Positions 1 to 64,000 of a stretch of 64,000 nucleotides of DNA are shown here, piece by piece (positions within the stretch are counted from its first letter, which is position 1; every line of letters begins with the position of its first letter). The stretch spans positions 3,162,001 to 3,226,000 of the forward strand of contig NZ_CP013420.1 of NCBI RefSeq assembly GCF_001718695.1, written 5' to 3'. A model generated the notes under the pieces. The model worked only from the letters and a program-made list of their open reading frames with translations. It searched no databases and was not told where the DNA came from. Source of the DNA: Burkholderia ubonensis. GTDB taxonomy: Bacteria > Pseudomonadota > Gammaproteobacteria > Burkholderiales > Burkholderiaceae. A program made the translations under genes and the position numbers.

Positions 1-1989
1 GAACATCTCGGCGAGCGGCACCTCGGCGCGCACGAGCTTGCCGCCGCCGCCCGCGATGTCCTCCATGCCCTGCACGATGCCGCGCCGGCTCGACAGGTCG
101 CCCATCACGTTGCCCATGAAGTCCTCGGGCGTCTCGACCTCGACCGCCATCATCGGCTCGAGCAGCACCGGCTTCGCGCGGCGCATCGCTTCCTTGAACG
201 CCATCGAGCCGGCCATGCGGAATGCGTTTTCGTTCGAGTCGACGTCGTGGTACGAGCCGAACGTCAGGTGCACCTTCACGTCGACGACCGGATAGCCCGC
301 GAGCACGCCGCTCTTCAGCGTTTCCTCGATGCCCTTGTTGACCGCCGGGATGAACTCGCGCGGAATCACGCCGCCCTTGATCTCGTCGAGGAATTCATAG
401 CCCTTGCCGGGGTTCGGCTCGAGCTTGATCACCGCGTGGCCGTACTGGCCGCGGCCGCCCGACTGCTTGACGAACTTGCCCTCGACGTCGTCGGCGGCGG
501 TGCGCACCGTCTCGCGATACGCGACCTGCGGCTTGCCGACCGTCGCCTCGACGCCGAACTCGCGCTTCATCCGGTCGACGATGATCTCGAGGTGGAGCTC
601 GCCCATCCCGGAGATGATCGTCTGGCCCGATTCCTCGTCGGTCTGCACGCGGAACGACGGGTCTTCCTGCGCGAGGCGGTTCAGCGCGAGGCCCATCTTT
701 TCCTGGTCGGCCTTGGTCTTCGGCTCGACCGCCTGCGAGATTACCGGCTCCGGAAATTCCATCTTCTCGAGGATGATCGGCTTGCCCGGGTCGCACAGCG
801 TGTCGCCCGTCGTCGCTTCCTTCAGGCCGACCGCGGCCGCGATGTCGCCTGCGCGCACTTCCTTGATTTCCTTGCGCTCGTTCGCGTGCATCTGCAGGAT
901 CCGGCCGAGCCGTTCCTTCTTGTCCTTGGTCGGGTTCAGCACCGTGTCGCCCGACTCGACGACACCCGAGTACACGCGGAAGAAGATCAGCTGGCCCACG
1001 AACGGGTCCGTCATGATCTTGAACGCGAGCGCGGAGAACGGCTCGTCGTCGCTCGGATGACGTTCCGCTTCCTTGTCGTCGAGCGTAAGCGTATGGCCGA
1101 GGATCGCGGGCACGTCGACGGGCGACGGCAGGTAGTCGATCACCGCGTCGAGCATCGCCTGCACGCCCTTGTTCTTGAACGCGCTGCCGCACAGCATCGG
1201 TACGATCTCGTTGGCGATCGTGCGCTTGCGCAGCGCGGCCTTGATCTCGTCCTCGGTCAGCGAGTTGTGGTCGGTCAGGTACTTCTCGAGCAGTGCCTCG
1301 CTGGCTTCGGCCGCGGCCTCGACCATCTTCTCGCGCCACTCGTGCGCGAGCTCGACGAGATTCGCCGGGATGTCCTCGTAGGCGAACTTCACGCCCTGGC
1401 TGTCGTCGTCCCAGACGATCGCCTTCATCTTGACGAGATCGACGACGCCCTGGAAATGGTCCTCCGCGCCGATCGGAATCTGGATCGGCACGGCGACGCC
1501 CTTCAGGCGCTCGCCGATCTGCCGCTGCACGCGGAAGAAGTCGGCGCCGACGCGGTCCATCTTGTTGACGAACGCGATGCGCGGCACCTTGTACTTGTTC
1601 GCCTGGCGCCACACGGTTTCCGACTGCGGCTGCACGCCGCCGACGGAGTCGTAGACCATGCACGCGCCGTCGAGCACGCGCATCGAACGCTCCACTTCGA
1701 TCGTGAAGTCGACGTGCCCGGGGGTGTCGATGATGTTGATCCGGTGTTCCGGATAATTGCCGGCCATGCCCTTCCAGAACGCGGTCGTCGCGGCCGACGT
1801 GATCGTGATGCCGCGTTCCTGCTCCTGCTCCATCCAGTCCATCGTGGCCGCGCCGTCGTGCACTTCGCCGATCTTGTGGCTCACGCCGGTATAGAACAGG
1901 ATGCGTTCGGTAGTCGTGGTTTTGCCGGCATCGATGTGGGCGCTGATCCCGATATTGCGATAGCGCTCGATGGGGGTTTTGCGGGGCAC
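1..1989 (-). CDS. fusA: Elongation factor G, 3' end outside window
   Basis: Translocation GTPase that moves tRNA and mRNA through the ribosome. The visible 663 codons cover nearly the whole protein of about 700 residues; the last 35-40 residues lie beyond base 1. The N-terminus carries the P-loop AHIDAGKTT, then DTPGHVDF and the guanine-specificity motif NKMD, followed by EF-G domains II to V. I chose a GTG start at 1989 because the protein then begins with (M)[13 protein letters not shown], matching the family start. A DUF192 gene lies upstream rather than rpsG, so this is probably the second fusA copy found in many Burkholderia and not the str-operon copy; that is inference. Family identity is certain. 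Confidence 0.95.
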
Positions 1990-2128
1990 GTGAACCTCCA
2001 GTGGTTCGGGTCGTAAGCCGGCCGGCGGCGCCGGGCCGGGGGAATCAATCGAGATTTAAAGCATAGCGCTTGCGTGTGGCTTTTGCAGATGCGGGCCGCA
2101 TGGCCGGAATCAAGACGGGCGCCGCGCG

Positions 2129-2164
2129 AAAAAAAAGCCGGCGCGCGCGAGGCGGCCGGCCGGC
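2129..2164 (-). terminator. Intrinsic terminator after the DUF192 gene
   Basis: Read on the minus strand, a GC-rich hairpin with GCCGGC and GCGCCGGC arms is followed directly by eight T. It sits 30 bases after the DUF192 stop codon and separates that gene from fusA. Confidence 0.75.
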
Positions 2165-2193
2165 ATGCATGGCGTTGCGCCGCGCCGCGCGCG

Positions 2194-2694
2194 TCACTGC
2201 GGCTTCGGCAGCCCGTCGAGCTTCATGCCGGGCTTGATGCCCTTCGCCGCGAACCAGCCCTTGCTCATCTCGAGCGCATAGACGCCGTTGTTGCGCGGGC
2301 AGTGGTTGCTGGTCGTCTCGGCCTGCATCTCGTCGATGTCGGTGATCGTGCCGTCCGCGCGGATGAATGCGATCGACAGCGGGATCAGCGTGTTCTTCAT
2401 CCAGAAGCAGTGCACCGCGTTCTCGTTGAACACGAACAGCATCCCTTCGTTCGGCGCGAGCTGCGAGCGGTACATCAGCCCCTGCTCGCGGTCGGCGTCG
2501 TTGGCCGCGACGGCCGCGTCGATCACGTACATGCCGGCGCGCAGCTTCGCGCGCGGGAATTCGCTCGGCTGCTTGGCGCCGGGCGGCATCTGCGCGACGG
2601 CGGCTTGCATGCCGAGCGCGGCGACGCCGAACGCGACGGGAAACATGGCGGCGCGCGCAAGGCGGCCGAGCGACGAGCGCAGGGGGAATCGCAC
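2194..2694 (-). CDS. Exported DUF192 family protein
   Basis: The 166-residue product begins with a hydrophobic signal segment ending near AVAQ (about residue 35), then a DUF192 domain. Recognisable DUF192 features are the REQGLMYR stretch, the FVF strand, CFWMKNT and the later IDEMQ segment. DUF192 proteins are small beta-rich bacterial proteins of unknown function, often exported. I chose the GTG at 2694 over upstream ATGs because AAAGGAG lies seven bases before it and the signal peptide then starts at once. It is monocistronic, with a terminator after it. The function is not known and I do not assign one. Confidence 0.85.
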   Translation of the reverse strand: MRFPLRSSLGRLARAAMFPVAFGVAALGMQAAVAQMPPGAKQPSEFPRAKLRAGMYVIDAAVAANDADREQGLMYRSQLAPNEGMLFVFNENAVHCFWMKNTLIPLSIAFIRADGTITDIDEMQAETTSNHCPRNNGVYALEMSKGWFAAKGIKPGMKLDGLPKPQ

Positions 2695-2756
2695 AGCAGG
2701 GCTCCTTTCGGGAAAACGAGACCCGCATGGTACGCGAAGCGCACACGAGGGCACAC

Positions 2757-2795
2757 AAAAGAAAAAGGCAGATCGCCTTGCGGTGACCTGCCTTT
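2757..2795 (-). terminator. Intrinsic terminator after the small exported protein
   Basis: The arms AAAGGCAG (2764-2771) and CTGCCTTT (2788-2795) form a stem. On the minus strand it is followed by a T-rich run, TTTTTCTTTT. It ends transcription of the 2856-3080 gene. Confidence 0.75.
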
Positions 2796-2855
2796 CAACG
2801 CCGTAAGAACGGCAACTGCTGGTTCTTGACTGCGTTATTCTTACAGCTTGCTTAC

Positions 2856-3080
2856 TTAGTTCGAAGCAGCAGCCGGGGCTTCAGCGGCGCTAGCAGCAGC
2901 CTTCTTCGAAGCGTGGTGCTTCTTTGCGTGGTGCTTCTTGGCAGCCTTCTTCGCCGGTGCCGAAGCAGCTTCTGCCTTTTCTGCTGCCGGAGCTGCCGGA
3001 GCAGCTGCCGGTGCCGAAGCTTGTGCGAAAGCTGCCGTTGCGAAGAGACCAGCGACCAGAGCGGCGATCAGTTTGTTCAT
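2856..3080 (-). CDS. Small exported Ala/Lys/His-rich protein
   Basis: The product has 74 residues. A clear signal peptide (MNKLIAALVAGLFATAAFA) is followed by an Ala/Pro-rich spacer, then a basic core with two KKHHAKKHHA-like units, and an Ala-rich tail. GAGGAA stands upstream of the ATG and a strong terminator follows, so this is a real gene. Third-position codon use is less GC-biased than in its neighbours, with many GCT and GCA Ala codons. Composition resembles acid-shock or histone-like low-complexity proteins, but there is no recognisable domain. The His/Lys repeats could bind metal or polyanions in the periplasm; that is speculation. Confidence 0.8.
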   Translation of the reverse strand: MNKLIAALVAGLFATAAFAQASAPAAAPAAPAAEKAEAASAPAKKAAKKHHAKKHHASKKAAASAAEAPAAASN

Positions 3081-3370
3081 GTTGTGTTCCTCAGCTTTAG
3101 TTAATTAACCAAATGACCCGGCATAGGAGTCATGTCGTCTAACGGTGCCATCCACCTTTCGGTTGACAGACGCTCCAAGAAATTTCTCTTTGCGCTGCGG
3201 GCGCCGAATCGCATTCGAAAAAACGTCGCTTGCACGACGCAAAGCGGCTCGGACGCCAATGCCGGATAGCTCTGGGTGGCATCTGCGTCGTTTAACGCAC
3301 GATCTTCGCAGGCGGTTGACGAAACAGATGACGAAAAAATCGACGATCGGCTTTCGGCCCGGCCGAGCCT

Positions 3371-3949
3371 TCAGTCGGCACGTGCGAAACCGTCCCACGG
3401 CGCACGCGGCGGCAGGGTGATTGTTTCTCCTGGCGCAATGCCGAGCGCGAATATATCCAGCGAGCCGATGCCGACCCGCACGAGGCGCAGCGTCGGAAAG
3501 CCGACCGCCGCCGTCATCCGGCGCACCTGGCGGTTCTTGCCTTCGGTGATCGCGAGCTCGATCCACGTGGTCGGGACCGCGGCGCGGTAGCGGATCGGCG
3601 GATTGCGCGGCCACAGCGCGTCGGGCGGCTCGATGAATTCGGCGCGGCACGCGCGCGTCACGTAGTCGCCGAGATCGACGCCGCGCGCGAGCGCCTTCAG
3701 GTCGGCCGGCCCCGGCGCGCCTTCGACCTGCGCCCAGTAGCGCTTGACGAGCTTGTGGCGCGGCTCGGCGATGCGGGCCTGCAGCGCGCCGTCGTCGGTG
3801 AGCAGCAGCAGGCCTTCGCTGTCCGCGTCGAGCCGGCCGGCCGCGTAGACGCCGGGCGTCTTGACCCAGTCGCCGAGCGACGGCCGCGTTTCGTGCGCGG
3901 AAAACTGGCAAATCGTACCGAACGGCTTGTTGAGGGCGATCAAGGTCAT
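3371..3949 (-). CDS. rluE: 23S rRNA pseudouridine synthase, RluE type
   Basis: This 192-residue RsuA/RluB/E/F family pseudouridine synthase lacks an N-terminal S4 domain, as is typical of RluE, which modifies U2457 of 23S rRNA in E. coli. The catalytic segment [13 protein letters not shown] with its Asp is at about residues 38-50, and the family motif GKNRQVRRM is near residue 133. The ATG at 3949 gives the normal start, MTLIALNKP; longer upstream frames have no family match. It is divergent from icd across a short shared regulatory region. Confidence 0.9.
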
Positions 3950-4020
3950 GGCAGGGACGACGCGCGCCCGGCTGGCGGTGCGCGCCGGGCGGTCTATGGC
4001 AAATGGCGGAATCTTAATGC

Positions 4021-4049
4021 ATAATACGGAACGCCAAGTCATCTGTCTT
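4021..4049 (-). promoter_or_regulatory. Candidate rluE promoter
   Basis: On the minus strand AAGACA (4044-4049) and TATTAT (4021-4026) are separated by 17 bases. The -35 box lies inside the 16-base palindrome at 4044-4059, so a protein bound there would block this promoter. Read by eye only. Confidence 0.45.
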
Positions 4050-4059
4050 ATATAAGACA
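4044..4059. promoter_or_regulatory. Perfect 16-base palindrome between rluE and icd
   Basis: TGTCTTATATAAGACA is a perfect inverted repeat, AT-rich inside very GC-rich DNA, placed between the divergent rluE and icd genes. The shape is that of a dimeric repressor operator (GntR-like in size and symmetry). Given icd next door, a TCA-cycle regulator is a reasonable guess; the cognate protein is not in the window. Confidence 0.55.
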
Positions 4060-4224
4060 TAAGGGGAGACTTGATACGCAGCGCCGCGCATCGCGCCGCC
4101 GCGCCCGAATCGGGCGCTAGAATAGCGGCTCGCTGCGGCAGTCACGGGGGTGGCCTTGATGCGCGCCCCGGCGCACGCAGCTTCGACCAGAATTACCTGC
4201 TCAGCCACGTCACTGGAGTCGATC

Positions 4225-5481
4225 ATGCCGTATCAGCACATCAAGGTTCCGGACGGCGGTGACAAGATCACCGTCAACCAGGATTACACGCTCAACGTTT
4301 CCGACCAGCCGATCATTCCGTACATCGAGGGCGACGGCACGGGCTTCGACATCACGCCGGTCATGATCAAGGTCGTCGACGCCGCGGTCGAACGGGCGTA
4401 CAAGGGCAAGCGCAAGATCCACTGGATGGAGATCTACGCGGGCGAGAAGGCGACGAAGGTCTACGGCCCGGACGTGTGGCTGCCGGACGAGACGCTGCAG
4501 GTGCTGAAGGAATACGTGGTGTCGATCAAGGGGCCGCTGACGACCCCGGTCGGCGGCGGGATCCGCTCGCTGAACGTCGCGCTGCGCCAGGAGCTCGACC
4601 TGTACGTGTGCCTGCGCCCGGTCCAGTACTTCAAGGGCGTGCCGTCGCCGGTGCGCGAGCCGCAAAAGATCGACATGGTGATCTTCCGCGAGAACTCGGA
4701 AGACATCTACGCGGGCATCGAATGGGCGGCCGGCTCGGAGCAGGCGAAGAAGGTCATCCAGTTCCTGCAGGACGAGATGGGCGTGAAGAAGATCCGCTTC
4801 CCGGAAACCTCGGGGATCGGCGTCAAGCCCGTGTCGACGGAAGGCACCGAGCGGCTCGTGCGCAAGGCGATCCAGTACGCGATCGACAACGACCGCAAGT
4901 CGGTCACGCTGGTGCACAAGGGCAACATCATGAAGTTCACGGAAGGCCTGTTCCGTGACGCCGGCTACGCGCTCGCGCAGAAGGAGTTCGGCGGCGAGCT
5001 GATCGACGGCGGCCCGTGGATGCGCGTGAAGAACCCGAAGACGGGCGGCGAGATCGTCATCAAGGACTCGATCGCCGACGCGTTCCTGCAGCAGATCCTG
5101 CTGCGCCCGGCCGAATACGACGTGATCGCGACGCTGAACCTGAACGGCGACTACATCTCCGACGCGCTGGCCGCGCAGGTCGGCGGCATCGGCATCGCGC
5201 CGGGCGCGAACCTGTCGGATTCGGTCGCGATGTTCGAGGCGACCCACGGCACCGCGCCGAAGTACGCGGGCAAGGATTACGTGAACCCCGGTTCCGAGAT
5301 CCTGTCGGCCGAAATGATGCTGCGCCATCTCGGCTGGACCGAGGCGGCCGACACCATCATCGCCGCGATGGAAAAGTCGATCCAGCAGAAGCGCGTCACG
5401 TACGACTTCGCGCGCCTGATGGAAGGCGCGACGCAGGTGTCGTGCTCGGGCTTCGGTGAAGTGCTGATCGAGAACATGTAA
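4225..5481 (+). CDS. icd: NADP-dependent isocitrate dehydrogenase, homodimeric
   Basis: Converts isocitrate to 2-oxoglutarate and CO2 with NADP+ in the TCA cycle. At 418 residues it matches the E. coli enzyme (416) closely. Substrate-site residues are in the [13 protein letters not shown] segment; Ser115 corresponds to the serine phosphorylated by AceK in E. coli. Later [11 protein letters not shown] and [12 protein letters not shown] are the conserved active-site and cofactor segments. The start at 4225 is preceded by GGAG and gives MPYQHIKVP, the family start. A terminator follows, and a second, unrelated isocitrate dehydrogenase lies next on the same strand. Confidence 0.97.
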
Positions 5482-5514
5482 GTCCCTCCGGGGTGTGCCG
5501 GCGCATGGCCGGCT

Positions 5515-5547
5515 GCCCCGGCGCCTGCTGCCGGCGTCGGGGCGTTT
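5515..5547 (+). terminator. Terminator after icd
   Basis: Arms GCCCCGGCGCC (5515-5525) and GGCGTCGGGGC (5533-5543) form an 11-base stem with one mismatch, followed by GTTT. The U-run is short, so strength is uncertain. The remaining 200 bases to the next gene show nothing else I recognise. Confidence 0.55.
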
Positions 5548-5634
5548 CGTGGAAGGCAGGTTTGGCAGGGCGCTCCGGTGCCCGGAAACGCGACGCCGCG
5601 TCGCGGCCCGCGTGCCCTGCAAGGTAGAACATGA

Positions 5635-7989
<2,355 letters not shown>

Positions 7990-8028
7990 CGACGCGCGCG
8001 GCCTGGCATCGAGGCCGGCCGGAAAGAG

Positions 8029-8056
8029 AAACGCCCCGCACGCGCGGGGCGTTTTT
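8029..8056 (+). terminator. Strong terminator after monomeric IDH
   Basis: ACGCCCCGC (8031-8039), loop ACGC, and GCGGGGCGT (8044-8052) form a perfect 9-base stem running into TTTTT. Confidence 0.9.
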
Positions 8057-8072
8057 CGTTGCAGGTTGTCAC

Positions 8073-8297
8073 TTACACGTGGACGATTTCCCATTCCGCG
8101 ATTTCGTGCGGAACTTCGAGTGTCGCCGTGTCCAGATCGGACAGTTGCGGGCAGTCGCCGCGGGAGATGTGGTCTGCGGCTTGCTCGGGGCACGAGAACG
8201 CGCCGAGCGATGCATTGCCGAACGTCGCTTCCCAGCCGCCGTTGCCCGGCAGGATGTAGAACGACCCGAGCGCTGAGCCAAAGCGAAATCCCTTCAT
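8073..8297 (-). CDS. Small protein of unknown function
   Basis: The product has 74 residues and no signal peptide or membrane segment: a Gly/Phe-rich start (MKGFRFGSALGSFYILPG), two Cys in the middle and an acidic end with DLDTATLEVP. A clear ribosome site, GGGAGAACGG, precedes the ATG, which is the main support that it is translated. It faces the monomeric IDH gene and ends just after its terminator. I do not recognise the family. Confidence 0.6.
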   Translation of the reverse strand: MKGFRFGSALGSFYILPGNGGWEATFGNASLGAFSCPEQAADHISRGDCPQLSDLDTATLEVPHEIAEWEIVHV

Positions 8298-8829
8298 TTC
8301 CGTTCTCCCTTTCTGATCACACGCGATTCCTTTGCGCCGCCTGCCGGTGTCCGGCAGGTTCCGGCTCGACTGGCGGTTGCGTCGGGTTCATCGGTGGTGC
8401 GTGCCGAACGTCGTTGCGTAACGCCAGTGCATGTGAAGAAGTCTACGTCCGGGGCCCGCTCGGATGGTGCGTGTAGAAGCACTGATCAAAACAAAAATTC
8501 ATGCGTAAAAACAATGGATTACGAACTTGGTTTCGTATTGCGGAACGATTTTCGGCATCGCGAAACAGGATATTTGTGCTCTGCACCACGAGTTTTTACA
8601 AGGCAAGGGTTTGTTCCGCATCGTGAAATTTTTGACGAATTTGACGAGCGAAGCGCGTGACGGACGCGGCATGGCCGCGGAGTGACCGTCGCGCACGCGA
8701 TCACGAGGAGGTGGAGCGATGGGAGAGGCACGCGGTCACTTAACAGGGCGGTTACCCGGTTATGATGACGCGGGCAGCCCGGACAGCCGCCGCTTCCCGA
8801 ACCATACCGTTGAGAACGAGGAACGATTG
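8298..8829. other. 532-base spacer, AT-richer, no convincing gene
   Basis: The segment 8475-8650 is clearly richer in A and T than the surroundings and holds three operator-like repeats (listed separately). A possible 88-codon frame at 8394-8660 has codon use unlike the neighbours and no ribosome site, so I do not call it. The multicopper oxidase gene lies 200 bases beyond the last repeat. Confidence 0.6.
8531..8628. promoter_or_regulatory. Three IclR-like operator motifs
   Basis: Three 15-base imperfect inverted repeats fit one pattern, close to TTCCGCATCGCGAAA: TTTCGTATTGCGGAA (8531-8545), TTCGGCATCGCGAAA (8551-8565) and TTCCGCATCGTGAAA (8614-8628). The first two are centred 20 bases apart, two helical turns. 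IclR-family regulators (PcaR/PobR type) bind sites of this length and form. No IclR gene is in the window. Confidence 0.5.
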
Positions 8830-10434
8830 ATGATACGGAGAACCTTCCTGTCGCACGCCGTCGGCGTCGCCGTCGCGTCGCTGGTCGCGCGCAGCGCGTG
8901 GGCGCAGCACGCGGGTCACGCCGGCATGGCCGACATGGAGATGGACGATATGCCCGGGATGTCGGGCACGGTGTCGCACGGGCAGCACGGCAAGCATGCG
9001 CCGGCGGCGCGTCCGGCCCCGCTTGCCGCCGCCGACGCGTTGCCGGCCGGCGCGCCGCTGGCGTCGTTGCGCACGCTTGCGAACGAGAGCCGCGAGCCCG
9101 GGACGTTTCGCGCGACGCTCGTCGCGCAGCCGGTCGCGCGCCCGATGCTGCGTGGCGCTCGCCCGACGACGTTCTGGCAATTCGGCGACGGCGTCCAGGG
9201 GCCGGTCGTCGGGCCGCTGATCGACGTGCGCGAAGGCGATACGGTCGAGATTCGTTTCGTGAACCGGTTGCCGCAGCCGTCGACGATACACTGGCACGGG
9301 CTGCCGGTGCCGCCCGACCAGGACGGCAATCCGTCCGCGCCGGTCGCGCCGGGCGCGTCGCACGTCTATCGGTTCACGCTGCCGAAGGGGAGCGCGGGCA
9401 CGTACTGGTATCACCCGCATCCGCACATGATGACGGCCGAGCAGGTGTTTCGCGGGCTGGCGGGGCCGTTCGTCGTGCGCGCGACGGACGATCCGCTCGC
9501 CGGCTGGCCGGAACGCAACCTGTTCGTGTCCGATCTGAAGCTCACTCGCGACGGCACGATCGCGTCGAACGACATGATGGACTGGATGAACGGCCGTGAA
9601 GGCCAGTTCGTGCTGGTCAACGGCGCGCGGCGGCCGCGCATCGAGGTCGCGGGCGACGAGCGCTGGCGCGTGTGGAACGCGTGCAGCGCGCGCTATCTGC
9701 GGCTCGCGTTCGACGACGGCCGCGCGTTCGAGCAGGCGGGCACCGACGGCGGGCTGCTGGAGACGCCGCGCCGCGTCACGTCGCTACTGCTCGCGCCGGG
9801 CGAGCGCGCGGAGTTGCTGGTGCGTGCCGGCGACCGCGCGTCGCGCGCGGTGCTGGTCGCGGCCGAATACGACCGGCGCAAGATGGCGATGTCGGACGAC
9901 GGGCACGGCAGCCTGCCGCCGGATCCGGCGCTGCCGCTCGCCGACGTCGCATTCGCGCCGGCCGCCGCGCGATCGCTGCCCGCGACGCTGCGCGCGGTGC
10001 CCGAGCTCGGGAAGCCGGTCGCGGACAAGACGGTGGCGTTCGGCGAGGAAATGGACATGGACGCGATGATGGCCGGGCCCGCGCACGGCCGTCCGTCCGG
10101 CATGCGCTTCACGATCAACGGTGATGTGTATGCACCGCACCGGGCGACGCTGACGAGCCGTGCGGGCGACGTCGAACGCTGGACGATCCGCAACGAAACC
10201 GACATGGATCACCCGTTCCATCTGCACGGCACGCAGTTCCAGGTGATCGAGCGCGCGTCGGGCGGCGCCCGCACGCCGGAGCCGTTCCGCGCATGGCGCG
10301 ATACGGTGAACGTGCGCAGCGGCGAAACCGTGACGTTGCTCACGACGCAGGACTTGCGCGGCGAGCGCATGTTCCATTGCCACATCCTCGAGCACGAGGA
10401 TCTCGGCATGATGGGGACGCTGAAGGTCGTGTAA
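8830..10434 (+). CDS. Tat-exported multicopper oxidase
   Basis: The product has 534 residues. A twin-arginine leader (RRTFLS, cleavage near AWA) is followed by a His/Met-rich stretch (HAGHAGMADMEM) that probably binds copper. The four copper-binding blocks are present: HWHGLPVPPDQDG, YHPHPHMM, HPFHLHGT and the C-terminal FHCHILEHEDLGMM, giving type 1, 2 and 3 copper sites. An extra Met-rich piece (MDMDAMM) sits before the last domain, as in CueO. A copper-tolerance cuprous oxidase role is likely but not proven. I start at ATG 8830 because GAGGAACGATTG precedes it and the Tat signal then begins at once; a frame extending to 8719 adds no signal. Confidence 0.9.
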   Translation: MIRRTFLSHAVGVAVASLVARSAWAQHAGHAGMADMEMDDMPGMSGTVSHGQHGKHAPAARPAPLAAADALPAGAPLASLRTLANESREPGTFRATLVAQPVARPMLRGARPTTFWQFGDGVQGPVVGPLIDVREGDTVEIRFVNRLPQPSTIHWHGLPVPPDQDGNPSAPVAPGASHVYRFTLPKGSAGTYWYHPHPHMMTAEQVFRGLAGPFVVRATDDPLAGWPERNLFVSDLKLTRDGTIASNDMMDWMNGREGQFVLVNGARRPRIEVAGDERWRVWNACSARYLRLAFDDGRAFEQAGTDGGLLETPRRVTSLLLAPGERAELLVRAGDRASRAVLVAAEYDRRKMAMSDDGHGSLPPDPALPLADVAFAPAAARSLPATLRAVPELGKPVADKTVAFGEEMDMDAMMAGPAHGRPSGMRFTINGDVYAPHRATLTSRAGDVERWTIRNETDMDHPFHLHGTQFQVIERASGGARTPEPFRAWRDTVNVRSGETVTLLTTQDLRGERMFHCHILEHEDLGMMGTLKVV

Positions 10435-10452
10435 CGGCGAATCATTTTGTTT

Positions 10453-10520
10453 CACGCGTATGAACGCATTCGATTTGCGTGTACGCGTGGACAATGCGCG
10501 TTCAATTATTGGGATTGAAC
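10453..10520. repeat. Two hairpins in the convergent spacer
   Basis: CACGCGTA (10453-10460) pairs with TACGCGTG (10482-10489), and inside this ACGCA (10464-10468) pairs with TGCGT (10476-10480), making one long stem. A second, GTTCAAT (10500-10506) with ATTGAAC (10514-10520), follows. Neither has a U-run. With the next two features they form a row of four hairpins. Confidence 0.55.
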
Positions 10521-10524
10521 GAAA

Positions 10525-10558
10525 AGGCCGGCCAATCGAATTAACGATTGGCCGGCCT
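10525..10558. terminator. 14-base perfect stem between oxidase and csp
   Basis: AGGCCGGCCAATCG (10525-10538), loop AATTAA, CGATTGGCCGGCCT (10545-10558). On the minus strand a short T-run (TTTT) follows. It may end transcription from both sides. Confidence 0.6.
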
Positions 10559-10560
10559 GC

Positions 10561-10590
10561 AAAAAAGAAACCCGGCGTTTAGCCGGGTTT
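10561..10590 (-). terminator. Intrinsic terminator of the csp gene
   Basis: On the minus strand AAACCCGGC, loop TAAAC, GCCGGGTTT, then CTTTTTT. It starts 24 bases after the csp stop codon. Confidence 0.85.
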
Positions 10591-10613
10591 CCCTCGTCCG
10601 AAATCCGTTGCCC

Positions 10614-10817
10614 TCAGGCGGCCTGGATATTCGAAGCCTGCTTGCCTTTCGGTCCTTGGACGACCTCGAAGCTCACCTTCTGGCCTTCCTTCAGGGTCTT
10701 GAAACCCTGCATGTTGATGGCCGAGAAGTGTGCGAACAGATCCTCACCGCCCTCGTCGGGAGTGATGAAACCGAAGCCCTTCGCGTCATTGAACCATTTG
10801 ACAATACCAGTTGCCAT
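10614..10817 (-). CDS. Cold-shock domain protein
   Basis: The 67-residue single cold-shock domain binds single-stranded RNA/DNA and acts as an RNA chaperone. RNP1 (KGFGFI) and RNP2 (LFAHF) are intact, and the start [10 protein letters not shown] is canonical. The ATG at 10817 is preceded by GGGGAAG; an upstream ATG would add a tail the family lacks. A promoter about 150 bases upstream predicts a long 5' leader, typical of cold-inducible csp genes. Which csp paralogue this is cannot be told. Confidence 0.95.
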
Positions 10818-10963
10818 ACCTACTTCCCCTGTCACACAGTCGCTACCTACCACGAGCACGCTCGAAAAGCTAAACGACCGGAAAATACAGCCGTTCCCCC
10901 CTCACAGCTCACCTCGGCCTTTCTCGTTTGCCGTTCAGACAAATTGAAAAAAGTGCCAGCTTG

Positions 10964-10992
10964 ATTGTTGGCGCTCTTTATTGGAGTGTCAA
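10964..10992 (-). promoter_or_regulatory. csp promoter
   Basis: On the minus strand a perfect TTGACA (10987-10992) lies 17 bases from AACAAT (10964-10969). Transcription would begin near 10957, leaving a leader of about 140 bases before the csp start, as in cspA-type genes whose leader structure senses temperature. Confidence 0.65.
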
Positions 10993-11323
10993 GAAAATTT
11001 TTAGACGTATAGGGGGCCGTTGTAAAGAACCCATTTTCAGGGTTTTTCCGGCTTTGCCTGTCGGCATCGTCGCAAGCGCGCGGACTTGAAAAGTCGCATA
11101 ATCGGCTCACATACCAGGCTCGAGTGACACGCGTTCGAGCATCCCTGGCTTGTGGGATACTGGATGCGGACGCGACGACGCGGTGTGATTCCCCGTGACG
11201 GTGCGTGTCCCGCGCCACCTGTGAAAGCCGGCACCGCAGCCGGCTTTCGTATGGCGCGAGCGCAAGCGCGTGGTTCCGGGCATCCGGGGAGGGCGCCGGC
11301 CGGTCGGTCGGGTAATGGCAGGA
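10993..11323. other. Spacer between csp and clpS promoters
   Basis: No gene is seen. A perfect hairpin, GAAAGCCGGC (11223-11232) and GCCGGCTTTC (11239-11248), has no U-run. CTTGAAA at 11085-11091 with a weak downstream partner 14 bases on could be a heat-shock sigma-32 promoter for clpSA, but the -10 match is poor. Confidence 0.35.
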
Positions 11324-11351
11324 TTGCGGGCCTGTCCGAGTTGTTTAGAAT
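11324..11351 (+). promoter_or_regulatory. clpS promoter, predicted to give a leaderless mRNA
   Basis: TTGCGG (11324-11329), 16-base spacer, TAGAAT (11346-11351), then six bases and the clpS ATG at 11358. The expected first transcribed base is the A of the start codon, and no Shine-Dalgarno sequence lies in front of it. Confidence 0.6.
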
Positions 11352-11357
11352 GGGTGT

Positions 11358-11672
11358 ATGGCGATTATCCCGGACAAGCAGGACAGCACCGTCCTGGAAC
11401 GCAAGCAGCAGAAGCTGAAGCCGCCTTCGATGTACAAGGTGGTGCTGCTCAACGACGACTTCACGCCGATGGAGTTCGTCGTGATGGTCGTGCAGGAGTA
11501 TTTCAAGAAGGATCGCGAGACGGCCACGCAGATCATGCTGAAGGTCCATCGCGAAGGGCGAGGGGTTTGTGGGGTCTATACGCGGGACATCGCGTCGACC
11601 AAGGTTGAGCAAGTCGTTACCCATGCGCGGCAGGCAGGGCATCCGCTGCAGTGCGTGATGGAGGAAGCATGA
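11358..11672 (+). CDS. clpS: ClpA adaptor protein ClpS
   Basis: This 104-residue adaptor binds the ClpA N-domain and delivers N-degron substrates to ClpAP. An unstructured N-terminus is followed by the core, with [15 protein letters not shown] and the N-end-rule pocket residues in the NDDFT and M-V-V region, and the [17 protein letters not shown] segment. Its stop overlaps the clpA start (ATGA), so the two are translationally coupled. Confidence 0.97.
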
Positions 11673-13969
11673 TTGCCCAGGAATTGGAAGTCAGCCTGCA
11701 CATGGCGTTCATGGAAGCACGTCAGGCGCGCCATGAGTTCATAACGGTCGAGCATCTGCTGCTGGCCCTGCTGGATAATCCGACGGCGGCCGAGGTGTTG
11801 CGCGCGTGTGCGGCGAACATCGAGGACCTGCGTCAGAACCTGCGCAATTTCATCCACGACAATACGCCCACGGTCCCGGGCACCGACGACGTCGATACGC
11901 AACCGACGCTCGGTTTCCAGCGCGTGATCCAGCGCGCGATCATGCATGTCCAGTCGACTTCCAACGGCAAGAAGGAAGTGACCGGCGCGAACGTGCTCGT
12001 CGCGATCTTCGGCGAGAAGGACTCCCACGCGGTGTACTACCTGCAGCAGCAGGGCGTCACCCGCCTCGACGTCGTCAATTTCATCTCGCACGGCATCGCG
12101 AAGACGAACAGCGGCGAGGCCGCGAAGGCGAGCGACGCGAATGCCGAGAGCGAGGACGCGAACGCGCAGAAGGAAACCCCGCTCGCGCAGTTCACGCAGA
12201 ACCTGAACCAGATGGCGAAGGACGGCCGCATCGATCCGCTGATCGGGCGCGAATCCGAAGTCGAGCGCGTCGTGCAGGTGCTGTGCCGCCGCCGCAAGAA
12301 CAATCCGCTGCTCGTCGGCGAGGCCGGCGTCGGCAAGACCGCGATCGCGGAAGGGCTCGCGTACCGCATCACGCGCGGCGAAGTGCCGGACATCCTCGCG
12401 AACGCGCAGGTCTACTCGCTCGACATGGGCGCGCTGCTCGCAGGCACCAAGTATCGCGGCGATTTCGAGCAGCGCCTGAAGACGGTGCTGAAGGAACTGA
12501 AGGAGCGTCCGCACGCGATCCTGTTCATCGACGAGATCCATACGCTGATCGGCGCGGGCGCCGCGTCGGGCGGCACGCTCGACGCGTCGAACCTGCTGAA
12601 GCCGGCGCTGTCGTCGGGCACGCTCAAGTGCATCGGAGCTACGACGTTCACCGAATATCGCGGCATCTTCGAGAAGGATGCGGCGCTGTCGCGGCGCTTC
12701 CAGAAGGTCGACGTGACCGAGCCGACCGTCGAGCAGACGGTCGCGATCCTGCGCGGCCTGAAGTCGCGCTTCGAGGAGCACCACGGCGTCAAGTATTCGT
12801 CGGGCGCGCTGTCGGCGGCGGCCGAACTGTCGGCGCGCTTCATCACCGACCGTCACCTGCCCGACAAGGCGATCGACGTGATCGACGAGGCGGGCGCCGC
12901 GCAGCGCATCCTGCCGAAGTCGAAGCAGAAGAAGACGATCGGCAAGAGCGAGATCGAGGAAATCATCGCGAAGATCGCGCGCGTGCCGGCGCAGAGCGTG
13001 TCGCAGGACGACCGCAGCAAGCTGCAGACGCTCGACCGCGATCTGAAGAGCGTCGTGTTCGGCCAGGATCCGGCGATCGACGCGCTCGCGGCATCGATCA
13101 AGATGGCGCGCGCGGGCCTCGGCAAGATGGACAAGCCGATCGGCGCGTTCCTGTTCTCCGGCCCGACGGGCGTCGGCAAGACGGAGGTGGCGCGCCAGCT
13201 CGCGTTCACGCTCGGCATCGAGCTGATCCGCTTCGACATGTCGGAATACATGGAGCGCCATGCGGTGAGCCGCCTGATCGGCGCGCCGCCGGGCTACGTC
13301 GGGTTCGACCAGGGCGGCCTCTTGACCGAAGCCGTCACGAAGAAGCCGCACTGCGTGCTGCTGCTCGACGAGATCGAGAAGGCGCATCCGGACATCTTCA
13401 ACGTGCTGCTGCAGGTGATGGACCACGGCACGCTGACGGACAACAACGGCCGCAAGGCGGATTTCCGCAACGTCATCATCATCATGACGACGAACGCGGG
13501 CGCCGAGTCGATGCAGAAGGCGACGATCGGCTTCACGACGCGCCGCGAAACCGGCGACGAGATGGCCGACATCAAGCGCCTGTTCACGCCGGAGTTCCGC
13601 AACCGTCTCGACGCGATCATCAGCTTCCGCTCGCTCGATGAGGAAATCATCATGCGCGTGGTCGACAAGTTCCTGATCCAGCTCGAGGAGCAGCTGCACG
13701 AGAAGAAGGTCGACGCGCTGTTCACCGACGCGTTGCGCAAGCATCTCGCGAAGCACGGCTTCGACCCGCTGATGGGCGCGCGGCCGATGCAGCGGCTGAT
13801 CCAGGACACGATCCGTCGCGCGCTCGCCGACGAACTGCTGTTCGGCAAGCTGGTGAACGGCGGTCACGTGACGGTCGACGTCGACGAAAGCGACAAGGTG
13901 CAGTTGTCGTTCGACAAGCTGGCGAATCCGCCGCACAAGCCGAACGAGGAAGCGGTCGAAGTCGAATAA
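11669..13969 (+). CDS. clpA: ATP-dependent Clp protease ATPase subunit ClpA
   Basis: This 766-residue AAA+ unfoldase forms hexamers that feed ClpP. The N-domain (about 1-150) is followed by two nucleotide-binding modules: D1 with Walker [10 protein letters not shown] and Walker B LFIDEIH, and D2 with GPTGVGKTE and [10 protein letters not shown]. The ClpP-contacting loop is in D2. Length equals the E. coli protein (758) within a few residues. It starts inside the clpS stop codon; a terminator follows. Confidence 0.97.
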
Positions 13970-13993
13970 GCAGCAGTCGGTTTGTTTCAGCCA

Positions 13994-14024
13994 ACGGCGC
14001 GGGAAGTCTTCCGCGCCGTTTCGT
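13994..14024 (+). terminator. Terminator of the clpSA operon
   Basis: ACGGCGCGG and CCGCGCCGT form a perfect 9-base stem with an 8-base loop, followed by TTCGTTTT. Confidence 0.8.
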
Positions 14025-14073
14025 TTTATCTGGCGCCGGCTTGCGCCAGCGCAGGTGCAGGGGAGTGAGGGAA

Positions 14074-15453
14074 GTGTCGCAACAACAACGGACGTTCGAC
14101 AACATCGTCGAACGCGAACAAGGGCTGCGCCACGCATTGTCGTCGGGGCAGATGGCGATGATCGCGATCGGCGGCGCGATCGGCACCGGGCTGTTTCTCG
14201 GCAGCGGCTTCGCGATCGGGCTCGCCGGCCCGAGCGTGATGGTTTCGTATGCGATCGGCGCGCTGATCGCACTGCTGCTGATGGGCGCGCTCGCGGAAAT
14301 GACCGTCGCGCATCCGACCGCCGGTTCGTTCGGCGCGTATGCGGAGCATTACGTCGGCCCGCTCGCCGGCTTTCTCGTGCGCTACGGGTACTGGTTCGCG
14401 GTCGTGTTCGCGATCGGCACCGAGATCAGCGCGATCGCGGTGTTCATGAAGTACTGGTTCCCGACGGTGCCCGGGTGGTACTGGGTGGTCGGCTTCTCGG
14501 CGCTGCTGATCGCCGTGAACATGGCGAGCGTCACGCTGTACGGGGCGGTCGAGTACGCGTTTTCGCTGCTGAAGATCGCGGCGATCGTCGTGTTCGTCGT
14601 GCTCGGCGCGTATCTGGTCTGGTCCGCGCCGGCCGCGTCCGGCATCGGCTTCGCGAACTACACCGCGCACGGCGGCTTCCTGCCGAAGGGGCCGTGGGGC
14701 ACCTGGGTCGCGGTGATCGTCGCGATCTTCAGCTACATGAGCATCGAAGCCGTCGCGATCGCGGCGGGCGAGGCGCGCGACCCGGAGCATGCGGTCACGC
14801 GCGCGTTCCGCTCGACGGTGTTCCGGCTCGTGCTGTTCTATCTGCTGACGCTCGCGCTGATGCTCGCGATCGTGCCGTGGACGCAGGCCGGCACCGACGA
14901 AAGCCCGTTCGTGAAGGTGATGGCCGCGACGCGCGTGCCGTATGCGGCCGGCGTGATCAATTTCGTCGTGCTGGTCGCCGCGCTGTCGGCGATGAACAGC
15001 CAGCTCTACGTGACGACGCGGATGATGTTCAGCCTGTCGCGCGCCCGCCTCGCGCCGGCGGTGTTCGGCCGGCTCGGCGCGAACGGCGTGCCGCGCGCGG
15101 CGCTGTGGGTGTCGACGAGCGGCGTCGCGGTCGCGGCCGTGCTGGTCGCGCTGTCGCCGGACACCGCGTTCACCGTGATGATGGCGATCGCGATGTTCGG
15201 CGCGCTGTTCACGTGGCTGATGATCTTCGTTACGCATCTGCGCTTTCGCCGGCATTATCGCGGCCCGGCGCTCGCGTTCCGGATGTGGTGGCATCCGTTC
15301 GGCAGCCTGCTCGGCGCGGGCCTGCTCGCCGCGATCCTCCTGACGACCGCGTTCACGCACGAGTTCCGGATGACGATGGCGGTCGGCATCGCGTTCGTCG
15401 TGCTGCTGACGCTCGCTTACGCGCTGCATTACCGGCACCGGCACGCGCGGTGA
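14074..15453 (+). CDS. Amino-acid permease, APC superfamily (AAT type)
   Basis: The 459-residue inner-membrane protein has about 12 hydrophobic helices. The first helix holds the substrate-binding GGAIGTGLFLGSG motif typical of amino-acid permeases, preceded by the family LRHALSSGQM segment. It probably imports an amino acid with protons; the substrate cannot be read, and CycA/GabP/ProY-like transporters share these features. I prefer GTG 14074 because GGGAGTGAGGG lies upstream; an in-frame TTG at 14041 would add 11 basic residues. Monocistronic. Confidence 0.88.
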   Translation: MSQQQRTFDNIVEREQGLRHALSSGQMAMIAIGGAIGTGLFLGSGFAIGLAGPSVMVSYAIGALIALLLMGALAEMTVAHPTAGSFGAYAEHYVGPLAGFLVRYGYWFAVVFAIGTEISAIAVFMKYWFPTVPGWYWVVGFSALLIAVNMASVTLYGAVEYAFSLLKIAAIVVFVVLGAYLVWSAPAASGIGFANYTAHGGFLPKGPWGTWVAVIVAIFSYMSIEAVAIAAGEARDPEHAVTRAFRSTVFRLVLFYLLTLALMLAIVPWTQAGTDESPFVKVMAATRVPYAAGVINFVVLVAALSAMNSQLYVTTRMMFSLSRARLAPAVFGRLGANGVPRAALWVSTSGVAVAAVLVALSPDTAFTVMMAIAMFGALFTWLMIFVTHLRFRRHYRGPALAFRMWWHPFGSLLGAGLLAAILLTTAFTHEFRMTMAVGIAFVVLLTLAYALHYRHRHAR

Positions 15454-15489
15454 TGCATGGCGGCACGCGGCCGGGCGCGCCGGCGAGCC

Positions 15490-15506
15490 GCTAAGCTTGC
15501 GTTAAG
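15490..15506 (+). promoter_or_regulatory. PmrA-type direct-repeat box before the DUF347 gene
   Basis: GCTAAG, five bases, GTTAAG gives an 11-base period close to the (C/T)TTAAG-N5-(C/T)TTAAG box bound by PmrA/QseB-type OmpR-family regulators. A -10-like TACAGT (15518-15523) follows 11 bases later, so the box would replace a -35 element, as for an activator. The site is 77 bases before the start codon. Confidence 0.45.
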
Positions 15507-15583
15507 CCGGCGGCGCGTACAGTCGAACCCGTTCGCGATTCAGGGCCGCCTGGCGGCCCATCGCCATTCGCAAAGGGGTTCGG

Positions 15584-16354
15584 ATGAAGAAGCTTCCTGA
15601 AATCACCCTCGCATTCTGGATCATGAAGATCTGCGCGACCACGCTCGGCGAAACCGGCAGCGACCTGCTGTCGATGACCCTCGACGTCGGCTACGCGGCA
15701 AGCTCGCTGCTGCTGCTCGGTTTCTTTCTCGTCACGCTCGGCGCGCAGCTGCGGGCCACGCACTATCGCCCGGCGCTCTACTGGGCCGTGATCGTCGCCA
15801 CCAGCACGGCCGGCACGACGATGTCCGACTTCATGGACCGCACGCTCGGCCTCGGCTACGCAGCCGGCTCGTCGATTCTCGTCGCGATCCTGCTGGCGAC
15901 TTTCGCGGTGTGGCGGCTCAGCGGCGAATCGCTTTCGGTGGACCTGATCCGCACGCGTCGCGTCGAGCTGCTGTACTGGGTGGCGATCCTGTTCTCGAAC
16001 ACGCTCGGCACCGCGCTCGGCGACTTTCTCGCGGACAGTTCGGGCCTCGGTTTCGGCGGCGGCGCATTGCTGATCGGCAGCCTGCTCGCGGCGATCGTGC
16101 TCGCGCGCTATCTCACCCGCGTCTCCGGCGTGCTGTTGTTCTGGGCGGCGTTCGTGCTCACGCGTCCGTTCGGCGCGACGCTCGGGGACTGGCTCACGAA
16201 ACCGGCCGCCAAGGGCGGCCTGGCACTCGGCACGGTCGGCTCGTCTGCCGTATTGCTCGGCGTGCTGGTCGCGATGGTGATCTACGCGAGCATCGCGCAG
16301 GCGCGGCGCCGCGAGCGGACACCCGTGCGCATCGCGCAAACGGCCGGCCGCTGA
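15584..16354 (+). CDS. DUF347-repeat inner-membrane protein (COG4705-like)
   Basis: The 256-residue protein has eight or so membrane segments built as four tandem repeats. Each repeat carries a small/Gly-Thr-Asp loop: TLGETGSDLL, TAGTTMSDFM, TLGTALGDFL and PFGATLGDWL, each followed by a glycine-rich helix start (LGYA or similar). This is the DUF347 pattern. The repeated polar Thr/Asp residues inside the membrane suggest a transporter pore, but no substrate is established in what I can see. AAGGGG precedes the ATG. The promoter box upstream suggests two-component control. Confidence 0.85.
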   Translation: MKKLPEITLAFWIMKICATTLGETGSDLLSMTLDVGYAASSLLLLGFFLVTLGAQLRATHYRPALYWAVIVATSTAGTTMSDFMDRTLGLGYAAGSSILVAILLATFAVWRLSGESLSVDLIRTRRVELLYWVAILFSNTLGTALGDFLADSSGLGFGGGALLIGSLLAAIVLARYLTRVSGVLLFWAAFVLTRPFGATLGDWLTKPAAKGGLALGTVGSSAVLLGVLVAMVIYASIAQARRRERTPVRIAQTAGR

Positions 16355-16371
16355 GTGGCACCCGGAAAAGC

Positions 16372-16395
16372 AAAAGGGGCCGCGCGGCCCCTTTT
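16372..16395. terminator. Bidirectional terminator between DUF347 gene and dut
   Basis: AAAAGGGGCC, loop GCGC, GGCCCCTTTT: a perfect 10-base stem with A-run and T-run on opposite sides, serving both converging genes. Confidence 0.88.
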
Positions 16396-16409
16396 CGATG
16401 CGGCGCGGC

Positions 16410-16856
16410 TCAGTGACGGCCGGTGCTGCCGAAGCCGCCCGCGCCGCGATCGCTCGCGGCGAAATCGCTGACGATGTTGAACTGCGCCTGCACGACCGGC
16501 ACGATCACGAGCTGCGCGAGGCGTTCGAACGGGTTCAGCACGAATTCGGTCTGGCCGCGGTTCCACGTCGAGATCATCAGCTCGCCCTGGTAGTCGGAGT
16601 CGATCAGGCCGACCAGGTTGCCGAGCACGATGCCGTGCTTGTGGCCGAGGCCAGAGCGCGGCAGGATCAGCGCCGCGTAGCCGGGGTCGGCGAGATGGAT
16701 CGCGAGGCCGGTCGGCACGAGCGCGGTCTCGCCCGGCTTCAGCGTCAGCGGCGCGTCGAGGCACGCGCGCAGGTCGAGGCCGGCGCTGCCGGTCGTCGCA
16801 TAGGCGGGCAGGTAGTCGCGCATGCGCGCGTCGAGGATCTTCAGGTCGAGTTTCAT
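16410..16856 (-). CDS. dut: dUTP diphosphatase
   Basis: Hydrolyses dUTP to dUMP and pyrophosphate, keeping uracil out of DNA and feeding thymidylate synthesis. The 148-residue trimeric enzyme shows the five dUTPase motifs: [29 protein letters not shown] and the C-terminal GGFGSTGR arm. It is the last gene of the ribF-ileS-lspA-coaBC-dut string, 82 bases after coaBC. Confidence 0.97.
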
Positions 16857-16938
16857 TCGGTCGTCGATTCGGGGAAGGGACGCGGCGGCGGCCGTTGCGC
16901 CGTCGCGCGCGGGTCGGATGACGGGTCGGATGAGGTGG

Positions 16939-18150
16939 TCAGATCAGTCGGTTGTCGGGCAGGCGCTTCGCGATTTCGTCGACGAGCACGTGCGCGAGTT
17001 CGTCCTTCGGCGCGCGCGGCAGGCGCGTGATGCCGGCCGCGTCGAACAGCGCGACTTCGTTGTCGTCGCGGCCGAACGTCTGCGGGCCGAGATTGCCGAC
17101 GAGCAGCGGCACGTTCTTGCGCTTGCGCTTCTCGTCGCCGTGCACGTCGAGGTCGCCGCTTTCCGCCGCGAAGCCGACGCAGAACGGCGGATCGGGGAGC
17201 GCCGCGACCGACGCGAGGATGTCCGGGTTCTCGACGAACGTCAGCGCGGGCATCTTGCGGTCGGCGGTCTTCTTCATCTTGTGTTCGGCCGGCTGCGCCA
17301 CGCGCCAGTCGGCCACCGCGGCCACCGCGATGAAGATGTCGGCATCGGGCACCGCGTTCATCACCGCGTCGTACATCTGCTGCGCGGTCTGCACGTCTTC
17401 CCGGTACACGCCCCACGGCGTTGCCAGCGCGACGGGGCCGGCGACCAGATGCACTTCCGCACCGGCCTGCTGCGCCGCGCGCGCGAGCGCGAAGCCCATC
17501 TTGCCGCTCGAGCGGTTGGTGAGCCCGCGCACCGGGTCGAGCGGTTCGAAGGTCGGGCCGGCCGTGATCAGCACGCGCCGGTGCGCGAGCCGCTTAGGCT
17601 GGAAGTGCGCGACGATCGCCTCGTAGATCGCCTCCGGCTCGAGCATGCGGCCGTCGCCGACCTCGCCGCACGCCTGCGCGCCCGAATCGGGGCCGAGCAC
17701 CGACACGCCGTCCGCGCGCAGCTGCGCGACGTTGCGCTGGGTGGCCGGGTTCTGCCACATCTGGCGGTTCATCGCGGGCACGACGAGCAGCGGACAATCG
17801 CGCGCGACGCACAGCGTCGACAGCAAGTCGTCCGCGAACCCGTGCGCGAGCTTCGCGAGGAAGTCGGTCGACGCGGGCGCGATGACGATCGCGTCGGCTT
17901 CGCGCGACAGGTCGATGTGCGCCATGTTGTTGCCGACGCGCGGGTCCCACTGGCTCGTGTAGACGGGCCGGCCGGACAGCGCCTGCATCGTGACGGGCGT
18001 GATGAACTGGGTCGCGGCTTCCGTCATCGCGACCTGCACGGTCGCGCCCGCCTTGGTGAGCAGGCGGGTCAGCTCGGCGATCTTGTAGCAGGCGATGCCG
18101 CCCGTCAGGCCGAGGACGAGGTGTTTTCCTGCGAGTTCTGCGTGTGCCAA
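16939..18150 (-). CDS. coaBC: Bifunctional phosphopantothenoylcysteine synthetase/decarboxylase
   Basis: Catalyses two steps of coenzyme A synthesis. The first half (about 1-190) is the FMN-dependent CoaC decarboxylase, with the [12 protein letters not shown] motif. The second half is the CTP-dependent CoaB synthetase, starting at [14 protein letters not shown] and including NRSSGKMG. Total 403 residues, normal size. I choose the TTG at 18150 because GGAGG sits eight bases before it; the frame continues to an ATG at 18180 without a ribosome site. Confidence 0.95.
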
Positions 18151-18180
18151 CTCGGGCCTCCAAGGGGTCGGGTCGATCAA

Positions 18181-18205
18181 GACGGCCGGCGCGAGGCCGG
18201 CCGTC
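18181..18205 (-). terminator. Hairpin between lspA and coaBC
   Basis: GACGGCCGGC and GCCGGCCGTC form a perfect 10-base stem with a short loop. Little U follows, so it may be an attenuator or RNA-stability element inside the operon rather than a full stop. Confidence 0.4.
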
Positions 18206-18245
18206 GACGCAGAGTATGCGCGCTTTATGCGGGCTTTATGCGGGC

Positions 18246-18746
18246 TTAGCGCGCGCCGCGCACGCGACGCAGCTCGTCGTAGATCAGCAGCACCGCGCCG
18301 ACCGTGATCGCGGAATCGGCGAGGTTGAACGCCGGGAAATGCCAGGCGCCGACGTGGAAGTCGAGGAAGTCGATCACGTGACCATAGACGAGCCGGTCGA
18401 TCACGTTGCCGAGCGCGCCGCCGAGGATCAGCGCGAGCGACAGGCTGAACAGGCGCTGGTGGCCGTGGCGCTTCAGCAGGTAGCAGATCACGAGCGTCGC
18501 GCCGATGCCGAGCGCGGTGAACGCCCAGCGCTGCCAGCCGCCCGCCGCCGCGAGAAAGCCGAACGCGGCGCCCTGGTTATAGACGAGCACCAGGTTGAAG
18601 AACGACGTCAGCGCGTGCTGCGCGCCGTACGCGAAGGTCTTCAGGATCGCGATCTTCGTCAGCTGGTCGAACAGGATGACGATCAGTGAAATGCCGAGCC
18701 ACGGCGCGAGCGCGCCACTTGCCGATTTCGACAGGGTCTTCGCCAT
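18246..18746 (-). CDS. lspA: Lipoprotein signal peptidase
   Basis: Membrane aspartyl protease that cuts prolipoprotein signal peptides after lipid addition. The 166 residues hold four membrane helices. Catalytic Asp residues are in GNVIDRL and FNLADSAI. The ATG directly abuts the ileS stop codon, so the two are co-transcribed, the usual ileS-lspA pair. Confidence 0.97.
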
Positions 18747-21584
18747 TTATGCCGCGCTCCGGATTTCGCCGTTTTCAAACAGGTTCGAGAAGCAGCGGCC
18801 GCACAGCGTCGGGTGATCGGCGTGCGCACCGACGTCCTCGCGGTAGTGCCAGCAGCGCTCGCACTTCTGGTGCGTCGACGCGGCCACGTCGACGCTCTCG
18901 TGCGCTTCGTCGTCGACCTTGACGACCGTCGCGGCCGACGTGATCAGCACGAACTTCAGGTCGTCGGCGAGGCTCGTCAGCGCGTCGTAGCGCGCGCCGC
19001 TCGCGTGCACCGTGACTTCCGCCTGCAGCGACGAGCCGATGCGGTTCGCGGTGCGCGCTTCCTCGAGCGCCTTCGTGACGTTGCCGCGCACGTCGCGCAG
19101 CAGCGTCCACTTCGCGATCAGCGCGTCGGCGTTGCCGACTTCCGGATACGCGTAATACGTTTCCGTGAAGATCGTGTCGCTGGCCGGCTGGAACACCTTC
19201 CACGCTTCCTCGGCGGTGAACGACAGGAACGGCGCGAGCACGCGCAGCAGGCCCTGCGTCAGGTGATAGAGCGCCGTCTGCGCGGAGCGGCGTGCGGTCG
19301 AATCGGCCGCGCTCGTGTACAGGCGGTCCTTCAGCACGTCGAGGTAGAAGCCGCCGAGGTCTTCCGAGCAATACGTCTGCAGCTTCGCGACGACCGGGTG
19401 GAACTCGTACTTCTCGTAGTGCGCAAGCAGCTCCGCCTGCAGCTGCGAGGAGAACGCGACCGCGTAGCGGTCGATCTCGAGCCACTCGCCGACCGGCAGC
19501 GCATGCTGCGCGTAGTCGAAATCGGACAGGTTCGCGAGCAGGAAGCGCAGCGTGTTGCGGATGCGGCGATAGCCTTCCGTCACGCGCTTCAGGATTTCCT
19601 CGGAGATCGCGAGCTCGCCCGAGTAATCGGTCGATGCGATCCACAGGCGGATGATCTCCGCGCCGAGGCGGTTCGCGACTTCATGCGGATCGATGCCGTT
19701 GCCGAGCGACTTGCTCATCTTGCGGCCTTCGCCGTCGACCGTGAAGCCGTGCGTGAGCAGGCCCTTGTACGGCGCGCGGCCGTCGAGCATCGACGCGGTC
19801 AAGAGCGACGAGTGGAACCAGCCGCGGTGCTGGTCCGAGCCTTCGAGGTACAGGTCGGCCGGGAACTGCAGCGCGTCCTTGTGCGAGCCGCGCAGCACGT
19901 GCCAGTGGGTCGTGCCCGAGTCGAACCACACGTCGAGCGTGTCGCGATTCTTCTCGTACATGTTCGCGTCGTCGCCGATCAGCTCGCGCGGATCGAGCGA
20001 CTGCCACGCCTCGATGCCCGACTGCTCGACGCGCTTCGCGACTTCCTCCAGCAATTCCAGCGTGCGCGGATGCAGCTCGCCGGTTTCCTTGTGCACGAAG
20101 AACGCCATCGGCACGCCCCACTGGCGCTGGCGCGACAGCGTCCAGTCCGGGCGGTTCTCGATCATGCTGTGCAGGCGCTGCTTGCCCCACGACGGGTAGA
20201 ACGCGGTCGCGTCGACGCCCGCGAGCGCGGTTTCGCGCAGCGTCGCGCCGCCGTCGTGCGGCGTCACGTCCATGCCGGCGAACCACTGCGACGTCGCGCG
20301 GTAGATGATCGGCGTCTTGTGGCGCCAGCAGTGCATGTAGCTGTGCGTGTACTTCTCGTTGCGCAGCAGCGTGCCGGCGGCGTTCAGCGCGTCGACGATC
20401 TTCGGGTTCGCGTCCCAGATCGACAGGCCGCCGAACAGCGGCAGCGATTCGATGTAGCGGCCGTCGCCCATCACCGGGTTGATGATGTCCGAATCGGTCA
20501 TCCCGTGCGCCTTGCAGGACACGAAGTCCTCAACGCCGTAAGCGGGCGACGAGTGCACGACGCCGGTGCCGGTGTCGGTCGTCACGTAGTCGCCGAGATA
20601 GACGGGCGACGTGCGCTTGTAGCCGGGGTGGGCCGCCGCGAGCGGGTGGTTGAAGCGCAGGTTGACGAGCTTCTCGCCGGGCGTCGTCGCGACGACGCGG
20701 CCGGTCAGCTTGAACTCTTCCATGCACGCGGCGACGCGCTCTTCCGCGATGATCAGCAGGCCGCGCTCGGTGTCGACGAGCGCGTAGACGATCTCCGGAT
20801 GCAGGTTCAGCGCCTGGTTCGCCGGGATCGTCCACGGCGTGGTGGTCCAGATCACGATGCCGCCGTCGGCGCGCGGCAGCGCCGGCAGGCCGAACGCCTG
20901 CGCGGTCTTCTCCGGCTCGGCGAACGGGAACATCACGTCGATCGTCGGGTCGGTGCGGTCCTTGTACTCGACTTCCGCCTCGGCGAGCGCCGAGCCGCAG
21001 TCGAAGCACCAGTTCACCGGCTTCAGGCCGCGATACACGTAGCCCTTCTCGATGATCTTGCCGAGCGCGCGGATCTCTTCCGCCTCGTTGACGAAGTTCA
21101 TCGTCTTGTACGGGTTGCCCCAGTCGCCGAGCACGCCCAGCCGCTTGAAGCCGCCCTTCTGCTTCTCGATCTGCTCGGTCGCGTACGCGCGCGCCTTGGT
21201 CATCACCTCGGCCGCCGGCAGCGACTTGCCGAACTGCTTCTCGATCTGGATCTCGATCGGCATCCCGTGGCAATCCCAGCCCGGCACGTACGGCGCATCG
21301 AAGCCCGCCATGTTGCGCGACTTGACGACGATGTCCTTCAGGATCTTGTTCACCGCGTGGCCGAGGTGGATGTCGCCGTTCGCATACGGCGGGCCGTCGT
21401 GCAGGATGAACTTCGGCCGGCCCTGGCTGGCCGCGCGGATCTTCTCGTAGATGCCGCGCGCTTCCCATTCCTTGACCCACTGCGGCTCGCGCTTGGGCAG
21501 GTCGCCGCGCATCGGGAACGGCGTGTCGAGCAGGTTGACCGGATACTTGGCCTGCGGTTTCGAATCGGCTTTCTTGTTGCTCAT
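18747..21584 (-). CDS. ileS: Isoleucyl-tRNA synthetase
   Basis: Class I synthetase of 945 residues charging tRNA-Ile. The HIGH box appears as HLGH in the [14 protein letters not shown] segment; KMSKS is intact ([10 protein letters not shown]). Between them lies the CP1 editing domain with [11 protein letters not shown] and [13 protein letters not shown]. The C-terminal zinc knuckle has CERCWHY and CGRC. It sits between ribF and lspA on the same strand. Confidence 0.98.
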
Positions 21585-21686
21585 GATGAGATCGCTATCA
21601 AATCGGGGGACGCTCGTGCGTCGTGAATCGGGTGAGCGCGCGCATCGGCGGCGCCGGGATGCGGCGCACGGCGCCGCCAGCCGGGG

Positions 21687-22679
21687 TCAGCTAATTCGGT
21701 CGGTGGCCGACGTCGAGAAGCCGGTCGTGCGGCTGCCGGGCGCGTGGTCGCGCGCCGCGAAGTACGCGCGGGCGTTCGCGACGTCCTGCGCGATCGCGCG
21801 CGACAGCGCTTCGAGATCGTCGAACTTCGCTTCGTCGCGCAGCTTCTGCAGGAATTCGACGCGCACGAGCTTGCCGTAGGCGTCGCCGTGCCAGTCGAGC
21901 AGGTGGACTTCGAGCAGCACGCGGCCCGAATCGACGACGGTCGGGCGCAAGCCCAGGCTCGCGACGCCGGGCAGCGGGGTGTCGGCGAGGCCGTGGACCT
22001 GGACGACGAAGATGCCCATCAGCGCCGGCCGCTTGTGCGCGATCGGCAGGTTCAGCGTCGGGAAGCCGAGGTCGCGGCCGAGCTTCAGGCCGTGCGTGAC
22101 GTGGCCGCTGATCGCGTAGCCGTGGCCGAGCGCCTGCGCGGCCGCGGCGAGATTGCCCGCCGCGAGCGCGGCGCGCACGCCGGAGCTGGAGATGCGCGCG
22201 CCGTCGCTGCCGGCGACCGTGCCCATTTGCTCGACCTCGAAGCCGTACTGCTCGCCGGCTGCCTTCAGCGTGTCGAAGGTGCCCGCGCGCTTCGCGCCGT
22301 AGCAGAAATCGTCGCCGACCATCATCCAGCGCGTGTGCAGCCCGCCCACGAGCGTGCGCTCGACGAACGCCTGCGGCGACTGGCTGGCGAACGTATGGTT
22401 GAAGTGCTCGACGACGACCCGGTCGACGCCGTGCTCGCGCAGCGCCTCCAGCTTGTCGCGCAGCATCGCGATGCGCGGCGGCGCGCCGGCCGGATTGAAG
22501 AATTCGCGCGGATGCGGCTCGAAGGTCATCACGCAGACGGGCAGGCCGCGCGCGTCCGCTGCCGCGCGCACGCGCGCGAGCAGGGCCTGGTGGCCGCGAT
22601 GGACACCGTCGAAGTTGCCGATCGTCAGCGCGCACGGGGCACGGCTTTCGGCGTTGGGCAGGCCGCGGAAGACTTTCAC
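21687..22679 (-). CDS. ribF: Bifunctional riboflavin kinase / FAD synthetase
   Basis: Makes FMN and then FAD from riboflavin. The N-terminal adenylyltransferase domain carries GNFDGVHRGHQ; the C-terminal flavokinase domain includes HGLKLGRDLGFPT. At 330 residues it is full length. It starts with GTG at 22679, the only start giving the family N-terminus KVFRGL. It leads the ileS operon and is divergent from purN. Confidence 0.96.
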   Translation of the reverse strand: MKVFRGLPNAESRAPCALTIGNFDGVHRGHQALLARVRAAADARGLPVCVMTFEPHPREFFNPAGAPPRIAMLRDKLEALREHGVDRVVVEHFNHTFASQSPQAFVERTLVGGLHTRWMMVGDDFCYGAKRAGTFDTLKAAGEQYGFEVEQMGTVAGSDGARISSSGVRAALAAGNLAAAAQALGHGYAISGHVTHGLKLGRDLGFPTLNLPIAHKRPALMGIFVVQVHGLADTPLPGVASLGLRPTVVDSGRVLLEVHLLDWHGDAYGKLVRVEFLQKLRDEAKFDDLEALSRAIAQDVANARAYFAARDHAPGSRTTGFSTSATDRIS

Positions 22680-22731
22680 GATAGCGGGTGCAGCGTCGGG
22701 GAATGAGCGGATCGAGGCCGCAAAGCAGAAG

Positions 22732-22737
22732 ATTATA
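22732..22737 (-). promoter_or_regulatory. Perfect -10 box upstream of ribF
   Basis: TATAAT on the minus strand, 53 bases before the ribF start; no good -35 box is visible 16-18 bases upstream. Confidence 0.45.
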
Positions 22738-22789
22738 AACGCTCGGGCGGGCCGGCGGCTCAGGAGGCGGGAAACGCGAGACCGAATGG

Positions 22790-22795
22790 TAAAAT
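22790..22795 (+). promoter_or_regulatory. -10 box of purN, predicted leaderless start
   Basis: TAAAAT ends exactly six bases before the purN ATG (22802), so transcription would start on the start codon. No Shine-Dalgarno lies in the six bases between; the AGGAGG at 22762 is too far. The -35 region is GC-rich and poor. Confidence 0.45.
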
Positions 22796-22801
22796 TCGCG
22801 G

Positions 22802-23464
22802 ATGAAAAAACTCGTCATCTTGATTTCCGGTCGCGGCAGCAACATGGAAGCCATCGTCCGCGCGTGCGCGCAGGAGCGGTGGCCCGCCGAGATTGCCGCC
22901 GTGATCGCCAACCGGCCCGACGCGGCCGGCCTTGCCTTCGCGGCGTCGCACGGGATCGCGACCGCCGTGGTCGACCACCGGTCGTTCGACGGCCGCGACA
23001 GCTTCGATGCGGCGCTGGCCCACGAAATCGACCGCTTCGCGCCGGATCTCGTGATCCTCGCCGGCTTCATGCGCATCCTGACGCCGGCATTCGTCAGACG
23101 ATACGAGGGCCGGATGCTGAACATCCACCCGTCGCTGCTGCCGAGCTTCAAGGGCATCCACACGCATCAGGCGGCGCTCGACGCGGGCTGCGCGCTGCAC
23201 GGCGCGACCGTGCACTTCGTCATTCCCGAACTCGACAGCGGCGCGATCGTCGCGCAGGGCGCGGTGCCGGTGCGCGCCGGCGACGACGCGGCCGCGCTCG
23301 CGCAGCGCGTGCTCGCGGTCGAGCACGTGCTGTATCCGCGCGCGGTGCGCTGGTTCGTCGACGGGCGCCTGCGCCTCGAGAACGGCCGTGCAGTGGTCGC
23401 GCCGGAGGAGGCGCGCTGGATTTTCGCGGACCAACCGCAACCCATGACGAGCGAGGGCGTATGA
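22802..23464 (+). CDS. purN: Phosphoribosylglycinamide formyltransferase
   Basis: Transfers a formyl group from 10-formyl-THF to GAR in purine synthesis. The 220 residues hold the phosphate loop ISGRGSNM, the catalytic region with NIHPSLLPSFKG (the His) and the Asp-containing HFVIPELDSGAIVAQ. Its stop overlaps the start of the next gene (ATGA). Confidence 0.97.
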   Translation: MKKLVILISGRGSNMEAIVRACAQERWPAEIAAVIANRPDAAGLAFAASHGIATAVVDHRSFDGRDSFDAALAHEIDRFAPDLVILAGFMRILTPAFVRRYEGRMLNIHPSLLPSFKGIHTHQAALDAGCALHGATVHFVIPELDSGAIVAQGAVPVRAGDDAAALAQRVLAVEHVLYPRAVRWFVDGRLRLENGRAVVAPEEARWIFADQPQPMTSEGV

Positions 23465-24729
23465 AGCTGCACGGATTCCTGATCGGCCAGACCGAGACTT
23501 TGCTGGCCGAGGTGCTGAAGTTCGCCGGCCCGGCCGATGCGACGACGAGCCGGTTCTTCCGGGCCCATCCGAAGCTCGGGCACGCGGAGCGCGGCGTGAT
23601 CGCCGAGGCGGTGTTCGCGGTGCTGCGCCGGAAGATGGAGTATGCGCACCTCGCCGAGAGCGGCACCGGCAGCCCGGCGCGGCGGCTCACGCTGCTCGGC
23701 CTGATGCAGACGGCCGGCCGCAACGCGCTGAAGCCGTTCGTGTCCGACGCCGAGGCCGCGTGGCTCGAGCATGTGTCGAAGATCGATCCGGCGAGCCTGC
23801 CGGTGCGCGTGCGCGCGAACCTTCCGGACTGGATCCAGCAGGCGCTGTCGTCGCGCTTCGACGCCGAGGAACTCGCGCAGCTCGCCGCCGCGATGAACTA
23901 CCCGGCGCCGCTCGACCTGCGCGCGAACGCGCAGAAGGCGACGCGCGACCAGGTGATCGACGCGCTGCGCGCGAACGGCATCGACGCCGGCGCGACGCCG
24001 TTCGCGCCGTTCGGCGTGCGGGTCGCCGGCAAGCCGGCGCTCACCAAGCTCAAGGTGTTCGAGGAAGGCATGATCGAGGTGCAGGACGAGGGCAGCCAGC
24101 TGCTGTGCTCGCTCGTCGCGCCGCGCCGCGGCGAGATGGTCGTCGACTTCTGCGCGGGCGCGGGCGGCAAGACGCTCGCGCTCGGCGCGATGATGCGCTC
24201 GACCGGCCGCCTGTATGCGTTCGACGTGTCCGAGAAGCGGCTCGCGAAGCTGAAGCCGCGCCTTGCGCGCAGCGGGCTGTCGAACGTGAACCCGGTGCTG
24301 ATCGACAGCGAGCACGACGCGAAGATCAAGCGGCTCGCCGGCAAGATCGACCGCGTGCTGGTCGACGCCCCGTGCAGCGGCCTCGGCACGCTGCGCCGCA
24401 ACCCCGACTTGAAGTGGCGCCAGTCGCGCGCGTCGATCGACGAGCTCACGCCGAAGCAGGCGTCGATCCTCGCGAGCGCGGCGCGCCTCGTGAAGAAGGG
24501 CGGGCGGCTCGTCTACGCGACCTGCAGCGTGCTCGACGCGGAGAACGAGGCGATCGTCGCGCAGTTCCTCGCCGATCATCCGGAGTTCGTGCTGGTGCCG
24601 GCGCAGAAGGTGCTGGCCGACCAGCGCATCGCGCTCGATACCGGCGACTACCTGTCGCTGTGGCCGCACCGCCATGCGACCGACGGCTTCTTCGCCGCCG
24701 TGCTCGAGCGGCGCGCGCAGGCGGCGTAA
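23461..24729 (+). CDS. RsmB/NOP-type RNA m5C methyltransferase
   Basis: This 422-residue SAM-dependent rRNA cytosine-C5 methyltransferase of the Fmu/Sun/NOP2 family has the SAM-binding block VDFCAGAGGKTLALG, the motif IV cysteine in DAPCSGLGTLRRNP, and the second catalytic cysteine in YATCSVLDAENE. The N-terminal 150 residues are a divergent helical region. It resembles RsmB but need not share its target. It starts inside the purN stop codon. Confidence 0.9.
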   Translation: MKLHGFLIGQTETLLAEVLKFAGPADATTSRFFRAHPKLGHAERGVIAEAVFAVLRRKMEYAHLAESGTGSPARRLTLLGLMQTAGRNALKPFVSDAEAAWLEHVSKIDPASLPVRVRANLPDWIQQALSSRFDAEELAQLAAAMNYPAPLDLRANAQKATRDQVIDALRANGIDAGATPFAPFGVRVAGKPALTKLKVFEEGMIEVQDEGSQLLCSLVAPRRGEMVVDFCAGAGGKTLALGAMMRSTGRLYAFDVSEKRLAKLKPRLARSGLSNVNPVLIDSEHDAKIKRLAGKIDRVLVDAPCSGLGTLRRNPDLKWRQSRASIDELTPKQASILASAARLVKKGGRLVYATCSVLDAENEAIVAQFLADHPEFVLVPAQKVLADQRIALDTGDYLSLWPHRHATDGFFAAVLERRAQAA

Positions 24730-24747
24730 CGGCGGGCCGCACCACGG

Positions 24748-26109
24748 ATGATGCAGAACCTGCAGAGCCGCCTGCTGTCGCGCCGCCTCGCGTCGGTGAT
24801 CCAGGACTTCAACCAGCCGGTGATGATCTGGCAGGCGGCGATCCTGGTCGGCGCGCTGTGCTTCGCATGGCTCGCCGCGCGCTTCGTGCACGGCCGCATC
24901 GACGCGCGCCGCCGCGCGGCCGGGCGCGGGCCCGGCGCCGGCGCGCAGAGCCTGAAGCGCGCACTGTTCCCGCTGTTCGGCGGCGGGTTCGTGTGGATCG
25001 CGCAGCTCGCGTTCGACCCGTTCATGTCGACGGCGCTGCTGTCGCTCGCGCTCGTGCCGCTCATCGGCATCGGGCTCATCTACGTGCTGTTCTTCTTCGC
25101 GCGGCGTGTGTTCGCGCGCGACGGCAGCACCCATGCGTGGCTGTCGATCGTCGAGAAGATCGTGTCGACCGTCGTGTGGGCCGCGATGGTGCTGACCGTG
25201 CTCGGCATCCAGCGCGACGTGATCGCGTGGCTCGACAGCGTGCAGTTCCGCGTCGCGAACGCGCACCTCACGCTGCTGTCGCTGATCTCCGGCGCGCTGT
25301 GGATCTGCGTGACGCTGCTGGTCGCGATGTGGCTCGGCTCGGTGCTCGAGGACCGCCTGACGCGCGCGAGCACGCTCGACGCGAACCTGAAGGTCGTGCT
25401 GTCGCGGATCGGGCGCGCGCTGCTCGTGTTCGCGGCGGTGCTGATCGGGCTGTCGCTCGTCGGCATCGACGTCACCGTGCTCGGCGTGTTCGGCGGCGCG
25501 GTCGGCGTCGGGCTCGGCTTCGGCCTGCAGAAGATCGCGAGCAACTACGTGTCGGGCTTCATCATCCTGCTCGACCGGTCGCTGCGGCTCGGCGACGCGA
25601 TCAGCGTGGGCGGCCTGCAGGGCATCGTCACGCAGATCCGCACGCGCTACACGGTCGTGCGCGGCCTCGACGGCAACGAGACGCTGATCCCGAACGAGAA
25701 GCTGATCACCGACGTCGTGCAGAACCAGTCGTCGTACCTGACGCGCGGCTACGCGAAGGTCGCGGTGCAGGTCGCGTACACGAGCGACGTCGAGCACGCG
25801 CTGACGCTGCTCGCCGAAGCCGCGAAGGGCGTGCCGCGCGTGCTCGACGAGCCGGCGCCGACGCCGTATCTGGTGAGCTTCGGCGCGGACGGCATCGATC
25901 TCGAGCTCGGCTTCTGGATCGAGGATTCCGCGAAAGGCACGTCGGGCGTGCGCTCGACGGTGAACCGCAACGTCTGGCGGCTCTTCAGCGAGCACGGGAT
26001 CTCGATCCCGTTCCCGCAGCGCGAGGTGCGCGTCGTCGGCCTGCCGGACGGCTTCGCGGCGATGCGCGCCGAGGACGGCGACGGCGCGGCCGCCCGCGCG
26101 GTCGTGTAA
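24748..26109 (+). CDS. MscS-family mechanosensitive channel
   Basis: The 453-residue membrane protein has four or five helices before the MscS core. The pore helix and following beta domain are recognised from the glycine-rich GVFGGAVGVGLGFGLQKIASNYVSG, then LLDRSLRLGDAI, and the LIPNEKLITDVVQN segment. It releases solutes on hypo-osmotic shock. Two ATG codons open the frame; the first is taken. It follows the methyltransferase by 18 bases and is probably co-transcribed. Confidence 0.92.
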   Translation: MMQNLQSRLLSRRLASVIQDFNQPVMIWQAAILVGALCFAWLAARFVHGRIDARRRAAGRGPGAGAQSLKRALFPLFGGGFVWIAQLAFDPFMSTALLSLALVPLIGIGLIYVLFFFARRVFARDGSTHAWLSIVEKIVSTVVWAAMVLTVLGIQRDVIAWLDSVQFRVANAHLTLLSLISGALWICVTLLVAMWLGSVLEDRLTRASTLDANLKVVLSRIGRALLVFAAVLIGLSLVGIDVTVLGVFGGAVGVGLGFGLQKIASNYVSGFIILLDRSLRLGDAISVGGLQGIVTQIRTRYTVVRGLDGNETLIPNEKLITDVVQNQSSYLTRGYAKVAVQVAYTSDVEHALTLLAEAAKGVPRVLDEPAPTPYLVSFGADGIDLELGFWIEDSAKGTSGVRSTVNRNVWRLFSEHGISIPFPQREVRVVGLPDGFAAMRAEDGDGAAARAVV

Positions 26110-26256
26110 GCCGGCCGGACGCGGAGCGCCGGGCCGGCGGAGTCCGCCGCTGGACTGCCGGCGTTGCGTCAAGGCAAGAAATATTCATTTTTTACAAAGA
26201 CTTGGAACGGTTGAAGTAAAATCCTGGTCTATTCAGCGGTATGCTTTCATTTTTCT

Positions 26257-26279
26257 GACGCCGGCGCGTTGCCGGCGTC
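26257..26279 (+). repeat. Hairpin in the leader of the desaturase gene
   Basis: GACGCCGGC, loop GCGTT, GCCGGCGTC: a perfect 9-base stem ending 11 bases before the AGG of the ribosome site. There is no U-run, so it is more likely a leader structure than a terminator. Confidence 0.5.
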
Positions 26280-26301
26280 GTTCACTCCACAGGTAACTGC
26301 C

Positions 26302-27498
26302 TTGTTGAATTCCCTGCTCGACTTTCTTTCTCACGGGCTTCTGCGCTTCTCGTGGTGGCAGATCGTGCTGTTCGCGCTCGCGGTCACGCACGTGACGATC
26401 ATCGGGGTGACGGTCTACCTGCACCGCTGCCAGGCGCACCGCGCGCTGGAGCTGCATCCGATCGCCAGCCATTTCTTCCGCCTCTGGCTGTGGATGACGA
26501 CCGGCATGCTGACCGGCCAGTGGGCGGCGATTCACCGCAAGCACCACGCGAAGTGCGAGACCGAGGAAGATCCGCACAGCCCGCAGACGAGAGGCATCTG
26601 GAAGGTGTTCCTCGAAGGCGCCGAGCTGTACCGTGCAGAAGCGAAGAACGAAGAGACGATGCGCAAGTTCGGCCACGGCACGCCGAACGACTGGATCGAG
26701 CGCAATATCTACTCGAAGTATCCGATTCTCGGCGTCAGCCTGATGATGGTGATCGACGTCGCGCTGTTCGGCGTGGTCGGCCTGACCGTGTGGGCCGTGC
26801 AGATGGTCTGGATCCCGTTCTGGGCGGCGGGCGTCGTCAACGGTTTCGGCCACTACTGGGGCTACCGCAACTTCAACTCGGCCGATGCGAGCACGAACCT
26901 GTTCCCGTGGGGCATCGTGATCGGCGGCGAGGAACTGCACAACAACCATCACACGTTCGCGACGTCCGCGAAGCTGTCGAACAAGTGGTACGAGTTCGAC
27001 ATCGGCTGGATGTACATCCGCATCATGTCCGCGTTCGGTCTCGCGAAGGTGAAGAAGGTCGCGCCGACGCCGCGCCTGAACAAGCCGAAGACGGTGCTCG
27101 ACCAGGAAACGCTGCAGGCCGTGCTGTCGAACCGCTACGAGGTGATGGCGCGCTACGGCAAGGCCGTCAAGCGGGCGTACCGGCAGGAGCTCGTGCGCCT
27201 GAAGGAGCTCGGCTCGGGCGAGAAGTACCAGCTGATGCGCGGCGCGCGCAAGTGGTTCCACAAGGACGCGGACGGCCTCGACGAGCCGCAGAAGAAGCTG
27301 CTGCCGGAAATCTTCGCGAACAGCCAGAAGCTGCAGACGTACTTCCAGCTGCGCCAGGATCTCGCCGCGATCTGGGATCGTTCGACCGCGTCGCGCGAAC
27401 AGCTGCTGGCCCAATTGCAGGATTGGTGCCATCGCGCCGAACAAAGCGGCATCAAGGCGTTGCAGGAATTTGCGATGCGCCTGCGCCGCTACGCCTGA
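26302..27498 (+). CDS. Fatty-acid (acyl-CoA) desaturase
   Basis: Membrane di-iron desaturase, probably delta-9, making unsaturated fatty acids from saturated acyl chains with O2. The three histidine clusters are present: HRCQAH, HRKHHA and HNNHHT. It has four hydrophobic segments and an extended C-terminal cytoplasmic part, about 398 residues. No ATG fits; I use the TTG at 26302, eight bases after AGG. TTG 26305 is an alternative. It is probably monocistronic, with a terminator after it. Confidence 0.88.
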   Translation: MLNSLLDFLSHGLLRFSWWQIVLFALAVTHVTIIGVTVYLHRCQAHRALELHPIASHFFRLWLWMTTGMLTGQWAAIHRKHHAKCETEEDPHSPQTRGIWKVFLEGAELYRAEAKNEETMRKFGHGTPNDWIERNIYSKYPILGVSLMMVIDVALFGVVGLTVWAVQMVWIPFWAAGVVNGFGHYWGYRNFNSADASTNLFPWGIVIGGEELHNNHHTFATSAKLSNKWYEFDIGWMYIRIMSAFGLAKVKKVAPTPRLNKPKTVLDQETLQAVLSNRYEVMARYGKAVKRAYRQELVRLKELGSGEKYQLMRGARKWFHKDADGLDEPQKKLLPEIFANSQKLQTYFQLRQDLAAIWDRSTASREQLLAQLQDWCHRAEQSGIKALQEFAMRLRRYA

Positions 27499-27530
27499 TT
27501 CGAAATCGATTAGAATCTCAGGACGTCACA

Positions 27531-27559
27531 AACCCCGCGCTGGCGGGGTTTTTTCTTTT
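27531..27559 (+). terminator. Terminator after the desaturase gene
   Basis: AACCCCGC, loop GCTG, GCGGGGTT, then TTTTCTTTT. Confidence 0.9.
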
Positions 27560-27578
27560 GGGCGACCGTAAAGCATGG

Positions 27579-27612
27579 GACCAGAGTAAGCGCTAAAGCG
27601 CTAACTCTGGTC
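27579..27612. repeat. 34-base near-perfect palindrome before nadA
   Basis: Arms of 16 bases (27579-27594 and 27597-27612) match at 15 positions around a central AA; the arm begins GACCAGAGT and ends AGCGCT. It ends four bases before the nadA ribosome site AGGAG. It could be a leader hairpin, an operator, or a copy of a dispersed palindromic repeat. Confidence 0.7.
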
Positions 27613-27628
27613 GACAGGAGATATGTAG

Positions 27629-28765
27629 ATGCAATCGACGATCAAACCCGTCGAGTACGACCGGCCGGTCGCGGCAGGCGCAGTCTGCGGCGTCGGGCAA
27701 GCATGGGCAAAGGTGCCCGAGACGCCGTCCCCCGAGGAGCGCGCCGCACTGAAAGCGCGTATCAAGGCGCTGCTGGCCCGCGAGAAGGCAGTCCTGGTCG
27801 CGCACTATTACGTGGACGCCGAATTGCAGGAACTCGCCGACGAAACCGGCGGCTGTGTCGCCGATTCGCTCGAAATGGCCCGCTTCGGCCGCGACCATGA
27901 CGCGCAGACGCTCGTCGTCGCGGGCGTGCGCTTCATGGGCGAAACCGCGAAGATCCTGAGTCCGGCCAAACGAATCCTGATGCCGGACCTCGACGCCACC
28001 TGTTCGCTCGACCTCGGCTGCCCGGCCGATGAATTCTCCGCGTTCTGCGATGCGCATCCGGACCGCACCGTCGTCGTCTACGCGAACACCAGCGCCGCCG
28101 TGAAGGCGTGCGCGGACTGGATGGTCACGTCGTCGATCGGCCTCGAGATCGTCGCGGATCTCCACGCCCGCGGCGAGAAGATCATCTGGGCGCCGGATCG
28201 CCATCTCGGCAGCTACATCCAGAAGAAAACCGGCGCGGACATGCTGCTGTGGCAGGGTTCGTGCCTCGTTCACGACGAATTCAAGGGCATCGAGCTCGAC
28301 CTGCTGCGCGCCGAATATCCGGACGCGAAGGTGCTCGTCCATCCGGAATCGCCGGAGAGCGTCGTCGCGCTGGCCGACGTCGTCGGCTCGACGACGCAGC
28401 TGATCGACGCGGCGGTGAAGCTGGACGCGACGCGCTTCATCGTCGCGACCGATCTCGGCATCCTGCACAAGATGCAGCTCGCGGCACCGGGCAAGACCTT
28501 CATTGCGGCGCCGACGGCCGGCAACAGCGCGACCTGCAAGAGCTGCGCGCACTGCCCGTGGATGGCGATGAACGGCCTCGCGAACCTCGCGGACGTGCTC
28601 GAGCGCGGCCACAACGAGATCTTCGTCGATCCGGCGGTCGGCGCGCGCGCGCGCCTGCCGATCGACCGGATGCTCGATTTCGCGGCCGCTCACAAGAAGC
28701 GCGTGCAGGCGAGCGGCGACCTGCAGCGCGACCAGCAACTGTTCGCGAACGTGGGGGCGGCATGA
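27629..28765 (+). CDS. nadA: Quinolinate synthase
   Basis: Condenses iminoaspartate (from NadB) with dihydroxyacetone phosphate to quinolinate, the second step of de novo NAD synthesis. It has 378 residues. Three [4Fe-4S] cysteine regions are seen: CSLDLGCP (about 125-132), [10 protein letters not shown] (about 213) and [13 protein letters not shown] (about 308-317). AGGAG lies before the ATG. Its stop overlaps the nadC start. Confidence 0.97.
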
Positions 28766-29646
28766 CGACCAGTGCCGTTTCCCCGCTTTACGAAGCGATC
28801 CGTGCGCAATACGGCGCCGTGTTCGACGACGCGCTCGCGCGCAACGTCGCCGATGCGATTGCCGAGGACGTCGGCATGGGCGACCAGACCGGGCGGCTCG
28901 TGCCGGCCGGCGAGCGCCGCCGTGCGCGCATCATCGTGCGCGAAGAAGCCGTGCTGTGCGGCGTGCCCTGGTTCGACGCGGTGATGCGCCGGATCGATCC
29001 GACGATCGACGTGCGCTGGCAGTATCGCGAAGGCGACCGGATGAAGGCCGATTCGACCGTCTGCGAACTCGAAGGCCCGGCGCGCGCGCTGCTGACCGCC
29101 GAGCGCAACGGGCTGAACTTCCTGCAATTGCTGTCGGGCGTCGCGACGGCGACGCGCCGCTATGTCGACCGGGTCGAAGGCACGCGCGCGCAGATCCTCG
29201 ATACGCGCAAGACGCTGCCGGGCCTGCGGCTCGCGCAGAAGTACGCGGTGCGGGTCGGCGGCGGCGCGAACCAGCGGCTCGCGCTGTACGACGGAATCCT
29301 GATCAAGGAGAACCACATTGCCGCCGCGGGCGGCGTCGGCGAAGCGCTCGACGCGGCGTTCACGCTGAATGCCGGCGTGCCGGTGCAGGTCGAGGTCGAG
29401 ACGCTCGCGCAGCTCGACACGGCGCTCGCGCACGGCGCGCAGTCGGTGCTGCTCGACAACTTCACGGTCGACATGATGCGCGAGGCGGTGCGCGTGGCGG
29501 CTGGCAAGGCCGTGCTCGAAGTGTCGGGCGGCGTCAATTTCGATACGGTGCGCACGTTCGCCGAGACCGGCGTCGACCGCATCTCGATCGGCGCGCTGAC
29601 GAAGGACGTGCGCGCGACCGATTATTCGATGCGCATCGTCGACTGA
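28762..29646 (+). CDS. nadC: Nicotinate-nucleotide pyrophosphorylase (carboxylating)
   Basis: Converts quinolinate and PRPP to nicotinate mononucleotide. The 294 residues include [14 protein letters not shown], the [10 protein letters not shown] phosphoribosyl segment, KENHI and the C-terminal EVSGGVN barrel strand. ATGA overlap with nadA shows translational coupling. It converges with nadB across a bidirectional terminator. Confidence 0.97.
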
Positions 29647-29668
29647 CCGCGCGGCGCAATCCGCAGAC

Positions 29669-29703
29669 AAAAAAGCCGTTGGCGTTTTGCCAACGGCTTT
29701 TTT
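29669..29703. terminator. Bidirectional terminator between nadC and nadB
   Basis: A 15-base perfect stem, 29669-29683 with 29689-29703, whose outer six pairs are A-T, so it gives a U-run in both directions. Confidence 0.93.
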
Positions 29704-29721
29704 GCTGGTGCGGCGCGCGGC

Positions 29722-31308
29722 TCAGCGGCGCGCTTTCGGCGTCAGCACGCTCGGCAGCGCCTTCGGCAGCGTGTGCGGCCAGTCGCGGCTGTAATGCAGC
29801 CCGCGGCTTTCGCGTCGCGACTGGGCGCTCTTGACGATCAGCATCGCGACGTCGACGAGGTTGCGCAGCTCCAGCAGGTCGCGGCTCACGCGGAAGTTCG
29901 CGTAATACTCGTGGATTTCGTCGCGCAACAGCGACAGCCGGTGCTTCGCGCGTTCGAGGCGCTTGTCGGTGCGCACGATGCCGACGTAGTTCCACATCAG
30001 GCGCCGCAACTCGTCCCAGTTGTGCGCGACGACGACTTCCTCGTCGGGATCCGACACGCGGCTCTCGTCCCACGCGGGCAGCGCACCCGGCGAGTCGACT
30101 TCGAAGCCGGCCGTCTCGATCGCTCCGGCAGCCGCGCGGCCGATGACGAGGCATTCGAGCAACGAGTTGCTGGCGAGCCGGTTCGCGCCGTGCAGCCCCG
30201 TGTACGACGTTTCGCCGACCGCATACAGGCCGGCGAGGTCGGTGCGGCCCGCGAGATCGGTGACGACGCCGCCGCACGTGTAGTGCGCGGCCGGCACGAC
30301 CGGAATCGGCTGCTTCGCGATGTCGATGCCGAACTCGAGGCAGCGCGCGTGGATCGTCGGGAAATGTTCGCGCAGGAACGCTTCCGGCTGGTGGCTGATG
30401 TCGAGGTACACGCAGTCGATCCCGCGCTTCTTGATCTCGAAGTCGATCGCGCGCGCGACGATGTCGCGCGGCGCCAGTTCCTCGCGCGGGTCGTGCGCGG
30501 GCATGAAGCGGGTGCCGTCCGGCAGCTTCAGCAGGCCGCCTTCGCCGCGCACCGCCTCGGAGATCAGGAACGACTTCGCGTACGGGTGGAACAGGCAGGT
30601 CGGGTGGAACTGGATGAATTCCATGTTCGCGACGCGGCAGCCCGCGCGCCACGCCATCGCGATGCCGTCGCCGGTCGCGGTGTCCGGGTTGGTCGTGTAC
30701 AGGTAGACCTTGCCCGCGCCGCCGGTGGCGAGCACCGTGTGCGGCGCTTCGATCGTGACGGTGCGGCCGCTGTCGACGTCGAGCGCGTACAGGCCGTGGC
30801 AGCGGCGGCCGGGCAGGCCGAGCCGCTCCGACGTGATCAGGTCGACCGCATGGTGGTTCTCGAGGAACGTGATGTTCGGATGCCGGCGCGCGCGCTCGGA
30901 CAGCGTCGCGAGCACCGCGTGCCCGGTCGCGTCGGCGGCGTGGATGATGCGGCGGTGGCTGTGGCCGCCTTCGCGGGTCAGGTGAAAGCCGAGTTCGGCG
31001 GCGTCGTCCTTCGTGAACGGCACGCCCTGCGAAATCAGCCATTCGATCGCTTCGCGGCCGTGCTCGACGATGTAGCGCGTCGCGCTCTCGTCGCACAGGC
31101 CGCCGCCGGCGACCAGCGTGTCATCGACATGGTTCTCGATGCTGTCCGCGGAATCGAGCACGGCGGCGATGCCGCCTTGCGCGTTGTCGCTCGCGCCTTC
31201 CATCATCGAACGCTTCGCGATCAGCGCGACCCGCCGCGTGCCGGCCAGATTGAGCGCGACCGACAGCCCTGCCAGGCCGCTGCCGACGATCGCCACATCG
31301 AATTTCAT
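29722..31308 (-). CDS. nadB: L-aspartate oxidase
   Basis: FAD enzyme oxidising L-aspartate to iminoaspartate for NadA. The 528 residues start with the FAD-binding [15 protein letters not shown]. Further flavoprotein segments are [23 protein letters not shown] and [22 protein letters not shown]; the succinate dehydrogenase-like C-terminal helical domain is complete. It is separately transcribed from the minus strand, facing nadAC. Confidence 0.97.
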
Positions 31309-31411
31309 TGCTGCATCTCCATCATTTCACGCTTGATCTTGTGTATTCCGGCGGCCGCAGCCGCGGAAAGGGGAGAGCATACCGCGTCGGGCGAAAGCGT
31401 GCGCACAAAAC

Positions 31412-31439
31412 AAAAAGCCCCGCGGTTGCGGGGCTTTTT
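31412..31439 (-). terminator. Terminator of the rpmB-rpmG operon
   Basis: AAAAAGCCCCGC, loop, GCGGGGCTTTTT: a 12-base perfect stem giving a U-run on the minus strand (and on the plus strand). Confidence 0.9.
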
Positions 31440-31469
31440 GGTCACCGTCAGGCTGGCAGAAACCGGAGA

Positions 31470-31637
31470 TTACTTGATCTTGGTTTCTTTGTATTCCACA
31501 TGCTTGCGGACGACGGGATCAAACTTCTTGATCGCCATCTTTTCCGGCATGTTGCGCTTGTTCTTCGTGGTCGTGTAGAAGTGACCCGTGCCAGCGGTCG
31601 ACTCGAGCTTGATCTTGTCGCGTGCGCCTTTTGCCAT
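31470..31637 (-). CDS. rpmG: 50S ribosomal protein L33
   Basis: The 55-residue protein begins [19 protein letters not shown] and ends KETKIK. This is the Cys-free, zinc-independent form of L33. GGAGCA lies upstream of the ATG, and it follows rpmB by 17 bases, the usual rpmB-rpmG pair. Confidence 0.97.
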
Positions 31638-31654
31638 GATTGTGCTCCTTGGGC

Positions 31655-31888
31655 TTAGGCTTCGCCGCGTGCGCGCAGGTCAGCGAGCACGGAATCGATG
31701 CCGTTCTTGTCGATCAGGCGCAGGCCGGCGTTCGAAACGCGCAGGCGCACCCAACGGTTTTCGCTTTCCACCCAGAACCGGCGGTTTTGCAGGTTCGGCA
31801 GGAAGCGGCGCTTCGTCTTGTTGTTCGCGTGGGAAACGTTGTTGCCGCTCATCGGCGCTTTCCCAGTTACTTGGCATACGCGTGCCAT
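31655..31888 (-). CDS. rpmB: 50S ribosomal protein L28
   Basis: The 77-residue protein starts [20 protein letters not shown], followed by [12 protein letters not shown]. The first gene of the two-gene ribosomal operon, with a leader of about 150 bases from the promoter at 32045-32074. Confidence 0.97.
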
Positions 31889-32044
31889 GAGAGCACTCCT
31901 AATACGCTAAATTCGGGGTTCGATCGCCGGTGAAGGTTCTCATCGCGCAGCCACGTGATCCATAGCTGCACTCAGAACGCCCAAGCCCTTAAACAGACAA
32001 GGCCCTTCGATGGCTAGAACTGGTTGGAAAAAAGACAGACGGCG

Positions 32045-32074
32045 ATTCTAGCAGAAAAAGTTCAGGAAAATCAA
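32045..32074 (-). promoter_or_regulatory. rpmB-rpmG promoter
   Basis: On the minus strand TTGATT (32069-32074), 18-base spacer, TAGAAT (32045-32050). It sits between the radC stop and rpmB and predicts a roughly 150-base leader with room for feedback control, though I see no clear known structure. Confidence 0.6.
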
Positions 32075-32171
32075 ACGTAATTTCGTCGTGCCGTCGTGGT
32101 GCGCGTGCGCCGCCCGCCGGAGTCCGTCTGGGGCGGGCTCCGCCGGGCCGACCTGTGCAGCCCGGCGTAGT

Positions 32172-32927
32172 TTACAGCAAGCCGGCGCGTGCGAACGAGA
32201 ACGTTTCGGTCGCGCCGACGACGACATGATCCAGCAGGCGCACGTCGAAGAGTGCGAGCGCGTCGCGCAGCACGCGGGTCAGGCGCCGGTCCTCCGCGCT
32301 CGGCTGGACCGCGCCGGACGGGTGATTGTGCGCGACGACCAGCCCGGCGGCGTTCACCGACAGCGCGCGGCGCACGATCTCGCGCGGGTAGACGGCCATC
32401 CGCGTCAGCGAGCCGCGCGCGCTTTCCTCGCTGTCGACGAGGCTGTTGCGCGCGTCGAGGTACAGGGTCATGAACACTTCGTACGGGCGCGTGCCGATCA
32501 CGAGGCGCAGGTAATCCTCGACAGCGCCGGGCGAGTCGATCAGCAGGTGCTCGCGTGCCTTCTCGGCGAGCGCGCGCCGCGCGAGCTCGGCGACCGCGGA
32601 CAGCCGGGCGATGCGGGCGTCGCCGATGCCGGGGCGGCCGCGGAAATCGTCCGGAGTCGCGTCCAGCAGCCCGCGCAGCGACTTGCCGAAGTGTTCGAGC
32701 AGCGCACGCGCGCTGTCGAACACGTTGTGGCCGGCCACGCCGGTGCCGAGCAGCAGCACGATCAGCTCGTCGTCGGACAGCGCGGCCGGCCCGCGCTCGA
32801 GCAGCCGCTCGCGCGGCAGGTCGGGCCGTTTCGCGCGCGCCGCGCCGCGCTTGGGCTGCCCGGACGTGCGCGGCGCGGCATCGGCGGCGTCGCGGCATTC
32901 GGGGAGGGGCGACAATTGTTGCGGCAT
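32172..32927 (-). CDS. radC: RadC-family JAB/MPN domain protein
   Basis: The 251-residue protein has an N-terminal UPF0758 helix-hairpin-helix part ([10 protein letters not shown]) and a C-terminal JAMM metalloprotease fold with [17 protein letters not shown], which holds the metal-binding His and Asp residues. Despite the name, a role in repair is doubtful; the biochemical function is unsettled. GGAGAATCAACC precedes the ATG at 32927, so the longer upstream frame is rejected. Confidence 0.93.
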
Positions 32928-33066
32928 GGTTGATTCTCCATTGTGGCGGGCGGGCAGGCCTGCGCAACGTCGTCGCACTTTCCGCCTTGCGCGCTCAGGT
33001 GACTTACAATACGGGTTTTGCGCCGGGCCTCGCGGCCGCATCGGGCGCCGACTGAACGAGTAATTC

Positions 33067-33522
33067 ATGAGCCTCATCGATCTTTCCGAAGTGAAGCCCG
33101 GTTCGCACGTCACGCTGCACTACCGGCTGGCACTGGCTGACGGCGCCGACATCGTCAACACCTTTTCCGACAAGCCCGCGACGCTGCTGCTCGGCGCAGG
33201 GCAGCTGGCGCCCTCGCTGGAACAGATTCTCGTCGGGCTCAGGGTGGGCGACCATTCGACTTATCGGCTAGCGCCCGAACAGGCATTCGGGCCCCGAAAT
33301 CCGGACATGCTCCAGCGCGTGACGCTCAAGACGCTGCGCGAGAACGGGATGATCGGCGAGGACTTCACGCCGGGCGACCTGATCGAATTCAATGCGCCGG
33401 ACGGCGGTCGATATGCAGGGGTGCTGAAGGAAGTCGGCGAAACCTCGGCGCTGTTCGACTTCAATCATCCGCTCGCGGGCCAAGCGCTCACGTTCGAAGT
33501 GAAAATCATCGGGATCCTGTAA
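33067..33522 (+). CDS. fkpB: FKBP-type peptidyl-prolyl isomerase (SlpA/FkpB)
   Basis: The 151-residue cytoplasmic FKBP has an inserted IF chaperone domain, as in SlyD/SlpA. Typical pieces are [21 protein letters not shown] and [11 protein letters not shown]. No metal-binding His tail, so SlpA rather than SlyD. It is followed two bases later by ispH, the conserved fkpB-ispH pair. Confidence 0.95.
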
Positions 33523-33524
33523 TC

Positions 33525-34505
33525 ATGAGCACCACCGATACGCTGTCCGGACAGACCGTCGCCGCCGACGCCGAAATCCTGCTGGCCCAGCCGCGCGGCT
33601 TCTGCGCGGGGGTCGATCGCGCGATCGAGATCGTCGAGCGCGCGATCGCGATGTACGGCGCACCGATCTACGTGCGCCACGAGATCGTCCACAACAAGTA
33701 CGTGGTCGAGGACCTGAAGAAGAAGGGCGCGATTTTCGTCGAGGAACTCGAGGAAGTGCCGTCCGGCAACACCGTGATCTTCAGCGCGCACGGCGTATCG
33801 AAGGCGGTGCGCGACGAGGCCGGCGTGCGCGGGCTGCGCGTCTACGACGCGACGTGTCCGCTCGTCACGAAGGTGCACGTCGAAGTGGCGAAGATGCGCC
33901 AGGATGGCGTCGACATCGTGATGATCGGGCACAAGGGGCATCCGGAGGTCGAGGGCACGATGGGGCAGGTCGAGCGCGGCATGCATCTCGTCGAGAGCGT
34001 CGAGGACGTGCAGAAGCTCGAGCTCGCCGATCCGGAGCGCATCGCGCTCGTCACGCAGACGACGCTGTCCGTCGACGACGCGGCCGAGATCATCGCCGCG
34101 CTGAAGGCGAAGTACCCGAAGATCCGCGAGCCGAAGAAGCAGGACATCTGCTATGCGACGCAGAACCGCCAGGACGCGGTGAAGTTCATGGCGCCGCAGT
34201 GCGACGTCGTGATCGTCGTCGGCAGCCCGAACAGCTCGAATTCGAGCCGGTTGCGCGAAGTGGCCGAGAAGCGCGGCGTCGCGGCATACATGGTGGATGC
34301 GCCCGACCAGATCGATCCGGCGTGGGTCGCCGGCAAGCGCCGCATCGGCGTGACGGCCGGCGCGTCGGCGCCCGAGGTGCTCGCCCAGGCGGTGATCGCA
34401 CGTCTGCGCGAACTCGGCGTGCGCAACGTCCGCGCGCTCGACGGGATCGAAGAGAGCGTATCGTTCCCGCTGCCGCGCGGCCTGAACCTGCCGCCCGCCG
34501 CCTGA
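33525..34505 (+). CDS. ispH: 4-hydroxy-3-methylbut-2-enyl diphosphate reductase
   Basis: Last enzyme of the MEP isoprenoid pathway, giving IPP and DMAPP; it carries a [4Fe-4S] cluster. The 326 residues hold cysteines in [21 protein letters not shown] and near [12 protein letters not shown], plus [11 protein letters not shown] and SPNSSNS of the substrate site. A terminator ends the operon. Confidence 0.97.
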
Positions 34506-34532
34506 TTGTCCGCTCCGCTTTCGCAATACCCG

Positions 34533-34560
34533 AAGCGCGCCTCCCGGCGCGCTTTTTTTT
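34533..34560 (+). terminator. Terminator of fkpB-ispH
   Basis: GCGCGCC, loop TCCC, GGCGCGC followed by eight T. Confidence 0.92.
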
Positions 34561-34579
34561 GCACCGCGAAAATGCGGGC

Positions 34580-34652
34580 GCAACCATTATTCACACCATT
34601 GGTGCAACCGGGTTGCTATCCGCGCGATTAAGCCCCTCTCAAAATTGGTTGC
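34580..34652. promoter_or_regulatory. Four GCAACC/GGTTGC half-sites upstream of the liv operon
   Basis: GCAACC at 34580-34585 and 34604-34609, GGTTGC at 34611-34616 and 34647-34652. The middle two make a 13-base palindrome (34604-34616). A -10-like TACAAT follows at 34705-34710. The cluster may bind a nitrogen or amino-acid regulator; which one is unknown. Confidence 0.4.
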
Positions 34653-34775
34653 AATGCAGGAAAACCCCATCAAATCAGGAATATTGGCGTTCTATAAATG
34701 GAGTTACAATTCGCCCGTTTTCAGGCCGGGATGGCCTTGGAACCCGGTTTTGGCAAGGCGCAGGAGACCTATTTA

Positions 34776-35609
34776 ATGCATGTGAAGTTGGCTTACGCCG
34801 TGTCCGTCGCCGCAGCGGTTGCAATGCTCGGCCGGGGCAGCAAAAAGAGCGATGGCAGGGCAGTAGTGGCATATGCGGTTCCGGCAGCCAACGACGTGCG
34901 CGTTGCCATCACCGGTCATGCGCGGCGGGCCGTGTGCCGCATCGCGCAATCGGACAGTGATACGGATAACGGGGCAGGTTTGGCGAGCGACGCATTCAAC
35001 GCGCAGCGCCCGAAGCACGGCATGCATTCGGCACGGTGCGCCGCGCGCGGCAGCGCAACGGGCACGGCGATTGCCGCAGCCCGCGCGGGCAACCGCGAGG
35101 CGACGACGGCGGCACGCGGCACACCGCCGGCGCGTGCGCTTTGCGGCCAGATTCGCGGCAAGACCCGCGGCAACGCAGGCGACGTGCAGATGGCACCGCT
35201 CTCCTTTCATATCGATTCGACCTGGCAGCGTGTCGGCACGACGCATCGCGTCGTGGCCGGCGGCCTGTTTCGGTCCATGAATTCCGACGCGTGCCGGACG
35301 AAAGTCGGGCGCGTTCTTCGCGCAGCCGGTTCCGGCGCCGCGCGGGCAGCGGACGGCGGGCTTGCAGCGCAGGCGGCGCCGTTCGGCATCGGAGTACAAA
35401 CCCTTGGCGACATCGGCGCGTGCGTCGCCAAGGTGGTCGAGCTCGCGGGCAACGCGGTGCAGAACCTGATCGGCCCGGACACGGCGTTCGCCGCGGCCCG
35501 GACGGAAAAAGGCACGGATTCCGGACAGCCGGACGCCGGGCGTGTCGGCACGCTGCCCTACGACTTCAAGGAGGCAAAGAAAACCGTCCTCGATGTCGTG
35601 ACGATGTAG
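34776..35609 (+). pseudogene. Decayed branched-chain amino-acid binding-protein gene
   Basis: First gene of the liv operon, where a periplasmic LivJ/LivK-type binding protein of about 370-380 residues is expected. The frame is open for 277 codons after a ribosome site (AGGAG). The N-terminus is a normal signal segment (VKLAYAVSVAAAVAML), but where a lipobox Cys is expected it reads GRGSKKSD. The C-terminus (YDFKEAKKTVLDVV) fits the family end. The middle is low-complexity Ala/Arg/Gly with no periplasmic-binding-fold motif, about 100 residues short, with weaker third-position GC than livH. The opposite strand is open over the same span. I infer decay; an unrelated small exported protein is the alternative. 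Confidence 0.5.
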
Positions 35610-35820
35610 CGACGGGACTCGTGACGGCACCGGAACAGTGCGGTGCCGTTTCTGTATCCGCTCCGGCGGCAGGTCCGGCTGTACAGGCCGGGCGGCGCAC
35701 GCCGGGACGATCCACCCTTACCGGTCTTTTCTAGTACCCGCAGTGCCGCCGAGACGACGTGATTCTCCGCTTACCCGCGGGGCGCAGCCTCATCCGGCAG
35801 CACGGGCCAAGGAGCTTTAA

Positions 35821-36771
35821 ATGGATATTTTCGTCCAGCAGATCCTCAACGGGCTGGTGCTCGGCAGTGTCTACGCCATCATCGCGTTGGGCTACACGAT
35901 GGTGTACGGCATTCTCGGCATCATCAACTTCGCGCACGGCGATGTGCTGATGATCGGCGCGATGGTCGCACTCTCCGCGATCACCGTGCTGCAGAACCAT
36001 TTCCCGCAGCTCGGCAACGTCGCGACACTGACGATCGGCCTGGGCATCGCCGCGATCGTGTGCGCCGTCGTCGGCTACACGATCGAGCGGGTCGCGTACC
36101 GGCCGCTGCGCCGCGCGCCGCGTCTCGCGCCGCTGATCACCGCGATCGGTGTGTCGATCCTGCTGCAGACCGCCGCGATGATCATCTGGTCGCGCAACCC
36201 GCTGCCGTTCCCGCAGCTGCTGCCGACCGACCCGATCAACGTGATCAAGGCCACCGACACGACGCCCGGCGCCGTGATCTCGATGACCGAAATCGTGATC
36301 ATCGCCGTCGCGTTCCTCGTGATGGGCGGCCTGCTGCTGCTGGTGCACAAGACCAAGCTCGGCCGCGCGATGCGCGCGATCGCGGAAAGCCCGAACACCG
36401 CCAGCCTGATGGGCGTGAACCCGAATTTCGTGATCTCGGCGACCTTCATGATCGGCTCGGCGCTCGCCGCGCTCGCCGGCGTGATGATCGCGTCGGAGTA
36501 TGGCAACGTGCACTTCTACATGGGCTTCATCCCGGGCATGAAAGCGTTCACGGCAGCCGTGCTGGGCGGCATCGGCAACCTCGCGGGCGCGATGGTCGGC
36601 GGGGTGGTGCTCGGTCTCATCGAGCAGCTGGGCGCCGGCTATATCGGCAATCTGACGGGGGGCGTGTTCGGCAGCAACTACCAGGACGTGTTCGCGTTCA
36701 TCGTGCTGATCATCGTGCTCGTGTTCCGTCCGTCCGGCCTGCTGGGCGAACGTGTCGCGGACCGCGCGTAA
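35821..36771 (+). CDS. livH: Branched-chain amino-acid ABC transporter permease LivH
   Basis: The 316-residue inner-membrane permease has about eight helices. The start FVQQILNGLVLGSVYAIIAL and the block AAVLGGIGNLAGAMVGG are typical. GGAG precedes the ATG. Operon order livH-livM-livG-livF is intact with gaps under 30 bases. Confidence 0.95.
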   Translation: MDIFVQQILNGLVLGSVYAIIALGYTMVYGILGIINFAHGDVLMIGAMVALSAITVLQNHFPQLGNVATLTIGLGIAAIVCAVVGYTIERVAYRPLRRAPRLAPLITAIGVSILLQTAAMIIWSRNPLPFPQLLPTDPINVIKATDTTPGAVISMTEIVIIAVAFLVMGGLLLLVHKTKLGRAMRAIAESPNTASLMGVNPNFVISATFMIGSALAALAGVMIASEYGNVHFYMGFIPGMKAFTAAVLGGIGNLAGAMVGGVVLGLIEQLGAGYIGNLTGGVFGSNYQDVFAFIVLIIVLVFRPSGLLGERVADRA

Positions 36772-36789
36772 CGGAAGGGGAGCAACAAC

Positions 36790-37956
36790 ATGACATCCAT
36801 TCAACCGATCGAAACCTCGACGACGCTCGTCGAAGAACGCAACACCGCGAAGACCGTCACCATCGGGATCCTCACCGCGGCGTTCGTGATCGCCGCGCCG
36901 GTCATCATCGGCGCAGCGGGCGGCAACTACTGGGTCCGCGTGCTGGACTTCGCGATGCTGTACGTGATGCTCGCGCTGGGGCTGAACGTGGTGGTCGGCT
37001 TCGCCGGCCTGCTGGACCTGGGCTACATCGCGTTCTACGCGGTGGGCGCATACACGGCGGCGTTGCTGAGCTCGCCGCACCTGACCACGCAGTTCGAGTG
37101 GATCGCGCAGCTCGCGCCCGGCGGGCTTCACGTGCCGTTCCTGATCATCGTGCCGATCGCGATGGCGATCGCCGCGATCTTCGGGATCCTGCTCGGCGCG
37201 CCGACGCTGCGGCTGCGCGGCGACTACCTCGCGATCGTCACGCTGGGCTTCGGTGAGATCGTGCGGATCTTCATGAACAACCTCGACCGTCCGGTGAACA
37301 TCACGAACGGCCCGAAGGGGATCACAGGGATCGATCCGGTGCACGCCGGCGACTTCAGCCTCGCGCAGACGCACTCGCTGTTCGGCATCCAGCTGCCGTC
37401 GGTCTACATGTACTACTACCTGTTCGTGCTGTGCGCGCTGCTGGTGATCTGGACGTGTACGCGCCTGCAGCACTCGCGCATCGGCCGCGCATGGGCGGCG
37501 ATCCGCGAGGACGAGATCGCGGCGAAGGCGATGGGCATCAACACCCGCAACGTGAAGCTGCTCGCGTTCGCGATGGGCGCGTCGTTCGGCGGCCTGTCGG
37601 GCGCGATGTTCGGCTCGTTCCAGGGCTTCGTGTCGCCGGAATCGTTCACGTTCTGGGAGTCGATCGTCGTGCTGGCCTGCGTGGTGCTCGGCGGCATGGG
37701 CCATATCCCGGGCGTGATCCTCGGCGCGGTGCTGCTCGCGATCTTCCCGGAATTCCTGCGTTCGACGATGAGCCCGCTGCAGCATGCGATCTTCGGCCAC
37801 GACGTCGTGGATACCGAAGTGATCCGCCAGGCGCTGTACGGCCTCGCGATGGTGATCATCATGCTGTATCGCTCGGAAGGCCTGTGGCCGGCGCCGAAGC
37901 ATGAGGACAAGATCGCGAAACTGGCGAAGCGCAGCGCCAAGTCGGCGCGCGCATAA
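36790..37956 (+). CDS. livM: Branched-chain amino-acid ABC transporter permease LivM
   Basis: Second permease, 388 residues. The core contains YVMLALGLNVVVGFAGLLDLGY, GAPTLRLRGDYLAIVTLGFGEI and the cytoplasmic EAA-like loop RAWAAIREDEIAAKAMGI. It pairs with LivH to form the channel. Confidence 0.95.
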   Translation: MTSIQPIETSTTLVEERNTAKTVTIGILTAAFVIAAPVIIGAAGGNYWVRVLDFAMLYVMLALGLNVVVGFAGLLDLGYIAFYAVGAYTAALLSSPHLTTQFEWIAQLAPGGLHVPFLIIVPIAMAIAAIFGILLGAPTLRLRGDYLAIVTLGFGEIVRIFMNNLDRPVNITNGPKGITGIDPVHAGDFSLAQTHSLFGIQLPSVYMYYYLFVLCALLVIWTCTRLQHSRIGRAWAAIREDEIAAKAMGINTRNVKLLAFAMGASFGGLSGAMFGSFQGFVSPESFTFWESIVVLACVVLGGMGHIPGVILGAVLLAIFPEFLRSTMSPLQHAIFGHDVVDTEVIRQALYGLAMVIIMLYRSEGLWPAPKHEDKIAKLAKRSAKSARA

Positions 37957-37984
37957 CGGACTGACAGCGGAAGGAGAAACACAC

Positions 37985-38761
37985 ATGAGCGACAAGCAAA
38001 TCCGACTGTCCGTGAAAGGCGTGAACAAGCGCTTCGGCGGCCTGCAGGCGCTGTCCGACGTCGGCCTCGAGATCAAGGAAGGCGAGATCTACGGCCTGAT
38101 CGGCCCGAACGGCGCCGGCAAGACGACGTTCTTCAACGTGATCACGGGGCTGTATACGCCGGACTCCGGCGAATTCAGGCTGGACGGCGCGGAATACAAG
38201 CCGACCGCGGTGCACCAGGTCGCGAAGACGGGCATTGCGCGGACGTTCCAGAACATCCGCCTGTTCGGCGGGATGACGGCGCTCGAGAACGTGATGGTGG
38301 GCCGCCACGTGCGGACCAAGCACGGGCTGCTGGGCGCGGTGTTCCAGACGCCGGCGGAACGCCAGGAAGAGCGCGAGATCAAGGAGCGCGCAATCGAGCT
38401 GCTCGAATACGTCGGCGTGCTGCAGTACGCGGACTACACGTCGCGCAACCTGTCGTACGGCCACCAGCGCCGCCTGGAAATCGCGCGCGCGCTCGCGACC
38501 GATCCGAAGCTGCTCGCGCTCGACGAGCCGGCGGCCGGGATGAACGCGACGGAGAAGGTGGAACTGACGCGCCTGCTCGACAAGATTCGCTCGGACGGCC
38601 GCACGATCCTGCTGATCGAGCACGACGTGAAGCTCGTGATGGGGTTGTGCAACCGGATGACGGTGCTCGATTACGGCAAGGTGATCGCCCAGGGTCTGCC
38701 GCAGGACGTGCAGAAGGACCCGAAGGTGATTGAGGCATATCTCGGCGCAGGGGTGCACTGA
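37985..38761 (+). CDS. livG: Branched-chain amino-acid ABC transporter ATPase LivG
   Basis: The 258-residue ATPase has Walker A GPNGAGKTT, a signature variant LSYGHQRRLE, Walker B LLALDEPAAGM and the switch His in LIEHD. The ATG at 37985 follows GGAAGGAG. Its stop overlaps livF by one base. Confidence 0.96.
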   Translation: MSDKQIRLSVKGVNKRFGGLQALSDVGLEIKEGEIYGLIGPNGAGKTTFFNVITGLYTPDSGEFRLDGAEYKPTAVHQVAKTGIARTFQNIRLFGGMTALENVMVGRHVRTKHGLLGAVFQTPAERQEEREIKERAIELLEYVGVLQYADYTSRNLSYGHQRRLEIARALATDPKLLALDEPAAGMNATEKVELTRLLDKIRSDGRTILLIEHDVKLVMGLCNRMTVLDYGKVIAQGLPQDVQKDPKVIEAYLGAGVH

Positions 38762-39477
38762 TGGCAGCGGCAATGTTGAAAATCAAGGGCTTGCAGGTCA
38801 ACTACGGCGGCATCCAGGCCGTCAAGGGCGTTGACATGGAAGTCCGCCAGGGCGAGCTCGTGACGCTGATCGGCGCGAACGGCGCAGGCAAGACCACGAC
38901 GATGAAGGCGATCACGGGTCTCAAGCCGTACTCGGCGGGCGACATCGAGTACGACGGCAAGTCGATCAAGGGCGTGCCGACGCACGAACTGCTCAAGCGC
39001 GGCCTCGCGATGGTGCCGGAAGGCCGCGGGATCTTCGCGCGGATGTCGATCATCGAGAACATGCAGATGGGCGCGTATCTGCGCAACGACGCGGACGGGA
39101 TCAAGAAGGACGTCGACCGGATGTTCGGCTTCTTCCCGCGCCTGAAGGAGCGCGCGACGCAGCTCGCCGGCACGCTGTCGGGCGGCGAGCAGCAGATGCT
39201 CGCGATGTCGCGCGCGATCCTGTCGAAGCCGAAGCTGCTGCTGCTCGACGAGCCGTCGATGGGCCTGTCGCCGATCATGGTCGAGAAGATCTTCGAAGTG
39301 GTGCGCACGATCTCGAACGAGGGCATCACGGTGCTGCTCGTCGAGCAGAACGCGCGCCTCGCGCTGCAGGCGGCCGACCGCGGCTACGTGATGGATTCGG
39401 GCACGGTCACGATGGAAGGCGACGCGAAGCAGATGCTCGACGACCCGAAGGTGCGGGCCGCGTATCTGGGCGAATGA
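38761..39477 (+). CDS. livF: Branched-chain amino-acid ABC transporter ATPase LivF
   Basis: The 238-residue ATPase has Walker A GANGAGKTT, signature LSGGEQQML, Walker B LLLLDEPSMGL and the family segment PEGRGIFARM. Last gene of the operon; a strong terminator follows. Confidence 0.96.
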   Translation: MAAAMLKIKGLQVNYGGIQAVKGVDMEVRQGELVTLIGANGAGKTTTMKAITGLKPYSAGDIEYDGKSIKGVPTHELLKRGLAMVPEGRGIFARMSIIENMQMGAYLRNDADGIKKDVDRMFGFFPRLKERATQLAGTLSGGEQQMLAMSRAILSKPKLLLLDEPSMGLSPIMVEKIFEVVRTISNEGITVLLVEQNARLALQAADRGYVMDSGTVTMEGDAKQMLDDPKVRAAYLGE

Positions 39478-39521
39478 GCGGGCTCCGCGCGTCGCCGCAG
39501 GCGGCGCGCAAGGGGCTTTCG

Positions 39522-39556
39522 AAAGGCCGTCACGGTTCGCCGTGACGGCCTTTTTT
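39522..39556 (+). terminator. Terminator of the liv operon
   Basis: AAAGGCCGTCACGG, tetraloop TTCG, CCGTGACGGCCTTT, ending in six T: a 14-base perfect stem closed by a very stable tetraloop. Confidence 0.95.
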
Positions 39557-39630
39557 CAGATGAACCCCGTCCGCAAATCGACATGCACGCGGCGTAGCAT
39601 CGGAAGTCCATCGGCACATGGAGAACACGC

Positions 39631-40302
39631 ATGAGCCTGGATTACGGTTTCGTGAAGGCGAAGGTCAAGGCAGTGGCGGGGCTGAAGGCGTTGCCGCACG
39701 GCAGCGAGATCCAGTACCACATCCACCTGACGCTCGCGCTGCCGGACGGCGACTGGGACGTCGCGATCAACGTCGGCACCAACGACGCGGACGACCTGTT
39801 GAACTACAAGCTCGTCTACGACTTCCATCACCCGATCACGCAGACGCTCGCTGGCGCAGGAGAGGGCTATGCCGATCTGACGGGGCAGGCCGCGCTGCCC
39901 GCGCTCGACTACCTGCGCAGCGACATCCTGAACGAGACCGGCGCGTGGCGCGCGAGCGACGTGATGGACGGCAGCGCGCATCCGGAGCCGATTCCGTCGC
40001 TGCTGCGGCTCGTCGATGCCGCGCAGTCGCAGGGGCTCGACGTGGTCGTGTTCGGCCGCACGTACGTCGAAGGCAACGGCATCCACGACACGCACATGAA
40101 CCAGGGCTCGTCGGGCCCGCACTTCCTGCATCGCGCGGGCGACGACCACAACGACCACAACGACATCTGGCAGGACGGCGCGCTGATCGTGCGCGTGAGC
40201 GATACGCAGTGGGCCGCGTATTTCGCCGCGTTCGAGCAGCAGACGGTGCCGACCGACGCGCTCGGCAATCCGCTGCCGGGCGCGGAGCCGATCACGCACT
40301 GA
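39631..40302 (+). CDS. DUF2278 family protein (YukJ-like)
   Basis: The 223-residue soluble protein has the DUF2278 layout: a start with YGFVKAKV, then YHIHLTLAL, a central INVGTNDADDL, and the conserved C-terminal GIHDTHMNQGSSG with IWQDGAL. His and Asp residues in these motifs look like a metal or catalytic site. Function is not established. It stands alone between a terminator and a convergent GNAT gene. Confidence 0.85.
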   Translation: MSLDYGFVKAKVKAVAGLKALPHGSEIQYHIHLTLALPDGDWDVAINVGTNDADDLLNYKLVYDFHHPITQTLAGAGEGYADLTGQAALPALDYLRSDILNETGAWRASDVMDGSAHPEPIPSLLRLVDAAQSQGLDVVVFGRTYVEGNGIHDTHMNQGSSGPHFLHRAGDDHNDHNDIWQDGALIVRVSDTQWAAYFAAFEQQTVPTDALGNPLPGAEPITH

Positions 40303-40332
40303 GGCCGGCCCCGAGGCTGCCGGCATGCGGCG

Positions 40333-40788
40333 TCAGGCTGCAGGCAGCGTCTTGCCGAACGAGATGCGTTCCTCGATGCGGTAGCCGAGCGCCGCATAGA
40401 AACGGCACGCGTCGTCGTTGCCGGGCAGCACCTGCAGGTTGACCTTCAGGCAGCCGCGCGCGGCGAGCGCGGCCTCCGCGTGGGCGATCAGCGCGCGGCC
40501 GACGCCGAGCCGGCGCGCGTCATGCGCGACGCCGAACGAATACAGCCAGCCGCGATGCCCGTCGAAGCCGGCCATCAGCGTGCCCACGACGCGCGCGCCG
40601 CTGACCGCGACGAAGAACAGCTCCGGCTGCGTCGCGAGCTTCAGCTCGATCGAGCGCAGCGGATCGCGGTGCGGCGGCGCGTCCGTCTCGCCGTACTGAG
40701 GGAACGCATCGCGCCAGACCGCGAGCACGGCGCCGGTATCGGCGCGATCGAACGGACGGATCGCAACGCCATCGGCGGCGGCATCCAT
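40333..40788 (-). CDS. GNAT-family N-acetyltransferase (YpeA-like)
   Basis: The 151-residue single GNAT domain has the acetyl-CoA-binding motif A region VAHDARRLGVGRALIAHAE and a C-terminal FYAALGYRIEERISFGK, as in YpeA. Substrate unknown. It follows argD by 13 bases and is probably co-transcribed with it. Confidence 0.88.
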   Translation of the reverse strand: MDAAADGVAIRPFDRADTGAVLAVWRDAFPQYGETDAPPHRDPLRSIELKLATQPELFFVAVSGARVVGTLMAGFDGHRGWLYSFGVAHDARRLGVGRALIAHAEAALAARGCLKVNLQVLPGNDDACRFYAALGYRIEERISFGKTLPAA

Positions 40789-40801
40789 CGCGCGGATTTC
40801 C

Positions 40802-41986
40802 TCAGAGCGTGTCGAGAATCGACCGCAGCATCGCCATCATCTGGTCGATTTCTTCGGTCGTCACGTTCAGCGCGGGCATGAAGCGCAGCAGGTTCGGGCG
40901 CGCCGCGTTGAGCAGCAGGCCGTCCGGCTGCATCTCGCGCGCCTTCTCGACGATCTGCGGACCGATGTCCCTGCCGAGCAGCAGCGCGCGCAGCAGGCCC
41001 TCGCCGCGCTCGCCTTCGAAGCCGCGCTCTTCCGACAGCTCGAGCAGCTTGCGCTTCAGGTATTCGCCGCGCGCGCGCACGCCTTCGAGGAAGCCGGGCG
41101 CGACGAGCTGCGAGATCACCGAGTAGCCTGCCGCCGTCATCAGCGGGTTGCCGTTGTAGGTGCCGCCCTGGTCGCCGGCCTCGAACACCGCGACGTCGGC
41201 CTTCGACAGCAGTGCCGCGAGCGGCACGCCGCTGCCGATGCCCTTGCCGAGCGTCATGATGTCCGGCTCGATGTCGGCGAGCTCGTACGCGAACAGCGTG
41301 CCCGCGCGGCCGCAGCCGCTCTGCACTTCGTCGACGATCAGGAGCAGGTTGTGCTGCTTCGTCAGCGCGCGCAGCGCGCGCATGAATTCGCGGGTCGCGG
41401 GGATCACGCCGCCTTCGCCCTGGATCGGCTCGAGCATCACCGCGACGGTCTTCCCGTTGATCAGCTTCTCGACCGACTCGATGTTGTTCAGCTCGGCCTT
41501 CGGGAAGCCCGGCACCTGCGGCGCGTACAGCGTGTCCCAGCCCGGCTTGCCGCTCGCCGACATCGTCGCGAGCGTGCGGCCGTGGAAGCCGTGGTCGAAC
41601 GTGATGATCTCGTACGCGCCGTCCTTGAACTTGCGGCCCCACTTGCGCGCGAGCTTGATCGCGCCTTCGTTCGCTTCGGCGCCGCTGTTCGTGAAGAACA
41701 CCTTGTCGAACGCGCTATGCTGCGTGAGCAGGCCCGCGAGCTTCGCCATCGGCTCGTTGTAGAACGCCGGCGACGGGTTCAGCAGCTTTTCCGCCTGCGA
41801 CTTGAGCGCCTCGACGACGCCGTCGTTGCAGTGGCCGAGGCTGTTGACCGCCCAGCCCTGGATGAAATCCAGATAGCGCTTGCCGGTGTGATCGTAGAGC
41901 CATGAACCCTTGCCGTGCGTGAACACGATGTCGGGGCGGGTCGTGATGTACATCAGCGAGTCGATCGGATAATCGTTCAGGGGCAT
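40802..41986 (-). CDS. argD: Acetylornithine aminotransferase (class III, PLP)
   Basis: Transfers an amino group from N-acetylornithine in arginine synthesis (and can serve lysine synthesis). The 394 residues include [17 protein letters not shown], the Asp of [15 protein letters not shown] that holds PLP, and the Schiff-base Lys in [21 protein letters not shown] precedes ATG 41986. An intrinsic terminator ends only about 40 bases upstream with almost no room for a promoter, so transcripts must read through it; see the leader features. Confidence 0.92.
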
Positions 41987-42023
41987 GACGGCAGACTCCT
42001 GCTGGGGGGCAAAGGGAAAAGGA

Positions 42024-42053
42024 CAATAAAAAAGCCACGGGTGATGCCGTGGC
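42024..42053 (-). terminator. Intrinsic terminator / candidate attenuator before argD
   Basis: On the minus strand AGCCACGG, loop CATCAC, CCGTGGCT, then TTTTTATT: a perfect 8-base stem plus U-run. It could end the ferredoxin-reductase transcript, but it also lies between the only good promoter and argD. Confidence 0.85.
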
Positions 42054-42074
42054 TGGGTGGTTCGAACAGCTTGT

Positions 42075-42107
42075 GCGTAACCGGTGAAGCGGGGTAGGGG
42101 GTTACGC
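42075..42107 (-). promoter_or_regulatory. Leader hairpin covering the leader-peptide stop codon
   Basis: In the minus-strand RNA GCGUAACC (42100-42107, containing the UAA stop) pairs perfectly with GGUUACGC (42075-42082). Just 5' of it, GUCACGG (42114-42120) can pair with CCGUGGC of the terminator's 3' arm (42033-42039), with one G-U pair, which would prevent terminator formation. Confidence 0.45.
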
Positions 42108-42185
42108 GCGAGTCCGTGACGAGCCGGCGGCATCCGGGCGGAGCGGCGAGCGGCGACGTCGGAGAGCGGACAGGAAGCGGTTCAT
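42102..42185 (-). CDS. Candidate Arg-rich leader peptide of argD
   Basis: A 27-codon frame with eight Arg codons: residues 3, 9-12 (four in a row), 16, 24 and 26. It begins one or two bases after the predicted transcription start, so it would be translated without a ribosome site, and ends 49 bases before the attenuator hairpin. Arg-rich short frames arise by chance in GC-rich DNA, so position and logic, not composition alone, carry the call. Confidence 0.4.
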
Positions 42186-42192
42186 GTGCGCA

Positions 42193-42222
42193 AGCATACG
42201 GCATCCCGCGTCCCACTGTAAA
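42193..42222 (-). promoter_or_regulatory. Candidate promoter of the argD leader
   Basis: On the minus strand TTTACA (42217-42222), 18-base spacer, TATGCT (42193-42198). Just upstream lies a 9-base inverted repeat, CCGCCGCGA (42223-42231) with TCGCGGCGG (42245-42253), which may be an operator. Confidence 0.5.
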
Positions 42223-42281
42223 CCGCCGCGATGCAACAAATGTGTCGCGGCGGTGCGTGGGGCGCGGGAACCGGCCGGGGC

Positions 42282-43313
42282 TCAGACCGGATGCGCGAGA
42301 TCGGCGGCGCTCGTGAACGAGTCCGCGTAGAACTCGTCCGCGGGCAGCCCGTGATGCTGCGTGAAGTCGCGCTGCGCGGACTCGACCATCACCGGCGCGC
42401 CGCACGCGTAGACCTGGTGCGCCGACAGGTCGGGCAGGTCCTCGATCACCGCGCGATGGACGAAGCCGGTGCGGCCGCTCCACTGGTCGGCGTCGTCCGG
42501 CTCGGACAGCACCGGCACGAACCGGAAGTTCGGAATCTCGCGCGCCCATTGCTCGGCGAGCTCGGCGAGATAGATGTCCTTCTTGCGGCGCGCGCCCCAG
42601 TAGAGCGTCATCGGACGCGTGATGCCCCGGTGCTTCACGTGCTCGATGATCGCCTTGATCGGCGCGAAGCCGGTGCCGGACGCGAGCAGCACGATCGGCT
42701 TGTCCGAATCCTCGCGCAGGAAGAACGTGCCGAGCGGGCCTTCGAAGCGCAGGATGTCGCGCTCCTTCATCGCACCGAACACGTGGTCGGTGAACTTGCC
42801 GCCCGGCATGTGGCGGATGTGCAGCTCGATCGGGCCTTCCTCGTGCGGCGCGTTCGCCATCGAGTAGCTGCGGCGCGAGCCGTCCTTCAGGATGAATTCG
42901 ATGTACTGGCCCGCGAGGTACTGCAGGCGCTCGTTGGCCGGCAGCTGCAGCTTCAGCACCATCACGTCGTCGGCCTTGCGCTCGAGCGCGGCGATGCGGC
43001 ACGGCAGCTTCTTGACCTGCACCCCGTCGACGCCGGCGATCTCGCGCACGTCGATCTCGAGATCGCATTGCGCCTTCGAGCAGCACAGCAGCGCGAGGCC
43101 GCGGGTCCGCTCGTCGTTGGACAGCGCCGACGCGGCGTGCGGGCCCTGCTCGATCTGGCCCGACACGATCTGCCCCTTGCAGGAGCCGCACGCGCCGTTC
43201 TTGCAGCCGTACGGCAGATGGACGTTCTGGCGCAGCGCGGCCGCCAGCACGGTTTCGTCCGACTCGACCTGGAATTGCCGGCCGCTTTGCTTGAGAGTGA
43301 CGTTGAATGCCAT
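42282..43313 (-). CDS. 2Fe-2S ferredoxin-NAD(P)H reductase (glucoseen-reductase type)
   Basis: This 343-residue electron-transfer flavoprotein has an N-terminal plant-type 2Fe-2S domain (Cys37, Cys42 and Cys45 in GCKNGACGSCKG, and a fourth Cys near 75), an FAD domain with RRSYSMANAP, and an NAD domain with LLASGTGFAPIKAI and CGAPVMVES. It is usually annotated as CDP-6-deoxy-delta-3,4-glucoseen reductase, but no sugar-modification genes are nearby, so the partner is unknown. ATG 43313 begins the ferredoxin domain directly; no good ribosome site is visible. Confidence 0.88.
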   Translation of the reverse strand: MAFNVTLKQSGRQFQVESDETVLAAALRQNVHLPYGCKNGACGSCKGQIVSGQIEQGPHAASALSNDERTRGLALLCCSKAQCDLEIDVREIAGVDGVQVKKLPCRIAALERKADDVMVLKLQLPANERLQYLAGQYIEFILKDGSRRSYSMANAPHEEGPIELHIRHMPGGKFTDHVFGAMKERDILRFEGPLGTFFLREDSDKPIVLLASGTGFAPIKAIIEHVKHRGITRPMTLYWGARRKKDIYLAELAEQWAREIPNFRFVPVLSEPDDADQWSGRTGFVHRAVIEDLPDLSAHQVYACGAPVMVESAQRDFTQHHGLPADEFYADSFTSAADLAHPV

Positions 43314-43373
43314 AGAACCAACTAGAACAAAATGTGGGGACCGTGCTTGTTGCGCACGGCAGCTACAATGCAG

Positions 43374-43394
43374 CCGTTGCGCGCTGCGCAACGG
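43374..43394. repeat. 9-base perfect hairpin in the divergent spacer
   Basis: CCGTTGCGC, loop GCT, GCGCAACGG. It lies about ten bases after a -10-like TACAAT and before the epimerase start, so it is either an operator or the 5' end structure of that transcript. Confidence 0.45.
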
Positions 43395-43417
43395 TGGCTA
43401 CTGATTTCGCAAACATC

Positions 43418-44455
43418 ATGATCGCGACACGAATTCTGCGCCGTCCGCGCGTGCTGATCGTCGGCTGCGGCGACGTCGGCCTGCGCTGCGTCGCCCAGTG
43501 GCGCGCGCGGCGCGGCGAGCTGCGGATCGTCGCGCTGACGAGCCATCCGGCCCGGCGTGACGAACTGCGCGCTGCGGGCGCGACGCCGATCGTCGGCGAC
43601 CTCGACCGACCGTCGACGCTGGCCCGCCTCGCGGGGCTTGCGCCGCGCACGATCCTGCATCTCGCGCCGCCGCAGCCCGACGGACGCGACGATCGGCGCA
43701 CGCGTGCGCTCGTTGCCGCATTGACCGTGCCCGGGCGGCGGCTCGCGCAGCCCGCGCCGGCATCCGGCAGGCTGCGGGCCGCGCGCGCGGCGCTCCGCCT
43801 GGCCGGTGCGCCCTCGCGGGAAACGCGTATTGTACCCGACGGTCTTCGCGCGCCCACGCTCGTCTACGCAAGCACGACCGGCGTGTACGGCGACTGCGGC
43901 GGCGCGCGCATCGACGAAACGCGGCCGCTCCACCCCGCCAATCCGCGCGCGTTGCGCCGGGTGTCGGCGGAGCGGCAACTGCGCGCCGCGACCGTGCGCG
44001 GCGGGCTGTCGGCGCGCATCGTCCGGATCCCCGGCATCTACGCGGCGAACCGGCTGCCGCTCGCGCGCCTCGAACGCGGCACGCCGGCGCTCGCGGCGGC
44101 CGACGACGTCTACACGAACCACATCCATGCCGACGACCTTGCGACGATCCTGCTGCGCGCGGCCGCGCGCGGCAGGCCGTCGCGCGCCGTGCACGCGTCG
44201 GACGACAGCGAACTGCGGATGGGGGAGTATTTCGACCGGGTCGCACAAGTGTTCGGCCTGCCGCCGCCGCCGCGCGTGAGCCGCGCCGACGCCGAGCGCC
44301 TGCTCGAGCCGACGCTGCTGTCGTTCATGCGCGAGTCGCGGCGGCTGTCCAACGCACGGCTCAAGCGCGAATTGTGCGTGACGTTGCGCTATCCGACCGT
44401 AGACGATTTCCTTCAAACGCTCGCGCCCGGCGGCGCGTCAGGTCAGCGCGGGTAA
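43418..44455 (+). CDS. NAD(P)-binding epimerase-like protein (YeeZ type SDR)
   Basis: The 345-residue extended/atypical SDR has a Rossmann start VLIVGCGDVGLR and the active-site-like YASTTGVYGDCGG, then ETRPLHP and a NHIHADDLA segment typical of YeeZ-like proteins. Substrate unknown. I take ATG 43418 because the Rossmann strand follows it; the frame extends upstream without family likeness. The last 18 bases overlap the convergent microprotein gene. Confidence 0.82.
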   Translation: MIATRILRRPRVLIVGCGDVGLRCVAQWRARRGELRIVALTSHPARRDELRAAGATPIVGDLDRPSTLARLAGLAPRTILHLAPPQPDGRDDRRTRALVAALTVPGRRLAQPAPASGRLRAARAALRLAGAPSRETRIVPDGLRAPTLVYASTTGVYGDCGGARIDETRPLHPANPRALRRVSAERQLRAATVRGGLSARIVRIPGIYAANRLPLARLERGTPALAAADDVYTNHIHADDLATILLRAAARGRPSRAVHASDDSELRMGEYFDRVAQVFGLPPPPRVSRADAERLLEPTLLSFMRESRRLSNARLKRELCVTLRYPTVDDFLQTLAPGGASGQRG

Positions 44456-44626
44456 CGCCTCGATCAGCAGGAAGCAGAGCAACGCGCCGATCAGCGCACC
44501 GATCAGGTTCGGGTGATAGCGGTGCTTCAGATGCATCGCGGCCAGCAGCGCGCCGATTGCCACGACACCGATGATCGCGAACGCGATCATCACGTACGAC
44601 AGTTCGAAAGAGTGGTTGACGCCCAT
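44438..44626 (-). CDS. Small two-helix membrane protein
   Basis: The 62-residue product has two hydrophobic helices, about 12-31 and 41-58, separated by a basic loop (HLKHRYHPN). GGGGAGACATC precedes the ATG, and codon use is normal for the genome, so it is probably translated. Its 3' end overlaps the convergent epimerase gene. Function unknown. Confidence 0.7.
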   Translation of the reverse strand: MGVNHSFELSYVMIAFAIIGVVAIGALLAAMHLKHRYHPNLIGALIGALLCFLLIEALPALT

Positions 44627-44732
44627 GATGTCTCCCCAGCATCGCTGTTCGTGACAGCTTGTAATTCGAGTATAGCGGGGGATCGGGCGGCCGCTGCGCG
44701 GCCGATCGCCGAACGGTCGTGCGGATTTTCCC

Positions 44733-45449
44733 TTACAGGGTTTTGACGGTATTGCGCAGCGCTGCCAGCTCAGCCTCTGCGAGCCAGCACCAGCTACCGG
44801 GCGCCAGCCCGGCCGGCAGCGCGAATCCGCCGATGCTTTCGCGGTGCAGCGCCTCCACGCGATTGCTCGCCGCCGCGACCATCCGTTTCACCTGATGATA
44901 TTTGCCTTCGAGCACGGTCAGCGCGAGCACGTGCGCGTCGCGCGCGTCGGCTGCGACCGCGGCGATCGGCTTCGGCTCGCCGTGCAGCTGGACGCCCGTG
45001 CGCAGCGCGTGCAGCTGCGCGTCGTCGAGCGGGTGGCGCACGGTCGCGACGTAGGTCTTCGGCACCTTGCGCTTCGGCGACGTGTACGCGTGAACGAACT
45101 GGCCGTCGTCGGACAGCAGCAGCAGGCCGGTCGTGTCCTGGTCGAGGCGGCCGACGCACTGCACGCCGCGCGCGACGAGCGGCGTCGGCAGCAGGCTGAA
45201 CACGCTCGCGTGATGCTGCGGATCGCGCGAGCACTCGTAGCCGGCCGGCTTGTTGAGCGCGAGATACGCGCGCGCGTGATACGGCCACGCGGTGCCGTCG
45301 AGCGTGAACACGAGGCCGTCCGTGTCGAAGGCTGCGTCCGGGTCGGTCGCGCTCGCGCCCGCGACGGTGACGCGGCCCGATTCGATCAGGCCGCGGCACT
45401 GGCGGCGCGAGCCGAAGCCCTGGGTGAAGAGAATGCTTTCGAGATCCAT
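44733..45449 (-). CDS. rsuA: 16S rRNA pseudouridine-516 synthase
   Basis: The 238-residue RsuA-family enzyme has an N-terminal S4 RNA-binding domain (GSRRQCRGLIESGRV) and the catalytic GRLDQDTTGLLLL with its Asp, then GKYHQVKRM. Full length for RsuA. Confidence 0.93.
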   Translation of the reverse strand: MDLESILFTQGFGSRRQCRGLIESGRVTVAGASATDPDAAFDTDGLVFTLDGTAWPYHARAYLALNKPAGYECSRDPQHHASVFSLLPTPLVARGVQCVGRLDQDTTGLLLLSDDGQFVHAYTSPKRKVPKTYVATVRHPLDDAQLHALRTGVQLHGEPKPIAAVAADARDAHVLALTVLEGKYHQVKRMVAAASNRVEALHRESIGGFALPAGLAPGSWCWLAEAELAALRNTVKTL

Positions 45450-45543
45450 AGCGCGCGCATTCTATCAAGCAGCGGCGCAGGGACGGCATGAACGCGCATG
45501 CGTCGGTAAGCTGCCGGAACGCCGCGCTGCGCCCGTTCGTTCA

Positions 45544-45675
45544 GTTCGAGCGTACGGCGAGTTCGACGGCTACGGTTCGCTGACCGTGCGCGGGCTCGTC
45601 CACGACCTGTGCCGCCACGACCGGCGGCATCTGGCCGGCATGCAGTGGCTGCTCGGCAAGATCGACGCGGCGCGC
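45544..45675 (+). pseudogene. C-terminal remnant of a DinB-family gene
   Basis: About 44 codons read YGEFDGYGSLTV, RGLVHDLCRHDRRHL and GMQWLLGKI, which looks like the last helix bundle of a DinB-like (DUF664-type) protein including its metal-ligand His. No start, no upstream domain and no stop in a sensible place: a fragment. Confidence 0.5.
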
Positions 45676-45791
45676 AGCCGCGCGCGCACTTCGCGCTCCA
45701 TGCCGACCATGTTGCGTGCGTACCCGTACAGCGTGTCGCCGGCCGGCGTCGGCGCGATCCGGCGTGTCGCGCGCGCCAGCAGCACGGTGCC
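45672..45791 (-). pseudogene. Internal remnant of a LysR regulator gene
   Basis: On the minus strand about 40 codons read LLARATRRIAPTPAGDTLYG then YARNMVGMEREVRARLR, the piece of a LysR regulator just after its helix-turn-helix. The rest is missing. It directly abuts the DinB remnant, marking an old deletion junction. The remainder of 45450-45813 shows no intact gene. Confidence 0.55.
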
Positions 45792-45813
45792 GGCCGGCCC
45801 GGCGCGCGAAGGA

Positions 45814-46713
45814 TCAGCCGCCGACGCGCGGCGCGAGCAGATCGGCGAGCCCGATGTTCCTGAACATCTCGCGGCGGATGCGATCGCCGACGCGGAACAC
45901 TTCCTCGGCGCCGTCCTGCGACGGGTCGACGAACACGCGGTAGGGGCGCTTGCCGGCCGGCGCCGCGACGAGTTCGGCAATGGCCGTGGCGACGGCGTCG
46001 GCGTCGGCGTCGGCCGGTTCGAGCGCGGCGAGGCCCTTCAACGCCTGATCGGCGACACCCGCGTACGGCCCGCCGTCGTAGGCGGCCTGCACGGCGGTAT
46101 CGGCCGGCTTGCCCGCATGGAGGAAGTGATTCGTGCCCCGGGTGAACGCGCCCGGCACGACGATCGACGTTTCGATGCCCCAGCGTGCGAGCTCGGCCGC
46201 GTAGGACACCGCGAGCGAGTCCATCGCGGCTTTCGCGGCGAAGTAGGGCGCGAGGAACGGCGGGGTGCCGCCGCGCGCCGACGAGGACGACACCCACACG
46301 AGCAGGCCACGGCGCTGGCGGCGCAGGTGCGGCAGCGCCGCGCGGTTCACGCGCTGGGTCGACACGACGTTGACGTCGTAGAGCTGCGCCAGCTGTTCGG
46401 GCGTGAACGCTTCGGCCGGCCCGAACACCATGTGACCGGCGTTGTGGACGACGATGTCGAGGCGGCCGTTGTCCGCGATCACGCGATCGATGGCGGCGTC
46501 GACCGATGCGTCGTCGCCGACGTCGAGTTCGACGCTGCGCAGATCGACGCCGTGTTGTTGCGCATAGGCGGCGACGGCGGCGACGCGCGGTGCATTGCGC
46601 CCGGCGCTCTCGCGCATCGAGGCGTAGACCGTGTGACCGGCGCGGGCGAGCGCCTGGGCCGTCAGCAAGCCGAAGCCGCTGGACGCGCCGGTGACGAGGA
46701 CGACTTCCTTCAT
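45814..46713 (-). CDS. Short-chain dehydrogenase/reductase
   Basis: The 299-residue classical SDR has cofactor motif TGASSGFG, the VHNAG strand, catalytic Ser in VSSSSARGG and Tyr/Lys in YFAAK. The C-terminal extension is longer than usual. GGAG precedes ATG 46713. Substrate unknown. It follows a second SDR on the same strand and probably shares its promoter. Confidence 0.88.
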   Translation of the reverse strand: MKEVVLVTGASSGFGLLTAQALARAGHTVYASMRESAGRNAPRVAAVAAYAQQHGVDLRSVELDVGDDASVDAAIDRVIADNGRLDIVVHNAGHMVFGPAEAFTPEQLAQLYDVNVVSTQRVNRAALPHLRRQRRGLLVWVSSSSARGGTPPFLAPYFAAKAAMDSLAVSYAAELARWGIETSIVVPGAFTRGTNHFLHAGKPADTAVQAAYDGGPYAGVADQALKGLAALEPADADADAVATAIAELVAAPAGKRPYRVFVDPSQDGAEEVFRVGDRIRREMFRNIGLADLLAPRVGG

Positions 46714-46757
46714 GAGCAATCTCCTGGCGGAAAGATGAGGGGGCGGCGAGCGGTCCG

Positions 46758-47495
46758 TCAGCACATGCCGCCGTTGGCGCGCAGGATCTGGCCGTTGATC
46801 CATGCGCCGTCCGGACCCGCGAGGAACGCGACGGCGCCGGCGATGTCGTCGGGCTGGCCGAGCCGTTCGAGCGGGTTCAGCTTCGCGAGCCGATCGATAA
46901 GTTCGGGGCTCTTGCCCTGCAGGAACAACTCGGTCGCGACCGGTCCCGGCGCGACGGCGTTCACGCGGATGCCGCGCCCGCGCATTTCCTGGGCGAGCAC
47001 CTGCGTCATGCTTTCGACCGCCGCCTTGCTCGCGACGTACAGCCCGTAGGTCGGCATGCGCATCCCGATCACGCTGGTCGACAGGTTGACGATCCGGCCG
47101 CCGTCGCGCACGCGCTGCGCTGCCGCGCGGCATACGTTGAACGTGCCCTTCACGTTGATCGCGAACGTGTTGTCGAACACCGCATCGTCGAACTCGGCGA
47201 TCGCCGCGAGCTTCATCACGCCCGCCGAGTTCACCACCACGTCGATCCCGCCGAAGGCATCGCGGGCCGCGTCGAACAGCGAGGTGACGGCGGCCGGATC
47301 GGCGACGTTCGCCTGCACGGCGATCGCCTGACCGCCGTCGGCGACGATCGCGTCGACCACTTCGCGGGCCGGGCCGGCGCTCCCGGCATAGTTGACGACG
47401 ACCCGGAAGCCGTCCCGGGCGAGTTGGCGCGCGATTTCCGCGCCGATGCCGCGCGACGAACCTGTGACGATGGCGACTTGTTCCGATGTGCTCAT
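46758..47495 (-). CDS. Short-chain dehydrogenase/reductase
   Basis: The 245-residue classical SDR has TGSSRGIG, the NSAG strand, Ser in LSTSVIG, YVASK catalytic pair and the end ILRANGGMC. It is FabG-like in size, probably NADP-dependent. It is divergent from a LysR gene 120 bases away, which likely controls it. Confidence 0.9.
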   Translation of the reverse strand: MSTSEQVAIVTGSSRGIGAEIARQLARDGFRVVVNYAGSAGPAREVVDAIVADGGQAIAVQANVADPAAVTSLFDAARDAFGGIDVVVNSAGVMKLAAIAEFDDAVFDNTFAINVKGTFNVCRAAAQRVRDGGRIVNLSTSVIGMRMPTYGLYVASKAAVESMTQVLAQEMRGRGIRVNAVAPGPVATELFLQGKSPELIDRLAKLNPLERLGQPDDIAGAVAFLAGPDGAWINGQILRANGGMC

Positions 47496-47585
47496 GTTCT
47501 GCTCCTGTCGAGTGGATGAGTGCCGTTCGATCCGGCGACAGGACCACTGTAGGCTTCCTCGATAAATAAAAATAATGAATAATGA

Positions 47586-47604
47586 TCAGTCAATGAATGA
47601 CTGA
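47586..47604. promoter_or_regulatory. Palindrome between the SDR pair and LysR gene
   Basis: TCAGTCA, ATGAA, TGACTGA: a 7+5+7 inverted repeat in an AT-rich stretch 12 bases before the LysR start. Likely the autoregulatory operator. Confidence 0.55.
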
Positions 47605-47615
47605 AAGTATGTTTC

Positions 47616-48518
47616 ATGGGATTCGACAGCAGATTGCTCAGCGGTATCGGCGTGCTCTCCGCGGTGATCGAGGCGGGTACCTTCGCGCGGGCGGGCGAGG
47701 CGATGGGATTGACGCAGCCGGCGGTGAGCCGTGCGGTGGCGCGGCTGGAGGAGCGCGTCGGGATCCGGATCTTCAACCGGACGGCGCGTGCGATCACGCT
47801 GACCGACGAAGGGCGGCGCTTCTACGAGACGGTCGCGCCGCTGCTGGCCGGTATCGAGGAGGCGGCGCTCGACGCCGGTCAGTCGAAGGCGCGCGTGAGA
47901 GGGCGGCTGCGGGTCAACGTGGACGGCACGTTCGGCCACTACGTGCTGGCGCCGCGGATGGCGGAATTTCTCGATCGTTATCCGGAGCTGTCGGTCGAGA
48001 TCAGTGTGCGCGACCGGATGGGCGACCTCGTCGCGGACGGCTTCGACGTGGCCGTGCGCTTCGGCATCCCGGAGCCGTCGTCATATCGCGCGCGATTGCT
48101 GCTCGAGACGCGCGTGCTGACGTGCGCGTCGGCGGCCTACATCGCGCGTCATGGCGAACCGCTGCACCCGCGGGATCTCGCTGACGGTCACCGGTGCGTG
48201 CTGATCCGCGATCCGGTGACCGGGCGGCCGTATGAATGGGAGTTTCATCGCGGCAACGAAGTCGTGCCGGTCGACGCCGCCGGCAGGCTGACGGTGAACG
48301 ATACGGGCGGACTGCTCGGCGCGTGCCTGGGCGGCGTCGGCATTGCGCAACTGCTCGAACTCTATGCGCGGGACGTCCTGGCCGACGGAAGGTTGGTGCA
48401 GTTGTTGCCCGAGTGGGCGGACGAGACTTTCCCGCTTTACGCGTATCACCATGCGTCGAATCTCGTTTCGGCGAAGGTGAGGGTGTTTCTGGACTTCGTC
48501 CGCGAGCTGATGGTCTGA
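47616..48518 (+). CDS. LysR-family transcriptional regulator
   Basis: The 300-residue regulator has an N-terminal winged helix-turn-helix (AGEAMGLTQPAVSRAVARLEERVG) and a C-terminal effector-binding domain. It is of the CrgA/AaeR-like group that often regulates adjacent dehydrogenases. Divergent from two SDR genes. Confidence 0.92.
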   Translation: MGFDSRLLSGIGVLSAVIEAGTFARAGEAMGLTQPAVSRAVARLEERVGIRIFNRTARAITLTDEGRRFYETVAPLLAGIEEAALDAGQSKARVRGRLRVNVDGTFGHYVLAPRMAEFLDRYPELSVEISVRDRMGDLVADGFDVAVRFGIPEPSSYRARLLLETRVLTCASAAYIARHGEPLHPRDLADGHRCVLIRDPVTGRPYEWEFHRGNEVVPVDAAGRLTVNDTGGLLGACLGGVGIAQLLELYARDVLADGRLVQLLPEWADETFPLYAYHHASNLVSAKVRVFLDFVRELMV

Positions 48519-48579
48519 GCGCACCGGGCGGCTGGCCGCCGCCGGTTAGCCGATGCGCTGCGGAACGCGCGGCACCAAC

Positions 48580-48611
48580 AAAAAACCCGCGAAGCGGCGA
48601 GCTTGCGCGGG
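48580..48611 (-). terminator. Terminator after tRNA-Leu
   Basis: On the minus strand CCCGCG pairs with CGCGGG around a loop that itself has an AAG/CTT pairing, then TTTTTT. It ends 35 bases after the tRNA. Confidence 0.8.
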
Positions 48612-48646
48612 TGTCGACAGACGCAGCGCACGACGCTGCGAAAGAC

Positions 48647-48731
48647 TGGTGCCCAGGGCCGGAATCGAACCGGCACGCCTTGCGGCGGGGGATTTTGAGT
48701 CCCCTGCGTCTACCAATTTCACCACCTGGGC
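48647..48731 (-). tRNA. tRNA-Leu (anticodon CAA)
   Basis: An 85-base class II tRNA on the minus strand, from GCCCAGG to CCTGGGC plus A and an encoded CCA. Anticodon stem GGGGA/TCCCC holds loop CTCAAAA, giving CAA, which reads UUG. The variable arm and GGTTCGATTCC T-arm are present. Confidence 0.97.
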
Positions 48732-48828
48732 TTGTGATCGTTGCCGCACCAGCGATGCTGCGCGGCGAAACGCGGATTATGGCGGAAAATGGGGCGCCGG
48801 GCAAGCCATCGGCGCGCCGCGCCGCCCG

Positions 48829-49986
48829 TTACCGGCTCAGGTAGACGAACCGGCCCTGTTTCACGATCCCCATCACGCTCGCGCGCTGATCGAGTCCGAC
48901 GTGGTCCTTGTCGCTCGTGTTGACGACGCCGTTCGGCACGACCAGCTCGTGCGCCCGTTCGAGTTCGCGCCGCAGCGCCGTCCGGAACGCCGGCGTGCCC
49001 GGCTGCGCCGCCTTCAGCGCGCGGCCGACCGCGTCCGCGAGGCGCGGATACACGCCGGCCGCGTCGCCCGCGAACTGCGTGACCGTGCCCGCGCCGTAGC
49101 GCGCTTCATATGCATCGACGAACGCCAGCGCCGCCTTGCGCGCCGGGTCGTCGGCCGGCAACGTGCGGGCGACGACGACCGGCTGCGTCGGGAACAGCGT
49201 GCCTTCCACGTCCTTGCCGCCGAGCCGGATGAATTCCGGCGTCGCGATTCCGTGCGTCTGGTAGATCGCGCCCTTGTAGCCGCGCTCGATCAGCGTGCGC
49301 TGCGGCAGCACGGCCGGCGTGCCCGAGCCCGCGATCAGGACGGCATCGGGCTTCGCCGCGATCAGCTTCAGCGCCTGCCCGGTGACGCTCGCGTCGGTCC
49401 GGTTGAAGCGCTCGGTCGCGATCACGCGGATCTTGCGGATCTCGGCGAAGCGCGTGAACTCGTTCAGCCAGCTGTCGCCATAGCTGTCCGCGAAGCCGAT
49501 GAAGCCGACCGTCTTCACGCCGTGATTGGCCATGTAGCGCGTCATCACGTCGGCCATCGCGCTGTCGCTCTGCGCCATCTTGAACGCCCAGGTGCGCGCG
49601 CCTTCCTGCGGCTCGACGATCGCGCCCGAGCCGACCAGCGTGATCATCGGCGTTTGCGACGCGGCCACCGCGTCCAGCGCCGCAAGCGCGGCCGGCGTGA
49701 TGTTCGGCCCGACCACGACGTCGACGTGATCCTCGTCCACCAGCTTGCGGATATTGCGCACGGCCGCGCCCGGATCGGACGCATCGTCGAGCACCGTCAG
49801 CTGCACCGGCTGGCCGGCGATCGTCTTCGGCCACATCAGGATCGCGTTCTTGCTGGTGATGCCGATCGCGGCGGCCGGGCCGGTCGACGACAGGTCGACG
49901 CCGACCTTCAGGTCGGCATGCGCGGCCGCGCAGCCGAGCAACAGGGCGCCGGCAGCGGCGCGGCGCAACAGGGCGGGAAGCGTCAT
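48829..49986 (-). CDS. Branched-chain-amino-acid-type ABC substrate-binding protein
   Basis: The 385-residue periplasmic protein has signal peptide LLRRAAAGALLLGCAAAHA, then a LivJ-type type I binding fold: VGVDLSSTGPAAAIG, DASDPGAAVRNIRKL and VVVGPNITPAALA. It has no permease or ATPase beside it. Start ATG 49986 follows GGAGAC. It lies downstream of the CysB-type regulator, separated by a terminator. The ligand is unknown. Confidence 0.92.
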   Translation of the reverse strand: MTLPALLRRAAAGALLLGCAAAHADLKVGVDLSSTGPAAAIGITSKNAILMWPKTIAGQPVQLTVLDDASDPGAAVRNIRKLVDEDHVDVVVGPNITPAALAALDAVAASQTPMITLVGSGAIVEPQEGARTWAFKMAQSDSAMADVMTRYMANHGVKTVGFIGFADSYGDSWLNEFTRFAEIRKIRVIATERFNRTDASVTGQALKLIAAKPDAVLIAGSGTPAVLPQRTLIERGYKGAIYQTHGIATPEFIRLGGKDVEGTLFPTQPVVVARTLPADDPARKAALAFVDAYEARYGAGTVTQFAGDAAGVYPRLADAVGRALKAAQPGTPAFRTALRRELERAHELVVPNGVVNTSDKDHVGLDQRASVMGIVKQGRFVYLSR

Positions 49987-50015
49987 GCGGAAGTCTCCAT
50001 CTGCGTCGGGCAACC

Positions 50016-50044
50016 AAAAGGGGCGCGATATCGAACCGCGCCCC
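50016..50044 (-). terminator. Terminator of the CysB-type regulator gene
   Basis: On the minus strand GGGGCGCG and CGCGCCCC form a perfect 8-base stem with TTTT after it. Confidence 0.82.
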
Positions 50045-50062
50045 GCGTTCAAACCGCGTGCG

Positions 50063-51004
50063 TCAAAGCTCGTACGATTCGGCTTCGCCCTTGAGCGCCT
50101 GCTCGATCAGCTTGCGGTTCAGCGTCGGCGACAGCAGTTCGACGAGCGTGTACACATAGCTGCGCAGGTACGCGCCCTGCTTGAGCGCGACGCGCGTGAC
50201 GTTGCTGCCGAACAGGTGGCCGACCGGAATCAGCCGCAGGTTGCGGTCGCGCTCCGGGTTGAACGCGATGTCGGCCATGATCCCGACGCCGAGGCCGAGC
50301 TCGACGTAGGTCTTGATCACGTCGGCGTCGATCGCCTCGAGCACGATGTCCGGCGACAGCCCGCGCAGCGCGAACGCATGGTTGATCTTCCTGCGGCCGG
50401 CGAACGCGTCGTCGTAGGTGATCAGCGGGTACTGCGCGAGATCGTCGAGCGTCGGCGTCTTGCGCTCGAGCAGCGGGTGATCGGCGGGCACCACGGCCGC
50501 GTGATGCCACTGGAAGCAGGGCAGCGACACGAGCTCCTTGTAGTCGGCGATCGCCTCGGTCGCGATCGCGAGGTCGGCCTGGTCGTGGATCACCATCTCG
50601 GCGACCTGCGTCGGGCTGCCCTGCAGGATCGACAGGTGCACCTTCGGGAAGCGCTTCTTGAATTCGGCGATCGCGGCCGGCAGCGAGTAGCGGGCCTGCG
50701 TGTGGGTCGCCGCGATCGTCAGGTTGCCCTGATCCTGCGCGGCGTAATCCTTTCCGACCCTTTTCAGGCTTTCGACCTCCTGGAGGATCCGCTCGACGGA
50801 CGCGAGAATGATCCGCCCCGGTTCGGTGAGCGAACGCACGCGCTTGCCGTGCCGCGTGAAGATCTCCACGCCGAGCTCGTCTTCGAGCTCGATGATCGCC
50901 TTCGACACCCCCGGCTGCGACGTGTACAGCGCCTTGGCGGCCTCGGTGAGGTTGAAATTCTGCCGGACGGCCTCGCGCACGAAGCGAAATTGGTGCAGGT
51001 TCAT
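50063..51004 (-). CDS. CysB/Cbl-type LysR regulator
   Basis: The 313-residue regulator starts MNLHQFRFVREAVRQNFNLT, with helix-turn-helix LTEAAKALYTSQPGVSKAI, the CysB-family opening. The effector domain has LTIAATHTQARYSLP and YPLITYDDAFAGR, as in CysB/Cbl, which sense O-acetylserine or adenylylsulfate. Divergent from cysI, so it very likely controls the sulfate operon. CysB versus Cbl cannot be settled from the sequence alone. Confidence 0.93.
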   Translation of the reverse strand: MNLHQFRFVREAVRQNFNLTEAAKALYTSQPGVSKAIIELEDELGVEIFTRHGKRVRSLTEPGRIILASVERILQEVESLKRVGKDYAAQDQGNLTIAATHTQARYSLPAAIAEFKKRFPKVHLSILQGSPTQVAEMVIHDQADLAIATEAIADYKELVSLPCFQWHHAAVVPADHPLLERKTPTLDDLAQYPLITYDDAFAGRRKINHAFALRGLSPDIVLEAIDADVIKTYVELGLGVGIMADIAFNPERDRNLRLIPVGHLFGSNVTRVALKQGAYLRSYVYTLVELLSPTLNRKLIEQALKGEAESYEL

Positions 51005-51219
51005 TTATAACCCTTCCGCATATCAACAGAATTTTTTAGTCGTTTGAAATATAAGGGGAGTTTATTACGATTCACCGGAGTTTTTCAAATATGGATATCT
51101 GTTTTCGTCATTAGCAATCCACCGGCCCGCGGATGACCGGGCGCGGCGGCGAAACGGAGATTCGGGCGCGACGTGGCTAGGACGTCGCGCGGTCAACACG
51201 AAAACCCTGGGGTCCCCGA
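51005..51219. promoter_or_regulatory. Divergent control region of the regulator and cysI
   Basis: The AT-rich half (51005-51115) holds ATAACCCTT near 51007 and ATATAAGGGG near 51050, in opposite orientation, resembling CysB-type half-sites, and several A/T tracts. Nearer cysI, GCGCGACGT (51165-51173) and ACGTCGCGC (51181-51189) form a leader hairpin. Confidence 0.45.
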
Positions 51220-52899
51220 ATGTATCAGTACGACCAGTACGACCAGACGATCGTCGACGAGCGTGTCGCGCAGTACCGCGATCAGGTGCGCCGCCGCCTG
51301 TCGGGCGAGTTGAGCGAGGACGAGTTCCGTCCGCTGCGCCTGCAGAACGGCCTGTACATGCAGCGTCACGCATACATGCACCGCATCGCGATTCCGTACG
51401 GCAACCTGCGCAGCGACCAGCTGCGGATGCTGGCCCGCATCGCGCGCGAGCACGACCGCGGCTACGGCCACTTCTCGACCCGCTCGAACATCCAGTTCAA
51501 CTGGATCAAGCTCGAGGAGACGCCCGAGATCCTCGCGAAGCTCGCGTCGGTGCAGATGCACGGCATCCAGACGTCGGGGAACTGCATCCGCAACATCACG
51601 GCCGACCAGTTCGCGGGCGTCGCTCAAGACGAGGAGATCGATCCGCGCCCGTGGTCGGAAATCCTCCGCCAGTGGTCGACGTTCCATCCCGAATTCGCAT
51701 GGCTGCCGCGCAAGTTCAAGATCGCGGTGTCGGGCTCCAAGGTCGACCGCGCGGCCGTGCAGATCCACGACCTCGGCGTGTACCTGAAGAAGAACGCGCA
51801 GGGCGAGGTGGTCGCGAGCATCCTCGCGGGCGGCGGCCTCGGGCGCACGCCGATCGTCGGCGCGGTGATCAAGGAAGATCTGCCGTGGCAGCACCTGCTG
51901 ACCTACTGCGAGGCCGTGCTGCGCGTGTACAACCGCTACGGCCGCCGCGACAACCTGTACAAGGCCCGCATCAAGATCCTCGTGAAGGCGCTGTCGCCGG
52001 CGAAGTTCGCGCAGCAGGTCGAGGAAGAGTGGCAGCACCTGAAGGACGGCCCGTCGACGCTCACGCAGGCGGAGCTCGACCGCGTGTCGCAGTACTTTCT
52101 GCCGCCCGTCTATGAAAAGCTCGCCGACACCGACGCGTCGTTCGAGCAGCACCTGCTCGAGAACAAGGCGTTCGCGCGCTGGGTCGAGCGCAACGTCGCG
52201 CCGCACAAGGTGCCCGGCTATGCGGCCGTCACGCTGTCGCTGAAGAATCATCGCATCGCCCCGGGCGACGCGACCGATGCGCAGATGGAGCAGGTCGCCG
52301 ACTGGGCCGACGCCTACTCGTTCGGCGAGCTGCGCGTGTCGCACGAGCAGAACCTGATCCTCGCGAACGTGAAGAAGCGCGACCTGTTCGCCGTGTGGGA
52401 AAAGGCGAAGGCGGCCGGTTTCGCGACGCCGAACGTCGGCCTGCTGACCGACATCATCGCGTGCCCGGGCGGCGACTTCTGCTCGCTCGCGAACGCGAAG
52501 TCGATCCCGATCGCGCTCGCGATCCAGCAGCGCTTCGACGATCTCGACTACGTGTACGACCTCGGCGACCTGTCGCTGAACATTTCCGGTTGCATGAACT
52601 CGTGCGGCCATCACCACGTCGGCAACATCGGCATCCTCGGCGTCGACAAGGACGGCGCCGAGTGGTACCAGGTGTCGCTCGGCGGCGAGCAGGGCACGGG
52701 CCGCAACGGCGCGCGCCTCGGCCGCGTGATCGGCCCGTCGTTCTCGGCGGAGGAAGTGCCGGACGTGATCGCGAAGCTGATCGATACGTTCGTCGAGTCG
52801 CGCGCCGACGGCGAGCGCTTCATCGACACGTATGATCGCATCGGCATCGCGCCGTTCAAGGAGCGCGTCTACGCGGCGCGCCAGGCGGTGAACGCGTAA
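51220..52899 (+). CDS. cysI: Sulfite reductase hemoprotein (nitrite/sulfite reductase family)
   Basis: Reduces sulfite to sulfide with siroheme and a [4Fe-4S] cluster. The 559 residues contain the N-terminal ferredoxin-like half, substrate-site GHFSTRSNIQFNW and TSGNCIRNI, and the four cluster cysteines CPGGDFC and SGCMNSCGHHH. The paired DUF934 gene follows. ATG 51220 gives the family start MYQYDQYDQ. Confidence 0.94.
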   Translation: MYQYDQYDQTIVDERVAQYRDQVRRRLSGELSEDEFRPLRLQNGLYMQRHAYMHRIAIPYGNLRSDQLRMLARIAREHDRGYGHFSTRSNIQFNWIKLEETPEILAKLASVQMHGIQTSGNCIRNITADQFAGVAQDEEIDPRPWSEILRQWSTFHPEFAWLPRKFKIAVSGSKVDRAAVQIHDLGVYLKKNAQGEVVASILAGGGLGRTPIVGAVIKEDLPWQHLLTYCEAVLRVYNRYGRRDNLYKARIKILVKALSPAKFAQQVEEEWQHLKDGPSTLTQAELDRVSQYFLPPVYEKLADTDASFEQHLLENKAFARWVERNVAPHKVPGYAAVTLSLKNHRIAPGDATDAQMEQVADWADAYSFGELRVSHEQNLILANVKKRDLFAVWEKAKAAGFATPNVGLLTDIIACPGGDFCSLANAKSIPIALAIQQRFDDLDYVYDLGDLSLNISGCMNSCGHHHVGNIGILGVDKDGAEWYQVSLGGEQGTGRNGARLGRVIGPSFSAEEVPDVIAKLIDTFVESRADGERFIDTYDRIGIAPFKERVYAARQAVNA

Positions 52900-52924
52900 C
52901 CAACCGGGTAGAAGGAATTTGCAG

Positions 52925-53497
52925 ATGGCTTCGATTATCAAGAACCGCGCAGTGATCGACGATGCATGGCAGGTCGTGCGCGCGGCGGAAGACGGCGCGC
53001 TGCCCGCGGTCGACGCGTTGCCGGCCGGCAAGGTGCTGGTGCCGCTCGCGCTGTGGCAGGCCGAGCGCGCGGCGCTCGTCGCCGCGAAGACGAAGGACGA
53101 GCTCGGCGTGTGGCTCGCGCCGGACAGCGAGCCGGCCGATCTCGCCGCCGACTTCGACGCGATCTCGCTGATCGGCGTCGAGTTCCCGCGCTTCGCGGAC
53201 GGCCGCGGCTACAGCATCGCGCGCCTGCTGCGCGAGCGCCACGGCTGGACGGGCGAGCTGCGCGCGATCGGCGACGTGCTGCGCGACCAGCTGCTGTACA
53301 TGTCGCGCTGCGGCTTCGACGCGTTCGCGGTGCGCGCGGACAAGGACATCCACGACGCGCTGAACGCGTTCGGCGAATTCTCGCAGCGCTACCAGGGCGC
53401 GTTCGACGAGCCCGCGCCGCTGTTCCGCCGCCGCGCCGCGGCCGCTGGGGTAGCGACCGCTGGGGTAGCGACGTCCGACGCGAAGGTGAACGCATGA
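52925..53497 (+). CDS. DUF934 protein, partner of sulfite reductase
   Basis: The 190-residue soluble protein of the DUF934 family is always found beside this type of CysI and thought to aid sulfite reduction. Typical pieces are VLVPLALWQ, FPRFADGRGYSIARLLRE, GDVLRDQLLYMSRCGFD. The C-terminus ends with two copies of AGVAT from a 15-base tandem repeat (53442-53471). The ATG at 52925 has GAAGGA before it. Its stop overlaps cysH. Confidence 0.88.
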   Translation: MASIIKNRAVIDDAWQVVRAAEDGALPAVDALPAGKVLVPLALWQAERAALVAAKTKDELGVWLAPDSEPADLAADFDAISLIGVEFPRFADGRGYSIARLLRERHGWTGELRAIGDVLRDQLLYMSRCGFDAFAVRADKDIHDALNAFGEFSQRYQGAFDEPAPLFRRRAAAAGVATAGVATSDAKVNA

Positions 53498-54240
53498 GCG
53501 GCGCCAACGCCACCGCACTGACCCCGGAACTCGCCGCGAAGGTCGAACGGCTCGACGCGCTGCTCGCGCAGATCGCCGCGCGCCATCCGAAGGTGAAGTT
53601 CGCGAGCAGCCTTGCGGCGGAAGACATGCTCGTCACGCATGCGATCTTGTCGAAGGGGCTGTCGATCGGCATCTTCTCGCTGAACACGGGCCGCCTGCAC
53701 GCGGAGACGCTCGGCATGATCGACCGCGTGCGCGAACGCTACGGCTACGAGATCGAGCAGTTCCATCCGCAGCAGGACGCGATCGACCGGTACGTCGCCG
53801 ACCACGGCCTGAACGCGTTCTACGAGAGCGTCGAGCTGCGCAAGTCGTGCTGCCACATCCGCAAGGTCGAGCCGCTGAACCGCGCGCTCTCCGACGTCGA
53901 TGCGTGGGTCACCGGCCAGCGCCGCGAGCAGTCGGTCACGCGCGCGGAGCTGCACGAGGAAGAGCAGGACGAAGCACGCGGGATCGCGAAGTACAACCCG
54001 CTCGCCGACTGGACGGAGAGCGAGGTGTGGGTGTACCTGAAGGCGTTCGACGTGCCGGTCAATCCGCTGCATGCGCGCGGCTACCCGAGCATCGGCTGCG
54101 AGCCCTGCACGCGGGCGATCCGCCCCGGCGAGGACAGCCGGGCCGGCCGCTGGTGGTGGGAGTCGCGCGACACGAAGGAATGCGGGCTGCACATCATCAC
54201 GCCGATTCCCGCGGCGTCCGATGCAAGCGCCGCGCACTGA
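53494..54240 (+). CDS. cysH: Adenylylsulfate/phosphoadenylylsulfate reductase
   Basis: Reduces activated sulfate to sulfite. The 248 residues include the PP-loop-like fold, the cluster cysteines SCCHIRK and CEPCTRAI, which mark the [4Fe-4S] APS-reductase type, and the C-terminal catalytic ECGLH. No cysC kinase is in the window, so APS is the likely substrate. ATGA overlap with the DUF934 gene. Confidence 0.95.
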   Translation: MSGANATALTPELAAKVERLDALLAQIAARHPKVKFASSLAAEDMLVTHAILSKGLSIGIFSLNTGRLHAETLGMIDRVRERYGYEIEQFHPQQDAIDRYVADHGLNAFYESVELRKSCCHIRKVEPLNRALSDVDAWVTGQRREQSVTRAELHEEEQDEARGIAKYNPLADWTESEVWVYLKAFDVPVNPLHARGYPSIGCEPCTRAIRPGEDSRAGRWWWESRDTKECGLHIITPIPAASDASAAH

Positions 54241-54312
54241 ACGATACAAGACCCAATATTGCGCCGCCCGCGAAAGCGGGCGGCACGAACCCGGAAGAGA
54301 AGGACTGAAACC

Positions 54313-55275
54313 ATGAGCACGACGCTCGAGCAATCCGCCTTTGCCCCGCCCACCGGCGACAGCAGCCGCATGGGCCACCTCGACTGGCTCGAGGCCGAGT
54401 CGATCTACATCCTGCGCGAGCTGGTCGCCGAGTGCAGCAAGCCGGCGCTGCTGTTCTCGGGCGGCAAGGATTCGGTCGTCGTGCTGCATCTCGCGCTGAA
54501 GGCGTTCGGCCTCGGCGCGAATCGCAGGACGTCGCTGCCGTTTCCGCTCGTGCACATCGACACGGGCCACAACTACGACGAAGTGATCGACTTCCGCGAC
54601 CGCCGCGCGCAAGAGATCGGCGCGGAGCTGATCGTCGGCCACGTCGAGGACTCGATCAAGCGCGGCACCGTCGTGCTGCGCCGCGAGACCGATTCGCGCA
54701 ATGCCGCGCAGGCCGTCACGCTGCTCGAGACGATCGAGCAGCACGGCTTCACCGCGATGATCGGCGGCGCGCGCCGCGACGAGGAGAAGGCGCGCGCGAA
54801 GGAGCGCATCTTCTCGTTCCGCGACGAATTCGGCCAGTGGGACCCGAAGGCGCAGCGCCCGGAGCTGTGGAGCCTGTACAACGCGCGCCTGCACAACGGC
54901 GAGCACCTGCGCGTGTTCCCGATCTCGAACTGGACCGAGCTCGACGTGTGGCAGTACATCGCCCGCGAAAACCTCGAGCTGCCGTCGATCTACTACGCGC
55001 ACCAGCGCGAGATCGTGCGCCGCAACGGGCTGCTCGTGCCGGTCACGCCGCTCACGCCGATGCGCGAAGGCGAGACGAGCGAGCTCGCGCAGGTGCGCTT
55101 CCGCACGGTCGGCGACATCAGCTGCACGTGCCCGGTCGAGAGCGACGCGGACGACGTCGAGAAGATCATCGCCGAGACGGCGGTGACCGAGATCACCGAG
55201 CGCGGCGCGACCCGGATGGACGACCAGACCTCCGAAGCCGCGATGGAACAGCGCAAGAAGCAAGGTTATTTCTGA
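54313..55275 (+). CDS. cysD: Sulfate adenylyltransferase subunit 2
   Basis: The catalytic subunit of ATP sulfurylase, 320 residues. The PP-loop FSGGKDSVVVLHLA is at about residues 53-66; AMIGGARRDEEKARAKER and the end QGYF are typical. ATG 54313 follows AGGACTG. Confidence 0.96.
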   Translation: MSTTLEQSAFAPPTGDSSRMGHLDWLEAESIYILRELVAECSKPALLFSGGKDSVVVLHLALKAFGLGANRRTSLPFPLVHIDTGHNYDEVIDFRDRRAQEIGAELIVGHVEDSIKRGTVVLRRETDSRNAAQAVTLLETIEQHGFTAMIGGARRDEEKARAKERIFSFRDEFGQWDPKAQRPELWSLYNARLHNGEHLRVFPISNWTELDVWQYIARENLELPSIYYAHQREIVRRNGLLVPVTPLTPMREGETSELAQVRFRTVGDISCTCPVESDADDVEKIIAETAVTEITERGATRMDDQTSEAAMEQRKKQGYF

Positions 55276-55297
55276 AGCACGCGAGGACATTCACATC

Positions 55298-56614
55298 ATG
55301 AGCATCATCGAGAACAACGAAGACCTCGGCGTGCTGCGCTTCATCACCGCGGGCAGCGTCGACGACGGCAAGAGCACGCTGATCGGCCGCCTGCTGTACG
55401 ACAGCAAGGCCGTGCTGTCCGACCAGCTGTCCGCGCTGTCGCGCGCGAAGAACAAGCGCACGGTCGGCGACGAGCTCGACCTCGCGCTCCTGACCGACGG
55501 TCTCGAAGCCGAGCGCGAGCAGGGCATCACGATCGACGTCGCGTACCGCTACTTCGCGACCGCGAAGCGCAAGTTCATCATCGCCGACACGCCGGGCCAC
55601 GAGCAGTACACGCGCAACATGGTGACGGGCGCGTCGACCGCGCACGCGGCGATCATCCTGATCGACGCGACGCGCGTGACGGTCGAGAACGGCGTCGCCG
55701 AGCTGCTGCCGCAGACCAAGCGCCACAGTGCGATCGTCAAGCTGCTCGCGCTGCAGCACGTGATCGTCGCGATCAACAAGATGGACCTCGTCGACTACAG
55801 CGAAGCGCGCTTCAACGAGATCCGCGACGCGTACGTCGCGCTCGCGCAGCAGCTCGGCCTCGCCGACGTGCGCTTCGTGCCGGTGTCGGCGCTCAAGGGC
55901 GACAACATCGTCGGCGCGAGCGAGCGCATGCCGTGGTATGCGGGCGAGCCGCTGCTCGACGTGCTCGAGTCGCTGCCCGTCGAGACGCAGGCGCATGACG
56001 CGCTGCGCTTCCCGGTGCAGTGGGTCGCGCGCCAGGACGGCAGCTCGGCCGACGATTTCCGCGGCTACATGGGCCGCATCGAGTCGGGCGAGGTGAAGGT
56101 CGGCGACGAGATCGTCGTGCTGCCGTCGAACCGCACCGCGACGGTCGCCGAGATCATCGCGCCGGTGCCGGGCGGCACCGCGGCCGTCGAACAGGCGTTC
56201 GCGGGCCAGACGGTGACGATCCGCCTCGCGCAGGACGTCGACGTGTCGCGCGGCGACATGTTCGTCGCGGTCGCGCAGACGGTCGCGCCGGCGAAGAAGC
56301 TCGAGGCGGACCTGTGCTGGTTCGACGAAGCGCCGCTGTCGCCGCAGCGCAAGTACCTGCTGAAGCAGACCACGAGCACGGTGTTCGCGAAGATCGGCGC
56401 GGTGAAGCAGGTGCTCGACGTGCACACGCTGTCGCACGCGACCGATCGTCACGAGCTGAAGATGAACGACATCGGCCGCGTCGCGCTGACGCTGCAGAAG
56501 CCGATCGTGTGCGACACGTACGACGCGCATCCGGGCACGGGCGCGTTCGTGCTGATCGACGAGGCGACGCATCACACGGTCGCCGCGGGCATGATCCGGG
56601 CGTTCTCGGCATAA
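55298..56614 (+). CDS. cysN: Sulfate adenylyltransferase subunit 1 (GTPase)
   Basis: GTPase subunit that drives sulfate activation by CysD. The 438 residues show P-loop GSVDDGKSTLIGRLL, DTPGHEQYTRNM and NKMDLVDY, followed by EF-Tu-like domains II and III. There is no CysC kinase fusion at the C-terminus. Confidence 0.96.
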   Translation: MSIIENNEDLGVLRFITAGSVDDGKSTLIGRLLYDSKAVLSDQLSALSRAKNKRTVGDELDLALLTDGLEAEREQGITIDVAYRYFATAKRKFIIADTPGHEQYTRNMVTGASTAHAAIILIDATRVTVENGVAELLPQTKRHSAIVKLLALQHVIVAINKMDLVDYSEARFNEIRDAYVALAQQLGLADVRFVPVSALKGDNIVGASERMPWYAGEPLLDVLESLPVETQAHDALRFPVQWVARQDGSSADDFRGYMGRIESGEVKVGDEIVVLPSNRTATVAEIIAPVPGGTAAVEQAFAGQTVTIRLAQDVDVSRGDMFVAVAQTVAPAKKLEADLCWFDEAPLSPQRKYLLKQTTSTVFAKIGAVKQVLDVHTLSHATDRHELKMNDIGRVALTLQKPIVCDTYDAHPGTGAFVLIDEATHHTVAAGMIRAFSA

Positions 56615-56682
56615 GCGGCGAACCGCGCCGCCTTTCGGGCGGCGCGAGCCGATGCCGGCGCCCGCGGCGGACAAGCGAAGCG

Positions 56683-57438
56683 ATGAATATGGGCAAGGTA
56701 TATCTGATCGGAGCCGGGCCGGGCGCGGCGGACCTCATCACGGTGCGCGGCGCGCGGCTGCTCGCGCAGGCCGACGTCGTGCTGCACGACGCGCTCGTCG
56801 AGCCCGCGATGCTCGACTATGCGCCGAACGCGCGCAGGATCGCGGTCGGCAAGCGCTGCGGGCAGCGCTCGACCGCGCAGCAGTTCATCAACAAGCAGAT
56901 CGTCGATGCGGCGCGCGAGCATGCGTGCGTCGTGCGGCTGAAGGGCGGCGACCCGATGCTGTTCGGCCGCGCGGACGAAGAGATGCGTGCGCTCGAAGCG
57001 GCGGGCATCGACTACGAGATCGTGCCGGGCATCACCGCGGCGCTGGCCGGCGCGGCGACGCTGAAGCGCTCGCTGACGCTGCGCGGCGTCGCGCGCAGCG
57101 TCGCGTTCGCGACGCACAGCCGCGCGCCCGGCAGCGACGAGATCCGCGAAGCGGCGCGCGCCGATTCGATCGTCTACTACATGGGCCGCGACAGCGCGCC
57201 GGGCATCGCGCAGGAACTGATCGACGCGGGCCGCGCAAGCGCGACGCCGGTCGCGATCGTCGAGGCATGCAGCACCGCGCGCGAGCGCACGCTGACGCTG
57301 ACGCTCGGCGAGATGGCGGCGGGCGCGGCGCAGGCGTGGCTCGATCCGGCGCAGCCGAGCCTGCTGATGATCGGCGATGCGTTTGCCGAACGCGGGGCGC
57401 ACGCGAAACGGGCCGGCGGGATGCGCGACGCGGCCTGA
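56683..57438 (+). CDS. cobA: Uroporphyrinogen-III C-methyltransferase
   Basis: SAM-dependent enzyme making precorrin-2 for siroheme, the cofactor of CysI. The 251 residues include YLIGAGPGAADLITVRG, RLKGGDPMLFGRADEE and EIVPGITAALAGAA. It lacks the CysG oxidase/chelatase half, so chelation must come from elsewhere; cbiX faces it. ATG 56683 is used; ATG 56689 is also possible. Confidence 0.93.
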   Translation: MNMGKVYLIGAGPGAADLITVRGARLLAQADVVLHDALVEPAMLDYAPNARRIAVGKRCGQRSTAQQFINKQIVDAAREHACVVRLKGGDPMLFGRADEEMRALEAAGIDYEIVPGITAALAGAATLKRSLTLRGVARSVAFATHSRAPGSDEIREAARADSIVYYMGRDSAPGIAQELIDAGRASATPVAIVEACSTARERTLTLTLGEMAAGAAQAWLDPAQPSLLMIGDAFAERGAHAKRAGGMRDAA

Positions 57439-57462
57439 GCGGAGCAGGGCGTCCGAAATAAG

Positions 57463-57492
57463 AAAGCGCCGGCTTGTGAAGGCCGGCGCTTT
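57463..57492. terminator. Bidirectional terminator between cobA and cbiX
   Basis: AAAGCGCCGGC (57463-57473) and GCCGGCGCTTT (57482-57492), an 11-base perfect stem with A/T runs on both sides. Confidence 0.9.
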
Positions 57493-57516
57493 TGTCTTGT
57501 GCGGTCCGCGCAGCGC

Positions 57517-57903
57517 TTACGCGCCGTCGTCCAGCTGATCGAGGCAATAGCGCGCGATCGCATCGAGCACGCCGTCGTCCTCGCCGACCGCGGTCGCGCA
57601 GCGGATCTCGACGCCCGGATGCGCGGCGCGGCACGCATCGACGAGCTGCGGCAGGTCGCGCCGGATGTGGCCGCCCTGGCCGAAGAACACCGGCACCACG
57701 GTGATGCGCGTGCAGCCGGCCGCCGCTTGCGCGGCGACCGCGGTGTCGAGCGACGGCGTCATCAGCTCGAGGAACGCGAGCGACACGGAAGAAGCGGGTT
57801 CGCCGCGCGCGGCGCGCAGCCGCGCGGCGAGCCGCTCGAACGGCTCCGCCCAGCGCGGATCGCGGGCGCCGTGAGCGAACAGGACGATGCCGTGCGAACC
57901 CAT
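57517..57903 (-). CDS. cbiX: Small sirohydrochlorin chelatase (CbiX type)
   Basis: The 128-residue single-domain chelatase has start IVLFAHGARDPRW with the metal-binding His, and VVPVFFGQGGHIRRDLP with the second His. It inserts Fe2+ (or Co2+) into sirohydrochlorin. With CobA lacking a chelatase half, this is the likely siroheme-forming partner. GGAG precedes ATG 57903. Confidence 0.88.
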   Translation of the reverse strand: MGSHGIVLFAHGARDPRWAEPFERLAARLRAARGEPASSVSLAFLELMTPSLDTAVAAQAAAGCTRITVVPVFFGQGGHIRRDLPQLVDACRAAHPGVEIRCATAVGEDDGVLDAIARYCLDQLDDGA

Positions 57904-57929
57904 GTCGAACTCCGTCGCGAGACCGGCGC

Positions 57930-59078
57930 TCAGTGCCGGTCGACCCATTTGAGCGCGAACAGGCCGAGCCCCAGGTAGAGCAGGCCGGGGAGCGCCGCCG
58001 TCAGCGGCGCGGGCCATGTGTTCAGCGTGCCTATGTGCGAGAACAGCGTGTTGAGCAGCTGGAAGCTCATGCCGAGCATGATGCCGCCGAACACCTTCAC
58101 GCCGACCACGCCCGCGCGCGTATGCAGGTACGCGAACGGCAGCGACAGCACCAGCATCACGAACACCGCGAACGGATACAGCAGCTTGCGCCACAGCGCG
58201 ATGTCGTAGCGCTGCGTGTCCTGCTGGTTCTCCTTCAGGTGCTGGATGTAGCGGAACAGGTTGATCAGCGACATCCGTTCCGGCGATACGAGCAGCACCG
58301 ACAGGATCTGCGGCGTCAGGTCCGAGCGCAGCCGGAACTCGGGCAGCGTGACCTGCTGCGACCGGTACACGGGGTTCAGCGCGTCGGCGGGCTGGCCGCC
58401 GATCGGCTTGATCGGCGTGAGCTCGGTCTCGGTGACGCCCGTCAGCAGCCAGTGGCCGGGCGCCTCGTAGCGGCCGGTCTGCGCGATGCGCACGTTCTGC
58501 AGCTGGAACTTCGAATCGAATTCGTAGATCCGCACGTTGCTGATCGTCGAATCCGGCGACAGGCTGCCGACGTTCACGAAGCGCGTGACCTGCTCGCCAT
58601 TGTCGCGCGCGGCGAGCGTGTCCTTCACCCACACGCCGGACTGGAAGTTCGACGACACCGACGCGCCGAGCGCCTGCAGCCGCACGCGCTCGGACAACTG
58701 GTCGGCGTAGGGGCCGACGAATTCGCCGATCAGGTAGGTGACGATCACGAGCGGCACGCCGATCTTCAGCAGCGAGCGCAGCGCCTGGTTGGTCGCGAGG
58801 CCCGACACGCGGAAGATCGTGAATTCCGAGTTCGCGGCCATCTGCGCGAACACGTAGATCGCGCTGATCAGCGCGGCGACCGGGATGATCTCGTAGAAGC
58901 GCGACGGCGTCTGCAGCGCGACGCGCAGCACCGCGTAGCCGAACTTGTAGTTGCCGTGCCCGACCGAGTTCAGCTCGCTGATCAGGTCGAAGAAGAAGAA
59001 CAGGCCCGAGAACGCGAACAGGATGAAGACGAACGTGACGTAGATCTGCCGCGCGAAGTACTTTTCAAAGAGCCGCAT
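57930..59078 (-). CDS. lptG: LPS export permease LptG
   Basis: Inner-membrane subunit of the LptB2FG transporter moving lipopolysaccharide from the inner membrane to the LptC/A bridge. The 382 residues have six helices around a periplasmic beta-jellyroll (about 135-270). Start RLFEKYFARQIYVTF is typical. It follows lptF by three bases. Confidence 0.95.
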   Translation of the reverse strand: MRLFEKYFARQIYVTFVFILFAFSGLFFFFDLISELNSVGHGNYKFGYAVLRVALQTPSRFYEIIPVAALISAIYVFAQMAANSEFTIFRVSGLATNQALRSLLKIGVPLVIVTYLIGEFVGPYADQLSERVRLQALGASVSSNFQSGVWVKDTLAARDNGEQVTRFVNVGSLSPDSTISNVRIYEFDSKFQLQNVRIAQTGRYEAPGHWLLTGVTETELTPIKPIGGQPADALNPVYRSQQVTLPEFRLRSDLTPQILSVLLVSPERMSLINLFRYIQHLKENQQDTQRYDIALWRKLLYPFAVFVMLVLSLPFAYLHTRAGVVGVKVFGGIMLGMSFQLLNTLFSHIGTLNTWPAPLTAALPGLLYLGLGLFALKWVDRH

Positions 59079-59081
59079 CGA

Positions 59082-60179
59082 TCATGCTCCCGTCGAGCGG
59101 CTGAACAGCGCGCGCGTGAACAGCGGGCGGTTGCGCACCCGCAGCCAGAAGATGAAGCCGACGATCGCCGCGACGATCACGTGCAGGCCGACGAGGCCGA
59201 CGCCGAACGGCAGCTTGCCCTGCTCGATCTGCGCCTGCACGACGTTCAGCAGGTTCGAGTAGGTCAGGTAGATCAGCACGGCCATCACGAGGTTGATCGT
59301 GCGGCTGCGGCGCGGGTTCTGGTACGCGAGCGGGATGCCGAGCACCATCAGGTTGATCGCGATCAGCGGCAGCCCCGCGCGCCATGCGAATTCCGCGAGC
59401 TTTTCGCGCGTCGGGTCGCGCAGCAGTTCGGGGGTCGGCGTGCTGTTGGTCGTCTGCACGTTGACGACCGGCTTGCTCGTGATCTTCACGCCGTAGCGCT
59501 CGAACTCCATGATCTTGAAGTTCGGCTGGCCGGGCGAGCCGTCGTAGCGGCGGCCGTCCTCGAGCACGACGAAGCGGTCGCCGTTCTTCGTGGTCTCGGT
59601 GTGGCCCGTCTGCGATACGACGACGTTGACCTTGCCGTTCTCGGTCGACGTGACGAACACGTTCTGCACCTTGCTCTGGTCCGGCGCCATCTTCTCGATG
59701 AAGAACACGCGGCGGCTCGCCGCCGATTCGCGGAACTGGCCGGGCGCGAGCAGCGAGATCTCGTCGCGCTGCTGGAAGCGCGCCTTGATCATCTTGCTCT
59801 GCTGGTTCGACCACGGCCAGCCGACGAACGCGAAGAACGCGATCAGCAGGATGATCGGCGCCGCGAACACGCCGATCGGCTTGATGAGGCGGGTCAGGCT
59901 CACGCCGGACGCGAGCCAGACGACCATTTCGGAGTCCCGGTACCACCGGGTCAGCACGAACAGGATCGACACGAACAGCGTGACGACGAGCATCACGGCG
60001 AGGTAGCCGATCACGGTGAGGCCGATCAGCACGAGCACGTCCTTCGGGTCGATTTCGCCGGACGCGGCGTAGCCGACGATGCGGATCATCATCGTCGTGA
60101 GCATGATCGTGAGCAGCACCATGAACACGGCGCCAGCCGTATACGCAAGCTCGCGCTGGAGGGAGCGTTCGAAGATCAT
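59082..60179 (-). CDS. lptF: LPS export permease LptF
   Basis: Partner of LptG, 365 residues, same six-helix and jellyroll plan: MIFERSLQREL start, then long helices and the periplasmic domain (about 130-260). ATG 60179 is the family start; the open frame continues 39 codons upstream without likeness. Divergent from pepA, the usual arrangement. Confidence 0.95.
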   Translation of the reverse strand: MIFERSLQRELAYTAGAVFMVLLTIMLTTMMIRIVGYAASGEIDPKDVLVLIGLTVIGYLAVMLVVTLFVSILFVLTRWYRDSEMVVWLASGVSLTRLIKPIGVFAAPIILLIAFFAFVGWPWSNQQSKMIKARFQQRDEISLLAPGQFRESAASRRVFFIEKMAPDQSKVQNVFVTSTENGKVNVVVSQTGHTETTKNGDRFVVLEDGRRYDGSPGQPNFKIMEFERYGVKITSKPVVNVQTTNSTPTPELLRDPTREKLAEFAWRAGLPLIAINLMVLGIPLAYQNPRRSRTINLVMAVLIYLTYSNLLNVVQAQIEQGKLPFGVGLVGLHVIVAAIVGFIFWLRVRNRPLFTRALFSRSTGA

Positions 60180-60301
60180 TCTTGAAGAGAAGAGGGCGGG
60201 AAGCTGCGCACGCGTGGGCAGGCGCTCGCGCCGCCACGGGAAAAATAGCGGATAATTGCGGCTTTCATCCTTAGCCCAGATTTTATCCGAGGACAAGCGC
60301 G

Positions 60302-61813
60302 ATGGACTTTAGCATAAAAGGCTGTGATTGGAGCAAAGGTGAGTCGAAGGGGTTCCTGACCGGCAAGTCGGACTGCATCGTGCTCGGCATCTTCGAGGCG
60401 CAGACGCTGTCGGGCGCCGCGCTCGACATCGATACGGCCACCAAGGGGCTGATCTCGCGCGTCGTGAAGGCCGGCGACATGGACGGCAAGCGCGGCAAGA
60501 CGCTGTTCCTGCACGAAGTGCAGGGCATCGGCGCATCGCGCGTGCTGCTGGTCGGCCTCGGCAAGCAGGATGCTTTCAATCAGAAAGCCTATAACGACGC
60601 GGTCACCGCCGCATGGCGCGCGCTGCTCGCGACCAAGGTCGTTCAGGTCACCTTCACGCTGGCCCAGCTGCCGGTCGACGAGCGCGGCTCCGACTGGGGC
60701 GTGCGTGCCGCGATTCTCGCGCTGCGCAACGAAACGTATCGCTTCACGCAGCTGAAGAGCAAGCCGGAACCGGCGTCGCATGCGCTCAAGCGCATCGTGT
60801 TCAGCGTCGATCCGGCCGACGAGAAGGCGGCGAAGGTCGCGGTCAAGCAGGCCGTCGCGCTCGCGAACGGCATGGATCTGACCCGCGATCTCGGCAACCT
60901 GCCGGGCAACGTCTGCACGCCGACCTATCTCGCGAACACCGCGAAGCAGCTCGCGAAGGACTGGGGCCTGAAGGCCGAGGTGCTCGGGCTCAAGCAGGTC
61001 CAGGCGCTCAAGATGGGCTCGTTCCTGTCGGTCGCGCGCGCGTCGGTCGAGCCGGCGCAGTTCATCGTGCTGCACTACCAGGGCGCCGCGGCGAAAGCCA
61101 AGCCGGTCGTGCTGGTCGGCAAGGGCATCACGTTCGACACGGGCGGCATCTCGCTGAAGCCGGGCGAGGGCATGGACGAGATGAAGTACGACATGTGCGG
61201 CGCGGGCTCCGTGCTCGGCACGATCCGCGCGGTCGCGGAGATGGGCCTGAAGATCAACGTCGTCGCGATCGTCCCGACCTGCGAGAACATGCCGGGCGGC
61301 AACGCGACCAAGCCGGGCGACATCGTCACCAGCATGAAGGGGCTGACGATCGAGGTGCTGAACACCGACGCCGAGGGCCGCCTGATCCTGTGCGACGCGC
61401 TGACCTACGCGGAACGCTTCAAGCCGGCCGCGGTGATCGACGTCGCGACGCTGACGGGCGCCTGCGTGATCGCGCTCGGCGGCCACAACAGCGGCCTGTT
61501 TTCGAAGGACGACGCGCTCGCGGGCGAACTGCTCGACGCGTCGCGCGAGGCGAACGATCCGGCATGGCGCATGCCGCTCGACGACGAATACCAGGACCAG
61601 CTGAAGTCGAACTTCGCGGATCTCGCGAACATCGGCGGGCGTCCGGCCGGCGCCGTGACGGCCGCGTGCTTCCTGTCGCGCTTCACCGACAGCTACCCGT
61701 GGGCGCACCTCGACATCGCGGGCACCGCGTGGAAGGGCGGCGCGGCGAAGGGCGCGACCGGCCGTCCGGTGCCGCTGCTCGCGCAATTCCTGATCGACCG
61801 CGCCGGCCAGTGA
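60302..61813 (+). CDS. pepA: Leucyl aminopeptidase
   Basis: M17 metallo-aminopeptidase of 503 residues with the signature [14 protein letters not shown] and the metal-binding Lys/Asp segment [16 protein letters not shown]. In E. coli it also binds DNA as PepA. It leads the pepA-holC pair. Confidence 0.97.
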
Positions 61814-61847
61814 TGGCAGAGCGGTCGACAATGCGGGCAGGCGGGCG

Positions 61848-62264
61848 ATGACGCGGATCGATTTCCACACGAACGTCGGCGATTCGCTCGCTTACGCGTG
61901 CCGGCTGCTGCGCAAGGCCTACCAGGCCGGGCAGCCGGTCGTCGTGCTCGCGGAGCCCGCGCGCCTGCGCGCGCTCGACGAGCGGCTCTGGACGTTCTCG
62001 CCGCTCGATTTCATCCCGCATTGCGGGATCGACAGCCAGCACGCGGCCGACACGCCGATCGTGCTGGCCGCCGATCTCGACAAGGCGCCGCATCACCAGG
62101 TGTTGCTGAATCTCGGCGCGGCGGTGCCCGCGCAGTTCGCGCGCTTCGAACGGCTGCTCGAGGTGGTCGGCAACGAGCCGGCCGAACTGGCCGCGGGCCG
62201 CGAGCGCTACCGCTTCTATCGCGATCGCGGTTATGCGCTGAACAACTACAAGCAGGGCAGCTAG
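61848..62264 (+). CDS. holC: DNA polymerase III subunit chi
   Basis: The 138-residue clamp-loader accessory subunit binds SSB. The start MTRIDFHTNVGDSLAYACRL and LWTFSPLDFIPH are typical of HolC. ATG 61848 is 34 bases after pepA. Confidence 0.94.
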   Translation: MTRIDFHTNVGDSLAYACRLLRKAYQAGQPVVVLAEPARLRALDERLWTFSPLDFIPHCGIDSQHAADTPIVLAADLDKAPHHQVLLNLGAAVPAQFARFERLLEVVGNEPAELAAGRERYRFYRDRGYALNNYKQGS

Positions 62265-62289
62265 CCGAAACCGGCGACGGAGCGTTCCC

Positions 62290-63039
62290 GTGACACAAGC
62301 CGAACCATTCTCGATCCCGACGCTGACCGACGTGCTGGTGCCCGGCAAGCCGGTGCCGGCCGCGCCGTCAGTGGGCGACGCACGATCGCGCGACGATGCC
62401 GACATTCCGGTGCTGAACGACACGATTGCGCGCGGCCGAACGGCAGCGTTCGACGCGCTCGATCACGACACGGCGGGCGCCGAGGCGGTGATCGTCGAGC
62501 CGGTGCCGACGCCGTATCTGCCGACCGTCGAGCTGCCCGGCGACAGCGATGCGCCGGCGCAACCGGCCGCGGCCGGGCACGTGGTGGCCGAGGAAGCGGC
62601 CGCCACGCCGGCGCCGCTGCGCTCGGTCCTGGCGGACGATGCGCCGTCGCAGCCCGAGCTCGCCGCGGCGCCGCTCGACGACGCGACACTGCCGCAGGCA
62701 CTCGTGCCGGCTGCGGCCGCTGCCGCGGCGCTCGCGGATCGACCGGCCGACGCGTCGCCGCCGCCGCTGGGCGCGCCCGCCGCCGCGGCGGCGCTGACGC
62801 CCGAGGACGCGCAGCATATCGCCGAGCGTTTGCGCAACCGGCTCACGAACTATTTGACCGGTGCCGGGCGCGACGCGATCGAGGCGCGCTGCCGCGACGC
62901 GCTGCGCGGCCATACGGCATGGCTCGTCAGCCAGATCACGCGCGAAGTGGCGCTGGCGCTCGAGACCGAAGTGATGGATTGGGTGCGCGACGCGGTCGAC
63001 GACGAGATCGCGCGCCGCCGCACCGGACATTCGGGCTGA
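62290..63039 (+). CDS. Unknown protein, DUF2486-like
   Basis: The 249-residue protein has a low-complexity Ala/Pro middle (about 75-165) between a short N-terminal motif (IPTLTDVLVPG) and a helical C-terminus with amphipathic heptads (LRNRLTNYLTGAGRD, VALALETEVMDWVRDAV). The C-terminal part may form a coiled coil. Position after holC and shape match DUF2486 proteins of Burkholderia; the role is unknown. GTG start at 62290. Confidence 0.75.
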   Translation: MTQAEPFSIPTLTDVLVPGKPVPAAPSVGDARSRDDADIPVLNDTIARGRTAAFDALDHDTAGAEAVIVEPVPTPYLPTVELPGDSDAPAQPAAAGHVVAEEAAATPAPLRSVLADDAPSQPELAAAPLDDATLPQALVPAAAAAAALADRPADASPPPLGAPAAAAALTPEDAQHIAERLRNRLTNYLTGAGRDAIEARCRDALRGHTAWLVSQITREVALALETEVMDWVRDAVDDEIARRRTGHSG

Positions 63040-63184
63040 GAGGCCGGCACGCGGCGTGTGTAGTCGTTTCGGGTAACGCGCTGCGCGGCTAGGATGACGC
63101 GCGCGGCCTGCTGCGCGGCGGCGTGCCGGAGCGGCCCGCGTCGCACGACGCCGCCGCGCGCGCCGGGTTGTGCCCGGAATTGCG

Positions 63185-63514
63185 TTAACGCAGCGACATC
63201 ACCCAGTTCGCGAGGGCGTGCGCTTCGGCGCCCGTCAGCTGGGTATTGGCGGGCATCGGTACGCTGCCCCACACGCCGACGCTGCCCTTCACGATCGTCT
63301 GCGCGAGGTAGTCGCTCGCGTCGCCGCGCGGCGCGTACTTGCCCGCGATATCGTGGAATGACGGGCCCATCAGCGGCTTGCTGACCGCATGACAGGCCAT
63401 GCAGTTCTTGCGCTGCGCGAGCGCGAGGCCGTCGCCGGCCGGCTCGGCGTGCGCTGCCGCTGCGCCGGCCGCCAACAGCGCCGCGAGCAGCGCGGCGGAT
63501 ATCGTCTGTTTCAT
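63185..63514 (-). CDS. Class I c-type cytochrome, periplasmic
   Basis: The 109-residue protein has a signal peptide cut near AHA, heme motif CMACH at residues 38-42, GPSFHDIAGKY, and a Met ligand in SVPMPANTQL. Cytochrome c551/c552-like electron carrier. AGGAGG precedes the ATG. Confidence 0.95.
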   Translation of the reverse strand: MKQTISAALLAALLAAGAAAAHAEPAGDGLALAQRKNCMACHAVSKPLMGPSFHDIAGKYAPRGDASDYLAQTIVKGSVGVWGSVPMPANTQLTGAEAHALANWVMSLR

Positions 63515-63557
63515 GCAGTCCTCCGCCGGCGCGAACGGCCGGCTTCACGGTCCGCGC

Positions 63558-63563
63558 ATTATA
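63558..63563 (-). promoter_or_regulatory. -10 box of the cytochrome c gene
   Basis: TATAAT on the minus strand, 44 bases before the start codon. The -35 region is occupied by a hairpin, AACGCGC/GCGCGTT (63575-63593), and has no good hexamer. Confidence 0.5.
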
Positions 63564-63663
63564 AGAGCAAAGGGAACGCGCGTTTTGCGCGTTTCCCGAG
63601 TCGGGGCGCGCTACGCGGTCGCAGGTGCGGTGCGCTGTATCGTGACGGTAGTCGCGCTGCGGT

Positions 63664-64000
63664 ATGGCGGGCGCGGTGGCCGTGATGGCGAGGTCGGTGG
63701 GCGCGGCGCCCGCCGCTGACGCTGATGAAGCCGAAGGGCCAGTGCGCTCGACCGACCTCGCCGCGTCGCGACGCGTGATCTCCCGGCTTCGTTTGGCGCC
63801 CGGCTTTTATGACATCATTACGGGCTGCTACGGCGCGGCGCGGGCGACCCCGCGCATCGGCCAGGAGGCGATCCAGATGCAGACGATCGTGAGCCTCGTG
63901 TCGGCCGGCATGGGCGTCGCACTGGTGCCGCAATCGCTGCGTAACCTGCGGCGCACCGGCGTGCTCGACGCGCCGGTCGTCGACGCGCGGCTCGTGTGGT
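63664..64000 (+). pseudogene. Truncated LysR regulator, 3' end outside window
   Basis: From about 63736 the frame reads as the C-terminal half of a LysR effector domain: RLAPGFYDIITGCYG, TPRIGQEAIQMQTIVSLVSA, then GMGVALVPQSLR. An in-frame stop at 63643 and only 150 bases to the cytochrome gene leave no room for the DNA-binding domain, so the N-terminal two thirds are missing. The gene runs off the edge. Confidence 0.6.

Follow-up and report, generated by a model that had tools for sequence, protein, structure and literature searches.

How is arginine synthesis controlled in bacteria where no arginine repressor is detected? The DNA upstream of argD in Burkholderia ubonensis (6.68 Mb genome) raises this question, and we analysed it within a window of 64,000 nucleotides (contig NZ_CP013420.1, positions 3,162,001 to 3,226,000). 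Judging from its sequence, the argD leader very probably acts as an arginine-responsive transcription attenuator of the classical, ribosome-mediated kind and controls argD, probably along with the downstream GNAT gene. This reading draws on the parts themselves, their conservation, alternative folds in silico and a catalogued short B. cenocepacia transcript. If true, it could explain how an order without detected ArgR controls its arginine synthesis.

Searches for ArgR returned no PF01316 match in 120 genomes of the family, that of B. ubonensis included (9 of 14 control genomes were positive), and no PF02863 match in 150 genomes of the order (8 of 14 control genomes positive). As no ArgR was found in the genomes searched, the locus was not assigned to an ArgR regulon. 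The accessible text of one source describes ArgR as strongly conserved across many groups of gammaproteobacteria and as missing from other classes (PMC5343134).

No conserved equivalent leader was found at argF, argG, argC, argJ, argB or carA, with ten loci surveyed for each gene (argA and argH lay outside the set). For some genes in this survey (carA, argB, L176) the script placed the start too far inside the gene, and the Burkholderia argC matches fell below the family cut-off. ORFs with three consecutive Arg codons (RRR) do occur upstream of some of these genes (L185, L186, L191, L195, L200, L207, L208, L210, L211, L221). Five of the 60 loci combine such an ORF with a terminator (L207, L208, L210, L211, L221), none of them common to neighbours; those of L207 and L208 resemble what we take to be the end of the upstream ribosomal protein gene. 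Separately, five Burkholderia loci (L220-L224) carry a terminator-like TGCCGGC..GCCGGCA followed by TTTTC, 25-27 bases before argJ and with no conserved Arg leader. This hairpin could be another control element.

Layout of the locus and its match to a catalogued RNA

The first-pass annotation of this DNA had described a minus-strand promoter, a 27-codon frame with eight Arg codons, four of them consecutive, at the predicted transcript 5' end, a hairpin over the stop codon of this frame and an intrinsic terminator shortly before argD. All four are present on direct reading (Table 1). The Arg codons are numbers 3, 9-12, 16, 24 and 26 of the frame, the -10 box lies 7 bases from the leader ATG, and argD begins 46 bases past the terminator. 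The GNAT gene starts 13 bases past the argD stop, and the two genes probably share one transcript. A promoter scan of positions 41500-42700 gave the listed promoter as its single promoter-like match, against an average of 0.2 in shuffled sequences. Over the same 1.2 kb, one terminator was found and shuffles gave 0.7 (sd 0.9); the terminator is therefore noteworthy only through its conservation, as the scan alone is at chance level.

Table 1. Features at the argD upstream locus, in window coordinates.
Feature	Position	Strand	Basis or remark
Promoter, -35 TTTACA, 18-base spacer, -10 TATGCT	42222-42217 / 42198-42193 (span 42193..42222)	minus	direct sequence read
Leader frame, ATG 42185 to TAA 42104-42102, 27 codons	42102..42185	minus	start at predicted transcript 5' end
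Predicted ribosome stall site at Arg codons 9-12 (CGA-CGT-CGC-CGC)	42150..42161	minus	overlaps region 1
Region 1 of 1:2 hairpin, GACG and GCCG	42160-42157 and 42154-42151	minus	in silico folds
Region 2, GCCGCCGGCTCGTC	42118..42131	minus	in silico, pairs with Arg codons (1:2) or terminator 5' arm (2:3)
GCCGCCGGCU, within region 2	42131-42122	minus	adjoins GUCACGG
GTCACGG, earlier-proposed antiterminator	42114..42120	minus	poorly kept beyond the genus
Hairpin GCGTAACC/GGTTACGC across leader stop	42075..42107	minus	genus-specific, loop length variable
Intrinsic terminator stem, AGCCACGG-CATCAC-CCGTGGCT	42054-42033	minus	terminator scan and conservation
Terminator 5' arm (region 3)	42054-42047	minus	
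Terminator 3' arm (region 4)	42040-42033	minus	
Terminator T-tract	42032-42027	minus	whole terminator 42027..42054
Rfam RF02884 (BcKCsr7) match	42028..42199	minus	159.3 bits, gathering score 59
argD, acetylornithine transaminase	40802..41986 (ATG 41986)	minus	NF002985.0, 808 bits, cut-off 568
GNAT family acetyltransferase gene	40333..40788	minus	NF002959.0, 181 bits, cut-off 124

In an Rfam scan of positions 41900-42400, only RF02884 reaches its gathering score, and no T-box or other amino-acid riboswitch matched above its own. The score of 159.3 bits identifies the argD leader as the same RNA as BcKCsr7, RIT34 or nc5U30. When 15 argD leaders from other genera were compared with RF02884, 11 matched at E<=0.01 and 10 reached the gathering score. 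The accessible part of the BcKCsr7 annotation describes a Burkholderia sRNA and mentions neither a leader peptide nor an arginine role.

A 2024 review, in its accessible text, places RIT34 (nc5U30, Bc_KC_sr7) of B. cenocepacia J2315 at 2,967,641-2,967,787, a length of 147 nt, and reports it as conserved in the Bcc and B. pseudomallei and as expressed in biofilms (PMC10987360). RIT RNAs extend from a Cappable-seq transcription start to a TransTerm terminator, according to the part of the source available (PMC10175445). Measured from the leader ATG through the final base of the terminator stem, the length is 147-150 nt in 44 of the 65 genus loci (range 138-159). The mapped RIT34 start should therefore fall near the leader ATG, and the 147 nt fit an RNA that starts close to this ATG and ends at the terminator. 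Leaderless mRNAs are known in J2315 from a paper whose main text, as far as available, does not name argD (PMC4603805). Sass 2017 lists, in the text at hand, 82 short 5'UTRs from attenuation or processing (PMC5688073), and the nc5U name suggests that BcKCsr7 is among them.

Conservation of the leader frame, Arg run and terminator

The leader locus was found in all 65 genomes of the genus by DNA search, with the frame kept in every one; one of these genomes (G063) is 97% identical to the window over the 401-base query. Four consecutive Arg codons are present in 63 of the 65 leaders, and the other two retain three, having lost a codon in frame. Among the named Burkholderia, Paraburkholderia and Caballeronia loci listed, all of the best 80 carry the Arg run and the terminator.

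We also used an arginine-blind caller that considers only the terminator and the -10/ATG arrangement, with a gap of 5-11 bases allowed between the -10 box and the ATG. RRR was present in each of the 114 leaders called in this way (65/65 from the genus, 47/47 from the family and 2/2 from the order batch, of which one, L175, is an added family genome). The gap was 6-8 bases in all 114. These leaders span ten genus labels of the family (g1, g3, g7, g8, g10, g13, g17, g20, g24 and g25) and one further family. The family sample consisted of 60 upstream regions from other genera, of which 59 were parsed. In the order search, argD scored above threshold in 21 of 150 genomes, 17 of them outside the family, and 9 of these 17 regions contain an Arg-rich leader and a terminator (families f3, f5, f8, f24 and f35). 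Hand placement was needed for eight of the nine, whose -10 was unlike the script pattern, and these eight did not enter the blind test; hand-placed Arg-rich leaders reach five further families. Two order leaders (L169 and L174) carry only RR. The analysed set comprises 122 leaders, which are related to each other and not independent. Three loci were dropped, L134 because no argD start could be located, L121 because of a contig end and L142 because its start codon contains N's, and three more with a leader recognised by eye and no terminator called by the script (L135, L149, L150) stand outside the set.

The leader was not found in 7 of the 59 parsed family regions (L109, L110, L136-L138, L151, L152), in either g12 family genome or in 8 of the 17 order regions outside the family. 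The seven family regions lack both leader and terminator and look like losses; two come from 4.1 Mb genomes.

Across lineages the peptides differ: the non-Arg residues and the stop position diverge while the Arg run stays, and the stretch coding the end of the Burkholderia peptide falls outside the frame in many family leaders. The stop-codon hairpin GCGTAAC...GTTACGC was matched in 63 of the 65 genus loci, with a loop very variable in length, and in none of the 47 family leaders. The first-pass annotation had proposed a comparison of argD upstream regions. Of the elements it named, the Arg run and terminator are kept, the stop position diverges, and the motif GUCACGG is poorly kept beyond the genus. 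A frame or Arg codons without conservation in relatives would have spoken against its proposal. The comparison did not refute it: the frame is present in 65 of 65 genus genomes, the Arg run and terminator in the best 80 named loci, and an Arg run within differing peptides in divergent lineages.

This pattern bears on two other explanations. The RNA might be a trans-acting sRNA (BcKCsr7/RIT34), conserved for pairing with other mRNAs and containing the ORF incidentally. Rfam and the accessible text of PMC10987360 do catalogue it as an sRNA, and the latter reports lower levels in C. elegans infection and higher levels in organic peroxide. A second role in trans is conceivable, but we consider this explanation unlikely, as the in-frame Arg run stays while the RNA sequence diverges between lineages, and as the leader and the terminator arm co-vary on average (see below). 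Moreover, the genus search gave one strong match in each of the 65 genomes, and the three weak second matches (in G020, G030 and G019) lie inside long coding frames.

Alternatively, the leader peptide might bind arginine or ornithine in the exit tunnel and arrest the ribosome that makes it. SpeFL is a nascent-peptide arrest system of this kind, with its ligand bound in the exit tunnel, and arrest peptides normally retain specific residues. Across families, however, the Arg run alone is conserved in the argD leaders and the flanking residues vary widely, which makes arrest by the peptide an improbable account here, even if the consecutive Arg codons are placed much as in Salmonella ORF34 (codons 12-13 in the accessible text of PMC6386406).

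The first-pass annotation had cautioned that Arg-rich frames may arise by chance in GC-rich DNA. For 27 representatives chosen by hand from the 122 leaders, eight of them hand-placed, RRR was found in 25; in dinucleotide-shuffled versions of these leader bodies its frequency averaged 0.081 (highest 0.20). At about 8% per leader, chance is a poor account of this result. The other two frames of the same representatives contain RRR in 1 of 27 each. Control stretches yielded 12 distinct promoter-adjacent ORFs, and the seven with RRR are all argD leaders. Thus a short ORF with a run of end-product codons, followed by an intrinsic terminator, is present before argD as in known attenuators; the position before argD is established by NF002985.0 in the window and holds by construction elsewhere, where loci were found via argD.

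A weak -10 box, TATTGT (42022-42027), had also been put forward as possibly serving argD directly. It is kept in 11 of 65 genus tails, 0 of 47 family tails and 0 of 10 order-batch tails, and is therefore no conserved argD promoter. The same counts weigh against the idea that the terminator merely ends the upstream ferredoxin-reductase transcript, with argD transcribed from its own downstream promoter and the Arg run a product of GC-rich chance. In its favour, the weak TATTGT box lies partly within the T-tract of the window leader and the terminator scan gave no excess over shuffles, but the low chance frequency of the Arg run and the nearly fixed distance of the promoter upstream of the ORF make this idea very hard to uphold.

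Alternative RNA folds and the choice of CGA

The attenuator interpretation of the first-pass annotation is supported by the conserved Arg run and terminator, with one correction, which concerns the antiterminator pairing. GUCACGG had been proposed to block the terminator, and it can indeed form seven base pairs, one of them G-U, with the terminator 3' arm. It is kept in 64 of 65 genus leaders, 15 of 47 family leaders and 0 of 10 order-batch leaders, and the predicted folds draw its GUC into the 1:2 hairpin. We set it aside as antiterminator for its poor conservation beyond the genus, the competition from the adjacent 5' arm and this engagement of GUC. Folding points to GCCG..GGCU (GCCGCCGGCU) paired with the terminator 5' arm as the likelier antiterminator.

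In folds of the untranslated window leader (whole-leader z = -3.09), regions 1 and 2 pair with each other and the terminator folds by itself. When a ribosome on the Arg run is simulated by a mask, region 2 pairs with the terminator 5' arm; the mask was assumed to extend over everything 5' of the ribosome and over 11 bases past the A site. Region 2 is GCCGCCGGCU in the window and GCCGCUGGCU, GCCGUCGGCU, GUGCGGCC or CUCGUGCGCC in other lineages. Representatives for the fold and duplex analyses, 22 to 35 of the 122, were chosen by hand. The mean pairing of the 5' arm with upstream RNA was 0.80 for a ribosome with its A site in the Arg run, 0.45 for no ribosome and 0.41 for a ribosome at the stop. 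The Arg-run value exceeded the stop value in 27 of 28 loci and the no-ribosome value in 27 of 28.

Once energies were centred by row and column, cognate leader-arm pairs surpassed expectation by 2.06 kcal/mol. Arm-swap permutations did as well in 0 of 20,000 trials over 22 loci; over 7 arm classes, P was 0.0016. By raw energy, the cognate arm came out best of the seven for only three of seven leader stretches. The antiterminator duplex was stronger than in dinucleotide shuffles (p<0.05) in only 5 of 35 loci, with a mean z of -1.33 and two positive values.

Sequestration of the arm exceeded one half in 13 of 28 loci without a ribosome and in 8 of 28 with a ribosome at the stop, and five loci (L153, L165, L168, L169, L172) had Arg-run and no-ribosome values within 0.02. 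A trp-type default is therefore not general, the arm being often sequestered without a ribosome and those five loci lacking a difference. In family f24 (L168, L169, L172), region 2 and the terminator arm show almost perfect pairing of 8-9 pairs. The free RNA folds preferentially into the antiterminator in this family, so its default state may be the reverse. As a model, the four-region scheme is a good description of the window leader and plausible in other lineages.

We infer that the leader is translated, that ribosomes stall on it and that the outcome depends on arginine. Transcription would start at the leader AUG or a few bases away. With charged tRNA-Arg plentiful, the ribosome would pass CGA-CGU-CGC-CGC and move onto region 2; with region 2 covered, the terminator would form and end transcription, and the resulting short RNA would be BcKCsr7/RIT34. 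With charged tRNA-Arg scarce, the ribosome would stall on the Arg run and break the 1:2 hairpin. Region 2, now free, would capture the terminator 5' arm (AGCCACGGC) while the 3' arm is still to be transcribed, and argD would be expressed. In an untranslated window leader, regions 1 and 2 would be paired and the terminator free, a default not expected in every lineage.

CGA opens the Arg run in 121 of 122 leaders. Across 11 hand-picked window genes, CGA accounts for 1 of 176 Arg codons and CGC, the commonest, for 140 of 176; codons three and four of the run are mostly CGC. In 19 of 28 folds the A of this CGA has a pairing probability of 0.85 or more, mostly to a region 2 U, and much of the CGA fixation is therefore explained by RNA pairing. 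A claim of pure codon selection is precluded by the same 19 folds. In the other nine (L143, L153, L154, L158, L165, L166, L168, L169, L170) the A is mostly unpaired and CGA is still kept.

We presume that CGA-CGY-CGC-CGC is read by a single inosine-bearing tRNA-Arg(ICG). Tentatively, the argD leader in this order without detected ArgR might be a ribosome sensor tuned to that one tRNA, reporting its charging and possibly its inosine modification, a suggestion we think less likely than not; CGA would then be placed first because it is readable only through inosine. The fixed rare CGA poses a clean question on codon choice in sensing. That the leader is instead a general translation-status attenuator, reading slow CGA decoding rather than arginine supply, would suit a rare codon that is so often first and whose A is mostly unpaired in nine folds, but is most improbable given that the controlled gene is arginine-specific and the third and fourth codons are mostly the commonest Arg codon.

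Comparison with known systems

Classical attenuators are known for Trp, His, Leu, Thr, Phe and Ile, and we know of none for arginine synthesis. Among the matches listed from the open-licence literature, none was a ribosome-mediated attenuator of an arginine biosynthesis gene, at least one paper names BcKCsr7, and the main text of Naville and Gautheret names neither arginine nor argD (PMC2965389). Catalogues already list this RNA as an sRNA. If true, the attenuator reading would give the sRNA family a testable cis function and provide a simple reporter of arginine starvation.

The Salmonella speF leader ORF34 uses paired Arg codons to sense arginine via Rho, masking of the ribosome-binding site and RNase G, according to the accessible text of PMC6386406. 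Both it and the argD leader have consecutive Arg codons in a leader ORF, and in ORF34 low-arginine pausing changes the mRNA fold. Unlike the argD leader, ORF34, as described in that text, controls ornithine decarboxylase, has no Rho-independent terminator and encodes a DUF2618 peptide. The window leader precedes argD and has an intrinsic terminator, and so does not belong with speF ORF34/DUF2618.

Leaderless attenuators, with the ORF at the very 5' end, include the mycobacterial polycysteine ORFs and rhizobial trpL. The argD leader resembles them in having its ORF at the predicted transcript 5' end, whereas they concern cysteine or tryptophan and occur in other phyla or classes. The trp, his and leu attenuators of enterobacteria combine a run of end-product codons with 1:2, 2:3 and 3:4 hairpins and an intrinsic terminator. 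Unlike these, the argD leader would sense arginine, its ORF lies at the predicted 5' end without a Shine-Dalgarno sequence, and some of its lineages appear in silico to have no untranslated-off state. It is nevertheless of their type in its end-product codon run, its predicted alternative hairpins and its terminator before a biosynthetic gene.
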